Assembly: GCA_013373015.1 (NCBI GenBank)
Contig: JABXIQ010000047.1
Coordinates: 1 to 46,529 of the forward strand
Origin: Kangiellaceae bacterium
GTDB taxonomy: Bacteria > Pseudomonadota > Gammaproteobacteria > Enterobacterales > Kangiellaceae
Length of the DNA: 46,529 nt
Direction of reading: 5' to 3'
Part shown: in pieces, positions 1 to 46,529 of the stretch
Layout: each line of letters starts with the position of its first letter
Numbering within the stretch: position 1 is the first letter of the stretch
Made by a program: the position numbers and the translations under genes
The notes under the pieces: model-generated
The model's database searches: none
What the model was told of the DNA's origin: nothing
What the model saw: the letters and a program-made list of their open reading frames with translations, nothing else

Positions 1-18
1 AAAGCCCTTTCGGGCTTT
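1..18 (-). terminator. Intrinsic terminator hairpin at window edge
   Basis: Seven-base arms AAAGCCC and GGGCTTT enclose a four-base loop. The hairpin lies about 70 bases past the stop of the minus-strand lipoprotein gene that ends at 90. The T-run on the minus strand would fall outside the window, so direction is inferred; it may serve both strands. Confidence 0.55.
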
Positions 19-89
19 TATCAGATTATAGGCAATAACTTAGCTTGTGCTGAATGGAGCTTATTATCTAAAGCTCCACCAGAAAAGCT

Positions 90-1979
90 CTACTGCATCA
101 CATCTCCGTCTTCAATAACTTCCTCTATAATCATAGTCTCGGAAATAGGCGTTACAGTTTTTGTACGCTCCACATAGTCTTGATATGCTGGAATAGCCAC
201 TGCAGCCAGAATACCAATCACAGCAATTGATTCCATGCCACCGCCTGCGTGGAATAAATCTAAAGGACTTTGCTCAAGAACAAGCTCTAAAACCAGTTGA
301 TTTTCTGTCGAGTCAATTTGAAAACCTAAGGCTCCAGTTTCAGAAAAGCCTAATTTATCCGCTGTTGGTAATTCAAACACATCCATATCAGAATCAACTA
401 ACTCGGAAAATAGCAACATCATTTCAATATAAGTATGGTATGCATTTCGTGACAAGTCTTCAAAAGAACCGCTAACAGCAAAAAGAGAATGCTTTGTATT
501 TTGCCCTTGTTTTGTGGATAACCAGCTGGCTATATCTTGGCTCGCTCCACGCTCAAGTCTCTCCAACAGTGGTTGTGGCACTGAAGAGAAGATTAAATAC
601 CCATCCTGCTCTATCCAAAACATATTGCTATTCATTGCGTTGAGAGCCTCTAATATAGGATTATTAGGTGCTATCTCAGAAAGACCTTGATTAAACAAAG
701 ACATAAAACGCAAATGGTTAACCTCTTGCCCATTGATATTACGTGCAAAGTAAGAACCATAACCTGAAGAAGTTAATTGATTAATCAGCTTCAATAACTT
801 TGTCTTATCATTTAAACGCACAGCCACAAATGAGCTTACTTGGTCATGGAAGAAAACTAATTCAGGCCCTAGAATTGAACTCAAATCCTTAAAGTTCATA
901 TCCAATTTATTGATAAGTTCTTGATCAAGTTCCAGCAAAAGACGTTTAGCCTGCTCACGATCATCCTTAACTCGCTCAATAATTTTCACCCACTGGTCAT
1001 GCGTTGGAATTGATAGCATGGCAAATGAGCTAGGTTTACCAACTGTTTTTAGCTCAACAGAGTTATTTACTGCCGGTAGAAACTCTCTAAGCCCAACATG
1101 CGGCATATCTAAAATAACTTTTAATCGACTTTTTTCCGCTGCAGTACCATAGCCAAATGCTAAAGCATTAAGTTGTTCTAAATTCAAGTTCTTTAATGAG
1201 TTTGATAACTCTGGCGGTAGCATCATATTGATACTCGGCATCAAATCTTTACCATTCAACCAAGCAAATAATCCCAGCCCACTACTATCAATCTGTTGCT
1301 GCATTGCAAGCATTGGATGCTGGCCATTAGCTTGTAACTGCGACTCTGCTTTTTCTAATTTTGACACATCAAACATGCCAAAAATCATTCTGAAATCACC
1401 GCTGGCTGAATCAAAATGGTATCTCAAATTTAACCCATTAATATTCAACACTCCGATTCCACTCTGATTGATCGCCGCTATTTCCTGTATTACAGGCACA
1501 TCCTGAACAAGCTTTGCAAAAAGCTCTTTAAATTCATCAGTACTTGCAAAATTTAATTGTGTTGCCATGACCATAATTGGCATAACTTGCCCAGGTCGCT
1601 CTTCAATTATGGCTAATTCGAGTGGCGCAGACAGATGCTCAAATAAAAATCTAAGCGGGGGCTGAACCGAGGGCTCAAACGCTGTAACAATATTTCTCAT
1701 GAAGCCTTGGCGAAGAGCTTCAAACTGTTGATTATGCTGCTTATTCGACTGCGCATACTCGAAGCCATTTTCTTGACCAGAAAACAAAAACCAAGGGTTT
1801 GGCACCCTAAAATAAGCTAACGTATTATCAGGCAGCTGCTGGTGTAACTTAGCCTCCTTAACGATAGTTTGCTTTTCTATGGTTATTTGCGGCTTACTAA
1901 CACCCGATTTCTCATCATTGCTACAGGATGTTAACCCAAGGCTACAAACCAAGATTAACGCTAAAGCTTTTATGTTCAT
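90..1979 (-). CDS. Lipoprotein with a type IV pilin-like C-terminal segment, function unknown
   Basis: The 629-residue product starts with a lipoprotein signal peptide ending LTSC, so Cys20 should be lipidated. The long middle part looks soluble and periplasmic, rich in Leu and Gln, with no motif I recognise. The last 48 residues are striking: ESIAVIGILAAVAIPAYQDY (586-602 region) is almost the conserved N-terminal helix of type IV pilins, here placed at the C-terminus and followed by an acidic tail. AAGGA lies about seven bases before the ATG at 1979, supporting this start. It is divergent from the lipoprotein gene at 2091. The gene call is secure; the function is unknown. Confidence 0.85.
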   Translation of the reverse strand: MNIKALALILVCSLGLTSCSNDEKSGVSKPQITIEKQTIVKEAKLHQQLPDNTLAYFRVPNPWFLFSGQENGFEYAQSNKQHNQQFEALRQGFMRNIVTAFEPSVQPPLRFLFEHLSAPLELAIIEERPGQVMPIMVMATQLNFASTDEFKELFAKLVQDVPVIQEIAAINQSGIGVLNINGLNLRYHFDSASGDFRMIFGMFDVSKLEKAESQLQANGQHPMLAMQQQIDSSGLGLFAWLNGKDLMPSINMMLPPELSNSLKNLNLEQLNALAFGYGTAAEKSRLKVILDMPHVGLREFLPAVNNSVELKTVGKPSSFAMLSIPTHDQWVKIIERVKDDREQAKRLLLELDQELINKLDMNFKDLSSILGPELVFFHDQVSSFVAVRLNDKTKLLKLINQLTSSGYGSYFARNINGQEVNHLRFMSLFNQGLSEIAPNNPILEALNAMNSNMFWIEQDGYLIFSSVPQPLLERLERGASQDIASWLSTKQGQNTKHSLFAVSGSFEDLSRNAYHTYIEMMLLFSELVDSDMDVFELPTADKLGFSETGALGFQIDSTENQLVLELVLEQSPLDLFHAGGGMESIAVIGILAAVAIPAYQDYVERTKTVTPISETMIIEEVIEDGDVMQ

Positions 1980-2090
1980 TGTAATTTTCCTTTATTTATT
2001 TTAAGCAAATTATATACAACAGCTTGATTTATTTGAACTTATTATCGAATCCAATGCCTATAAGAACAATCTTCAATCATTACTAGTAGC

Positions 2091-2933
2091 ATGAATTCAA
2101 AACGTCTGACTCTAATCATTGTGATCTGTTTATTTTTGCAAGCCTGCGGTATTAAGTTTTGGTATAACCGTCTCGACTGGCTAGTACCTTGGTATGTAGA
2201 TGACTACGTGGAACTCACCTCGAGCCAAGAGTCTGCACTTGAACAATTGATGCTTGATAAAACCCAATGGCATCGCACAACGCAGCTACCTTTATACATC
2301 AACATGCTTGAAAATATGATTGCCGATGTTGAATCAAACAATATTGCCAATAGCTATGATCAATATGCCGAACAGATGAAGCAGTTTTATCAAAGCATTG
2401 CCAACCAATTGATTGATGACTTAATGGTGCAAATGGCACAGCTTTCCGATCAGCAAGTCACTGAACTTCTCGACAACTTGAGTAAAGAAGCCAACAAGCA
2501 ACAAAAAAAATATCAAAAGCACAGTCCTGAACAGCGATTAGCTAAAGTTATTGATAATCTGGAAGATAATTACTCTGATTGGACTGGACGCTTATCAAAA
2601 GCCCAAAAATCGTTAATCAAAGAGTGGGCACAACAAATAAAACCTACCGCTGATCTGGTCTATGAGTTTCGGGCGCAGTGGCGCGATGCCTTACTAACTT
2701 CATTACGAGAAAGAAGCACACCCACTGGACAAAAGGTCATAAAACAACTGTTACTGGATTCTCAGCAATTGAAATCTGAACAATTAAATAACCATCAAAC
2801 CTTCAACGAGCAGCTAGAAAAGCAATATATGTTGAAGTTGCTTGATAGCTTATCTGAAAAACAAAAAAAGAAAGTGATAAAAAAATTGCGTGATTATCAA
2901 GAGGATTTTGAAGACTTGCTTTCTCAAGATTAA
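2091..2933 (+). CDS. DUF6279-like lipoprotein
   Basis: The 280-residue product has a signal peptide with lipobox LQAC (Cys19), then IKFWYNRLDWLVPWYVDDYV, which I recognise from DUF6279-type proteobacterial lipoproteins. The remainder is predicted mostly helical and highly charged, ending in a Lys-rich helix. No enzymatic motif is seen. The ribosome-binding site is weak. It is transcribed away from the lipoprotein at 90-1979 and converges on the radical SAM gene, with a short AT hairpin (2958-2978) between the two ends. Family assignment is from memory; the role is unknown. Confidence 0.8.
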   Translation: MNSKRLTLIIVICLFLQACGIKFWYNRLDWLVPWYVDDYVELTSSQESALEQLMLDKTQWHRTTQLPLYINMLENMIADVESNNIANSYDQYAEQMKQFYQSIANQLIDDLMVQMAQLSDQQVTELLDNLSKEANKQQKKYQKHSPEQRLAKVIDNLEDNYSDWTGRLSKAQKSLIKEWAQQIKPTADLVYEFRAQWRDALLTSLRERSTPTGQKVIKQLLLDSQQLKSEQLNNHQTFNEQLEKQYMLKLLDSLSEKQKKKVIKKLRDYQEDFEDLLSQD

Positions 2934-2974
2934 GAAGCAAAAAAAATCCATAACCTATTGATTTTAATGAAAAA

Positions 2975-3895
2975 TCAACTCGCCAGTTTGATAGGAATAC
3001 GGCTATCTTGAAAACGCTCAATATATTGACAACGCTGACATAGTTTCTCTACCAACTGGCGCTGCTTAAAGCCTTTTAAAATCTCTTGAGCTCGTCGTGA
3101 GGCTAAAATATCTAAAATAGGCTGCTGATTGGCATCGCCCAAAGGAATCGCTGCTTCTTTATCTAAACAACATGGCACAACAGTACCATCCGCTAAAATA
3201 CCAAAGTGAGAAGAAAGACCGTAACATGTTCCTTTTGTGCCCAATACGGGTAAATCTAAACTGGGCCAAATAAACTCGGTGTCGAAGTGCAAATAAAGCC
3301 TATCACGTATTTTAATGCTTTTATTTTTGCGCACATCAATTTCATCAGCTTTAGGCGCGGTAAAATCAAAGCGTTCACAAATCCGATCCAACATCCCGGT
3401 ATTCTGTGTTTGGCTACCTAGAGGATCATTCAAATTCCATAAACGATAGTTCAAAAATAATTCTGGCCGCTCTGCTAATGCTCTTTCAGTAAAACTGAAT
3501 ATCCGCTCAAGATATTTACTAGGATCTTTCTCGGGAAAATTATCAAAGAAGCTATGTAAAGAGAAGTTGATCTGATAAAAACGAGGATGCAGCAGTAAAT
3601 CAAACTTCTCTGGCTTTATCAAAACGCCATTAGTCACCAGAAAAATATTGGCCTCATAACGATCGCAAATCTCCACCATCTCAGCTAACTTAGGGTGAAC
3701 TAAAGGATCGCCCATCAAATGCAGGCAAATCAGCTCAGTTATAGGAGCAACCTGCTTAACGATACTCTCAAACAGCTCCAGATCCATCATCTTATTATCC
3801 CGTACCACAGGCGGACAAAAGCTACACTGCAAATTGCAAATGTTGCTGATTTCTATATGGACTTTATGGAAACGCTTACGCTGCTTGCGACTCAA
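2975..3895 (-). CDS. Radical SAM/SPASM domain protein
   Basis: This 306-residue protein has the radical SAM cluster motif CNLQCSFC near residues 20-27, which should bind a [4Fe-4S] cluster and S-adenosylmethionine. Its C-terminal region has SPASM-type cysteines (GTCYGL, VPCCLD, LCQRCQ), expected to hold auxiliary Fe-S clusters. Such enzymes modify peptides or proteins or assist cofactor maturation. No precursor peptide is evident next to it; both flanking genes are unrelated. The start appears to be TTG at 3895 with a GAG element a few bases upstream, because no in-frame ATG precedes the cluster motif. The substrate cannot be told from the sequence. Confidence 0.85.
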   Translation of the reverse strand: MSRKQRKRFHKVHIEISNICNLQCSFCPPVVRDNKMMDLELFESIVKQVAPITELICLHLMGDPLVHPKLAEMVEICDRYEANIFLVTNGVLIKPEKFDLLLHPRFYQINFSLHSFFDNFPEKDPSKYLERIFSFTERALAERPELFLNYRLWNLNDPLGSQTQNTGMLDRICERFDFTAPKADEIDVRKNKSIKIRDRLYLHFDTEFIWPSLDLPVLGTKGTCYGLSSHFGILADGTVVPCCLDKEAAIPLGDANQQPILDILASRRAQEILKGFKQRQLVEKLCQRCQYIERFQDSRIPIKLAS

Positions 3896-4129
3896 GTGAT
3901 ACTCTAGCTCTAATGGCCTACTAATAAACTCTAGATCCTAAAGCGAAGACCTCTAAATAGCAATCATCCATTAGGGAACTATCATTTAATCAACTCGTCA
4001 TGCCAACACAAACCGTAGCAAATACACTCCCTTTCACAAATATAATACCCACAAGCAAACACTTAACTAGAGCAATCTACTCAAGCCTGATAAAATAACT
4101 CCATAGACAACCTACACCCACTTCAGACA

Positions 4130-4687
4130 ATGGCAGCTTCACTTCAAGACCAACTGTTGAGCAAAGGCTTAATCAATAAAAATAAAGCCAAGAAAATCCA
4201 ACAGGAACAACAGCAAAAGAAAAAAATTAGTCGTAAGCATAAAACAGAATATGTGGACGAAGCCAAACTGGCTGCTGAACAAGCTCAAAAAGCTAAAGCC
4301 GAACTAGATAAGAAGCTTAACCAGGAGCTCAAAGCCAAAGCTGAGGAAAAAGCCATAGCCGCCCAGATTAAACAACTGATCGACAATAACAGTATTGAAG
4401 TCACCTCAAAAGAAGTAGCATTTACCTTTCAACATGCAGGCAAATCACAATCCCTGGTGGTAGAAAGAGCGCAAGAAGCGCAAATCAAAAAAGGCCGCCT
4501 AGTCATCGTGCAACAGGTCGAAGCCAAAGATAGTGGCAACTACCTACTCGTTGCAAGCCAAGTAGCTGACAAAATCGCCAGCCGTAACGCTAGCTATATC
4601 GCCTACCAAGCAGACCTACAGCAGCTAGAGCAAGACGAAGAAGATCCTTATGCAGGATACGAAATCCCTGATGATTTGATGTGGTAG
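4130..4687 (+). CDS. DUF2058 family protein (YaiL-like)
   Basis: The 185-residue product begins MAASLQDQLLSKGLINKNKA, which matches the N-terminus of the DUF2058/YaiL family, described as nucleoprotein or polynucleotide-associated. Residues 15-90 form a very Lys/Glu/Ala/Gln-rich helix that is probably a coiled coil. The C-terminal part holds the compact conserved domain and ends DPYAGYEIPDDLMW, typical of the family. There is no signal peptide, so it is cytoplasmic. No good Shine-Dalgarno sequence is visible, but the family N-terminus fixes the start. It converges on the YCII lipoprotein gene. Confidence 0.85.
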   Translation: MAASLQDQLLSKGLINKNKAKKIQQEQQQKKKISRKHKTEYVDEAKLAAEQAQKAKAELDKKLNQELKAKAEEKAIAAQIKQLIDNNSIEVTSKEVAFTFQHAGKSQSLVVERAQEAQIKKGRLVIVQQVEAKDSGNYLLVASQVADKIASRNASYIAYQADLQQLEQDEEDPYAGYEIPDDLMW

Positions 4688-4713
4688 TAGCTTATTACAA
4701 GAATTAGAAGTAC

Positions 4714-5205
4714 TTACTCTATTTTAGTCTTCTGCAAGGTTTTATGGATCTCGTTAACTTGCATCAAGGCAGCTGAGCCATAGTATTGAGTGAGTTGATA
4801 GTCAAAGATACCTGCTTTGACTGCGGGGTCGGTTTTGACGAGGTTTTCTGCTTCTTCTAGGGTTGTGACGTTAAGGATAAACAAACCACGTTTTGGTGGG
4901 TCTTGCATCAAGGGGCCAGCAAGTACGAGTTTGCCCTGCTCGGCTAGTGTGCCCATATTGGCGAAGTGTCCACGGAATAGTTCGCTGCGTTGTTCTTTGT
5001 CGGTTATTTCTGCATCTTTGGGGCCTGTGACGAGAATGACGAGCACATAGGATTTCATGCCGTATTGGTCAGCGCCGAGCTGCTTGGCTAGCTCTGCATT
5101 ATAATGACTTTCATTGGCATTTTGGTTGGAAGCCTGTTGTTGCTGTGTGCTTTGGCAAGCTGATAGCATGATTGCTGTTAGTAATATCAATAATTTATTC
5201 ATCAT
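4714..5205 (-). CDS. Lipoprotein with YCII-related domain
   Basis: I place the start at the ATG at 5205, after a GAGGAG element, giving 163 residues. The frame stays open upstream to 5283, but that extension is an implausible run of Lys/Arg/Glu. The N-terminus is a lipoprotein signal with lipobox LSAC. The mature part from YVLVILVTGP to the tail resembles YCII domains: GHFANMGTLAEQGKLVLAGP and a downstream DPAVKAGIFDYQL segment. YCII proteins are small ferredoxin-fold dimers, some with peroxidase or dehalogenase-like activity; a periplasmic lipidated version is less usual. The catalytic role is unproven. Confidence 0.8.
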   Translation of the reverse strand: MMNKLLILLTAIMLSACQSTQQQQASNQNANESHYNAELAKQLGADQYGMKSYVLVILVTGPKDAEITDKEQRSELFRGHFANMGTLAEQGKLVLAGPLMQDPPKRGLFILNVTTLEEAENLVKTDPAVKAGIFDYQLTQYYGSAALMQVNEIHKTLQKTKIE

Positions 5206-5328
5206 GGTTCGCTTTCTCCTCTTGCATTCCTTTTCCGCTCTTTTTTCTTTTTGCTTTTTTGTTCTTTTACCCTCTTTTAGCAATTTTGCTTAATACTTTT
5301 ATCTTGCCAAATCAGGCTTAAATTAAAC

Positions 5329-6075
5329 TTAAATTAAGCCAATGGCATATATATAACCCATACCAATTAACAGGGCCATACCGAAGCTAATCAAAGTACC
5401 AATCAGGATATATTCGGTGAGCTTCCTGTCGTGGGCTTCTTTGAGATCGCCAAAGCGAAAGACGGATTTAGCGGCGAGTAGAAAGCCGACGCCTTCCCAA
5501 TGGTTAGTAATGATAAAGACAAAAATAAACAATCGCTCAAGAATACCGATAAAACTGCCTGCATTGGCAAGCGAATGTTCACCATCGTGAGCATTAAGAG
5601 GCGTCCAGCGCGAGATCATGACTTTGATCACAACGGAAGAAACATGGGTCAGCATGATCAGAGCAACTAGCATGAGCCACAATTTTTCACTGCTAAAACC
5701 TACTGATTGTAAATCCAATGGTTGATAGTAATGAACCACCCACAGGATCACCGCAATATGCAATAGTTGGTCAAGTAAAAATAAGGTTCGACGGTTAAAT
5801 AAACCCAATCTGTTTTCTAGCCGATCGGCAATAGGATTCAACCAACATTTTAAGCCATCAATCAAATAATGGCTCACCACCAACACTATAAAACCTAGCC
5901 AATATCGCGGAGCAAATTTCAGCACAATGGCATATAGCAAGGCGTGAACCAGTGTGTGTAGCAGTAGTTTGCTTGAGGCAAAGGACTTTTGTTCTTTATC
6001 TTTAACCCAAGATAAAGGCTGGATCACAAAGTCTGCAACCAGGTGTGCAAAAAGTAATTGTAGTAATAAAAGCAT
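5329..6075 (-). CDS. DUF3307 polytopic membrane protein
   Basis: The 248-residue protein has about six to seven hydrophobic segments. Family-type motifs are visible: AHLVADFVIQ near the N-terminus, HTLVHALLY, SHYLIDGLK, DQLLHI, and a late ERLFIFVFI followed by AAKSVFRFGD and EYILIGTLIS. Several His and Asp residues lie in or near membrane helices, which could bind metal or carry protons. It lies 126 bases downstream of the SatD-family gene on the same strand, and I recall this pairing in other genomes, so the two probably act together. Biochemical function is not established. Confidence 0.8.
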   Translation of the reverse strand: MLLLLQLLFAHLVADFVIQPLSWVKDKEQKSFASSKLLLHTLVHALLYAIVLKFAPRYWLGFIVLVVSHYLIDGLKCWLNPIADRLENRLGLFNRRTLFLLDQLLHIAVILWVVHYYQPLDLQSVGFSSEKLWLMLVALIMLTHVSSVVIKVMISRWTPLNAHDGEHSLANAGSFIGILERLFIFVFIITNHWEGVGFLLAAKSVFRFGDLKEAHDRKLTEYILIGTLISFGMALLIGMGYIYAIGLI

Positions 6076-6201
6076 GATGGTATCCCACAGCTACAAGCCA
6101 TTTTATAAAGGCTTTTTCATAACAGATTTTTTTATAACCTGTTTTTATAACGCATTGTTTTCTAGGTTATTTTATTGCGAATAATAGCACTGATTAGCAC
6201 T

Positions 6202-6912
6202 TTATACCCTTTTCTTGATCACAATTCCATTCTGCATTAATTCGCGGCAGTAGAGTTCCATTTGCATAATTGGCTCATAGCCCGCCCTATCCAATCCCTC
6301 ACTAACTCTACTTTGAGGAATACCAAGTTTTTCTGCGACTTGAGATTGGGTTGCATCAGGCATTTGCATGCTGGCGGCAACGATCTTGGCACTATTTGCG
6401 GTCCAACGATCAATGCTCAATAACGCTAACTGGAGAAAGATATTAAGTTGTTCATCAAGTTCTTGCCAAGGCGTCTTTATGGCAAGTGTGTTTTTCTTCA
6501 ATTGGTCAAATAAAGTACCCGAATTGATAAAGGCAGGGCCATTAGATTCGATCACCTGTTCCGCCTCGTAATCCGCCGCACCAATGCCAATCGCCATTCG
6601 CAAATCAAGCCCTTTAATGCCTAAAGAGCGGATCATGGCTTTTAACCAAATAGCTACTGCGATAGCACTTTCTGGTGCATTAATACGTAGCTGAAAGCTG
6701 TCGCCTCGATATATTTGCCAATCATTGGGCGTTGAGCCAAGCGTAGATAGCGCAGCTTTAAGCTGCCCCAGCCATTCAATACTCTTATGATTCTGTACGG
6801 AATGACTAGTCACATAAGCGCTTGAACGCTCATGAATGCTTTTTGTATGTTGAGTAGAATTCACCACATCGCCAGTAATGACAGCGATCATGGATTCATT
6901 AAGCTGTTTCAT
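6202..6912 (-). CDS. SatD family protein with C-terminal helix-turn-helix
   Basis: The product (236 residues from the ATG at 6912) starts IAVITGDVVNST, the SatD family signature. Asp15, Gly70-Asp71 in YRGDSFQL, the LRMAIGIG segment (105-111) and SNGPAFINSG (123-132) fall in the order of the metal-binding Asp, GD, RIGIHTG and GxAVNxA elements of class III nucleotidyl cyclases, so a cyclase-like fold is a reasonable inference. Residues 187-211 (TQSQVAEKLGIPQSRVSEGL) form a helix-turn-helix. The promoter -10 ends eight bases before the ATG at 6912, so translation may be leaderless, or may start at the next ATG at 6891. A TTG at 6948 is part of the -35 and is not the start. Confidence 0.82.
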   Translation of the reverse strand: MKQLNESMIAVITGDVVNSTQHTKSIHERSSAYVTSHSVQNHKSIEWLGQLKAALSTLGSTPNDWQIYRGDSFQLRINAPESAIAVAIWLKAMIRSLGIKGLDLRMAIGIGAADYEAEQVIESNGPAFINSGTLFDQLKKNTLAIKTPWQELDEQLNIFLQLALLSIDRWTANSAKIVAASMQMPDATQSQVAEKLGIPQSRVSEGLDRAGYEPIMQMELYCRELMQNGIVIKKRV

Positions 6913-6917
6913 AAGAC

Positions 6918-7002
6918 AATTTATACGCTTAAAATTGTATTTTGTCAAATATACATCAAATAACGTATTATCAATAATAATACAATTTTAAGTGTATAAA
7001 TT
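6918..7002. repeat. Paired inverted operator-like arms around the satD promoter
   Basis: Two 24-base arms, 6918-6941 and 6979-7002, are inverted copies with one mismatch, separated by 37 bases. Each arm also has internal dyad character with the core CTTAAAATTGTA. The proximal arm covers the -10 and most of the spacer of the satD promoter; the distal arm overlaps the stop codon of the upstream AraC-GyrI gene. Arm centres are 61 bases apart, close to six helical turns. This fits a pair of repressor sites, perhaps for the SatD protein's own helix-turn-helix, but binding is inferred. Confidence 0.6.
6920..6948 (-). promoter_or_regulatory. Strong sigma70-type promoter of satD
   Basis: On the minus strand a perfect TTGACA (6948-6943) is followed by a 17-base spacer and TATAAA (6925-6920). 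Transcription would begin near 6912-6914, at or beside the first ATG of satD, giving a leaderless or very short-leader transcript. The element is embedded in the inverted arms described separately. Confidence 0.7.
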
Positions 7003-7900
7003 ACTCTATAGGAAGATAAATAATAGTGACTAATTCAGACTCAGGAACCTGAGGAAAGAAATTTTTGTATTCAAAGAAACAAGGATAGCTGCGGAGTGAC
7101 TCGCCTGATTGGGGTAGCCAATCGCGATAAAGATAATATATCTTATCCCCCATCAGGTCATGGGAGCCATAATGGATCAGAGTAGCGCAGCGACCATGAG
7201 GGATAATGCTGTTGGTTACTCCTTGCGGGTTTTCGCTAATGGCTTCTGTCACACTGGCACAAACATCAAACTTAAAGTCCTCCTCGGCAACAGCATTAGG
7301 ATCATTATAAGCAATACCGAAAGTGCGGCTGGTGGTGATGGGAGAATAATTAGTAGATTTACGCCATTCGATAAAATTGGCAATAGAATGATTCAGCTTT
7401 TTAGGTGCTCCTGTGTGAGATAACAAGGCGACCTGAAGCTGATTAAAATCAATAATATGTACTTCTTGATGATTATGATGTGCAGGATTAGCAGGCATAT
7501 ATTCTCCCTCTTGGTAATTACTCTGCTGAAAACGGTACTTATCCATCCAATCTTCCCATTGCGGTTTTGCGCGAAATTGTGAGGGAGATTGCTGGTAGAT
7601 TTTCTTAAAAGCTCGACTGAATGCTTCATGACTTTCAAACCCTGCATCAAGTGCAATATCAATAATTTTTAGTGCAGGCTCAAAAGCCAAATGATAAGAG
7701 GCCTTTTTGAGTCTTAATAATTGAATATACTTATGCAGCGTTACCCCAGTATAGGCTTGAAACACACGATGAAAATGGTACTTTGAAAAGCCAGCGATGT
7801 TACTAATCACATCGATTGACAGCTGATGGGACTGTTCCGCAGCAAGATTGGCATAAATATGCTCGATAACTTTATCCATGTGTTGAAAAGGATTAGCCAT
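7001..7900 (-). CDS. AraC family regulator with GyrI-like effector domain
   Basis: The 299-residue protein starts with two helix-turn-helix motifs of the AraC type (about 10-110), including ISNIAGFSKYHFHRVFQAYTG and IALDAGFESHEAFSRAFKKI. The C-terminal half (about 130-299) resembles the GyrI-like/effector-binding fold seen in Rob and SbmC, expected to bind a hydrophobic or cationic ligand. The start at 7900 overlaps the stop of the DUF2306 gene by eight bases (ATGGCTAA), indicating translational coupling; the longer open frame to 7966 lies inside the upstream gene and is rejected. It may control its coupled membrane partner. Confidence 0.88.
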   Translation of the reverse strand: MANPFQHMDKVIEHIYANLAAEQSHQLSIDVISNIAGFSKYHFHRVFQAYTGVTLHKYIQLLRLKKASYHLAFEPALKIIDIALDAGFESHEAFSRAFKKIYQQSPSQFRAKPQWEDWMDKYRFQQSNYQEGEYMPANPAHHNHQEVHIIDFNQLQVALLSHTGAPKKLNHSIANFIEWRKSTNYSPITTSRTFGIAYNDPNAVAEEDFKFDVCASVTEAISENPQGVTNSIIPHGRCATLIHYGSHDLMGDKIYYLYRDWLPQSGESLRSYPCFFEYKNFFPQVPESELVTIIYLPIE

Positions 7901-8381
7901 GATTTCCCGCCTTATAAACATTGAAGCGCTGGCGCCATTTTGGAAAAAACATCCAATGACCAACAAAGCCGAGCACTAAAACACCTAGGCTTGCCCAGAA
8001 CACCATTTTATAAAAAGGTGTTTCAGGAATACGAGTAAAGACTTCCGAAAATAATGCCATATACAGTCCAATCACCGACCAATACATAAAGTTAATATGC
8101 AACAGCTTATAATTATTTCTTGGTCGTTTGAACCACATCGGTAACATTCCAACTGCCAAAACGATAGTGGCGAACACCGACATATAATGGAAAGTTCCAA
8201 AACGCCCATACAAGCGATAGGTCATAAAAGAAGTCAGCAACATGAAGCTCATGCTCACCACATAAGCCATGCCAATTTTTCTATGAAATCGTGTGGCTTT
8301 CTTTTGTAACAAAACTAAAGAGCCAAAAGTAAGTGCCAAAATTGCACTGGCAAAGTGTAAATTGCCCATCAATTGCTGCAT
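7893..8381 (-). CDS. DUF2306 four-helix membrane protein
   Basis: The 162-residue protein has about four transmembrane helices, with KKATRFHRKIGMAYVVSM, HYMSVFATIVL and LLHINFMYWSVIGLYMAL matching the DUF2306 family, in which conserved His residues lie within or next to helices and may bind haem or metal. It is the first gene of a two-gene unit with the AraC-GyrI regulator and overlaps it by eight bases. The ribosome-binding site is weak, so the start could also be Met5. No function is established. Confidence 0.8.
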   Translation of the reverse strand: MQQLMGNLHFASAILALTFGSLVLLQKKATRFHRKIGMAYVVSMSFMLLTSFMTYRLYGRFGTFHYMSVFATIVLAVGMLPMWFKRPRNNYKLLHINFMYWSVIGLYMALFSEVFTRIPETPFYKMVFWASLGVLVLGFVGHWMFFPKWRQRFNVYKAGNHG

Positions 8382-8457
8382 AAAAACAATTAAAGTTGTG
8401 TTGTCATGTTCTAAGTATATAAATTTCTGAACACCAGCACTTGATAGATATTGCTAT

Positions 8458-9109
8458 TTAATAACATTTTGCAGGAGTAGAGTAAGGATAATAGCAGCGC
8501 TCTTCTTTTACTTGCTCACGCATCTGCATGAGCCAGCCATCATGTTCTTCGCACCAAATACTTTTGTTCATACCATCATGTTCCAAACATTTTATGATAA
8601 TCATCGTAAGCCTTGCCTACCAGCCACCGGCAATTGGTATTGTTATTACGTTTTTTCAACTCATATTTCGATAAACCTGATGAGGAGCGAGCGTATTGGA
8701 CTTTTCTTGCTTTTCGCTTTTTAACGGGTTGAGCTTGCTCCATTTCGACAATTGTTAAGTTGTTTTGGTTTATTGGCTCAATAGCAAAACGGTTATTTTG
8801 CGACTTTTTACTAGAAAATACCCAGTTACCATTGCTGTTTTTATACTTATACAACACTGTAGGCTGCGTGTTGGATTGCGGGACTTTACGTGGACGTGAA
8901 GAATAACGAGTCGTCCCCTGGACTTGCGTTAAGGGTGTGGCACGAGTAGATGGTTCAACTATAGATGGCGTGGCATCAGACTGATTGACGTTAGACTGAG
9001 TGACATACGCGGAGGACTTTATGTTTTGCTCGTAGTGAAGGTAATACCAAGCCGCTAAAAAACTCAATGATACAACAACGCCTATTAAGGCTCCAATAAC
9101 ATAGCGCAT
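8458..9109 (-). pseudogene. Membrane-anchored small protein with a likely frameshift near its 3' end
   Basis: The uninterrupted frame (9109 to 8576) gives 177 residues: an N-terminal membrane anchor (RYVIGALIGVVVSLSFLAAW), a Ser/Thr/Gln-rich linker, a DUF4124-like LYKYKNSNGNWVFSS segment and a conserved-looking end CRWLVGKAYDDYHKMFGT. Directly after that stop, the +1 frame stays open to 8458 and encodes about 38 more residues containing WCEEHDGWLMQMREQ and ERCYYPYSTPAKC. That content continues a Cys-containing domain, so one base appears gained or lost around 8576-8585, either by mutation or as a sequence error. A good AAGGA precedes the ATG at 9109. Function unknown. Confidence 0.6.
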
Positions 9110-9174
9110 AACAATCCTTGTCTATTAAACATCAACCTGTTTTTTGATTGTAATAGGATTAGATTATTTATCAA

Positions 9175-9197
9175 TAAAAACGGCAGCCGAAGCTGCC
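9175..9197 (-). terminator. Intrinsic terminator of the DUF4785/hydrolase operon
   Basis: A perfect six-base GGCAGC/GCTGCC stem with a TTCG tetraloop on the minus strand is followed by GTTTTTATT. It lies about 70 bases past the stop of the DUF4785 gene at 9269. Confidence 0.8.
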
Positions 9198-9268
9198 ATT
9201 TTACTGTAGATCAATTTTTGAAATTGACTAGTTTGGTACGATTAGAAATTCAAAAACTGATTACATTT

Positions 9269-10492
9269 CTATTGGGCTAAAACCGCCATTTGAGTTTGAT
9301 CACGCAATTGCACCTGATCAAGACTAAATGGTGCTTTCAAACCTGATTTAGCCAGTAACGCTGTATCAAATTGCATTACAATAGCACCATTACCTGCGGA
9401 TAAATTAGCGGCACTATGAGTCACCATCACTGGAACTCTTTGACCTTTATGATTAGTCGCGTACAAAACCCCGCGAACCTCATACCGTCCATCTGAAACT
9501 GCTTGTACTGGAACCATGGCTGTTAAATTATCAGCAGCCCCCATAAGCTGTGCAGAGCCAGCAAATTTAGCGGTTTGATAAGTATAAGCAAAAGGTACTC
9601 GACCATTACGCTTAACCATCTGCCCATCGACCATAGTTTCCACTTCAGTCTCTAGCTCCCATAAAACTCCAGGTTTTTTGCTAGCAGGCATATTCAGTGG
9701 CATATTAACTTGATAACCGTCAGCAGACTTACTAAAAATCACGTTATGAGTGCTGCCATCGGGAGAAACAATTTGCCCATTGATGTGACGAATCTTTTGT
9801 GTATCGCCTTGATCGAAAACTTTTGCACTGACGTGTAGTTTATCGCTTTGTAAATAGGCATTTTTATTAGCCGTAAGATGCAACTCAGTATCACTATTTT
9901 TATCAAACACATTGATACGATAACGTGAGTTTGCATTGACATCTTTACCCGCTTTTAAGGTAAATTGACCTTGCCCAAGGTTATCAGCCATCTTGAATCC
10001 TGTTGTCCCGCGCTGAAACCCCATTCCTGTTTTTTGCATTGCCTGACTATCTACAATTGTGTCGAAACCAGAGCCTTTAGCAAATGTGGTTTGCTTACCG
10101 GCTTTATGGCTAATGATATCTAAACTACGCGGCTCAATAGCACTTTTACCATCAAAAGCAGAAATACGAACTAAAGCACCTTTGCCTGATGTTGAAAGAT
10201 TAATCCCTTTTTGTAATTGCGCTCCAGTTACATCCATACTGAACTCTCGAGATTGAGTATGTGATTGTTTTTGGCTCATATCAAGCATGCGCGGATCAGT
10301 AATAGCAAAGCTGTAACTAACCGAATTAAAAGCATTGGTATTCATAGGCAAGTTAGCAACACCACGCTCAAAGTCTTGCTCACTATACACATAACCAGTA
10401 TTGGCTTTGACGTTTTGTACACTATTTTGTGCAATTGCAGTTGTTGAGGCCAAAGCCAACGCCAAACTTGCGGTAATCGTTAATTTTCTCAT
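9269..10492 (-). CDS. Secreted DUF4785-like protein
   Basis: The 407-residue product has a classical signal peptide cut after ASTTAIAQ, then a long beta-rich sequence without cysteines or known catalytic motifs. Alternating short polar strands suggest immunoglobulin-like sandwiches, and I associate the overall pattern with DUF4785 proteins. The start at 10492 is set by a perfect AAGGAG six bases upstream, and that Shine-Dalgarno element begins in the stop codon of the preceding hydrolase gene (TAAGGAG). The two are therefore one operon and are probably secreted together. A role as accessory or substrate-binding partner of the hydrolase is inference. Confidence 0.75.
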   Translation of the reverse strand: MRKLTITASLALALASTTAIAQNSVQNVKANTGYVYSEQDFERGVANLPMNTNAFNSVSYSFAITDPRMLDMSQKQSHTQSREFSMDVTGAQLQKGINLSTSGKGALVRISAFDGKSAIEPRSLDIISHKAGKQTTFAKGSGFDTIVDSQAMQKTGMGFQRGTTGFKMADNLGQGQFTLKAGKDVNANSRYRINVFDKNSDTELHLTANKNAYLQSDKLHVSAKVFDQGDTQKIRHINGQIVSPDGSTHNVIFSKSADGYQVNMPLNMPASKKPGVLWELETEVETMVDGQMVKRNGRVPFAYTYQTAKFAGSAQLMGAADNLTAMVPVQAVSDGRYEVRGVLYATNHKGQRVPVMVTHSAANLSAGNGAIVMQFDTALLAKSGLKAPFSLDQVQLRDQTQMAVLAQ

Positions 10493-10502
10493 GTTTGGCT
10501 CC

Positions 10503-11366
10503 TTATATACGGTCACGTAGGAAACGATCTAAATAAAAACATTTACGACGACTTTGTTGATGACTCAAAGGCTCACGACCTTTAGTTTTTGACTTATCTC
10601 GGAACCATAAAGAGCCAGCTGCTTCTTGCGAGCTACAATTTAAGAAGCCATCAGAACAGCTGTCCAGCCAATTTTGCGTAAACTCCAATCCAACCTGCTG
10701 CGAATAGCCTCCACAGTAACTATCAGAATCCCAAATAGCAGAATCAACATCAGTACCGACAACATTCACAAATGGCTTAGGTAATGATGGACGACCAGAT
10801 GTACCGTATAACCAGTTGGCATTGTAGCTCGCCATCCAAGATACTTGCTGCATGCGTACCGCATCATTCTTGTAGCCTAGTAACCAACCTAAAGAAGCCT
10901 CAAAAGCATTTCCTGCAATCACAGCATCTGCTAAAGGAGTGCCAGCACTAGAAGCTGCTAAAGCAATAACTTCTTTAGTTTTGTTAATGATATTTGGATA
11001 ACGGCTGTCCCATGTTGGGTTTGACAAGATCCAGCGTACTACGTTACCACCATTTGAGTGCGTGATAAGCGTCATTTGGGTAATGCCTTTAGCATTGATG
11101 AAATCGGTCAACTGTTGAGCAAGACAACCTGATGCACGCGAATCCCACATATATTGTGTGAAATCACAATTGATCACTGTGTAATTGTTTGAGTTTGGAA
11201 GCCCTTGAACTATCGATTGTATGTTTGAACCTGTCCAATAATCATTATATGCATCCGTTGCATGTCCAGTTCCATGTACAAACGCTACTCCAACGTTTGC
11301 TTGTGCGGCTTGCATGTATAATGCCGCCATAGCCAGCGTAGCTGACACCAACACTTTCTTCAGCAT
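10503..11366 (-). CDS. Secreted alpha/beta hydrolase (lipase-like)
   Basis: The 287-residue product carries a signal peptide ending MQAAQA. It then follows an alpha/beta-hydrolase plan: VAFVHGTGH forms the oxyanion-loop strand, and ITHSNGGNVVRW is the nucleophile elbow with Ser in HSNGG; the usual first Gly of GxSxG is Thr here. Candidate Asp residues follow VNVVGTDVDSA, and His may come from the C-terminal LSHQQS. Several Cys (CDF, SGC, YCGG, DSCSDG, LNCSS) could form disulfides in the secreted form. The start at 11366 is supported by AGGGGG seven bases upstream. It heads the operon with the DUF4785 gene. Substrate is unknown; lipid or ester is a guess. Confidence 0.8.
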   Translation of the reverse strand: MLKKVLVSATLAMAALYMQAAQANVGVAFVHGTGHATDAYNDYWTGSNIQSIVQGLPNSNNYTVINCDFTQYMWDSRASGCLAQQLTDFINAKGITQMTLITHSNGGNVVRWILSNPTWDSRYPNIINKTKEVIALAASSAGTPLADAVIAGNAFEASLGWLLGYKNDAVRMQQVSWMASYNANWLYGTSGRPSLPKPFVNVVGTDVDSAIWDSDSYCGGYSQQVGLEFTQNWLDSCSDGFLNCSSQEAAGSLWFRDKSKTKGREPLSHQQSRRKCFYLDRFLRDRI

Positions 11367-11437
11367 AACTCTACCCCCTAAGTAGATCCTATGAAAAAAT
11401 AATTGCCTTGAACTTTGAATTAGAATTTCTAAGGCGA

Positions 11438-11510
11438 AACTGGTTATACCATTAAATTGATTTGGTGTAAAAAACAATGGTTTAAAACAAAACAAACTGG
11501 TACGACCATT
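11438..11510. promoter_or_regulatory. Two FadR/GntR-like operator dyads
   Basis: AACTGGTTATACCATT (11438-11453) and AACTGGTACGACCATT (11495-11510) share the dyad CTGGT-N3-ACCA. This is the core I recall for FadR sites in Enterobacteria. The first dyad overlaps the -10 of the hydrolase-operon promoter, a repressing position; the second lies 57 bases upstream of it. The regulator itself is not in the window. Confidence 0.55.
11443..11471 (-). promoter_or_regulatory. Promoter of the hydrolase/DUF4785 operon
   Basis: On the minus strand TTTACA (11471-11466), a 17-base spacer and TATAAC (11448-11443) each match five of six consensus bases. The expected start is about 70 bases upstream of the hydrolase ATG. 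The -10 lies inside one of the CTGGT-N3-ACCA dyads. Confidence 0.6.
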
Positions 11511-11752
11511 AGATTTAATACAAAAGCAAAGCTGTAACCTACTGTTAAACAAAGTGTTTTTTCTATTTTTCAAACGGTTAGCTAAAATAATCAATAGATT
11601 TTCAAACAAAAAAATTAAGGCGCAAACAAGAAAAGCATATATAAACTATTGTTTTTATTGAAGATTTTACAATTGCGCGAGCTAGAGCGGATGAAATTTA
11701 AACAAATTGTGACATTAATCACATTTGAAACAGTCGCAAATAAAATTAATGT
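11511..11752. promoter_or_regulatory. AT-rich upstream region containing a CRP-type box
   Basis: No gene is supported here. The clear signal is TGTGACATTAATCACA at 11708-11723, which matches the CRP/Vfr consensus TGTGA-N6-TCACA in all ten defined positions, flanked by A/T as usual. It is about 260 bases upstream of the identified hydrolase promoter, so it either acts at a distance or serves a second promoter near 11640-11670, where TTGTAA and TATATA-like elements occur on the minus strand. Confidence 0.5.
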
Positions 11753-11781
11753 AAAAAAACCGCAGTATCTCTACTGCGGTT
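11753..11781 (-). terminator. Intrinsic terminator of the M6 protease gene
   Basis: A perfect nine-base stem ACCGCAGTA/TACTGCGGT with a four-base loop is followed on the minus strand by seven T. It lies about 30 bases after the protease stop at 11811. Confidence 0.88.
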
Positions 11782-11810
11782 CAGTTTAATTGATGGAAAG
11801 CTTTAGATAA

Positions 11811-14800
11811 TTATAGCTTTCTTCTGCCGACACCAAACAATGCCAGCAATAGAAGTCCTAACAAACTTAAACTACCGCCACCACCTGAGTTTGACTTTGG
11901 TGGCTCTGTAACAGTAACAGAAGCGCTGGCCGTTTGTTCTACTCCAGTCCCATCAGTAACTTTTAATGTAACTGTATAAGTTCCTGCTGCGGAATAGGTA
12001 TGGTTTGGATTAGCGGCAGTCGAAGTCGCTTGATCGCCAAAATTCCATTCATAACTGTAACTACCATCACCACCTGCCACTTGACTGCTAAAGTTAGCGG
12101 TTAGATTGTTACGAGATGATGTAAAACTCGCTGTCATCGGTACAACTACATCAACCACTTTAGTCACTGTTAGCGTCTGCTGATCAGAACTAGTAATCGT
12201 TGCAGTAATTGTATATTGACCTGTTCGTGAGTAATTATGGTTGGCTTGTGAACCTGAGTCAGTATTGCCATCACCAAAATCCCAAGCAACGCTAGGATTA
12301 ACGCCACCGGTAATATTTGCGCTTACCGAAACAGAGGCACCATTTACAGTCTCATTGATTGTTGCAACAAGCTGTTCAGCAATATTAACCGTTTTTTCAA
12401 TGACACTCACCGTATTATCAAGGTCGGTAACAGTCAAACTTACCTGATATTGACCACTTGACGCATAACTGTGGCTTGGTGACTGTTGCGTGCTGATAGC
12501 AGAGCCATCACCAAAGTTCCAACTGTAGCTATAGTCTGGATTACCTCCAGCTGAATTATCATTGAAACTCACTGTTCTAAAATTAATATCAAAATTAAAA
12601 TCAGCAGTTAAGGCTAGTGGCGCAGCGTTTAGTCTTACAGTCGCTGTAGCACTATTGGTTGCCTGCTCAATAACTTCCATGGTTAAACCATGTTGAGGCA
12701 AGATCATGCCTGACTCTGGCTGCTCGGGGAAGCTATAATCATTGCTATCATCGAATGTGGTGATGGCCAAACGACTATCATCGCCACTGGTTGCTTTTTG
12801 AGCATATCGACCAAATGCAGCATCTCTAATCTGAGAAGAAGTTGAAGCTGTTCTTATACCACTTTTTATAACACCTTGATCAGCATCAACCACACCGACT
12901 AAACCTTGTCCTGGGTGATCGCTTGAATTGTTATCATCCATATTAAAATCTGCGAACCAGACCAAAACGCCAGGACTATAGGATGAATTGTTTAACCCTT
13001 GATCAATATCGCTAAATCCACGCAACTGAATCCAATAATTTTGTTCTGCCGCAGGGCGTTTATCAGTGACTCGCAAAAAACCATCTAATGTCACTTGATT
13101 AGTATCTTCACCACCATCATTAAAAATAGCATTAGCACCACTGGTAACTTGTATATCATCGGCAACGAAGCCGTAGCCACCTACAGCTGGGTCAGTAACA
13201 TATTGAATTTTAACGGTAATGTTCTGCCCTGCATATGAAGATAGATCAAAGGTCAGATCAACCCAACCCAGAGCACCTTCAGCACCTGTAATCGATTTTG
13301 ATTTATCAGTAATAAAATTCTTAACCGTTGAATGAAATTGATTGTTTACCTTAGTGTGATTACCCGCAATAGGCGTATCATTCACTAAAACTTGAACATA
13401 GTCGTAATCCAACTCAATATCCCAATGTGCTTTCATGGCGAGTTGAGCTGCTGCCCCCGCTGGAAGATCTACCGCGAATTGCATACTATTGCTCATTAAA
13501 TGCCCTTGATCTGAGTAGTATTGATAACTACCGCTATAAGGAGCATAGAAGTCAATTGTTGGTTTAGGTAAATTCACCTTAATTTGATTCAACGCCGAAT
13601 GATTTACTGCAGACACTAAGTCCACATCCATGTTGGTAAGGTCTTCTAAGTTATAAGACTGTTCACTAACCCAGTTACCACCATATTTAGCTTGTAAATA
13701 CGCCTTGCCATAAGGACTAAAACCTGTCGGTTGAGTTCCTGGTATCGAACCTACCCATGAACCACCTGACATCACAGACCAAGCGCCAACAGGAGAACCT
13801 GCGGCATTACTACCGGCGCTATTACCATTTGTATCATAAAGATCTGGCAAACCTAAATCATGTCCAAACTCATGCACAACAACACCCGCAGCTGCGTCAA
13901 TAGGCTGAATAACGTAACCAAACAATTTCTTATTAGTACCAGGAATCGTATATCCGTTACGAGATGCGTCCACAAAGAAACGGTGCGACCAAATAGCATC
14001 TTCGGCTAAGTTACCACCACCAGCTTCTTCACCAATACTTGAATGAAAAATAGAAACATGGTCAATCAAGCCATCGGGTTCTTCCAAATTACCATCACCG
14101 TCCAGATCGTAAGGGTCTTCAATATCGTAATCTGCTAAATTGATATTGTTTTGTTGTACCGCTTTGGTCACGGCTTCCTTGATCAATGCTGTTGGATTTT
14201 TATCATTATCATTATCATCTGGATCGTTGCCACCATAAAAGTCAGCATTGTTATCCGCTGTCACCCAACCAAAAGTATTTCCGGTAAAGCTAAAAGTGCC
14301 ACCAGACTCTGCTTGATAGTATTGGTACGCAGACATTAAATTTTGATTGCTAGGGCCAGCATAACCGGTCGTAGAAAACATTAAATCGTTATAATGTGAA
14401 ACACTATAGTTACTATAAAACATTCCAGTGTCACTAGCAGTTAAACCATTATTGTTATATTTCAAATCTGGAAAATCGATCAAAACAGTTAACACCTTAA
14501 CTGTTTTGTTTTGACCATTTTTTTGCAATACATCCTTTTTCAAGCTCTGTTTGAGGTGTGCTTGCTCTGTTTGTAAGACAACCTTTGGGGTATGGCTTGC
14601 ACGATTAGCCTTTATAGCTTTATTAACATAACTTTGATAAGCAACTTCTTGTTCTTGCAATGAAGCTTTCGCTGGCAAGGATCCATTTTTGGTCAGCCAA
14701 TAAATAATTTGCTGTTTATTGGCCAAAGCAATGTCTTTTGGCGCTGATTGATAATTGACATCTTTTGCATTAGCGACAAAACCAGTAGCAAATAATGATG

Positions 14801-14846
14801 CTAATAAGAGAGACTTTTTGAAATTATTGTTCATAGACTTAACCAT
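11811..14846 (-). CDS. M6 family metalloprotease with PKD domains and GlyGly-CTERM sorting tail
   Basis: The 1,011-residue protein has a signal peptide (LLLASLFATGFVANA), an N-terminal pro-region, an M6/immune inhibitor A-type catalytic domain with zinc motif HEFGHDLGLPDLYD (His325, Glu326, His329), and beta-rich middle domains. Three PKD repeats (about 745-826, 827-904, 905-981), each with NFGD or DFGD cores, follow. The tail GGGGSLSLLGLLLLALFGVG plus RRKL is a GlyGly-CTERM signal, processed by rhombosortase in organisms that have it. The layout resembles Vibrio PrtV. The start at 14846 follows AAGGA and overlaps the upstream stop (TAATG), so translation is coupled to the small lipoprotein. 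It should degrade extracellular protein. Confidence 0.93.
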   Translation of the reverse strand: MVKSMNNNFKKSLLLASLFATGFVANAKDVNYQSAPKDIALANKQQIIYWLTKNGSLPAKASLQEQEVAYQSYVNKAIKANRASHTPKVVLQTEQAHLKQSLKKDVLQKNGQNKTVKVLTVLIDFPDLKYNNNGLTASDTGMFYSNYSVSHYNDLMFSTTGYAGPSNQNLMSAYQYYQAESGGTFSFTGNTFGWVTADNNADFYGGNDPDDNDNDKNPTALIKEAVTKAVQQNNINLADYDIEDPYDLDGDGNLEEPDGLIDHVSIFHSSIGEEAGGGNLAEDAIWSHRFFVDASRNGYTIPGTNKKLFGYVIQPIDAAAGVVVHEFGHDLGLPDLYDTNGNSAGSNAAGSPVGAWSVMSGGSWVGSIPGTQPTGFSPYGKAYLQAKYGGNWVSEQSYNLEDLTNMDVDLVSAVNHSALNQIKVNLPKPTIDFYAPYSGSYQYYSDQGHLMSNSMQFAVDLPAGAAAQLAMKAHWDIELDYDYVQVLVNDTPIAGNHTKVNNQFHSTVKNFITDKSKSITGAEGALGWVDLTFDLSSYAGQNITVKIQYVTDPAVGGYGFVADDIQVTSGANAIFNDGGEDTNQVTLDGFLRVTDKRPAAEQNYWIQLRGFSDIDQGLNNSSYSPGVLVWFADFNMDDNNSSDHPGQGLVGVVDADQGVIKSGIRTASTSSQIRDAAFGRYAQKATSGDDSRLAITTFDDSNDYSFPEQPESGMILPQHGLTMEVIEQATNSATATVRLNAAPLALTADFNFDINFRTVSFNDNSAGGNPDYSYSWNFGDGSAISTQQSPSHSYASSGQYQVSLTVTDLDNTVSVIEKTVNIAEQLVATINETVNGASVSVSANITGGVNPSVAWDFGDGNTDSGSQANHNYSRTGQYTITATITSSDQQTLTVTKVVDVVVPMTASFTSSRNNLTANFSSQVAGGDGSYSYEWNFGDQATSTAANPNHTYSAAGTYTVTLKVTDGTGVEQTASASVTVTEPPKSNSGGGGSLSLLGLLLLALFGVGRRKL

Positions 14847-15139
14847 TATTTTCCTTGATTGCATTTTTGATATTGTTCATTTTTTTTCGCTATATAACTT
14901 CGAATGATTTTTTCTTTTTCATCACGATTCATATCGGCTTTAATCAATCCTTTCTCTGTTAACATTGGCTCAAGTTTCCATATATCTTGAACCATTCTTG
15001 GCGTATTACAGGTAACTTTAATAGGATTAGAAGCATTATCTACTTGAATAGCACTAGAGTCTTGATTGTCCGCACTTTGAGGCGATTTACATCCAGCAAG
15101 TAAACAAAGGCTTATCATTAAAATTTTTTTATTCAGCAT
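14846..15139 (-). CDS. Small lipoprotein coupled to the M6 protease
   Basis: The 97-residue product begins with a lipoprotein signal, lipobox LAGC, followed by a Ser/Asp/Asn-rich linker. The C-terminal 55 residues carry two cysteines (VTCNTPRMVQDIW and QKCNQGK) and a charged helix with EKEKIIRSYIAKK. I recognise no family. Its TAA overlaps the protease ATG by one base (TAATG), so the two are translated together. The pairing suggests an accessory role such as holding, folding or inhibiting the protease in the periplasm, which is inference. A longer open frame to 15241 lacks a signal sequence and is rejected. Confidence 0.7.
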   Translation of the reverse strand: MLNKKILMISLCLLAGCKSPQSADNQDSSAIQVDNASNPIKVTCNTPRMVQDIWKLEPMLTEKGLIKADMNRDEKEKIIRSYIAKKNEQYQKCNQGK

Positions 15140-15259
15140 AGAAGATGTCCATTGTATGTTTATCGCGCCATTCAATCTTATTCCAAACAGCTTGTAAAGC
15201 CAGAATACCAAACACCTAAACAGCAACACATTCCGATACAATGAATTTAATTCAGATAC

Positions 15260-15290
15260 AAAAAAAGGCCCTGAATTGCTTCAAGGCCTT
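15260..15290 (-). terminator. Intrinsic terminator downstream of tRNA-Leu
   Basis: Arms AAGGCC and GGCCTT, extended by TGAA/TTCA after one mismatch, are followed on the minus strand by seven T. It directly follows the tRNA 3' end. Confidence 0.85.
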
Positions 15291-15298
15291 AGATAAGA

Positions 15299-15385
15299 TG
15301 GTACCAGAGGCCGGACTCGAACCGGCACGCTTTTAAGGGCGGGGGATTTTGAATCCCCTGTGTATACCAATTTCACCACTCTGGC
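15299..15385 (-). tRNA. tRNA-Leu(CAA)
   Basis: The 87-base gene folds as a class II tRNA: acceptor GCCAGAG/CTCTGGT, anticodon stem GGGGA/TCCCC with loop TTCAAAA giving anticodon CAA (15349-15351), a long variable arm, T-stem GCCGG/CCGGC with TTCGAGT loop, and encoded CCA. It decodes UUG and closely resembles E. coli leuX. It has its own promoter and terminator, so it is a single-gene unit. tRNA-Leu genes are common integration sites, but no duplicated 3' end or integrase is seen here. Confidence 0.97.
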
Positions 15386-15426
15386 TTTTCATTTGAGCAT
15401 TGAATTTGCTCTAGAAAGTGCGTCGC

Positions 15427-15454
15427 ATTATAAACAAACAAAGGGGTTTTGCAA
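15427..15454 (-). promoter_or_regulatory. Promoter of tRNA-Leu
   Basis: On the minus strand TTGCAA (15454-15449), a 16-base spacer and a perfect TATAAT (15432-15427) are followed by a GC-rich discriminator (GCGACGC). That discriminator is typical of stringently controlled stable-RNA promoters. Confidence 0.75.
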
Positions 15455-15483
15455 TAGTCTGTAGTGTGTTTTTTCGCTCTATT

Positions 15484-15702
15484 CTAACTCGACTCAGCAC
15501 TCGCAACCAGGCTAAAAACCTCTTCCACAGGGACTTTGAAGTATTTAGCTATTTTTAACGCAATGACGGTCGATGGTACAAAACGTCCAACCTCAATGGT
15601 GCTAATCGTTTTACGCGATACCCCTATGGCTTCTGCTAAGTCAGCCTGACTCATACGGTGTTCAGCTCGAAAGACTCGAATACGGTTGTCTAATTCACTC
15701 AT
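15484..15702 (-). CDS. XRE/Cro-CI type transcriptional regulator
   Basis: This 72-residue protein is almost entirely one helix-turn-helix domain, with MSQADLAEAIGVSRKTIST as recognition region and VPSTVIALKIAKYFKVPVEE completing the five-helix fold, as in the YozG-like small regulators. The ATG overlaps the stop of the membrane-protein gene by one base (TAATG) and is preceded by a perfect GGAGGAGG. It probably represses its own operon through the palindrome at 16241-16256. The membrane partner may modulate it, which is inference. Confidence 0.88.
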   Translation of the reverse strand: MSELDNRIRVFRAEHRMSQADLAEAIGVSRKTISTIEVGRFVPSTVIALKIAKYFKVPVEEVFSLVASAESS

Positions 15703-16178
15703 TACACCTCCTCCAAGTCATCCAGTCCATCGTTTCTCGTTAAATATAAAAAGCTTAAAGCTGCACTAGAGGCCATAAATCCAAACAATACAATCAAGTA
15801 AAATGATATTTCAAAGGCTAAATCATCTAACTTGTTTTGTATTGATAATAAAACCACAACAAATAGCATGGTTGCTAACCAAGAGTTCTTAAAACTTGCA
15901 TGCATGGCCTCAGTCATAAAACTCTCTGGTTCTTTTTTTATCATAAACTTTCCAGCAAACTTTAACCGTATTACTGGCCACATCCCTAAAAATACCACAA
16001 GAACTGTTAAGAAAACTCCAATTGCTCTTGCTACATCAAGATAATCATTAAATGGCTGCTGCTCGAAAACCTGTTCCGCCGCGACTATAAAATAAGTAAT
16101 ACCGCAGATTAGCATTCCCCACGCTATATATTTGTGCATCCGATCTATCGCTTCTGCACAATTTATTGTTTTGCTCAT
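15702..16178 (-). CDS. Four-helix membrane protein in XRE operon
   Basis: I place the start at the ATG at 16178 after GAGGAG; the frame open to 16274 runs through the promoter and operator. The 158-residue product has about four transmembrane helices (MLICGITYFIVAA, AIGVFLTVLVVFLGMWPVI, SWLATMLFVVVLLSI, ISFYLIVLFGFMASSAALSF) joined by short charged loops and ends with an acidic tail. I do not recognise a named family, though pairs of a small XRE regulator and a DUF-type membrane protein are common. Its stop overlaps the regulator start, so they are one unit. Confidence 0.8.
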   Translation of the reverse strand: MSKTINCAEAIDRMHKYIAWGMLICGITYFIVAAEQVFEQQPFNDYLDVARAIGVFLTVLVVFLGMWPVIRLKFAGKFMIKKEPESFMTEAMHASFKNSWLATMLFVVVLLSIQNKLDDLAFEISFYLIVLFGFMASSAALSFLYLTRNDGLDDLEEV

Positions 16179-16240
16179 GTTCTTCTCCTCAAATTCATTA
16201 ATTTCAAAAGCACTCAGCAGAAACCCTGAACACCCTAAAA

Positions 16241-16256
16241 GATACCTTAAGGTATC
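16241..16256. promoter_or_regulatory. Perfect 16-bp palindromic operator
   Basis: GATACCTTAAGGTATC is fully self-complementary. It begins directly after the -10 of the membrane-protein/XRE operon promoter and therefore covers the expected transcription start. A dimeric Cro/CI-type protein such as the operon's own regulator is the likely ligand. Confidence 0.6.
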
Positions 16257-16286
16257 ATTATGAAACAAACACATCCCTTAGATCAA
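16257..16286 (-). promoter_or_regulatory. Promoter of the membrane-protein/XRE operon
   Basis: On the minus strand TTGATC (16286-16281), an 18-base spacer and CATAAT (16262-16257) form a sigma70-like promoter about 80 bases before the first ATG. Confidence 0.5.
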
Positions 16287-16314
16287 GTTTTTTATTAATT
16301 TATTAGCAAAAAGA

Positions 16315-16375
16315 AAAACCTTACTTTACTTATACGGGCATAGTACTGCCTTGCTCTGAAGTAAAATAAGGTTTT
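16315..16375. terminator. Long-stem terminator after the DUF885 peptidase gene
   Basis: Seventeen-base arms (16315-16331 and 16359-16375) match at sixteen positions and enclose a 27-base loop. On the minus strand the distal arm ends in GGTTTTTCTTTTT, giving a T-rich tail after the peptidase stop at 16396; the plus strand also has a short T-run. Confidence 0.65.
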
Positions 16376-16395
16376 GATCATCTAATGATTCAAGG

Positions 16396-18186
16396 TTATT
16401 TAGCTTTAACCTGTTTTATGAATTGTTCTATTTGTTGCTCTAACACTGATAAAGGCACTGAGCCCTGACCTAGAACAGCATCGTGAAATTGACGAATGTC
16501 GAAATCATCGCCTAATTCTTTTTCAGCCTTTGCTCGAAGCTCGCGAATTTTTATTTCGCCCAACTTATAAGATAACGCTTGTCCTGGCCAACTAATATAG
16601 CGATCGATTTCGGTACGAACATTGTGGGTCGATAACGCAGTATTTTCTTCCATCAATTTAATGGCCTCATCACGACTCATGCCCATCGCGTGCATTCCAG
16701 TATCCACCACCAAACGCATGGCTCGCCACATTTCGTAGGTTAATCGGCCAAAATTAGAATAAGGATCAGTATAAAAACCAGCTTCTAAACCCAAACGCTC
16801 AGAGTATAAACCCCAGCCTTCACCAAACGCTGAAATATAAGTATTTTGACGAAACTTTGGTAAATCTGTTAACTCTTGCGCTAACGCTGTTTGTAGATGA
16901 TGACCGGGCACAGCTTCATGCAATGTTAAGGCTTCTAAATTATACAAGGGTCGCTTTTCCAGTGCGTAAGTATTAACCCAATACTCCCCTGCTCGATCGC
17001 TAGAGATAGGTGCGCCTGAATATCGACCTGTCGTATATTTTGGCGCAATTTCGGGAGCGACTGGAACGACACCATAGGGTTGACGAGGTAACTTGCCAAA
17101 AAATTTCGGTAATTGGTGATCCATCTTTTTCGACATGTAAGCAGCTTCTTTTAATAACTGCTCTGGTGTTTCAGCATAAAACTGCGGATCTGTACGCAAG
17201 AAATGTAAAAACTCAGCGAAATCACCTTCAAACCCTGTCTCTTCTATCACCTGTTCCATTTCAGCACGAATGCGTTTGACTTCCAGCCAGCCAATTGCAT
17301 TAATCTCTTCTGCGCTCAAATCTAATGTGGTATAGCGTTTAATCTGGCTTTGGTAAAAGTCCTTTCCATTTGGATAATCAATGGCGGCAATGCTTTTTTT
17401 AGCCGCTGGCAAGTATTCATTTTCAAAAAATTGATAATACTTTTTATAAGCAACTAAAACATTTTTATTAATAACTTCAATAGCTTGCTGTTTAAGAGCT
17501 TGCTGTTGAGCCTCATCCAGTGATATACGCATATTTGAAAACGGCTTAAACCAAACGGTATCTTCAGCCTTATCTTGAATATACACTTTAATTCCATCAG
17601 AGTAGCCGTCCAATACTAATCTGGGCACCGTAAAACCTCGCTCCATACCGGCGCGCATATTGCTAATATTCTGCTCAAAGAAAACAGGTACTTGCTTTAA
17701 TAGTTCAAGATAGTTTTGATAATCCGCATACTTATTCAATGATACTTGATTCGCTAAACCCGCCATTTCCACATGAAATCCCCATTCAGCGGTCAAAGGC
17801 ATTTGATAGGTTCGATAATCAACATCTTCAATTGCTTCTAAACGTTGCGTTTTGAACATGTCATAACTAATTTGATCGGTTAGGCTAAGTTGCGCACGGT
17901 CAATTGCTTCTAGTCTATTCAAAAAGACTAGTTGCTGCTTTTTTTGTCGTTCATAGCTTGCAGGATCCACTTGACGTAATTTTCCCTTTGCCTTGTCGTC
18001 ACCCATACGAGCAGCGAACACAGGATTTTGCGCAATATCCCATTGATACACTTCTTCAAACAACTGATGCAACTGCTGAGTTTCCGCATTAGTCGTAATC
18101 GCTTCATCATGCGCCATAACCACCGACGGTGTAAGCAGCACGAAAAATACTGCTATTGCGGAACTAAGTATAATTTTTTTTAACAT
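16396..18186 (-). CDS. Secreted DUF885 family peptidase
   Basis: The 596-residue protein has a signal peptide ending PSVVMA and the DUF885 signature HEAVPGHHLQ (His423, Glu424, His429), a probable zinc site of gluzincin type. Downstream FGEGWGLYSERLGLE supplies the usual third-ligand region, and the C-terminal GQALSYKLGE is also typical. The length agrees with other members. Members are predicted metallopeptidases, some lipidated or periplasmic. The start at 18186 matches the beginning of the signal peptide, although the ribosome site is weak; a longer start at 18213 adds only a charged stretch. It is monocistronic, ending in a long hairpin terminator. Confidence 0.9.
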   Translation of the reverse strand: MLKKIILSSAIAVFFVLLTPSVVMAHDEAITTNAETQQLHQLFEEVYQWDIAQNPVFAARMGDDKAKGKLRQVDPASYERQKKQQLVFLNRLEAIDRAQLSLTDQISYDMFKTQRLEAIEDVDYRTYQMPLTAEWGFHVEMAGLANQVSLNKYADYQNYLELLKQVPVFFEQNISNMRAGMERGFTVPRLVLDGYSDGIKVYIQDKAEDTVWFKPFSNMRISLDEAQQQALKQQAIEVINKNVLVAYKKYYQFFENEYLPAAKKSIAAIDYPNGKDFYQSQIKRYTTLDLSAEEINAIGWLEVKRIRAEMEQVIEETGFEGDFAEFLHFLRTDPQFYAETPEQLLKEAAYMSKKMDHQLPKFFGKLPRQPYGVVPVAPEIAPKYTTGRYSGAPISSDRAGEYWVNTYALEKRPLYNLEALTLHEAVPGHHLQTALAQELTDLPKFRQNTYISAFGEGWGLYSERLGLEAGFYTDPYSNFGRLTYEMWRAMRLVVDTGMHAMGMSRDEAIKLMEENTALSTHNVRTEIDRYISWPGQALSYKLGEIKIRELRAKAEKELGDDFDIRQFHDAVLGQGSVPLSVLEQQIEQFIKQVKAK

Positions 18187-18369
18187 ATTGTATTCTCTGC
18201 ATTTTCCATACACTTCGTGAATAATGTTATATCAGGAAATCACTCACTAAAAAACCATACCAGTAATTATTTATCACCTACAGTGTAGAGCGAGCGTGTT
18301 TGCTTTAATATGGAGTTCACGCGGCCAATTTGCTAGACTAGCGCCAATTTCAACAAGCTATCGCGATTC

Positions 18370-18825
18370 ATGTCACAGCATATTGTCACAACCCCTGCTC
18401 CTCTCAGCAAAAAATTAGGCGCTTGGCTATATGATATTTTGATCACCATTGCCATTTGGTTTTTATGGGGATTATTTACTTTTCCATTGATCCGATGGAT
18501 ATTAGGGGTCGATGACATGTCCGCAGACACCGAATGGAAAAATAGCCTGACCTATCAAATCTATTCGTTACTTCCAACATTATTAGTTATTACCTATTTT
18601 GTCGGCAGCCATGTTCGTTTTGGACAAACTGTCGGGATGAGCGCGTGGAAATTAATGGTGGTGCAAGATAATGGAAAACCTATTACTTTAGGAAAAGCCT
18701 TGCCTAGAGCGCTATTATCAATCTTGGGAATTGGTATGTTGTTCAGCGTTTTCAACAGCAAGAAACTTGGCTGGCATGACCTTGCCACAGGAACACGAGT
18801 AGTTGCTTTACCCGATAAAAAATAA
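18370..18825 (+). CDS. RDD family membrane protein
   Basis: The 151-residue protein has the RDD family plan: KLGAWLYDILITIAIWFLWG opening the first transmembrane helix with the Arg-Asp-Asp motif here reduced to a single Asp, then a second helix pair, GQTVGMSAWKLMVVQ, PRALLSILGIG and a closing LGWHDLATGTRVV. RDD proteins are small inner-membrane proteins; some act as Na+(Li+)/H+ exchangers. It is divergent from the DUF885 peptidase and converges on lptG. Many gammaproteobacteria carry an RDD gene close to lptG, which supports the call. Confidence 0.88.
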   Translation: MSQHIVTTPAPLSKKLGAWLYDILITIAIWFLWGLFTFPLIRWILGVDDMSADTEWKNSLTYQIYSLLPTLLVITYFVGSHVRFGQTVGMSAWKLMVVQDNGKPITLGKALPRALLSILGIGMLFSVFNSKKLGWHDLATGTRVVALPDKK

Positions 18826-18840
18826 CTGATTTTAGGCTTT

Positions 18841-18865
18841 AAAGCAGGTTTATTTAACCCGCTTT
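18841..18865. terminator. Hairpin between convergent RDD and lptG genes
   Basis: Arms AAAGC-A-GGTT and AACC-C-GCTTT form a stem that overlaps the last codons of lptG, with TTTCTT after it on the plus strand. It likely ends RDD transcription; a role for lptG is less clear. Confidence 0.5.
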
Positions 18866-19918
18866 CTTCAGCATATACCAAGCCGCAAAAGCAAAAAGTA
18901 ACGGCGGTAACAGCGCACCAAAAAATGCTGGCAACCCAAAAACCAAGCTGACTGGACCAAATGTGCGGATGGCAAAGAAGTACATCATCCCAGTCAAAAC
19001 TCCGACCAATACTCGCGCACCCATTGACACACTACGCATCGGGCCAAAGATGAATGATGCGGCCAAAACAATCATAACAGCAATACTGATCGGCTGTATG
19101 ATCTTGCGCCAAAAAGCTAAATCATACGCTTGGGTATCTAAGCCATTGTTATGCAGATAATTGCGATATTCATATAAACTACGAATATTTAGCGTTTCAG
19201 GTTCTAACTTTAGGACTGATAAATGATCAAGATTGATACTGGTCGGCCACTGCTTGGCATCAAAAAGCGACTGTACAATTTGCTGTGAGGAAATAACGCT
19301 TTGCTGACCATTAATTAAGGTCCAGCCACTATCGGTCAACTCAGCCGAGGCAGCTTGTGTCAGCTGCTTCAATTGTTGCTGCTCATTGAATTGATAAATG
19401 GAAACATCTTTGAGTTTTGAAGCTCCTATTACTTCGCTGATGTGAACCATATTTTGGCCATCTTTGACCCACAAGCCTTGAGTAGATTTCAGCAGACGGT
19501 CGCCATAAATAGCTCGATTACGAATGTCTTCAGCCATTTGGGTGGTTTTAGGCGCAACATATTCACCCAGCAAAATAGCTACTGCAATCAAAATCATGCC
19601 ATAACTCAGTGCAGCGCCAACAATTTGCCCCGTGGTTTTGCCTGCCGCACGCATCACGGTCAATTCGCTACGCGATGCCAAAATACCTAAACCAGCAATC
19701 GATCCGATTAGAATTGCCATGGGGAAAAATTCGTAAATATACTTTGGCGCTAATAGTAAAGCGTATGAAATACCATCAATAAATTGATAGCTTCCTTTAC
19801 CAAAATCGCTACTTTCATCAATTAAAGAAAATAATACTCGAATAACGGCCAGCACTACTAAGGTCATAATTGACGAAGCTAAGATGGTTTTGCCAATATA
19901 AAAGCGTAGTATATTCAT
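18854..19918 (-). CDS. lptG: Lipopolysaccharide export permease LptG
   Basis: LptG is one of the two permease subunits of the LptB2FG transporter that extracts lipopolysaccharide from the inner membrane. The 354-residue sequence has the expected plan: an N-terminal helix pair, a helix bundle including PMAILIGSIAGLGILASRSELTVMRAAG (short cytoplasmic coupling helix), a periplasmic beta-jellyroll domain (about 130-260), and three C-terminal helices. The ATG at 19918 overlaps the lptF stop (TGATG), so the pair is translationally coupled; a GTG one codon earlier is an alternative start. Confidence 0.95.
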   Translation of the reverse strand: MNILRFYIGKTILASSIMTLVVLAVIRVLFSLIDESSDFGKGSYQFIDGISYALLLAPKYIYEFFPMAILIGSIAGLGILASRSELTVMRAAGKTTGQIVGAALSYGMILIAVAILLGEYVAPKTTQMAEDIRNRAIYGDRLLKSTQGLWVKDGQNMVHISEVIGASKLKDVSIYQFNEQQQLKQLTQAASAELTDSGWTLINGQQSVISSQQIVQSLFDAKQWPTSINLDHLSVLKLEPETLNIRSLYEYRNYLHNNGLDTQAYDLAFWRKIIQPISIAVMIVLAASFIFGPMRSVSMGARVLVGVLTGMMYFFAIRTFGPVSLVFGLPAFFGALLPPLLFAFAAWYMLKKAG

Positions 19919-21024
19919 CACTGAACCCCAGCTCTCTTCACTTTTTTATTGGTATTGGCACGATTATGTAAATACAGCAACCTTGCCGCCAACAAACCCA
20001 TCATTAAATAAATTGGAATGAATCCCAACCATCCAGGAATTTTTTCAGCTTCGATCCATCGTCTAAATACCACAATCAAAATAATATAGGCTATATAGAT
20101 CATCAAAGCAGGTAACATTTTGGCAAACTTACCTTCACGAGGCCGTACACGACTTAAAGGGATGGCTAAAAAAAGCAAAAAAGGTACCGATAGCGGCACT
20201 GCCAAACGCCAATGAAACTCAGCCCAACTTTGAGCATCTTGAGCTTTGAGCAAAGCTGGCGTAGAAGTAGCCGTTATTTTGCGACGCGAAACAATCGAGC
20301 GCTCCGCTTCAAGACGCGCGTAATAATGCTCAAACTGAGTAACTTTCTTTATTCGATTATCTTTATCAATTTCGTATACATAGCCTTGATTGAGCTGTAA
20401 AAAATTTTTATCAAGCTGCTCATCATAGAACCTTTGCGCGGATTGCGCGGACACAATACGGGTATGGTCTTGCACATTGTCTTGTTCAGCGATTTCTGCC
20501 AAAAAGAAATTGCCTAGTCGGTTAGCTTGTTCGGAAGAGTCAGCATAAACGACCCCCTCTCCTTCTTGAAACACTTGGAAGCGACCGGGTGTCAACATAT
20601 TCAACTCTAATTTTGAGGCATGTTCATCGCGAATTTGATAAGTGATTTCATTGGCCATTGGTGAAAGCCATAAAGTTACCGCCCCACCAATTAAAGCGAT
20701 GATAATCGCGATAGGCAGTAACATATGAATAAGGTTTTTCTCACTCACGCCAACTGAGCGCAAAACAGCCATTTCGCTATCCACATACAATCGACTAAAT
20801 GCTAATAAGCAGCCCAAGAAGAAGGCTAACGGCAATAAAAAACCTATCAAAACAGGTGAATAAAGACCTACCATTTGCCACACCATTTGCCCAGAAATAT
20901 CGCCTGCGGCTGCTTGGCCAAGATACTTAACGATTCGCTGGCTAATAAAAATCGCGAATAACACACCTAAAATAGCTGCGGTACTGGTAAAAACTTCGCG
21001 ATTAAGGTAACGGCTTATTATCAA
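19918..21024 (-). CDS. lptF: Lipopolysaccharide export permease LptF, TTG start
   Basis: LptF pairs with LptG in the lipopolysaccharide exporter. The 368-residue product starts MIISRYLNREVF, matching the LptF N-terminus, and shows six membrane segments around a periplasmic jellyroll, with FSRLYVDSEMAVLRSVGVS as the coupling-helix region. The start codon is TTG at 21024 with AAGGA six to seven bases upstream; no ATG fits. It is the first gene of lptF-lptG and divergent from pepA, the standard arrangement in gammaproteobacteria. Confidence 0.95.
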   Translation of the reverse strand: MIISRYLNREVFTSTAAILGVLFAIFISQRIVKYLGQAAAGDISGQMVWQMVGLYSPVLIGFLLPLAFFLGCLLAFSRLYVDSEMAVLRSVGVSEKNLIHMLLPIAIIIALIGGAVTLWLSPMANEITYQIRDEHASKLELNMLTPGRFQVFQEGEGVVYADSSEQANRLGNFFLAEIAEQDNVQDHTRIVSAQSAQRFYDEQLDKNFLQLNQGYVYEIDKDNRIKKVTQFEHYYARLEAERSIVSRRKITATSTPALLKAQDAQSWAEFHWRLAVPLSVPFLLFLAIPLSRVRPREGKFAKMLPALMIYIAYIILIVVFRRWIEAEKIPGWLGFIPIYLMMGLLAARLLYLHNRANTNKKVKRAGVQ

Positions 21025-21267
21025 TGGAGATCCTTACATTGTCTCAACGGTTAGCGACTGATTTCTTATGGGTAAACCCGCCATTGCTTAAAACTTAAAC
21101 AACTTGGCTCAGGTTACAAGTCTACAACCTCATAAAACACGCCAATACTGGCATAAATCATAATATCAGTTACACTATGGCAAACTTAAAAAAGCATTAA
21201 TAGGCAAACAGAGCCTACGCCAATCTATTGGCATTATAAACTAAAATCAACTATTTGCAGGTGATCT

Positions 21268-22764
21268 ATGGAATTCTTTGTAAAAAGCGGTAGCCCAGAA
21301 AAACAAAAAACAGGCTGCCTTATTGTCGGTGTGTTTGAATCGCGTAAATTATCAGCACAGGCACAACAAATTGATGATATCAGCGAAGGCTATATTAGCA
21401 GTATTGTGCGTCGCGGCGATATGGAAGGCAAATTCGGACAAACTTTGCTTTTACATTCAGTTCCTAATACTAACTGTGAACGAGTATTGTTAGTTGGCTT
21501 GGGCAAAGAACGTGAGTTTGATGCCAGCAAATACAAAAAAGTTTGCAGCAAAGTCATTAAAATGTTGCATGAAACGGGCTCTACAGATGCCATTAGTTGT
21601 CTGGCTTTACTCAATGTTAAAGGACAAGATCTGTATTGGAAAGTTCGCTCGGCCGTTGAAGCAGCCAATGATAGTTTGTACTTATTTGAAGAGTTAAAAA
21701 GTAAAAAATCTGAAACGCGCCGTCCATTGCGCAAAATCACCTTGTTTATTGAGTCTCGCTCTGAGTTAACCCAAGGTGAGCAAGCCATCGAACATGCTTT
21801 AGCCATTAGTTCAGGTCAATCATTGACCAAAGATTTAGCTAACTTACCCGGTAATATCTGTCATCCTACCTATCTTGCGCAGCGTGCCGAACAACTTGCA
21901 CAAACTTATAATAACTTCAATGCCCATATTCTTGATGAATCTGAGTTAAAAGCAATGGGAGCTGGTGCTTTTGTTTCGGTTTCTCAAGGTTCAGATCAGC
22001 CAGGCAAATTAATCTGTATGGAATATATGGCTGGTCAACAAGATGAAAAGCCGGTGGTGTTTGTTGGTAAAGGCGTAACTTTCGATACGGGTGGTATTTC
22101 AATCAAACCCTCAGCGTCAATGGATGAAATGAAGTTTGATATGGGTGGCGCAGCATCTGTTTTCGGTGTCATGAAGGCGGTAGCAGAGATGAAGCTACCA
22201 ATTAATGTTATTGGGGTTGTCGCCGCAGCTGAAAATATGCCAAGTGGTAATGCTTCTCGCCCAGGCGATGTGGTTACTTCACTGTCCGGACAAACTATTG
22301 AAATCTTAAATACTGATGCCGAAGGTCGCTTGGTGTTGTGCGATGCGTTAACCTATATCGAGAAATACGATCCTGATATCGTTATTGACGTTGCGACTTT
22401 AACTGGCGCAATTATCATTGCCTTAGGCCACGAAGCCAGCGGTATGATGAGTAACCACAACGGTTTGGCTAACGAAATCGAGTCAGCGGCCGAAGCCACT
22501 CATGATCGCGTATGGCGCATGCCCATTTGGGATGAGTACCACCAAGCATTGAAAAGTAACGTAGCTGATTTTACAAACCTAGGTGGCCGAGCAGCAGGGT
22601 CGATTACCGCCGCATGTTTCTTATCGAAATTTACTAAGAAATACCGCTGGGCTCATTTGGATATTGCCGGCACTGCGTGGAATTCTGGCGCTAAAAAAGG
22701 CGCTACCGGCCGTCCAGTACCCTTATTGTCGCAAATCCTTTTGAACCGCGTAAATAAAGTATAA
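21268..22764 (+). CDS. pepA: Leucyl aminopeptidase PepA (M17)
   Basis: This hexameric two-metal aminopeptidase removes N-terminal residues from peptides in the cytoplasm; in E. coli PepA also binds DNA in Xer recombination. The C-terminal catalytic domain carries all metal ligands: VGKGVTFDTGGISIKP, MKFDMGGAA and NTDAEGRLVL, which also supplies the catalytic Arg, and Lys in VGKG. Length (498) is close to the E. coli enzyme (503). AGGTGA precedes the ATG. Its position opposite lptF and upstream of holC and valS is conserved. Confidence 0.97.
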   Translation: MEFFVKSGSPEKQKTGCLIVGVFESRKLSAQAQQIDDISEGYISSIVRRGDMEGKFGQTLLLHSVPNTNCERVLLVGLGKEREFDASKYKKVCSKVIKMLHETGSTDAISCLALLNVKGQDLYWKVRSAVEAANDSLYLFEELKSKKSETRRPLRKITLFIESRSELTQGEQAIEHALAISSGQSLTKDLANLPGNICHPTYLAQRAEQLAQTYNNFNAHILDESELKAMGAGAFVSVSQGSDQPGKLICMEYMAGQQDEKPVVFVGKGVTFDTGGISIKPSASMDEMKFDMGGAASVFGVMKAVAEMKLPINVIGVVAAAENMPSGNASRPGDVVTSLSGQTIEILNTDAEGRLVLCDALTYIEKYDPDIVIDVATLTGAIIIALGHEASGMMSNHNGLANEIESAAEATHDRVWRMPIWDEYHQALKSNVADFTNLGGRAAGSITAACFLSKFTKKYRWAHLDIAGTAWNSGAKKGATGRPVPLLSQILLNRVNKV

Positions 22765-22779
22765 AGCTCGTAATCCATT

Positions 22780-23208
22780 ATGACCCAAGTAGAATTTCAT
22801 ATTCTCGAAACTCAATCAGGCGAAGAAGCACATCTTCGCCTAGTAGCTCAGTGCATTCAGGCCTTGTACCGTCAAGGCCGTAAAGTTTATGTTCATGCCA
22901 AAGATCAACAACAAGCTCATGCTGTTGATGAATGGTTATGGACGCAAGATTTACAGGATTTTATTCCTCATAATTTGGTCGGCGAAGGTCCCAACAAAGC
23001 ACCTCCAGTTCAAATTGGAACTCAACAGCCACCTGAAAACCAGCACGACTGTCTAATCAACTTAAGCAACGAAGTGCAACCTTTTTTCAGTTATTTCCTA
23101 AAATGCTACGAAATAGTAGCCAATGAAGAAGCGGACAAAGAGTCAGCTAGAGAACGCTATAAGTTCTATCGCGGCCGAAACTACCCTCTCAAGCATAAAA
23201 AGCATTGA
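22780..23208 (+). CDS. holC: DNA polymerase III chi subunit HolC
   Basis: HolC links the clamp loader to single-stranded-DNA-binding protein at the replication fork. The 142-residue product matches the family plan: VEFHILE start, HLRLVAQCIQALYRQGRKVYV, the DEWLWTQDLQDFIPHNLVGE motif, and CLINLSNEVQPFFSYFLKCYEIV near the end. It lies 15 bases after pepA, as in many relatives, and its 3' end overlaps the open frame of the following methyltransferase. The ribosome-binding site is weak, so coupling to pepA translation is likely. Confidence 0.93.
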   Translation: MTQVEFHILETQSGEEAHLRLVAQCIQALYRQGRKVYVHAKDQQQAHAVDEWLWTQDLQDFIPHNLVGEGPNKAPPVQIGTQQPPENQHDCLINLSNEVQPFFSYFLKCYEIVANEEADKESARERYKFYRGRNYPLKHKKH

Positions 23209-23761
23209 TGGGCTTGCTTTGACCTCTTTCACTAAATATGCACTGAAAAATTTGAAACTCACTGGCAGTGTTATTCCCAGTTCACGATTTCTGGCTAACA
23301 AAATCGCCCAGCAAATACCTAAAGAGAGTCGAACCATTGTAGAACTTGGTGCTGGTGATGGCGTTATCACCCGCTACTTGCTCAAACATATGCCTGAGCA
23401 GGCACATTTAACCTCTTATGAAATATCTAAACAATTGCTACCTCATCTTGCCAAAATAGACCACCCCCGCTTTTTGGTATCAAACCACTCAGCATTAGAA
23501 TTAGATAATGACTTTGCACAAAGCACTGTAGATGTTGTGATTTCATCCCTACCCATAGCGCTTTTTGATCAAGCTATGAAGCAACAACTGCTTAGTCAAA
23601 TTCGCAAAGTGCTCACTACAAATGGACTGTTCATTCAATATCAATACTTACCGAAAGATAAAAAATTGATCTTGCAGTACTTCCCCGATACCAAAACGCT
23701 ATGGTCAGCACTTAACGTTCCGCCCGCCTTTATTTATATCAGTAGAAATTCAGCAAAATAA
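23123..23761 (+). CDS. Class I SAM-dependent methyltransferase, PmtA-like
   Basis: The product has the SAM-binding motif I VELGAGDGVITRYLL, an acidic motif II loop after SYEIS, and VVISSLPIALFDQA followed by the late strand GLFIQYQYL. GSVIPSSRFLANKIAQ just before the Rossmann fold resembles phospholipid N-methyltransferases of the PmtA type. Starting at 23123 gives 212 residues but overlaps holC by 86 bases in another frame and has no ribosome site. A TTG at 23219, just after the holC stop, would give about 180 residues and fits the family start better. Substrate unproven. Confidence 0.75.
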   Translation: MKKRTKSQLENAISSIAAETTLSSIKSIDGLALTSFTKYALKNLKLTGSVIPSSRFLANKIAQQIPKESRTIVELGAGDGVITRYLLKHMPEQAHLTSYEISKQLLPHLAKIDHPRFLVSNHSALELDNDFAQSTVDVVISSLPIALFDQAMKQQLLSQIRKVLTTNGLFIQYQYLPKDKKLILQYFPDTKTLWSALNVPPAFIYISRNSAK

Positions 23762-23775
23762 ATCGCTTTCTTAGC

Positions 23776-23803
23776 TAGACCTGAGTGTCACAAGCGCTAT
23801 AAT
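23776..23803 (+). promoter_or_regulatory. Likely promoter of valS
   Basis: TAGACC (23776-23781), a 16-base spacer and a perfect TATAAT (23798-23803) lie about 60 bases before the valS ATG. The -35 is weak. Confidence 0.45.
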
Positions 23804-23865
23804 TCTAGGTTTTAGCGTAATTTATCAAACGGCTCGCCATAGCCAACAACCAAAAGACCTGAACC

Positions 23866-26649
23866 ATGGATAAAGCATACGATCCGCAAGCTATTGAACA
23901 AAATCTATATCAGCAATGGGAACAGCAAGGCTATTTTGCCTCTGAAAATCATAATGCCGAAGGACAAGACAGCTATTGTATTATGATACCACCACCTAAT
24001 GTCACGGGTAGTTTGCATATGGGTCATGCTTTCCAGCATACAATTATGGATGCGCTAACCCGCTATCATCGCATGAAAGGTGATAATACTTTATGGCAAC
24101 CAGGTACTGATCACGCGGGAATAGCGACGCAAATGGTGGTTGAGCGATTATTGGATCGTGATGGGATCAGCCGCCACGACTTAGGTCGTGAACAATTTAT
24201 TGATCGCGTTTGGCAATGGAAAGAAGAGTCGGGCGGCACTATTACGCGACAAATGCGTCGTTTAGGTGATTCATGCGACTGGTCACGCGAAGCCTTTACC
24301 ATGGATGATGATTTATCTGGAGCCGTGCTAGAAGTTTTTGTACAACTCTATGAAGAAGGGTTGATCTATCGTGGTCAACGCTTGGTTAACTGGGATCCAA
24401 AACTACTGACGGCAGTTTCAGATTTAGAAGTTGAGTCTGTAGAAGCCGATGGACACTTATGGCATCTACGCTATCCGCTTGCAGATGGCTCAGGCCATTT
24501 AGTGGTTGCTACAACGCGCCCAGAAACCATGTTGGGCGATACTGCGGTAGCAGTCCATCCCGATGACGAACGCTACCAACACTTAATTGGAAAAATGATC
24601 AAACTACCGTTAACCGATCGTGAAATTCCAATTATTGCCGATGATTATGTTGAAAAAGACTTTGGCTCTGGTTGCGTAAAAATTACGCCAGCCCACGATT
24701 TCAACGATTATGAAATGGGAAAACGTCATGATTTACCCATGATCAACATTTTAACACCAACCGCTTTTATTAATGATAACGCACCTGATGCCTATCGCGG
24801 ACTTGAGCGTTATGAAGCGCGTAAAAAGATTATCGAAGATTTTGAAAATTTAGGTCTTCTAGAAAAAATTGAACCTCATAAGCTCAAAGTACCTAAAGGT
24901 GATCGCTCAGGTGTAGTTATCGAGCCCTATTTAACCGACCAATGGTATGTGAAAATTGTTCCTTTGGCAGAACCAGCCTTAGCAGCGGTCAAAAATGGAG
25001 ATATTAAATTTGTTCCTGAAAACTGGTCAAATACTTATTACCATTGGATGGAAAACATTCAAGATTGGTGTATTTCTCGTCAATTATGGTGGGGACATCA
25101 AATTCCAGCTTGGTATGATAACCAAGGAAATGTCTACGTTGGCCGTAATGAGCAAGAGGTTCGAGAAAAGCATCAGTTAGGTGATATTGATTTAACTCGT
25201 GATCAAGATGTTTTAGACACATGGTTTTCATCTGCATTATGGCCATTTGCAACGTTGGGTTGGCCAGAAGAAAAACCTGAGTTAGAAACCTTTTTACCTA
25301 CCAATGTGCTTGTGACTGGCTTCGATATCATTTTCTTCTGGGTTGCCAGAATGATCATGATGGGTTTGAAGTTTACTGACAAGGTTCCTTTCAAAGAAAT
25401 TTACATCACAGGCCTTATTCGAGATGAGCAAGGCCAAAAAATGTCAAAATCAAAAGGTAATGTACTGGATCCAATTGATATTATTGATGGTATCGACCTT
25501 GAAGCACTCGTTGAAAAACGAACATACGGTATGATGAACCCTCAAGCTGCAGATAAAATTGCCAAACGCACTCGTAAGCAGTTCCCAGATGGTATCGCTG
25601 CTTATGGCACAGACGCTATGCGCTTTACTTTCTGCGCCATGGCTTCAACTTCTCGTGATATTAATTTCGACTTAAACCGTGTAGAAGGCTATCGCAATTT
25701 CTGTAATAAAATTTGGAATGCTGCGCGTTATGTTCTGATGAACACTGAAGGACAAGATACGGGCATAGAAAATGATGAAAAAATATTTAGCGTAGCCGAT
25801 CGCTGGATCCAAAATGAATTACAGAAAACCATTCAAGAATTTGACAAAGCTATTGCCGGTTATCGTTTTGATTTGGCTGCCAATACTTTGTATGAATTTA
25901 CTTGGAACACCTATTGTGATTGGTATTTAGAGCTTTCAAAACCTATATTATATGGTGATGAATATAGCGCGAAGGAAAAGCGCGGTACCCGCTATACCTT
26001 GGTAAATATTTTAGAACAACTGATGCGCTTATTACATCCATTTATGCCATTTATCACGGAAGAAATTTGGCAAAAAGTTGCGCCGTTAGCTGGTATATTC
26101 TCTGAAAGCAAGCAAAGCATTATGCTGCAAAGTTTTCCAAAAGCCGATGACACATTGAAAGATAGTGAAGCTGAAGCAGATATTGATTGGTTCAAGAAAG
26201 TAATGTTAGGCGTACGCAATATTCGTGGTGAAATGAACATTGCCCCTGGCAAACCTCTTAATGCGTTGTTCAGAAATGGTTCAAATGAAGACAAACAGCG
26301 TTTAACTGACTACGAAAACTTTTTAAGCAAACTGGCAAAACTGGACAACATTGAATGGGTGGAAGCGAATCAAGAAACCCCCATGTCTGCAACCGCTCTA
26401 GCAGGCGATATGGAAATCTTAATACCAATGGCAGGGTTGATTGATGTTGAGCAGGAAGTAGCACGACTGAGCAAAGAGTTAGAAAAGGTGGAGAAAGACC
26501 GCCAACGTACAGCTGGTAAACTTAGCAACCCTAATTTTACAGACAAAGCTCCCGCAGCGGTAGTTGATAAAGAAAAAGCTAAGCTAGCGGAAATGGAAAA
26601 TACTTTGAATAAAATTCAGCAGCAAATTTCTGAATTAAATTCCTTATGA
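23866..26649 (+). CDS. valS: Valyl-tRNA synthetase
   Basis: ValS charges tRNA-Val in the cytoplasm. The 927-residue class I synthetase shows the HIGH-type motif [15 protein letters not shown] (about 43-57), the editing (CP1) domain with [15 protein letters not shown], the KMSKS motif in [14 protein letters not shown], an anticodon-binding domain with [15 protein letters not shown], and a C-terminal coiled coil beginning near [20 protein letters not shown]. Length is typical. Its last codons overlap the start of the next small lipoprotein gene by four bases (ATGA), so they may be co-translated. Confidence 0.98.
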
Positions 26650-27038
26650 AAAAGCTATTAACATGTAACTTCACAATGATCAGCCTAGCACTGCTACAGT
26701 CTTGTAGCAGTGCTAACACAAATACACCTCTACCAATTCCGCAAATAACAAAACCAACGAAACACTTAGGCTTTTTAAAAATCAACTCTAAAGAAACAGA
26801 CGAAGTCTGCTTTGAGCTTACCCAAGGCCAAGCATTGTCTTATAAGATCACATCAAGCTCACCAACACTATTTAATATTCACTATCACAAAAATAACAAT
26901 ACTCGCTATCCTGTCGCAAATCAGGAAACAACAATCAACTCAGCAACAATAGCAGTTGAAGATTCTGCTACCTACTGCTTAATGTGGCAAGGAAGAACCA
27001 ATAACACTTCCATTGAGTACGAATATACTATTTACTGA
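26646..27038 (+). CDS. Small lipoprotein after valS
   Basis: The 130-residue product has a lipoprotein-like signal (LALLQSC) and a mature part of about 110 residues. The mature part is beta-rich, with two cysteines ([11 protein letters not shown] and ATYCLMWQG), reading like a single small sandwich domain similar to pre-peptidase C-terminal modules. I recognise no named family. It overlaps valS by four bases (ATGA) and ends one base before the convergent lysC-lysA gene. A 13-base perfect hairpin lies within the signal-peptide codons. Confidence 0.72.
26686..26715. repeat. Perfect 13-bp inverted repeat inside lipoprotein signal codons
   Basis: Arms 26686-26698 and 26703-26715 are perfectly complementary around a four-base GTCT loop. 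No T-run follows, so it is not an obvious terminator. It would put a strong stem 40 bases into the lipoprotein mRNA. Confidence 0.7.
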
Positions 27039-27039
27039 T

Positions 27040-29631
27040 TCACTCAGAGCTTGCTATACAGACCTCTTCTGCTGGTGGTCGCATATTATAATGGTTAGAC
27101 ATCACATAACCATAAGCACCTGCATTATCAATTAAGATCAAGTCACCCTCTTGAGTCACTGGAAAAGGTATTTCTACACCAAGTTTATCAGTACTTTCGC
27201 AAATTGGGCCAACCACTGTCGCTAACATATTTTTTTCATCATTAAATCGCGTCAGATTATGAATGGAATGATAAGAACCATAAAGTGCTGGACGCATCAA
27301 AGAATTCATTCCAGTATTTAATCCTACATAATAATAGTTTTGCTTATGTTTAACCTGCGTCACTTTAGCCACTAAAATGCCAGCATTAGCAGTAATGTAT
27401 CGACCTGGCTCTATCCAAAATTGATATTGAGGATACTGAGTCTTTATCGAATCAAGTGCCTTATCAATGTCTCGCATGGTTAGCTCAGTTTGTTGTTCTC
27501 GCTCTTTGATGCCAAAGCCTCCACCCAAGTTTAAGAACTTTACTTTTGGAAACTTTTGTGCCGTTTCTGCTAATAATTGAGCATGCTCTGCCCAATGCTC
27601 ATTAGTAAGAATTCCGCTACCCGCATGAGCATGTAAACCATTAACGGTAATATTATATTGCTCTAGTATTGGCTTTATAGTTTCTAATTCATAAATCGGG
27701 ATACCAAACTTTGAAGTTGATCCTGCCGTACGCACGTTTTCATGATGACCTTTACCGATGTCGGGATCAATCCGCAAAAAGACCTTGGAGTTTGCAAAGT
27801 CCTCAGCCCAATTTTGTAGCGGGTAAATGCTATCTAGCGATAAGTTAATGCCAAGTTGTATAGCTTGCTGATACTCTCTTCTCTGTGCAAAATTTGGTGT
27901 AAAGTAAATACGACTTCTATCCAATTCTGGATATTTACCGATAATAGTATTTACTTCATGGATTGAGACTGTTTCAAAACCACAGCCTTGCTCATACACC
28001 ATATCAAGAATCTGAGAATTATTATTTGATTTCATGGCAAAATATATTTGCTCAACTGATTTAATGGATTGTAGGTTAAGCACATTATATTTAACCTTAT
28101 CAAGGTTATAGATATACGCACTTTCCTTGTCCTTCATCAAACTTTCAATTGTTGGAACTTTCTGCTGCCACCACTTTTCTTCTATAGAAATAAACTCCTG
28201 CTGCTTTAACTCCTCAGCTGTCGGACCTAATATTTCGCTATTTGGATTATTGCTAATCAGCAGCTCATGCAACGATGCAATAACTTTATTACAATGTTCA
28301 TCATCAATAACAAAAGTTAAATTCAAATCAGATGCAGCTTGTGAAAGCAAATACACTTTATAGGTTTCGAAAATAGCCAATGCAGGTGCAATTTTATGTA
28401 ATATTGCTCGTACATTTTTTCCAACAATTGAAACCGCTGAGCAGTTACCTAATATTTTCACTCTACAGAAACTTGATAATTCGTCACTGAGTTTACTCAA
28501 AGTTTTACTGTGCACCACTTGAGTTAAACTGTCTAAACTCACCGTCACATTGGTTTCTGAAGTAGAGACTAAATCTACCGAAACTTGATATTTTTTGAAA
28601 ACAGCGAATAAATCTGCTAAGAAACCTGCCTGCTGCCACATCCCTTGGCTTTCCATAGAAATAAGAGTAATGCCCTGCTTTGCAGTAATAGCTTTAATCA
28701 ATCCAGCTTTCGTTTCGAGCTCATGGATGATAGTACCTTCAATTTCAGGTTCGATCGTTGAACGTATATATAAAGGTATTTTTGTTGTTTTTAATGGTCG
28801 TATAGTTCTTGGATGTAAAACCTTCGCTCCTGCCGAGGCCATTTCTTGAGCTTCATCATAATCTAAATGTTTTAATAAGCGAGCATTTTGAACTTGGTTT
28901 GGGTTTGCGGTAAAAACCCCAGGAACATCCGTCCAAATTTCTAAGCGCGATGCTGAAATTTTTGCGGCGAAATTAGCAGCAGAAGTATCAGAACCACCTC
29001 GACCTAACAATAAAGTCTCTCCTGCTTCATTACTACCTATAAAACCTTGAGTAATAACCAATTGTGCACTTTTAACGGTTTCTAGTAATTGATGATCTTT
29101 TTGATATCCGCAACTAACTGCTAGATAATTATCTTCACTCGGTCCATCCGATAGCATAAACTGTCGAGCATCTAACCAAAACGGATGCGGATTACAATGC
29201 TCTTTAAGATAGGCTTGTCCAATCAAGGTTGCCCATAACTCACCTTGAGCCATAATCACAGCCTTAATACGATCACTTGCTTCGCCAAGTAAACTTACAC
29301 CATCAATTAAACGCCTTAAATGTTGATAATGCTCATCCAAGTAATTATCTTGTAAACCAAGTTCTGCAAGTAATACTTTGTGCTTGTTGATAATATCATC
29401 TAGCGCAGATATATATTTATCAGAACCTACGATAAGAGCCTCATCAATTAGCTCTTCTAACTTATTTGAAACACCACTTAAAGCTGAGTGCACAACAAAT
29501 ACTCTTTGACCATGCTCAAGTTTGTTTTTAATTATGCAGACAATATTTTCCCAATTAGCTTTAGATGAAACACTAGTTCCGCCAAACTTCAACACTTGCC
29601 ATTGATTCACATCATTATCACGATTACTCAT
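27040..29631 (-). CDS. Bifunctional aspartokinase / diaminopimelate decarboxylase (LysC-LysA fusion)
   Basis: One 863-residue polypeptide carries the first and last enzymes of lysine synthesis. Residues 1-290 are aspartokinase (KFGGTSV at 15-21, GRGGSDTSAA at 210-219), followed by regulatory ACT domains to about 460 that normally sense lysine. The C-terminal part (about 490-863) is PLP-dependent DAP decarboxylase: Lys534 in FAMKSNNNS should bind PLP, with HAHAGSG, NLGGGFGI and the CESTD active-site motif following. Such fusions are known in Xanthomonas relatives. The ATG at 29631 has GAGG six bases upstream; earlier in-frame starts reach into the leader. Transcription passes an apparent lysine attenuator. 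Confidence 0.95.
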   Translation of the reverse strand: MSNRDNDVNQWQVLKFGGTSVSSKANWENIVCIIKNKLEHGQRVFVVHSALSGVSNKLEELIDEALIVGSDKYISALDDIINKHKVLLAELGLQDNYLDEHYQHLRRLIDGVSLLGEASDRIKAVIMAQGELWATLIGQAYLKEHCNPHPFWLDARQFMLSDGPSEDNYLAVSCGYQKDHQLLETVKSAQLVITQGFIGSNEAGETLLLGRGGSDTSAANFAAKISASRLEIWTDVPGVFTANPNQVQNARLLKHLDYDEAQEMASAGAKVLHPRTIRPLKTTKIPLYIRSTIEPEIEGTIIHELETKAGLIKAITAKQGITLISMESQGMWQQAGFLADLFAVFKKYQVSVDLVSTSETNVTVSLDSLTQVVHSKTLSKLSDELSSFCRVKILGNCSAVSIVGKNVRAILHKIAPALAIFETYKVYLLSQAASDLNLTFVIDDEHCNKVIASLHELLISNNPNSEILGPTAEELKQQEFISIEEKWWQQKVPTIESLMKDKESAYIYNLDKVKYNVLNLQSIKSVEQIYFAMKSNNNSQILDMVYEQGCGFETVSIHEVNTIIGKYPELDRSRIYFTPNFAQRREYQQAIQLGINLSLDSIYPLQNWAEDFANSKVFLRIDPDIGKGHHENVRTAGSTSKFGIPIYELETIKPILEQYNITVNGLHAHAGSGILTNEHWAEHAQLLAETAQKFPKVKFLNLGGGFGIKEREQQTELTMRDIDKALDSIKTQYPQYQFWIEPGRYITANAGILVAKVTQVKHKQNYYYVGLNTGMNSLMRPALYGSYHSIHNLTRFNDEKNMLATVVGPICESTDKLGVEIPFPVTQEGDLILIDNAGAYGYVMSNHYNMRPPAEEVCIASSE

Positions 29632-29688
29632 ACCAACCTCATCATGCTCTACCATTGCATATACTCTCAAGCTAAATTATTCAGGCAT

Positions 29689-29719
29689 AAAAAAACCCGC
29701 AGAGGTTATCCTGTGCGGG
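29689..29719 (-). terminator. Attenuator terminator (3:4 helix) upstream of lysC-lysA
   Basis: On the minus strand CCCGCACAGG (29719-29710) pairs with CCTCTGCGGG (29705-29696), with one C-C mismatch and a four-base loop, followed by seven T (29695-29689). It lies before the gene it would switch, about 57 bases upstream of the ATG. Bases 29716-29709 of its first arm can instead pair with TTCTGTGC at 29756-29749, forming an antiterminator. Confidence 0.85.
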
Positions 29720-29741
29720 CTTTATTAAAGCTTTATATTAT

Positions 29742-29816
29742 TCACCAAGCACAGAACCACGGGACACATTTCTTAAGTGTCTTTTTAATTGGTTTCTTTG
29801 CTTGGCTTAATGTCAT
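29742..29816 (-). CDS. Putative lysine-rich leader peptide controlling lysC-lysA
   Basis: This 24-codon frame (ATG at 29816, TGA at 29744-29742) encodes a peptide starting MTLSQAKKPIKKTLKK and ending CVPWFCAW. Six of its first sixteen codons are Lys, in three pairs at codons 7-8, 11-12 and 15-16. It lies between a promoter and a terminator upstream of lysine-synthesis genes, the arrangement of classical attenuator leaders. Its codons 4-9 contain segment 1 (CCAAGCA, 29805-29799; AACC, 29794-29791) and its last codons contain segment 2 (GGTTCTGTGCTTGG, 29758-29745). The Shine-Dalgarno sequence is weak, which is the main doubt. It is too short for standard gene callers. Confidence 0.78.
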   Translation of the reverse strand: MTLSQAKKPIKKTLKKCVPWFCAW

Positions 29817-29849
29817 ATTCAGTAATGATTTGCTAAATTTATTAACAAC

Positions 29850-29877
29850 AGTCTAATTTGAGCACAATTTTTGTCAA
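29850..29877 (-). promoter_or_regulatory. Promoter of the lysC-lysA attenuator transcript
   Basis: On the minus strand a perfect TTGACA (29877-29872), a 16-base spacer and TAGACT (29855-29850) give a sigma70-type promoter. Initiation near 29843 would leave about 27 bases before the leader-peptide ATG. It sits in the gap after tadA ends at 29889. Confidence 0.65.
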
Positions 29878-29888
29878 ATGAAATTTAG

Positions 29889-30356
29889 TTATTTAACCCG
29901 CTTGCGCTTAAAAAATGTTTTTAGCTGAGCGCTACACTCTTCTTGTAATAAGCCAGACTGTAACTCACATTGATGATTGAAGCTGGAATTATCCAATAGA
30001 TTAAGTACCGAACCAGCGGCACCCGTACGCGGATCGGCTGCCGCATAAACCACCCTAGTCACACGAGCATGCACTAATGCCATAGCACACATAGCGCAAG
30101 GTTCTAAGGTCACATAAAGGGTGGTATTGACTAAACGGTAGTTTTGAACTTGTTGACCAGCATCTCGCAAGGCTATTATTTCAGCATGAGCAGTCGGGTC
30201 ATGGGTTAAAATAGGCTGATTAAAACCTTCACCAATAATAAGGTCATCTTTGACCAAAACCGCACCAACAGGAACTTCACCATTATTCTCAGCGATAGCA
30301 GCAAGCTCGAAAGCCCGCTGCATAAATTGATGATCTTGTGATGAGAACTTATCCAT
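29889..30356 (-). CDS. tadA: tRNA-specific adenosine deaminase TadA
   Basis: TadA converts A34 to inosine in tRNA-Arg(ACG), an essential wobble modification. The 155-residue protein has the deaminase zinc motifs HAE (His57, Glu59) and PCAMC (Cys87, Cys90). It lies downstream of guaB-guaA, as is common. The ribosome site is weak; the start at 30356 gives a normal length. Confidence 0.96.
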   Translation of the reverse strand: MDKFSSQDHQFMQRAFELAAIAENNGEVPVGAVLVKDDLIIGEGFNQPILTHDPTAHAEIIALRDAGQQVQNYRLVNTTLYVTLEPCAMCAMALVHARVTRVVYAAADPRTGAAGSVLNLLDNSSFNHQCELQSGLLQEECSAQLKTFFKRKRVK

Positions 30357-30379
30357 AATTCACAGTAATTTATTAAAAG

Positions 30380-30418
30380 AAAAAGTAGGGTTTTGTGAAT
30401 TATAGAAAGCAAAAACCC
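30380..30418 (-). terminator. Weak terminator between guaA and tadA
   Basis: On the minus strand GGGTTTT (30418-30412) pairs with AAAACCC (30394-30388) around a 17-base loop, followed by TACTTTTTC. The loop is long, so partial read-through to tadA is likely. Confidence 0.4.
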
Positions 30419-30510
30419 ACGCAATCAGGGAGCATACATTCAGTACATGACCGATTGAGTAGGTTTTTAACGTGCTATAATCTGCAAAAAACATTTTTTA
30501 TTAAATAAAT

Positions 30511-32082
30511 TTATTCCCATTCGATTGTAGCTGGGGGTTTACTAGAAATATCATAAGTTACGCGCGATATACCATCGACCTCATTTATAATTCGACCAGA
30601 AACATGTTCTAAGAACTCGTATGGTAAATGTGCCCAACGTGCAGTCATAAAGTCTATGGTTTCTACTGCACGTAGCGCAACAACATAATCATACTTTCGA
30701 CCGTCCCCCATAACGCCAACAGAGCGTACAGGTAAAAATACGGTAAAAGCTTGGCTGGTTTTATGATATAAATCCCACTTGTAAAGCTCTTCGATATAAA
30801 TCGCATCGGCTTTGCGTAATAAATCTGCAAATTCTTTTTTCACTTCACCAAGAATACGCACACCAAGACCTGGTCCTGGGAATGGATGACGATAAAGCAT
30901 ATCGTAAGGTAAACCCAGTTCTAAACCAATTTTGCGAACTTCATCTTTGAATAACTCGCGCAAGGGTTCAACTAGCTTTAGCTCCATATCTTCAGGCAAA
31001 CCACCGACATTATGGTGTGATTTAATCACATGTGCTTTACCTGTTTTGGCACCAGCTGATTCAATTACGTCTGGATAGATTGTGCCTTGCGCCAACCATT
31101 TTGCATTAACCAATTTTTTCGATTCTTCATCAAAAATATCAACAAACACTTTACCAATGATTTTACGTTTGGCTTCTGGATCATTCTCACTTTTTAACTC
31201 TGACAAGAAACGATCTTCAGCATCAACACGGATAATATTCAAACCAAACTTACCCGCAAACATATCCATCACTTGATCGCCTTCGTTTAATCGAAGCAAA
31301 CCATTATCCACGAATACACAAGTTAGGTTTTCACCAATAGCTCTGTGCAACAACATAGCAGTTACAGAAGAATCAACACCGCCAGATAAGCCTAGTACCA
31401 CTTCCTCATCACCTACCATTTGCTTGATTTGAATGATAGCATCCTCAATGATGTTTGCTGATGTCCATAACTTTTCGCAACCACAAATATCCGCGACAAA
31501 ACGCTCAAGAATACGACCACCTTGTTTAGTATGGGTCACTTCAGCATGAAATTGGATACCGTAAAATGGCTTTTCTTTGTGCGCCATTGCTGCAATAGGA
31601 GCATTATCACTGGAGGCAATAACTTCAAAATTTTCAGGCACAGCAACCACTTTATCGCCGTGGCTCATCCAAACATCAAGAATTGCTTTACCACCGACAA
31701 TATGATCTTCAATGCCTTTTAATAAATCATTATCGGTCGCAGTAACCTCGGCATAACCAAACTCACGTTTATCTGATGAACCAACAGTTCCACCAAACTG
31801 ATGAGCCATAGTTTGCATGCCATAACAAATGCCCAATACCGGAATGTCCAAATTAAAAACAACCTCTGGTGCACGCGGCGTATCATCAAGAGTTACTGAC
31901 TCAGGGCCACCAGACAGGATAATTCCCTTTGGATTAAACTCGCGAATATAGTCATCATCTACATCAAATGGCACCAACTCACAGTAAACACCGATTTCTC
32001 GCACACGACGAGCGATTAATTGTGTATATTGCGAACCGAAATCCAAAATCAAAATACGATGGTCATGAATATTTGCTTGCAT
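30511..32082 (-). CDS. guaA: GMP synthase (glutamine-hydrolysing)
   Basis: GuaA aminates XMP to GMP. The 523-residue enzyme has the class I glutamine amidotransferase domain with nucleophile Cys86 (GICYGMQ) and partner FHAEVTH, the ATP-pyrophosphatase loop GLSGGVDSS, and the C-terminal dimerisation domain ending [19 protein letters not shown] precedes the ATG. It follows guaB on the same strand but is separated from it by a hairpin terminator and an inverted repeat, so expression may be only partly coupled. Confidence 0.98.
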
Positions 32083-32118
32083 TGGAATTACCCTTTAATA
32101 AGTAAAAATCGTTTAATC

Positions 32119-32143
32119 AAAAAACCGCAGTGACATCCTGCGG
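32119..32143 (-). terminator. Terminator between guaB and guaA
   Basis: On the minus strand CCGCAG/CTGCGG flanks a seven-base loop and is followed by TTTTTT. It lies 122 bases after guaB and 37 bases before the guaA ATG, so it could uncouple or attenuate guaA. Confidence 0.75.
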
Positions 32144-32180
32144 CTCTTCAATTCAAAAGTTAAATTGTTTTAGTTCGCGG

Positions 32181-32241
32181 TGAATAGTTAATAACTTGCT
32201 AAGTTTATATTGATAAATGAACAAAATTTATTAACTATTCA
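32181..32241. repeat. Perfect 14-bp inverted repeat between guaB and guaA
   Basis: TGAATAGTTAATAA (32181-32194) and its exact inverse (32228-32241) are 33 bases apart, just after the guaB stop. There is no T-run, so an operator or an mRNA 3'-end stem is more likely than a terminator. Confidence 0.65.
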
Positions 32242-32264
32242 ACAATGAAACAAACCGTTTTAAA

Positions 32265-33728
32265 CTATTTAACCCTATAGTTTGGCGCTTCTTTGGTAAT
32301 CGAAACATCATGCACATGGCTCTCGCTCATACCTGCATTGGTCACTCTTACAAACTCAGCTTTATTACGCATATCTTCAATCGTTGCGTTACCAGTTAAG
32401 CCCATGCTTGAACGCAAACCACCCATCATTTGATGAATAATTTGATTCATAGCACCTTTATAAGGAACACGTCCTTCAATACCTTCTGGGACTAATTTAT
32501 CTGCCGCGTTTGAACTTTGGAAATAACGGTCTGCGGAGCTGTTCTTCTGAGACATAGCGCCTAATGAACCCATGCCACGATACGACTTGTAAGAACGCCC
32601 CTGATATAACTCTACTTCACCTGGTGCTTCTTCTGTACCCGCTAGCATTGAGCCAACCATAACACTATAAGCACCTGCAGCTAATGCTTTACAAATATCA
32701 CCAGAGAAACGAATGCCACCGTCTGCAATAAATGGAACGCCAGTACCTGCTAACTCTTTAGCTACATTAGCAATCGCAGAAATTTGAGGTACACCGACAC
32801 CGGTTACGATTCGTGTGGTACAAATTGAACCAGGGCCAATACCCACTTTAACCGCATCTGCTCCAGCATCAACTAAGGCTCGAGCACCCGCCGCAGTGGC
32901 AATATTACCACCAATAACCTGTTTATCAGGGTAGTTTGCTTTAACCCACTTTACGCGATCTAACACGCCCTTTGAGTGGCCGTGTGAAGTATCTACTAAA
33001 ATAATATCAACGCCTGCAGCAACGATGGCATCAATACGATCAGGAGTATCAGCACCAGTACCAACGGCGGCACCTACACGTAAATGACCATAACGGTCTT
33101 TACAAGCGTTTGGCTTAGTTTCGGCATTACGAATATCTTTAACAGTGACCAAGCCTTTGAGCACAAAGTCATCATTGACCACCAGTACCTTTTCAATGCG
33201 GTGTTTGTGTAATTTATCCAGAATTTCTTCTTGGCTGGCATCTTCTTTCACAGTAACCAAGCGCTCTTTTGGAGTCATAACCATAGAGACAGGTTGATCA
33301 AGATGAGTTTCGAAGCGAATATCTCGATTAGTCACAATACCAACTAACTTATCACCATCAACCACAGGCATACCAGAAATACCATGCTCAGAAGTCATTT
33401 GCTTAACTTGACCAATGGTTGTATCAGGTGAAATAGTGATTGGATCGCTTACGATACCACTTTCAAATTTCTTAACGCGGCGAACATGAGCTGCTTGCTG
33501 CTCAATGGTCATATTCTTGTGAATGAAGCCAATGCCACCCTCTTGTGCTAAAGCAATCGCAAGACGTGACTCGGTCACAGTGTCCATAGCTGCTGAAACA
33601 AGCGGAATGTTTAGGGAATATTCACGGGTGATTTTAGTGCGCAGGTCTGCATCAGCAGGCAATACTGTAGAGTGTGCCGGCACTAATAAAACATCGTCAA
33701 AGGTTAGAGCTTCCTCTATAATGCGCAT
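32265..33728 (-). CDS. guaB: Inosine-5'-monophosphate dehydrogenase
   Basis: GuaB oxidises IMP to XMP with NAD+, the committed step to guanine nucleotides. The 487-residue protein starts [20 protein letters not shown] like the E. coli enzyme (488). It has the two CBS domains (about 95-200), the catalytic Cys loop [18 protein letters not shown], and the flap ending ...[12 protein letters not shown]. The start at 33728 is set by alignment; an upstream GTG at 33740 adds four residues. It is divergent from xseA, as in many gammaproteobacteria. Confidence 0.98.
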
Positions 33729-33896
33729 ATCGTGTACCACGTATTATGTGCCAGTTTCGTCGATAGCTAAGGAATTAGAATCACTGAGCTGGCTTGATGA
33801 AGCGCGTTATTATACCTTGTTATTTTGTTTTTGGTAAACATTTTGTTTATCTTAATAGATAAAATTTAACCTATAGTGAAAAACTCCAAAATCAGC

Positions 33897-35261
33897 ATGA
33901 TCCAGCCACTTTTACACCCTCAAAAAACGATAAAAGAGCCAACTCAGCAGCGAAAAGTCTATTCTGTTGGCGAATTAGCTTTAAAAGTGCGCAGACAACT
34001 GGAATCGGAGATTGGTCAAATTTGGATTACAGGCGAAATATCCAACCTCTCCACTCCTGGCTCAGGCCATTGGTACTTCACGTTAAAAGATGCTGATGCA
34101 CAACTTAAGTGCGCTATTTTCAGAAACCGCAATCGTTCTGCGCGATTCACGCCCCAAGATGGTCAGCAAGTGCTAATGCGAGCCAAAATCAGCTTGTATG
34201 AACCACGCGGTGACTTGCAGCTGATTGGTGAATATATTGAACCCGCTGGCGAAGGCGCGCTACAGGTTGCTTTTAATCGATTGAAACAAAAACTTTCCAA
34301 CGAAGGTCTCTTTGATCAAGAACATAAGCGCCCTATCCCAACCTTCCCAAACAAAATTGGTATCATCACATCACCTACAGGCGCAGCAATAAAAGATGTA
34401 TTAACGGTTCTCAATCGTCGTATGCCGCAAATACCTGTTCTTATTTATCCTAGCTTAGTGCAAGGTGACAAAGCCGCGGTGAACTTGATGAAACAAATAG
34501 AAGTGGCCAATAGAGATAAACAATGTGATGTGCTATTGATTACAAGAGGCGGCGGTTCATTAGAGGATATGTGGTGTTTTAACGATGAGCATTTAGCCCG
34601 AGCTATTAGAAGCAGTGACATCCCTGTGGTTTCGGCGGTTGGGCATGAAATAGATATATCCATCAGCGATCTTGTTGCAGACTTGCGAGCTCCAACGCCG
34701 TCAGCTGCGGCTGAATTGCTAGTGCCAGATCAAGCAACACTTATTCATAAACTCAGCGTCATTACTAGACGCTTAAAAAATGAATTTGAACACCAACTGC
34801 AAGTTGCTCAAGCGTCTTTAGATAAACTATCATCTCGCATCGTTCACCCTAAGCAAAAACTAGAACAAAGCCGAAATCTATTACGTGAGACGACGCAGGA
34901 ATTACTGATAGCTTATCGTGATATTGCTAATGACAAATATGCGCAACTGATTGAGTTACAATACCGACTGAAAGGCTATAAGCCTCGACAGGAACTAGAA
35001 TATCGTAAATCACAATTAGCACAAACCCATAAAACACTGATTAAAAGTTTCAAAGAGTTATTAAAAGATAAAAAACAATCAGTCGCTTTTTCAGCACAAC
35101 AGCTGAATGACCTAAGCCCGTTAGCAACCTTGGGACGCGGCTATACCATTACTGAAGATGAAAATGGAAAAGTTTTAACTTCGGTTAAACAAGCTAAAAA
35201 GGCTAAAGAACTAACTACTAGATTTGTGGATGGAGAGATAAAGAGCAATCCCTTAAATTAA
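33897..35261 (+). CDS. xseA: Exodeoxyribonuclease VII large subunit
   Basis: XseA is the catalytic large subunit of exonuclease VII, which degrades single-stranded DNA. The 454-residue product has the N-terminal OB fold (IWITGEISNLS, GHWYFTLKDADAQLKCAIF), the catalytic region GIITSPTGAAIKDVL and RGGGSLEDMWCFNDE, a long coiled-coil segment (about 265-390), and the closing LSPLATLGRGYTIT. Start choice is uncertain: I use the ATG at 33897, while a GTG at 33876 adds seven residues; neither has a good ribosome site. No xseB is in the window. Confidence 0.96.
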   Translation: MIQPLLHPQKTIKEPTQQRKVYSVGELALKVRRQLESEIGQIWITGEISNLSTPGSGHWYFTLKDADAQLKCAIFRNRNRSARFTPQDGQQVLMRAKISLYEPRGDLQLIGEYIEPAGEGALQVAFNRLKQKLSNEGLFDQEHKRPIPTFPNKIGIITSPTGAAIKDVLTVLNRRMPQIPVLIYPSLVQGDKAAVNLMKQIEVANRDKQCDVLLITRGGGSLEDMWCFNDEHLARAIRSSDIPVVSAVGHEIDISISDLVADLRAPTPSAAAELLVPDQATLIHKLSVITRRLKNEFEHQLQVAQASLDKLSSRIVHPKQKLEQSRNLLRETTQELLIAYRDIANDKYAQLIELQYRLKGYKPRQELEYRKSQLAQTHKTLIKSFKELLKDKKQSVAFSAQQLNDLSPLATLGRGYTITEDENGKVLTSVKQAKKAKELTTRFVDGEIKSNPLN

Positions 35262-35266
35262 GTCAA

Positions 35267-36082
35267 TTATTCTTTAACTTTATATTTTTTTCCTTTTGCC
35301 AAAACTTTGTTTTCATACCCTTCAAAATAAATGGGCACGGCTAGATCAGTTTCTTTACGGACAACAAAATGAAGGTGTGGGCCACTTGAAAAGCCTGTAT
35401 TACCAGAATATCCAATATGCTGTCCTTTTGTTACTACTTCACCAACCTTAACTAAAACACCTTTTGGCTGTAAATGTACATAAGATGCAAAGGTACCATC
35501 AGGGTGCTGAATAACAATCTTATTTGCCTTAAACTTTAGTTCTACACCACCGTTTTCAGTATATTTATCGACAACAAAAACCACTTTACCTTCTCTGGCA
35601 GCGAAAACGGGCTCACCTTCTTTTAAATTGAAATCTACCGCATACCGCGAATTATCATTATTGTGACTGAACTTACCGTTAAAGGATTGACTAACTTTAT
35701 ACCATTTTCCTTTTTTGAAGGGTAAACGGTATAAATAACTATCATCGTGTTTAATTTGACTCGGATCGCCTAGGTAGTATTTGAGGTTATACGTATCTTT
35801 AAACTCTCTAAGGGCTGTATGTTTATCTTTCCCCTCAAAATATAAAGCTTCCATTTTTTCATTATTCGACACAATAAACTCATACTCAATAGCTTTGTCG
35901 CTTTTATTATGAATTCGCACATGAATGGGCACATCAAGCCAGTTTTCCATCAGTAGTACTGCCCCTCCCTCTTTATCTATAAGAGAGAAGGTCATATCAG
36001 TATCTAATTTTTCTGCTTGTGCGCAAAATGACAGTAAAAAGAAGAATAAGAAATAAACTATATGATGATACTTTCGACTCAT
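35267..36082 (-). CDS. M23 family peptidase (LytM domain), secreted
   Basis: The 271-residue protein has a signal peptide cut near CAQA, a beta-rich N-terminal domain, and a LytM/M23 domain from about 140. Zinc-site motifs are RYAVDF (Asp) and GPHLHF (His-x-His), with HLQPKGVLVKVGE and KGQHIGYSGNTGFSSG completing the fold. The first His usually four residues before the Asp is not in place (Arg at the usual HxxxD site), so the first ligand may be the upstream His in SHNDN. Its ATG overlaps the der stop (TAATG), making it a coupled downstream gene. It likely trims peptidoglycan or a related peptide. Confidence 0.9.
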   Translation of the reverse strand: MSRKYHHIVYFLFFFLLSFCAQAEKLDTDMTFSLIDKEGGAVLLMENWLDVPIHVRIHNKSDKAIEYEFIVSNNEKMEALYFEGKDKHTALREFKDTYNLKYYLGDPSQIKHDDSYLYRLPFKKGKWYKVSQSFNGKFSHNNDNSRYAVDFNLKEGEPVFAAREGKVVFVVDKYTENGGVELKFKANKIVIQHPDGTFASYVHLQPKGVLVKVGEVVTKGQHIGYSGNTGFSSGPHLHFVVRKETDLAVPIYFEGYENKVLAKGKKYKVKE

Positions 36083-37497
36083 TACTTCTTACCGAATTTT
36101 TTAATAGCTCTTTTGCGCTTAAGTCTTTGACGACGGGTAATTTCATTTTTGCGATCTTTGAAAGGATTATCACCCTCTTTAAACTCTAAACGAATTGGGG
36201 TGCCAATTAAATTTAATTTATTGCGGAAAAAATTAATCAAATAGCGCTTGTAGCTATCGGGTAACTTGCTGCATTGGTTACCGTGGATCACAATAATTGG
36301 TGGGTTATGACCACCTGGATGTGCATAACGTAACTTTACTCGACGACTACGCACTGTTGGCGGTGGATGGCGTTCAACAGCAACTTCTAATTCGCGGGTT
36401 AACTTAGCAGCACTCATTTCAACTTGAGCCGAATCCCAAGCCTCATCAACAGATTCCCACAAATGCCCCACATTAGAGCCATGCAATGCAGAAATAAAAT
36501 GAAGACGTGCAAAATCAATAAAACCTAAGCGACGATCAATTTCCGTTTTAACATCTTCTCGATCCTCTTCGGTCATGCCATCCCATTTGTTAATGGCAAT
36601 CACCATAGAGCGACCCGCATCAACGATGTAACTGATTAAACTTAGATCTTGATCAGTTATCGGTTCGCGTGCATCCATCACCATTATCGCCACATTACAA
36701 TCACTAATTGCTTGTAGCGTCTTAAGCACTGAGAACTTTTCAACCGCTTCTTTAACCTTGCCACGGCGGCGAACACCTGCAGTATCGATCAAAGTATAGT
36801 TTTTACCTCGACGCTCCATCTCAATATAGATACTGTCACGAGTGGTTCCTGGCATATCAAAAACCACAACCCTGTCCTCGCCCAAGAAGCGATTAACTAA
36901 GGTTGATTTACCTACATTGGGGCGACCAATAATAGCTAACTTAACCCCATTCGCTTGTTCTCTAGCAAGTCGTTGCTCTTCAATTTCCTCGTCAGACAAT
37001 TCTGGAATATTCAGATGTTCGAAGATCGAATCAACAACATTATTCACTCCACGACCATGTGCGGCAGCGATTGGCATCACTTCAGGGAAACCAAAAGAAA
37101 AGTAATCAGCTATAGCCGCTTCAGCATGAATACCGTCAACTTTATTAACCAACAAGATGACTGGCTTGTTTTGACGGCGCAAATGATTGGCTACAAACTC
37201 ATCAGCAGCAGTCATTCCAGTGCGAGCATCAACCAAAAACAAGATAATGTTAGCCTCGTTCATTGCTTGTAGCGACTGCTGCGCCATTAAGCCATCAATC
37301 CCTTCTTCGTCGCCGGCAATACCGCCCGTATCGACTAGCAAGAATTTCTGACCTTTTAAGATAGCTTGTCCATATTGACGATCACGGGTTAAGCCAGGCA
37401 GGTTGGCTACCAAAGCATCACGTGACTTTGTTAATCGGTTGAATAAAGTAGATTTGCCAACGTTGGGACGCCCAACGAGCGCAATGACTGGTAACAT
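36082..37497 (-). CDS. der: Ribosome biogenesis GTPase Der (EngA)
   Basis: Der is an essential double-GTPase for 50S assembly. The 471-residue protein has two G domains, each with P-loop GRPNVGKST (near 8 and 191), DxxG motifs (DTGGI, DTAGV) and NKxD motifs (NKVDG, NKWDG), and a C-terminal KH-like domain ending in a Lys/Arg-rich tail. It is the last conserved gene of the ndk-to-der cluster, and its stop overlaps the M23 peptidase start. Confidence 0.98.
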
Positions 37498-37571
37498 TTA
37501 TCGATTCTCTAAATTAAGCTATACAGTTATATCTGACTTGGTTCGAAAATATAACACCTAGCTATAAAAGT

Positions 37572-37594
37572 AGACCTAGGTTTTAACTAGGTCT
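37572..37594. terminator. Hairpin between bamB and der
   Basis: A perfect AGACCTAG/CTAGGTCT stem with a seven-base loop has TTTTT on the plus side and TACTTTTATAG on the minus side. On the coding (minus) strand it is a moderate terminator, probably partial, since der lies next. Confidence 0.5.
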
Positions 37595-37600
37595 TTTTAA

Positions 37601-38767
37601 TTACTCAAAAGTTTCTGCTGTTGCGCTTTCTGCTTGCGGATTATCAAAAACGTACATATAACCATAACGACTGCTAGCGATGATTTCATTGTTAGTAACA
37701 ATAGGAGTATGTGATACACCATTATCATCAAGATGTTCACGAGCAACAATTGTACCCGTTTCTTTATCAAGCCAGTGCAAATAGCCTTCAAAATCACCAA
37801 CAATAATATTACCACCATTGTCAGCCGCGCCAGTAAGGCTGCGATACATCAAGTCTTCTGCTTGCCATATTGGATCACCAGTAAAACGGTCTAATGCAGC
37901 AACTTTGCCATCAGTAGTAACCATATAAACGCGCGTTGCATCAACTAATAAATCTTTAGTGACAGAGGCTTCATTGCGCCACAAATAACGACCATTGGTT
38001 AAGTCCAAAGCAATCGCAAAACCATTGTAACCTGCAGCATATAAAGTGCTGCCATACACTACTGGGGTAGCATCAACGTCAACAATCCTTGATATTTCTG
38101 AGCTACCACGCGGCGCTGAAATACGTTGCTCCCACAATAAATCACCTGTTTGTAGGTTGAAAGCTGCCAACTTACCATTAGCAAAGCCTGTTAAAGCAAT
38201 ACCGCCAGTAGCTAATGGTGCAGAAGTACCGCGTAATGTCAGGTTTGGAATAACGCGATCATAGAACCATTCTTGTTTACCGCTGTTAATATCAAAAGCA
38301 AAAATACGGCCATCACCAGTGCGAACAACTAATTTGCCATCTTCAATGGCAGGCTTTGCCAAAACTTCACTAGAGACTTCGGCTTTCCATAACTGCTTTC
38401 CATCGTTAACATCCAATACAAAAACTTCAGCGTCTTTCGAACCAACAGCTACCACGCCTGCATTGGCTGTTACACCACCTGATAATGGTGTTTCTAAATC
38501 AGCTTCCCATAGAATATCGCCAGAAGCGCGATCAAAAGCGGTTACTAAACCTGCAACATCAGCAGTCACTACTTTATTTTCCCAGACAGCTGGTACTAAG
38601 CTATTGAATTTTCCATCGTCACCATCACCAACAGCTTCTGTCCAGCGCGAATCAACACTGAACTTTTCATCAATGTCTTGCAACTCAGTTGGTTCATTCA
38701 ATGGTTCATCGGCACAAGATGCCAATAAGAAACAAGCTGCTAATGATGTCAATAAAGCGTTTTTCAT
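37601..38767 (-). CDS. bamB: Outer membrane assembly lipoprotein BamB
   Basis: BamB is the beta-propeller lipoprotein of the BAM complex that inserts outer-membrane proteins. The 388-residue product (start 38767, AAGGT upstream) has a lipoprotein signal with lipobox LASC and eight PQQ-like blade repeats, seen as recurring AFDRASGDILWEADL, VLDVNDGKQLWKAEV and AFDINSGKQEWFYDR. Length matches E. coli (392). A longer open frame to 38806 lacks signal-peptide character at its N-terminus. It lies between yfgM and der, the conserved order. Confidence 0.97.
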   Translation of the reverse strand: MKNALLTSLAACFLLASCADEPLNEPTELQDIDEKFSVDSRWTEAVGDGDDGKFNSLVPAVWENKVVTADVAGLVTAFDRASGDILWEADLETPLSGGVTANAGVVAVGSKDAEVFVLDVNDGKQLWKAEVSSEVLAKPAIEDGKLVVRTGDGRIFAFDINSGKQEWFYDRVIPNLTLRGTSAPLATGGIALTGFANGKLAAFNLQTGDLLWEQRISAPRGSSEISRIVDVDATPVVYGSTLYAAGYNGFAIALDLTNGRYLWRNEASVTKDLLVDATRVYMVTTDGKVAALDRFTGDPIWQAEDLMYRSLTGAADNGGNIIVGDFEGYLHWLDKETGTIVAREHLDDNGVSHTPIVTNNEIIASSRYGYMYVFDNPQAESATAETFE

Positions 38768-38837
38768 GCTTTTACCTTGTTGGTTTGGTTTATAGCTTAA
38801 TCGCATATATCAGTTCCAGTAATTTGTTATGTCGTTG

Positions 38838-39482
38838 TTATTTAACTTGCTTTTCATTGATACCAAATTCTGCCAAGCGCATAGCTAATAATGGATTGCT
38901 TACATTTTCAGCGGCATCGCGAGCTTCGATAAATGCATTTTTTGCATCTTCAATTTTTTCTTGAGCCAATAGCGCTTCACCTTTCACTAACAAGGCGCTT
39001 GATTTATAAGCATCTTCGCTAATTGAAGCAGCCGTAGAAATAGCTTTATCATATTCAGCTTGTTGCAATTGAACGCGAGCCAAACGCAACGTAGCTACCG
39101 ATTCGAAGGTATCGTTACTTTGGTCAACAACCCAAGCCAATTGTTCCGCAGCTTCAGTCAATTTATTTTGCTCAACATATTGTTGCGCCAATTTCAAAGC
39201 AGATAAGGCGGCATAACTAGTATCTGAAAAGTCAGCTTTTATCGCTTCTGCTTGTTTAACAAACTCAGGATTTTCTGTTTGACCAGCCTGAATGCTTTGA
39301 AGTGCAGCCGCATAATTTTGCGAAGCCTTCTCAGCTTGTTGTTGCTTGTAATCTTTATAGTAGTTCCAACCGAACAAACCGCCAAAACCTATCACCGCAC
39401 CTAAAATAATCGCAGTACCATTTTCTTTCCAAAACTGTTTGATCGCTTCGACTTGTTGTTCTTCTGTTTCGTATTGAGCCAC
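38838..39482 (-). CDS. yfgM: YfgM-type inner membrane TPR protein (SecYEG/BAM ancillary)
   Basis: The 214-residue protein has a short cytoplasmic N-terminus (EEQQVEAIKQFWKENG), one transmembrane helix (about 17-37), and a periplasmic helical region of TPR-like repeats, as in YfgM, which associates with SecYEG and periplasmic chaperones. The start is GTG at 39482, clearly set by AGGAGG six bases upstream. It sits between hisS and bamB in the conserved order. Confidence 0.93.
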   Translation of the reverse strand: MAQYETEEQQVEAIKQFWKENGTAIILGAVIGFGGLFGWNYYKDYKQQQAEKASQNYAAALQSIQAGQTENPEFVKQAEAIKADFSDTSYAALSALKLAQQYVEQNKLTEAAEQLAWVVDQSNDTFESVATLRLARVQLQQAEYDKAISTAASISEDAYKSSALLVKGEALLAQEKIEDAKNAFIEARDAAENVSNPLLAMRLAEFGINEKQVK

Positions 39483-39553
39483 CGTTGGCCTCCTGACTTA
39501 TTACTAAATACTGTTCGTTTAATTCTAATTACTAATTTATAATCAAAATGTTA

Positions 39554-40825
39554 TTAAAAATTCATGAGCTTGATCAAATCTGCGACTTCAGATTGTTGAA
39601 CAAGCAATTGTTCTTTCTGTTCACGCAAAAACTTGATGCCAACAGTAGCGTCTTGCACTTCTTGCTCAGCGATGACCAAAGCAACTTTCGCACCACTTTT
39701 ATCAGCTCGCTTAAACTGCTTCTTGAAGTTTCCAGCACCACAATTCATACGAATTCTCAACTCTGGCAACTCGTTGCGCAAATCTTCCGCTAACTGCATG
39801 GCTTTAATTTCTGCTTGCTCACCAAGCGCCACCATATAAATATCTGCGCTAGTTAGTTCTATTGGGGATAATTCCTCTAACAAAGCAACAATACGCTCGA
39901 TACCCATGGCAAAGCCACTCGCAGTGGTTGCATGACCACCTAGTTGCTCAGTCAAACCATCGTATCGCCCGCCAGCACAAATAGTGCCCTGAGCACCTAA
40001 CTTATCGGTAACCCATTCGAAAACGGTTCGATTGTAATAGTCTAAACCACGAACCAATTTATGGTTAATCTTATATTTTACGCCATTTGCGTCCAAAATT
40101 TGACATAAACGTGCAAAATGCAACTTAGACTCTTCGTCCAAATACTCATCAAGCCTTGGTGCACCACGTACCAATTCTTGCACCTGCGGATTTTTGCTGT
40201 CCAAAATTCGCAAAGGATTAGTTCCTAAACGACGTTGGCTATCTTCATCCAGCTGATCTTTAATCGGCGTTAAAAAGGCTACCAAAGCATCGCGGTAATT
40301 AGCTCGCGCTTCATTTGAACCCAATGAATTAAGCTCTAAATGCACCGAATCATCAATCGCAAGTGCTTTCCACAAGCGCGCGGTCATTAAAATCAATTCC
40401 GCATCAATATCAGCACCAGCCAAACCAAAGGTTTCAACCCCTAATTGATGAAACTGGCGATAACGACCTTTTTGTGGGCGTTCATGACGGAACATAGGCC
40501 CCATGTACCACAAACGCTGTTCTTGGTTGTATAAAAGGCCATGCTCAATACCTGCACGAACGCAAGATGCAGTACCTTCTGGGCGCAAGCTCAAGCTATC
40601 ACCATTACGGTCGTCGAAAGTATACATTTCCTTTTCCACGATATCGGTCACTTCACCGACAGCTCGCTTAAAAAGGTTGGTTTTTTCAACGATTGGCATA
40701 CGAATTTCGCTATAACCATATGACGCCATAAGCTGGCGCAGAATAGCTTCTAGTTTGTGCCAATAAGGTGTTTGCTCTGGCAGCACATCATTCATGCCGC
40801 GAATAGCTTGGATTTTTTCAGCCAA
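39554..40825 (-). CDS. hisS: Histidyl-tRNA synthetase
   Basis: HisS charges tRNA-His. The 423-residue class II enzyme starts [15 protein letters not shown], has motif 2 ([16 protein letters not shown]), the histidine-binding [15 protein letters not shown] and motif 3 region [10 protein letters not shown], and a C-terminal anticodon-binding domain. The start is TTG at 40825 with AAGGA about ten bases upstream; alignment to other HisS N-termini supports it and no ATG is suitably placed. It follows the DUF3224 lipoprotein instead of directly following ispG. Confidence 0.97.
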
Positions 40826-40935
40826 AACCAGGAAATCCTTAAGGTTAAAATCTTTGCGTAAAGTGCGAGATTATAGCGAATTTGGCGAAAAACAGTAGTG
40901 TTTTAAGGGGTATTGAGGACTTTTTTACCTGATCA

Positions 40936-40960
40936 GCCTGAGATCAGACACATCTCAGGC
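40936..40960. repeat. Stem-loop between the DUF3224 gene and hisS
   Basis: GCCTGAGAT and ATCTCAGGC form a perfect nine-base stem with a seven-base loop, six bases past the DUF3224 stop. No T-run follows on either strand, so it may mark an mRNA 3' end or a processing or stability element. Confidence 0.6.
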
Positions 40961-40965
40961 AAAGT

Positions 40966-41445
40966 TTACTGCTCAAAGGTATATTCAAACACATAAAAAT
41001 GCTTGCCTTGTTCAATAATGATGTCCATTTGACCTTTGATACCCTTCAATTCACCTTGGCCTGAATCAGGAATAATACCCACTTCTAGCGAGCTTGCTCC
41101 TTTGTCCATCAAACCTCTGTGATATAAAGAAAAAGATCCTTTTTTCCCTTCTAACTCACCCTCAAAGTGCTCGATTGCTACATAAGCCGCAGAACCTTGA
41201 ACCTCGCTACGCATACTGAGCATTTGCCCTTTGCCTGTACCTGATAAAGAACCAGAGTAGGTTTTATCTAACAGCATTCTGCCTGCGCTAATTTCATCTT
41301 GTGCTGGTTCTAAATTAACTTCAAAACTACCTTCAACTTTATTCATTGAGCTCCCCTTTGCTGTCGCTGCAATAGGACTACTGGTGCAACTAAGCAACAG
41401 TAAACCACATAGAACCGATACAAATACCTTATAGCTGCTTAACAT
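40966..41445 (-). CDS. DUF3224 domain lipoprotein
   Basis: The 159-residue product begins with a lipoprotein signal (LLLLSC, Cys20) and a DUF3224 domain (about 35-159), with [40 protein letters not shown] and [12 protein letters not shown] giving a small beta-barrel-like fold. DUF3224 is related in pattern to allene-oxide-cyclase-like barrels, but no activity is assigned. The start lies inside the ispG 3' end, overlapping it by 17 bases. It is an extra gene between ispG and hisS, which are usually adjacent. Confidence 0.88.
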
Positions 41446-42565
41446 CTAACTCAGCTTCACCTTTGGTAACCGATTGTTTTTTCTGAACTTTTTCAGCAAG
41501 TTTACGACGAATTTGTGCTTCAAGTTCATCCACCAATAACTCGTTATCAACTTTATGGCTTTTCTCACCATTCTCAAACAACATGGATTTTTTAAAACCG
41601 CCGGTCAAACCAATTTCAACTTCTTTAGCTTCGCCTGGGCCATTAACCACACAACCAATTACCGCAACATCAATGTGATCATTAACATCTTCTAACCGCT
41701 CTTCCAAAGCGTTGACAGTCTTGATTACATCAAATTGCTGACGCGAACAAGATGGACAAGCAATCAAATTTATCCCACGTTGACGAAGGCCAAGGCTTTT
41801 TAGAATATCGTAGCCTACCTTAATTTCTTCTACTGGATCAGCGGCTAATGAGACTCGAATGGTATCACCAATACCTTCAGCCAATAACATCCCTAAACCT
41901 ACCGCTGATTTAACCGCTCCAGAGCGGAATGAACCAGCCTCAGTAATCCCTAAGTGCAACGGATTATCTATTTCTTTGGCCAAAATTCGATAAGCTGAAA
42001 CCGTCATAAAAACATCTGAGGCCTTAAGACTGATTTTATAATCTTTGAAATTGTACTTTTCTAAATACTCGATATGCCTATAAGCCGACTCAACCAAGGC
42101 TTCTGGTGTCGGTTCGCCGTATTTTTCTTGCAAATCTTTCTCAAGTGAACCCGCATTAACACCAATCCGAATAGGAATATTACGCGCTTTAGCGGCATCA
42201 ACTACGGCTTTAACACGTGCTTCCGCACCAATGTTTCCCGGGTTAATACGTAAACAATCCACACCATACTCAGCCGCTTGCAAAGCTATACGGTAATCAA
42301 AATGAATATCAGCGACCAAAGGAACTGGTGACTGTTGCTTGATCAGCTTGAAAGCCTCAGCAGCTTTCATCGTAGGTACCGAGACACGAACCAGATCAGC
42401 GCCTGTATCTGACAAAGCTCGTATTTGCCCAACAGTAGCCTCAACATCACAAGTATCAGTGTTAGTCATGCTTTGTACAGCAATTGGTGCATCACCACCA
42501 ATAGGTACATTACCCACCATGATTTGGCGCGATTTACGACGAGTTATCCAAGATTGGCCTTTCAT
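41429..42565 (-). CDS. ispG: 4-hydroxy-3-methylbut-2-enyl diphosphate synthase IspG
   Basis: IspG catalyses the reductive ring opening of MEcPP in the MEP isoprenoid pathway. The 378-residue protein has the TIM-barrel N-terminus ([17 protein letters not shown]) and the [4Fe-4S] ligands in [10 protein letters not shown] and [14 protein letters not shown]. Length is typical of the single-barrel bacterial form. It lies between rodZ and hisS in the conserved cluster. Confidence 0.98.
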
Positions 42566-42610
42566 AAGTAATAATCGTTATTATAACGTGATGGTATAGA
42601 ATTGTAGTCT

Positions 42611-43564
42611 TTATTGACCTAAAGTTAAACGAGCAGGTTTAGAATCTGAGTAATTTGATAAATCTACTTGTAGCCCGTTATAAGTCAACTCAACAACGGA
42701 AGCCTTACCGAGTGTCAATTTATAAGGCGCTTGTCCATTGAGAGCAAGACTTGAGCCTCCTTGTTTGATACCGAGCGCTAAAACCTTACCAGCGGCATCC
42801 TGAACTCGAACCCAGCAATCATCAGAAAAGACCAATGATAATTGAGCCTCAGTAGTAACTGTTAAAGCACCAGTATCTGCTATAGAACTATCAGCAGCTT
42901 CTTGCTGAACTGGAGTTAAGCCAACCTCAGTCGCTTGTTGAGCAAATTCATCGTGATTTTGAACACTCAAGTCACCTTGTTTTGAATCTAAGGCTAGCTC
43001 TTGCACGGGTTCGCCTGCATTATTTTCAGACAAAGACAGCTCATTCAAGGGAGCATCTTGGCTATTTTCTAGCGAAAGAGCGGAGCTGTTATCTAAAAGC
43101 TCTGTTTGCTCGGCAGGTTGTTTACCCAACCACTTTTGCCACACTTTCTTCTCAACCGCAAAATAATACACCGAATAAAGCAAGGCCAGGATAACGAGGC
43201 CGCTAACTAATTTCATCAACCAGTTGTTTGAATTAACCGTTTTTTCTACTTGAATTTTCTTGAAACTCGGAGCTTGACTGGCCGAAAGATTGTTACGTTT
43301 ACAGAAGTTGGCAAAGTTTTCCGCGATATCATCTTCGTCAAGCCCTACTAATTCAGCATAATTGCGCAAATAGCCTCGATAAAATGCAGCCGGTAAATCG
43401 TCAGGATAATGATCAGCCTCTATTTGCTCAATTTTTTGAATGGTAAGTTTAAGTTGTTGCGCCACATCGGCAACTGACAACGACTGCTGTTCACGAGCTT
43501 GTTTTAATAAGCTGCCTGGAGCAAATTGTATATCGTTTACTTGTTCTTCTGTTTTGTCAGTCAT
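42611..43564 (-). CDS. rodZ: Cell shape protein RodZ
   Basis: RodZ anchors MreB at the inner membrane and supports rod shape. The 317-residue protein has a cytoplasmic Cro-like helix-turn-helix (LKQAREQQSLSVADVAQQL, about 19-85), one transmembrane helix (about 115-133), a Ser/Glu/Gln-rich linker, and a C-terminal DUF4115 beta domain (SLVFSDDCWVRVQDAAGKVL to the end). It lies between pilW and ispG as in relatives. Confidence 0.95.
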   Translation of the reverse strand: MTDKTEEQVNDIQFAPGSLLKQAREQQSLSVADVAQQLKLTIQKIEQIEADHYPDDLPAAFYRGYLRNYAELVGLDEDDIAENFANFCKRNNLSASQAPSFKKIQVEKTVNSNNWLMKLVSGLVILALLYSVYYFAVEKKVWQKWLGKQPAEQTELLDNSSALSLENSQDAPLNELSLSENNAGEPVQELALDSKQGDLSVQNHDEFAQQATEVGLTPVQQEAADSSIADTGALTVTTEAQLSLVFSDDCWVRVQDAAGKVLALGIKQGGSSLALNGQAPYKLTLGKASVVELTYNGLQVDLSNYSDSKPARLTLGQ

Positions 43565-43586
43565 TAGTGTTCGCTAGTTATTTGGC

Positions 43587-44390
43587 TTAACGCATACGCA
43601 AGTAGGTTTGTGCCTGCTCAGAGTTTGGATATAGTTGCATCAATTTTTCACCATAGCTGTTAATGGCAACTTGATCGTTTAAGCGACGGCCAATTTTATA
43701 ACCCAATAACAAAGAGTCGGCTGACGGTTTACTTAATCCTTCAAAGCGCAACAAATAGGCCTCTGCACGATTATAATTACCTGATTCAAAATACACACTA
43801 GACAATCCATACAAAGACTTTGTTAAATTCGGGTTAAAATTTAAAGCTTTATTGAAATAGTTCTCAGCATCAGTATATTTTTCGGCTTTAATCGAACAAA
43901 AACCTGCATTTTCGTAAGTTGAGCCTATTTTTGTATAGTTAGGGTTATCAACCGCCTTTAAGAAATAACTAACAGATTCCTCATAAGCTTTTTTCTTATC
44001 GCATAAAAAAACACCATAAGCATTTAAGTAATTTGAATCATTTTTTGATTTATCAAGAACTTTCTGATAATAACCTTCTGCCAAATCTAGCTCATCTACA
44101 GTTTGAAAGTAATAAGCCATGCCAAAAAGCACTTCTGGTAAGTGTGGCGCATGAGTATAAGCCTTATCTAGTTGTTTTTTTGCCCATTCTAACTTCCCAT
44201 TTTGTAAGTAACGCATCCCTAAAGACAAACGAATTTGGGCAGCTTCTTCCAGATCGGCCTCTTTGCCCTGAACTACCACTCGATCATTACTTGATATCTG
44301 CTCTTTAACAGTTGTTGTCGTTTCACAACCACTAATCAAAACCATAGAGGTTAATGCCGAACCTACTAGCGCCCATTTCACTAATTTCAT
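43587..44390 (-). CDS. pilW: Type IV pilus biogenesis/stability lipoprotein PilW (PilF)
   Basis: This outer-membrane lipoprotein helps assemble the PilQ secretin in type IV pilus systems. The 267-residue product has lipobox ISGC and six TPR units, seen as repeated blocks such as LGMRYLQNGKLEWAKKQLDKA, AYYFQTVDELDLAEGYYQKV and ENAGFCSIKAEKYTDAENYF. It lies between rlmN and rodZ, the usual order, and implies the organism has type IV pili. Confidence 0.95.
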   Translation of the reverse strand: MKLVKWALVGSALTSMVLISGCETTTTVKEQISSNDRVVVQGKEADLEEAAQIRLSLGMRYLQNGKLEWAKKQLDKAYTHAPHLPEVLFGMAYYFQTVDELDLAEGYYQKVLDKSKNDSNYLNAYGVFLCDKKKAYEESVSYFLKAVDNPNYTKIGSTYENAGFCSIKAEKYTDAENYFNKALNFNPNLTKSLYGLSSVYFESGNYNRAEAYLLRFEGLSKPSADSLLLGYKIGRRLNDQVAINSYGEKLMQLYPNSEQAQTYLRMR

Positions 44391-44467
44391 ATCCGTACTC
44401 TTTTATAATTAATCTAATGTTTCATCGAATGATTAACAACCTTAACCATTTAATTTATATACTATTT

Positions 44468-45607
44468 TTAGCTATTGGTTAAGTCATTGACCACAATTTC
44501 TTTATAAAATTCACGCTTATCGTATTCGCGGCGCACTTGTCGCTTAGTTTTGTCATTGATTTTACCCGCCAATTGACCACAAGCAGCATCAATATCATCA
44601 CCTCTTGTGCGACGAACCACAACAACAAAACCACGTTTAATCAAATATTCGCCAAATTTATGTATATCTTGTTGGCTCGAGGTTTGATAATTCGATTGTG
44701 GGAACGGATTAAAAGGAATCAAATTGATCTTACACGGCGTATTTTTCAACAAATGGTGCAATTGCTTAGCATGCTCTAAAGTATCATTCACACCTTTTAG
44801 CATCACATATTCAATAGTTACTTTACGGGCAGCATTAGAACGCTCGAGGTAATGATGAATCGCAGGCATCAACTCTGCAATCGGGTATTTCTTATTGATA
44901 GGCACCAAAACATCGCGTAAATCATCATTCGGCGCATGTAAAGAAATAGCCAAAGCTACATCTATATCATCAATCAAACGCTTTAATTGAGGCACCATGC
45001 CTGAAGTACTTAAGGTCACTCGACGTTTAGAAAGACCATAAGCATTATCTTCCATCATCAATTGCATAGCATTGACCACTGGCTCATAGTTAGCCAATGG
45101 CTCTCCCATGCCCATCATAACCACGTTGGTAATCGCCCTGTCATCAGACTTATGTAAACCGTTCAAATGACGTGCGGCCAACCATACTTGACCAATGATT
45201 TCTGCGGTTGATAGATTTCGGTTAAACCCTTGATAGCCTGTTGAACAGAAACTACATTCTAATGCGCAGCCTACTTGCGAAGACACGCATAAGGTGCCAC
45301 GTTTACCATCAGGAATAAATACCGTTTCGATAGCTTGCCCACCGGGGATATGTAGAGCCCACTTAATAGTACCATCAGCAGACTCTTGGACACTAACAAT
45401 TTCAGGACCTTTAATTTCAGCCAGTTCTTGCAACTTGGCTCGGCAAGCTTTGCTGATATTAGTCATTTCGTCGAAATCTTCGACTCCAAACTGGTGGATC
45501 CATTTCAAAACCTGAATGGCACGAAATGGCTTTTCATCAAGTTCTTTGAAGAACTCCACCATTCCATCGCGCGTCAGGTTGAGTAAGTTTATTTTTTCAG
45601 TACTCAT
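44468..45607 (-). CDS. rlmN: Dual-specificity 23S rRNA/tRNA A2503/A37 methyltransferase RlmN
   Basis: RlmN is a radical SAM enzyme methylating C2 of A2503 in 23S rRNA and A37 in some tRNAs. The 379-residue protein has the cluster motif with Cys114, Cys118 and Cys121 (CALECSFC), [10 protein letters not shown], and the late AACGQLAG that carries the acceptor Cys. AAAGG precedes the ATG, with a short palindrome TACACAATGTGTA just upstream. It follows ndk, though a long gap separates them. Confidence 0.97.
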
Positions 45608-45927
45608 TAGTTACCTTTACACAATGTGTATTTAAGCTGTTAGACAGCAGATTTTGACTATATTTTAGGCTTTTATTAGACCAATAGCAAAATATATAGC
45701 GCCACTAAAGGCCCTAATATTTAGCCAATCAAAGTTAACATTGTAGCAATTCAAATCAAGATGATTTCATGGTGCGTTAAACAAATTTAACATTAATTGG
45801 ATAGTCGCTAATAAGCAACCTAAATATCGGGCTGGCCTTCTTTTGGTAAATTTCTTAACCACGCAACAAAAGCTACTCGCAGAAAAGGCGAAGAAGACTC
45901 TTAATACAAAATATAAAGCAACTCATT

Positions 45928-45960
45928 AAAAAAGGCTTTCCATCGAAATGAAAAGCCTTT
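45928..45960. terminator. Intrinsic terminator of ndk
   Basis: Arms AAAGGCTTT and AAAGCCTTT, extended by CAT/ATG after a mismatch around a CGAA loop, are followed on the minus strand by TTTTTT. The plus strand also has a T-run, so it may be bidirectional. Confidence 0.8.
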
Positions 45961-45987
45961 ATATGCTTTATAAAATTTAGAGTTTTT

Positions 45988-46079
45988 GAGTTTAGTTCTA
46001 GGCGAAAGCTTTTCGAGTACCGCAATTTACTATAGTAAATGAGGACAAGCAGACAAAGCTTTCAACACCGAAATAAACC
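45988..46079. repeat. Near-palindromic element with nested dyads downstream of ndk
   Basis: A perfect 16-base palindrome ATTTACTATAGTAAAT (46025-46040) is centred between inverted GAAAGCTTT (46004-46012) and AAAGCTTTC (46055-46063), with looser outer arms (45988-46003 and 46064-46079). The whole element sits between the ndk stop and its terminator. It looks like a dispersed intergenic repeat of the REP or small-MITE kind, but only one copy is seen here. Confidence 0.55.
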
Positions 46080-46092
46080 AAAAAGACAAATT

Positions 46093-46524
46093 TTATCGAG
46101 TGCGAGGGCAGATTTCATCTGCACCGAAGAAATAAGCAATCTCACGCTCTGCAGACTCAGGGCTATCAGAACCGTGAGCAGCGTTTTCGTCAACGGATAC
46201 AGCATAATCTGCACGAATAGTACCGCGTAACGCTTCTGCTGGGTTAGTAGCGCCCATGATTTCACGGTTTGCTTTGATAGCATTTTCGCCTTCTAAAACT
46301 TGAACCATTACTGGGCCAGAAGTCATAAAATCAACTAAAGCACCAAAGAATGGACGCTCAGCGTGCTCTGCGTAAAAGCCTTCAGCTTTCTCACGAGACA
46401 AGTGAATCATTTTAGAAGCAACGATGCGCAAACCAGCACGCTCGAAACGGCTGTAGATTTCGCCAATTACATTTTTAGCTACTGCATCAGGTTTTACGAT
46501 AGAAAAAGTACGTTCGATAGCCAT
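46093..46524 (-). CDS. ndk: Nucleoside diphosphate kinase
   Basis: Ndk transfers the gamma phosphate among nucleoside triphosphates through a phosphohistidine. The 143-residue protein starts [14 protein letters not shown] and has catalytic His117 in [13 protein letters not shown]; length and the ending ICPRTR are typical. Its ATG is only five bases from the window edge, so the ribosome site and promoter are outside. It heads the conserved cluster that continues with rlmN. Confidence 0.98.
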
Positions 46525-46529
46525 TTCGG

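Follow-up and report, generated by a model that had tools for sequence, protein, structure and literature searches.

Genes of lysine synthesis are usually assigned to the lysine riboswitch, to T-boxes or to protein regulators, and classical attenuation by leader peptides has been described for several amino acids. Can a lysine gene also be controlled by a ribosome that reads Lys codons? The question is raised by a locus in a stretch of 46,529 nucleotides (the window) from a Kangiella-like gammaproteobacterium, where tadA and a fused lysC-lysA gene flank a candidate attenuator on the minus strand. The original prediction, made from the letters of the window, read the intervening DNA as a Lys-codon attenuator with a leader peptide. 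Here, we describe a computational analysis of that proposal. We consider it very probable that the lysC-lysA fusion is controlled by ribosome-mediated transcription attenuation, with charged tRNA-Lys as the signal that is sensed. The basis for this reading is the sequence of the leader, its conservation, its alternative pairings, covariation in one hairpin, and the fit between partner strands in helices 1:2 and 3:4.

The leader and its parts

The putative sigma-70-like promoter, the 24-codon frame with its three Lys-Lys pairs, the helices, the terminator and the run of seven T were all found on the minus strand exactly where they had been predicted (Table 1). The identification of the downstream gene also held up, with its product scoring 1186 bits against NCBIfam NF006515 (cut-off 802) and carrying the Pfam domains PF00696, PF22468, PF02784 and PF00278.

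Table 1. Positions of the leader elements and of the flanking genes, in the numbering of the window
Feature	Position	Strand	Basis
lysC-lysA fusion, bifunctional aspartate kinase/diaminopimelate decarboxylase	27040..29655	minus	NCBIfam NF006515, Pfam
lysC-lysA start codon, ATG (GAGG precedes the alternative)	29655, or alternatively 29631	minus	
Terminator T run, seven T	29689..29695	minus	sequence
Segment 4, terminator 3' arm, CCTCTGCGGG	29696..29705	minus	fold, sequence
Segment 3, CCCGCACAGGA, common to antiterminator 2:3 and terminator 3:4	29709..29719	minus	
Leader peptide frame, ATG...TGA, 24 codons, MTLSQAKKPIKKTLKKCVPWFCAW	29742..29816	minus	frame list; Lys-rich counterparts in relatives
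Segment 2, GGTTCTGTGCTTGG, common to 1:2 and 2:3; final leader-frame codons	29745..29758	minus	
Leader hairpin GACAC/GTGTC, arms 29781-29777 and 29767-29763	29763..29781	minus	covariation
Segment 1, inner part, AACC; partner GGTT 29758-29755	29791..29794	minus	fold, sequence
Segment 1, CCAAGCA; partner TGCTTGG in segment 2, 29751-29745	29799..29805	minus	fold, swap test (18 leaders)
Putative promoter, -10 hexamer TAGACT, spacer 16	29850..29855	minus	sequence
Putative promoter, -35 hexamer TTGACA	29872..29877	minus	sequence
tadA, upstream neighbour, outside the attenuator	29889..30356	minus	NCBIfam NF008113

The leader frame is unusual within the window. Its Lys-Lys pairs stand at codons 7-8, 11-12 and 15-16, and among the 298 ATG-initiated frames of 15-40 codons on the two strands no other contains three such pairs. 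Lys makes up 6.0% of the long frames of the window, and the probability of at least six Lys in 23 is about 0.002. The RNA is also unusually stable: over the 153 nt of the leader the folding energy is -43.1 kcal/mol (z -4.9), and none of 200 shuffles does as well. Other signals stand out less. The scan for promoter-like sites found seven in the window, the leader promoter being one of them, against 5.0 in shuffles, so that this promoter is not significant by itself. A simple terminator scan of the window did not list the leader terminator, probably because its stem is interrupted by a mismatch, flanked in the fold by 10 and 3 pairs. A covariance model of the leader finds a single copy in the window's own genome (E 1.3e-16), plus two hits at E 0.5 and 0.8.

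Three helices compete in this RNA. Helix 1:2 joins an early stretch of the frame to its final codons, and inside it sits a hairpin that has Lys codons, namely 15-16 in the window, as part of its loop. In helix 2:3 the last part of the frame pairs with the terminator's 5' arm (TTCTGTGC with GCACAGGA in the window), and helix 3:4 is the terminator itself (CCCGCACAGG with CCTCTGCGGG). The enclosed hairpin, GACAC/GTGTC, had no place in the original prediction, and it supplies the best covariation evidence for the element (see below).

Conservation within the genus

The genus was sampled with 20 genomes, the window's included; loci L005-L015 come from contigs that recur among the later loci and were counted just once. 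The lysC-lysA fusion is present in 19 of the 20, and every one of these 19 fusions has in front of it a Lys-rich short frame, a terminator, and 1:2 and 2:3 helices that overlap. Conservation in relatives had been named at the outset as a means of checking the idea, and the result favours classical Lys-codon attenuation. In the remaining genome (G031, stated completeness 99%) no full-length lysC-lysA match was found, just separate weaker ones, which could reflect either loss or an assembly gap.

Eighteen of the leader frames are complete and span 24-32 codons, while the start of that at L018 is cut by the end of its contig. Lys accounts for 114 of the 477 readable codons in the 19 leaders, and 18 of the 19 contain Lys-Lys; examples of the peptides are MKTQFIVKKHSKKALKKRVLFCCG (L019), MNLNCIQAKKSVKKTLKPSVWISCVW (L029) and MNLSTCNKKRTKKVSKKDAKANYCG (L033). 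Where Lys codons are kept, AAA and AAG interchange. The outer parts of the leader vary in length and sequence, and what is kept is an open frame, the Lys codons and a stop beside segment 2. An intrinsic terminator lies between the leader frame and the structural gene in all 19 cases, with at least six T immediately after its stem, and mutually exclusive 1:2, 2:3 and 3:4 helices, with the stop codon within or beside segment 2, are likewise predicted in all 19. In L030, L031 and L033, segment 2 is a perfect GCGGGU and the terminator is shorter; just segment 2 and the inner terminator differ, the segment 3 and 4 cores being as in the others.

Comparative tests of the helices

The original prediction asked for compensatory changes in the three helices. 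Such changes are clearest in the newly recognized hairpin, which is paired in all cells of the alignment in 19 of 19 leaders and shows changes on both sides at four of its five pairs, in 14 cells. When hairpin and terminator were shuffled together, 3.1 both-side-changed cells were obtained and none of 500 shuffles reached 14; slid controls were at most 64% paired. Two other counts discriminate less, 19 of the 500 shuffles matching the number of both-side-changed pairs and 205 matching the pair types, in a test whose structure was derived from the same alignment and in which the terminator pairs are nearly invariant. The RNAalifold consensus contains the hairpin and the terminator and lacks 1:2, partly because the position of segment 1 differs between groups.

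A partner-swap test, which is alignment-free, was used for the remaining helices, with 2000 permutations and no correction for relatedness of the sequences (L018 is excluded where n=18). For helix 1:2, no permutation of partners was as good as the cognate strands (0 of 2000, n=18), and an outer helix, in which the first codons pair with bases past the stop, gave the same result (0 of 2000, n=18). For helix 3:4, a single permutation in 2000 was as good (n=19). Helix 2:3 behaved differently, with 337 of 2000 permutations as good across the 19 leaders; segment 3 hardly varies, and it is because of this near constancy that covariation support is lacking for 2:3. The cognate partner was the single or joint best in 3 of 18 leaders for 1:2, 6 of 18 for the outer helix, 11 of 19 for 3:4 and 4 of 19 for 2:3. 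Of the compensatory changes looked for, those in the hairpin and the cognate fit in 1:2 and 3:4 are in evidence, and 2:3 is predicted in all 19 leaders with a swap result that chance could give.

Other observations bear on 2:3. Within each of the 19 leaders the best partner of segment 3 is segment 2, and at the segment 2 site just 0-7 of 300 shuffled leaders pair with segment 3 as well. Relative to the window, L032 has segments 2 and 3 changed together at one pair, from T-A to G-C. As for the fold of the leader as a whole, some leaders without their terminator are just modestly more stable than shuffles, which did as well in 15 of 200 cases for L016, 12 for L018, 9 for L029 and 8 for L028.

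Promoter spacing and the start of translation

One weak point recognized from the beginning was the missing Shine-Dalgarno sequence, and it is real: no Shine-Dalgarno-like motif was seen in any of the 18 leaders, the window's included, that are readable far enough upstream. These leaders were anchored by a search for the motif TTGAC; in the 17 readable leaders other than the window's, it precedes the ATG by 34-36 nt. The ATG follows the best -10-like hexamer by 6-8 nt in 17 of the 18, the window being the exception with its ATG 33 nt past the putative -10 box. The hexamers of L030 and L031 match the consensus at just 3 of 6 positions.

Transcription usually starts about 7 bases past a -10 box. 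Considering the 6-8 nt spacing, the AUG of these 17 leaders would lie at or near the 5' end of the transcript, and translation is probably leaderless in most relatives. A leaderless start would also be the probable explanation for the missing Shine-Dalgarno motif, the window excepted.

Proposed mechanism and a model of the switch

How would such a leader regulate lysC-lysA? From the features above we infer use of the promoter, translation of the frame, stalling of the ribosome, the 2:3 switch itself and a response to lysine. RNA polymerase would start just upstream, and a ribosome would translate the short Lys-rich frame. When lysine is ample, the ribosome would run through to the stop codon at segment 2's edge and cover that segment, leaving segments 3 and 4 to pair and transcription to terminate ahead of lysC-lysA. 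When lysine is short, a ribosome stalled on the Lys codons would open segment 1 and the Lys-codon hairpin; with segment 1 open, 2:3 would pair, the terminator would be blocked and lysC-lysA would be transcribed. If the frame is not translated, 1:2 would form and the result would again be termination.

The switch was modelled thermodynamically, on RNA lacking segment 4 and on the assumption that the ribosome's footprint ends 13 bases beyond the first base of the codon at which it is stalled. With the modelled ribosome on Lys codons of the central cluster, 0.66-0.89 of the 9-base segment 3 core is predicted to pair with segment 2, in all 19 leaders. With no ribosome, the modelled 2:3 value stays at or below 0.35 in 17 of 19; in L019 (0.74) and L029 (0.69), 2:3 is favoured even then. 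The value of 0.0 for a ribosome at the stop arises because segment 2 is masked in the model. A stall at one of the earliest Lys codons does not always favour 2:3, with predicted values of 0.01 at codon 2 of L025, 0.52 at codon 9 of L023 and 0.58 at codon 2 of L028.

What the leader senses, and alternative explanations

The same model predicts 2:3 for stalls at most early codons, many of them not Lys, and the specificity for lysine must therefore depend on which codons are present. This leaves some room for a leader that senses more than lysine, for example lysine together with methionine (both aspartate-derived) or the general speed of translation. The leader of L032 (from genome G030), MNCIFVNAQIAMKQMMKMSKQDVPIVCAR, points in that direction, having among its 29 codons three isolated Lys, no Lys-Lys, and five Met with the start included; its specificity may have moved or broadened. 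Lys outnumbers Met, however, in the remaining 18 leaders, and besides the shared kinase the fusion has a lysine-branch enzyme only. We regard sensing beyond lysine as improbable for the element as a whole, though it is the strongest of the competing ideas.

The lysine riboswitch often controls lysine genes, and the leader is structured, so one might suppose that a lysine-binding riboswitch, or another ligand-sensing RNA, controls the terminator and that the Lys-rich frame is incidental. The lysine riboswitch family (RF00168), however, has no match in any of the 20 genus genomes and none at gathering score in the window, while the control search was working, being positive in 4 of 14 known genomes that included E. 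coli and B. subtilis. At gathering score, no Rfam family matches the leader of the window, whose sole match is a tRNA elsewhere, or the leaders of six relatives. The riboswitch hit that would have spoken against the original prediction was not found in these searches. It is also difficult to see how an incidental frame would keep its Lys codons and its stop at segment 2 while the outer leader varies. Control by a ligand-binding RNA is accordingly very unlikely.

The classical leader families fall short of their thresholds as well. The matches to the leader, in bits, are 25.4 for His_leader (RF00514), 21.8 for Thr_leader (RF00506), 17.0 for Leu_leader (RF00512) and 14.9 for Trp_leader (RF00513), the best of them, 25.4, standing against a gathering score of 49. 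The same permissive scan gave 26.3 for the trpB motif on the leader and 25.3 for His_leader on the opposite strand, and since a match on the wrong strand scores as high, these sub-threshold matches mean little.

Could the hairpin instead be a mere terminator of the upstream tadA, with lysC-lysA starting separately downstream? It does lie between the two genes, and may stop tadA transcripts too. Against this, in each of the 18 leaders whose sequence reaches far enough upstream, the terminator is preceded by a putative promoter and a Lys-rich frame, and a pairing that overlaps the terminator as an antiterminator is found in 19 of 19. Moreover, leader and terminator persist, still adjoining lysC-lysA, in L030, L031 and L033, where tadA is about 660-1250 bases away. 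The chance that tadA termination is the whole story is slight. Slighter still is the chance that the short frame serves to make a functional small protein rich in Lys and is no regulatory leader, since the recurrence of KKALKKR and of a final CG in many relatives has to be set against remaining parts that are variable, leaders that differ from group to group, and hairpin arms that sit in the same stretch and covary.

Distribution beyond the genus

A run of the leader covariance model over the order (295 genomes) gave strong hits, at E 1e-12 or better, in 17 genomes, all of them members of the genus. No lysine leader was recognized by eye among the weak hits opened outside the genus (L064-L073, L075, L076). 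Some of these were reassigned on inspection, L068 as a Trp leader, L070 as a Leu leader and L071 perhaps as a Thr/Ile leader. Five others, all from one genus of the order (L064-L066, L072 and L073), are regions before a thrA-like gene; in each, a terminator-like repeat precedes the gene, which starts MRVLKFGGTSLANA, and no obvious run of Thr or Ile codons occurs in the listed short frames.

Fusions of lysC-lysA were also screened directly, by seeking Lys-rich frames in about 400-500 bases upstream and judging terminators by eye; this screen covered lysC-lysA only, and its negatives are non-exhaustive, since the scripted terminator finder was too strict and missed the terminator of L085. Other genera of the family contributed seven fusions, six with a readable upstream region (L038 being the other), and no comparable Lys-rich leader with terminator was seen in those six. 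Among 369 genomes sampled from the class there were 13 fusions besides the window's, one of them with both leader and terminator (L085, in genome G596). A sample of 398 genomes from the phylum gave nine fusions besides the window's, five of them new, and none had both. At L081 (genome G476, of another family), a terminator-like repeat with a T run precedes lysC-lysA, together with a short frame that by eye is not Lys-rich.

The G596 locus led to a second genus, in which two of three genomes have a Lys-rich leader and terminator at lysC-lysA. The peptides are MRSMTSKCKRVKQEADSKKLFPAR in G596 and MIGMCAKRKVEKKEVSKKLGSAR in its genus-mate G676, and in both genomes a GC-rich terminator follows, the loop of the hairpin consists of Lys codons, and a GCCGG/CCGGC pairing takes the place of 2:3. 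The third genome, G677, has a weaker version in which Lys-Lys is gone from the hairpin loop. Because the two genera are distant and no leaders were found in between, the simpler guess is that the second-genus leader has an origin separate from that of Kangiella. Searches for similar DNA found no match to the L085 region in plasmids and none to the window leader in phages.

On balance, we favour the wider view that lysine belongs to the amino acids regulated by classical attenuation, that a mostly leaderless Lys-codon attenuator replaces the lysine riboswitch throughout Kangiella, and that a comparable attenuator evolved independently at lysC-lysA in one or more further genera of gammaproteobacteria.

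Relation to known systems

The proposed element resembles the classical His, Thr, Leu and Trp attenuators in having a leader peptide rich in the regulated amino acid, the 1:2, 2:3 and 3:4 arrangement and an intrinsic terminator. It differs from them in that its control codons are Lys, the transcripts of most relatives here are probably leaderless, and the Rfam gathering scores are not reached. With the lysine riboswitch (L-box, RF00168), which governs lysine genes such as lysC elsewhere, it would share the regulated pathway; the riboswitch, however, senses lysine by RNA binding and has no match in the 20 genus genomes.

Further parallels come from other groups. A leaderless attenuator is described for rnTrpL (trpL) of Sinorhizobium meliloti, whose transcript begins with the leader AUG; its codons are Trp and its host is an alphaproteobacterium (PMC10117765). 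The same source proposes a leader peptide with three Lys codons, encoded by the SEP5 sORF of Sinorhizobium, which precedes a gene for aspartate dehydrogenase. In SEP5, six Thr codons dominate and the gene is another one, and the passage on it gives neither a terminator nor alternative helices; this Thr-rich frame is nevertheless the nearest precedent we have seen (PMC10117765). For the lysine operons of Actinobacteria, a passage in another source reports that no conserved RNA structures were observed upstream (PMC1262725).

The suggestion that a lysine leader peptide of this kind may be new has so far survived, for none of the matches listed in the open-access PMC literature is a lysine leader-peptide attenuator, and our claim of novelty is limited to that literature. 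The mechanism appears to be classical and the amino acid new. A lysine version would mean that classical attenuation is open to another amino acid, and would add another case in which one sensing device has been swapped for another at the same pathway. It would also provide a compact natural sensor of lysine starvation. Considering its probable leaderless start, Kangiella would be well suited for asking how attenuation operates without a Shine-Dalgarno sequence.

Other observations in the genus

Further short frames were noticed in the genus. L093 (G029) and L095 (G031) have the frames MKRYFNLHQLLNKNWEISPV and MKRYNNLHQLMKNTWEINPA with a pair of hairpin-like repeats behind them, of which the latter has a T run; no frame of more than 60 codons is listed just downstream within the stretch read. 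In L092 (G019) and L094 (G032) there are Trp leaders, MKTLYVKNIWWWHVT, ending IWWWHVT; judged by eye, the ATG of the L092 leader lies about 7 bases past a promoter-like -10 box. Downstream of each, another short frame rich in Trp, with HQWWWIC or HQWWWSC at its end, and another GC-rich repeat are found, an arrangement which suggests that both loci carry tandem Trp attenuators.

In the window itself, a 130-codon frame with a lipoprotein-like start is convergent to lysC-lysA (26646-27038, plus strand). It has no Pfam or NCBIfam match, and 16 of the other 18 loci examined in the genus have relatives at 28-42% identity.
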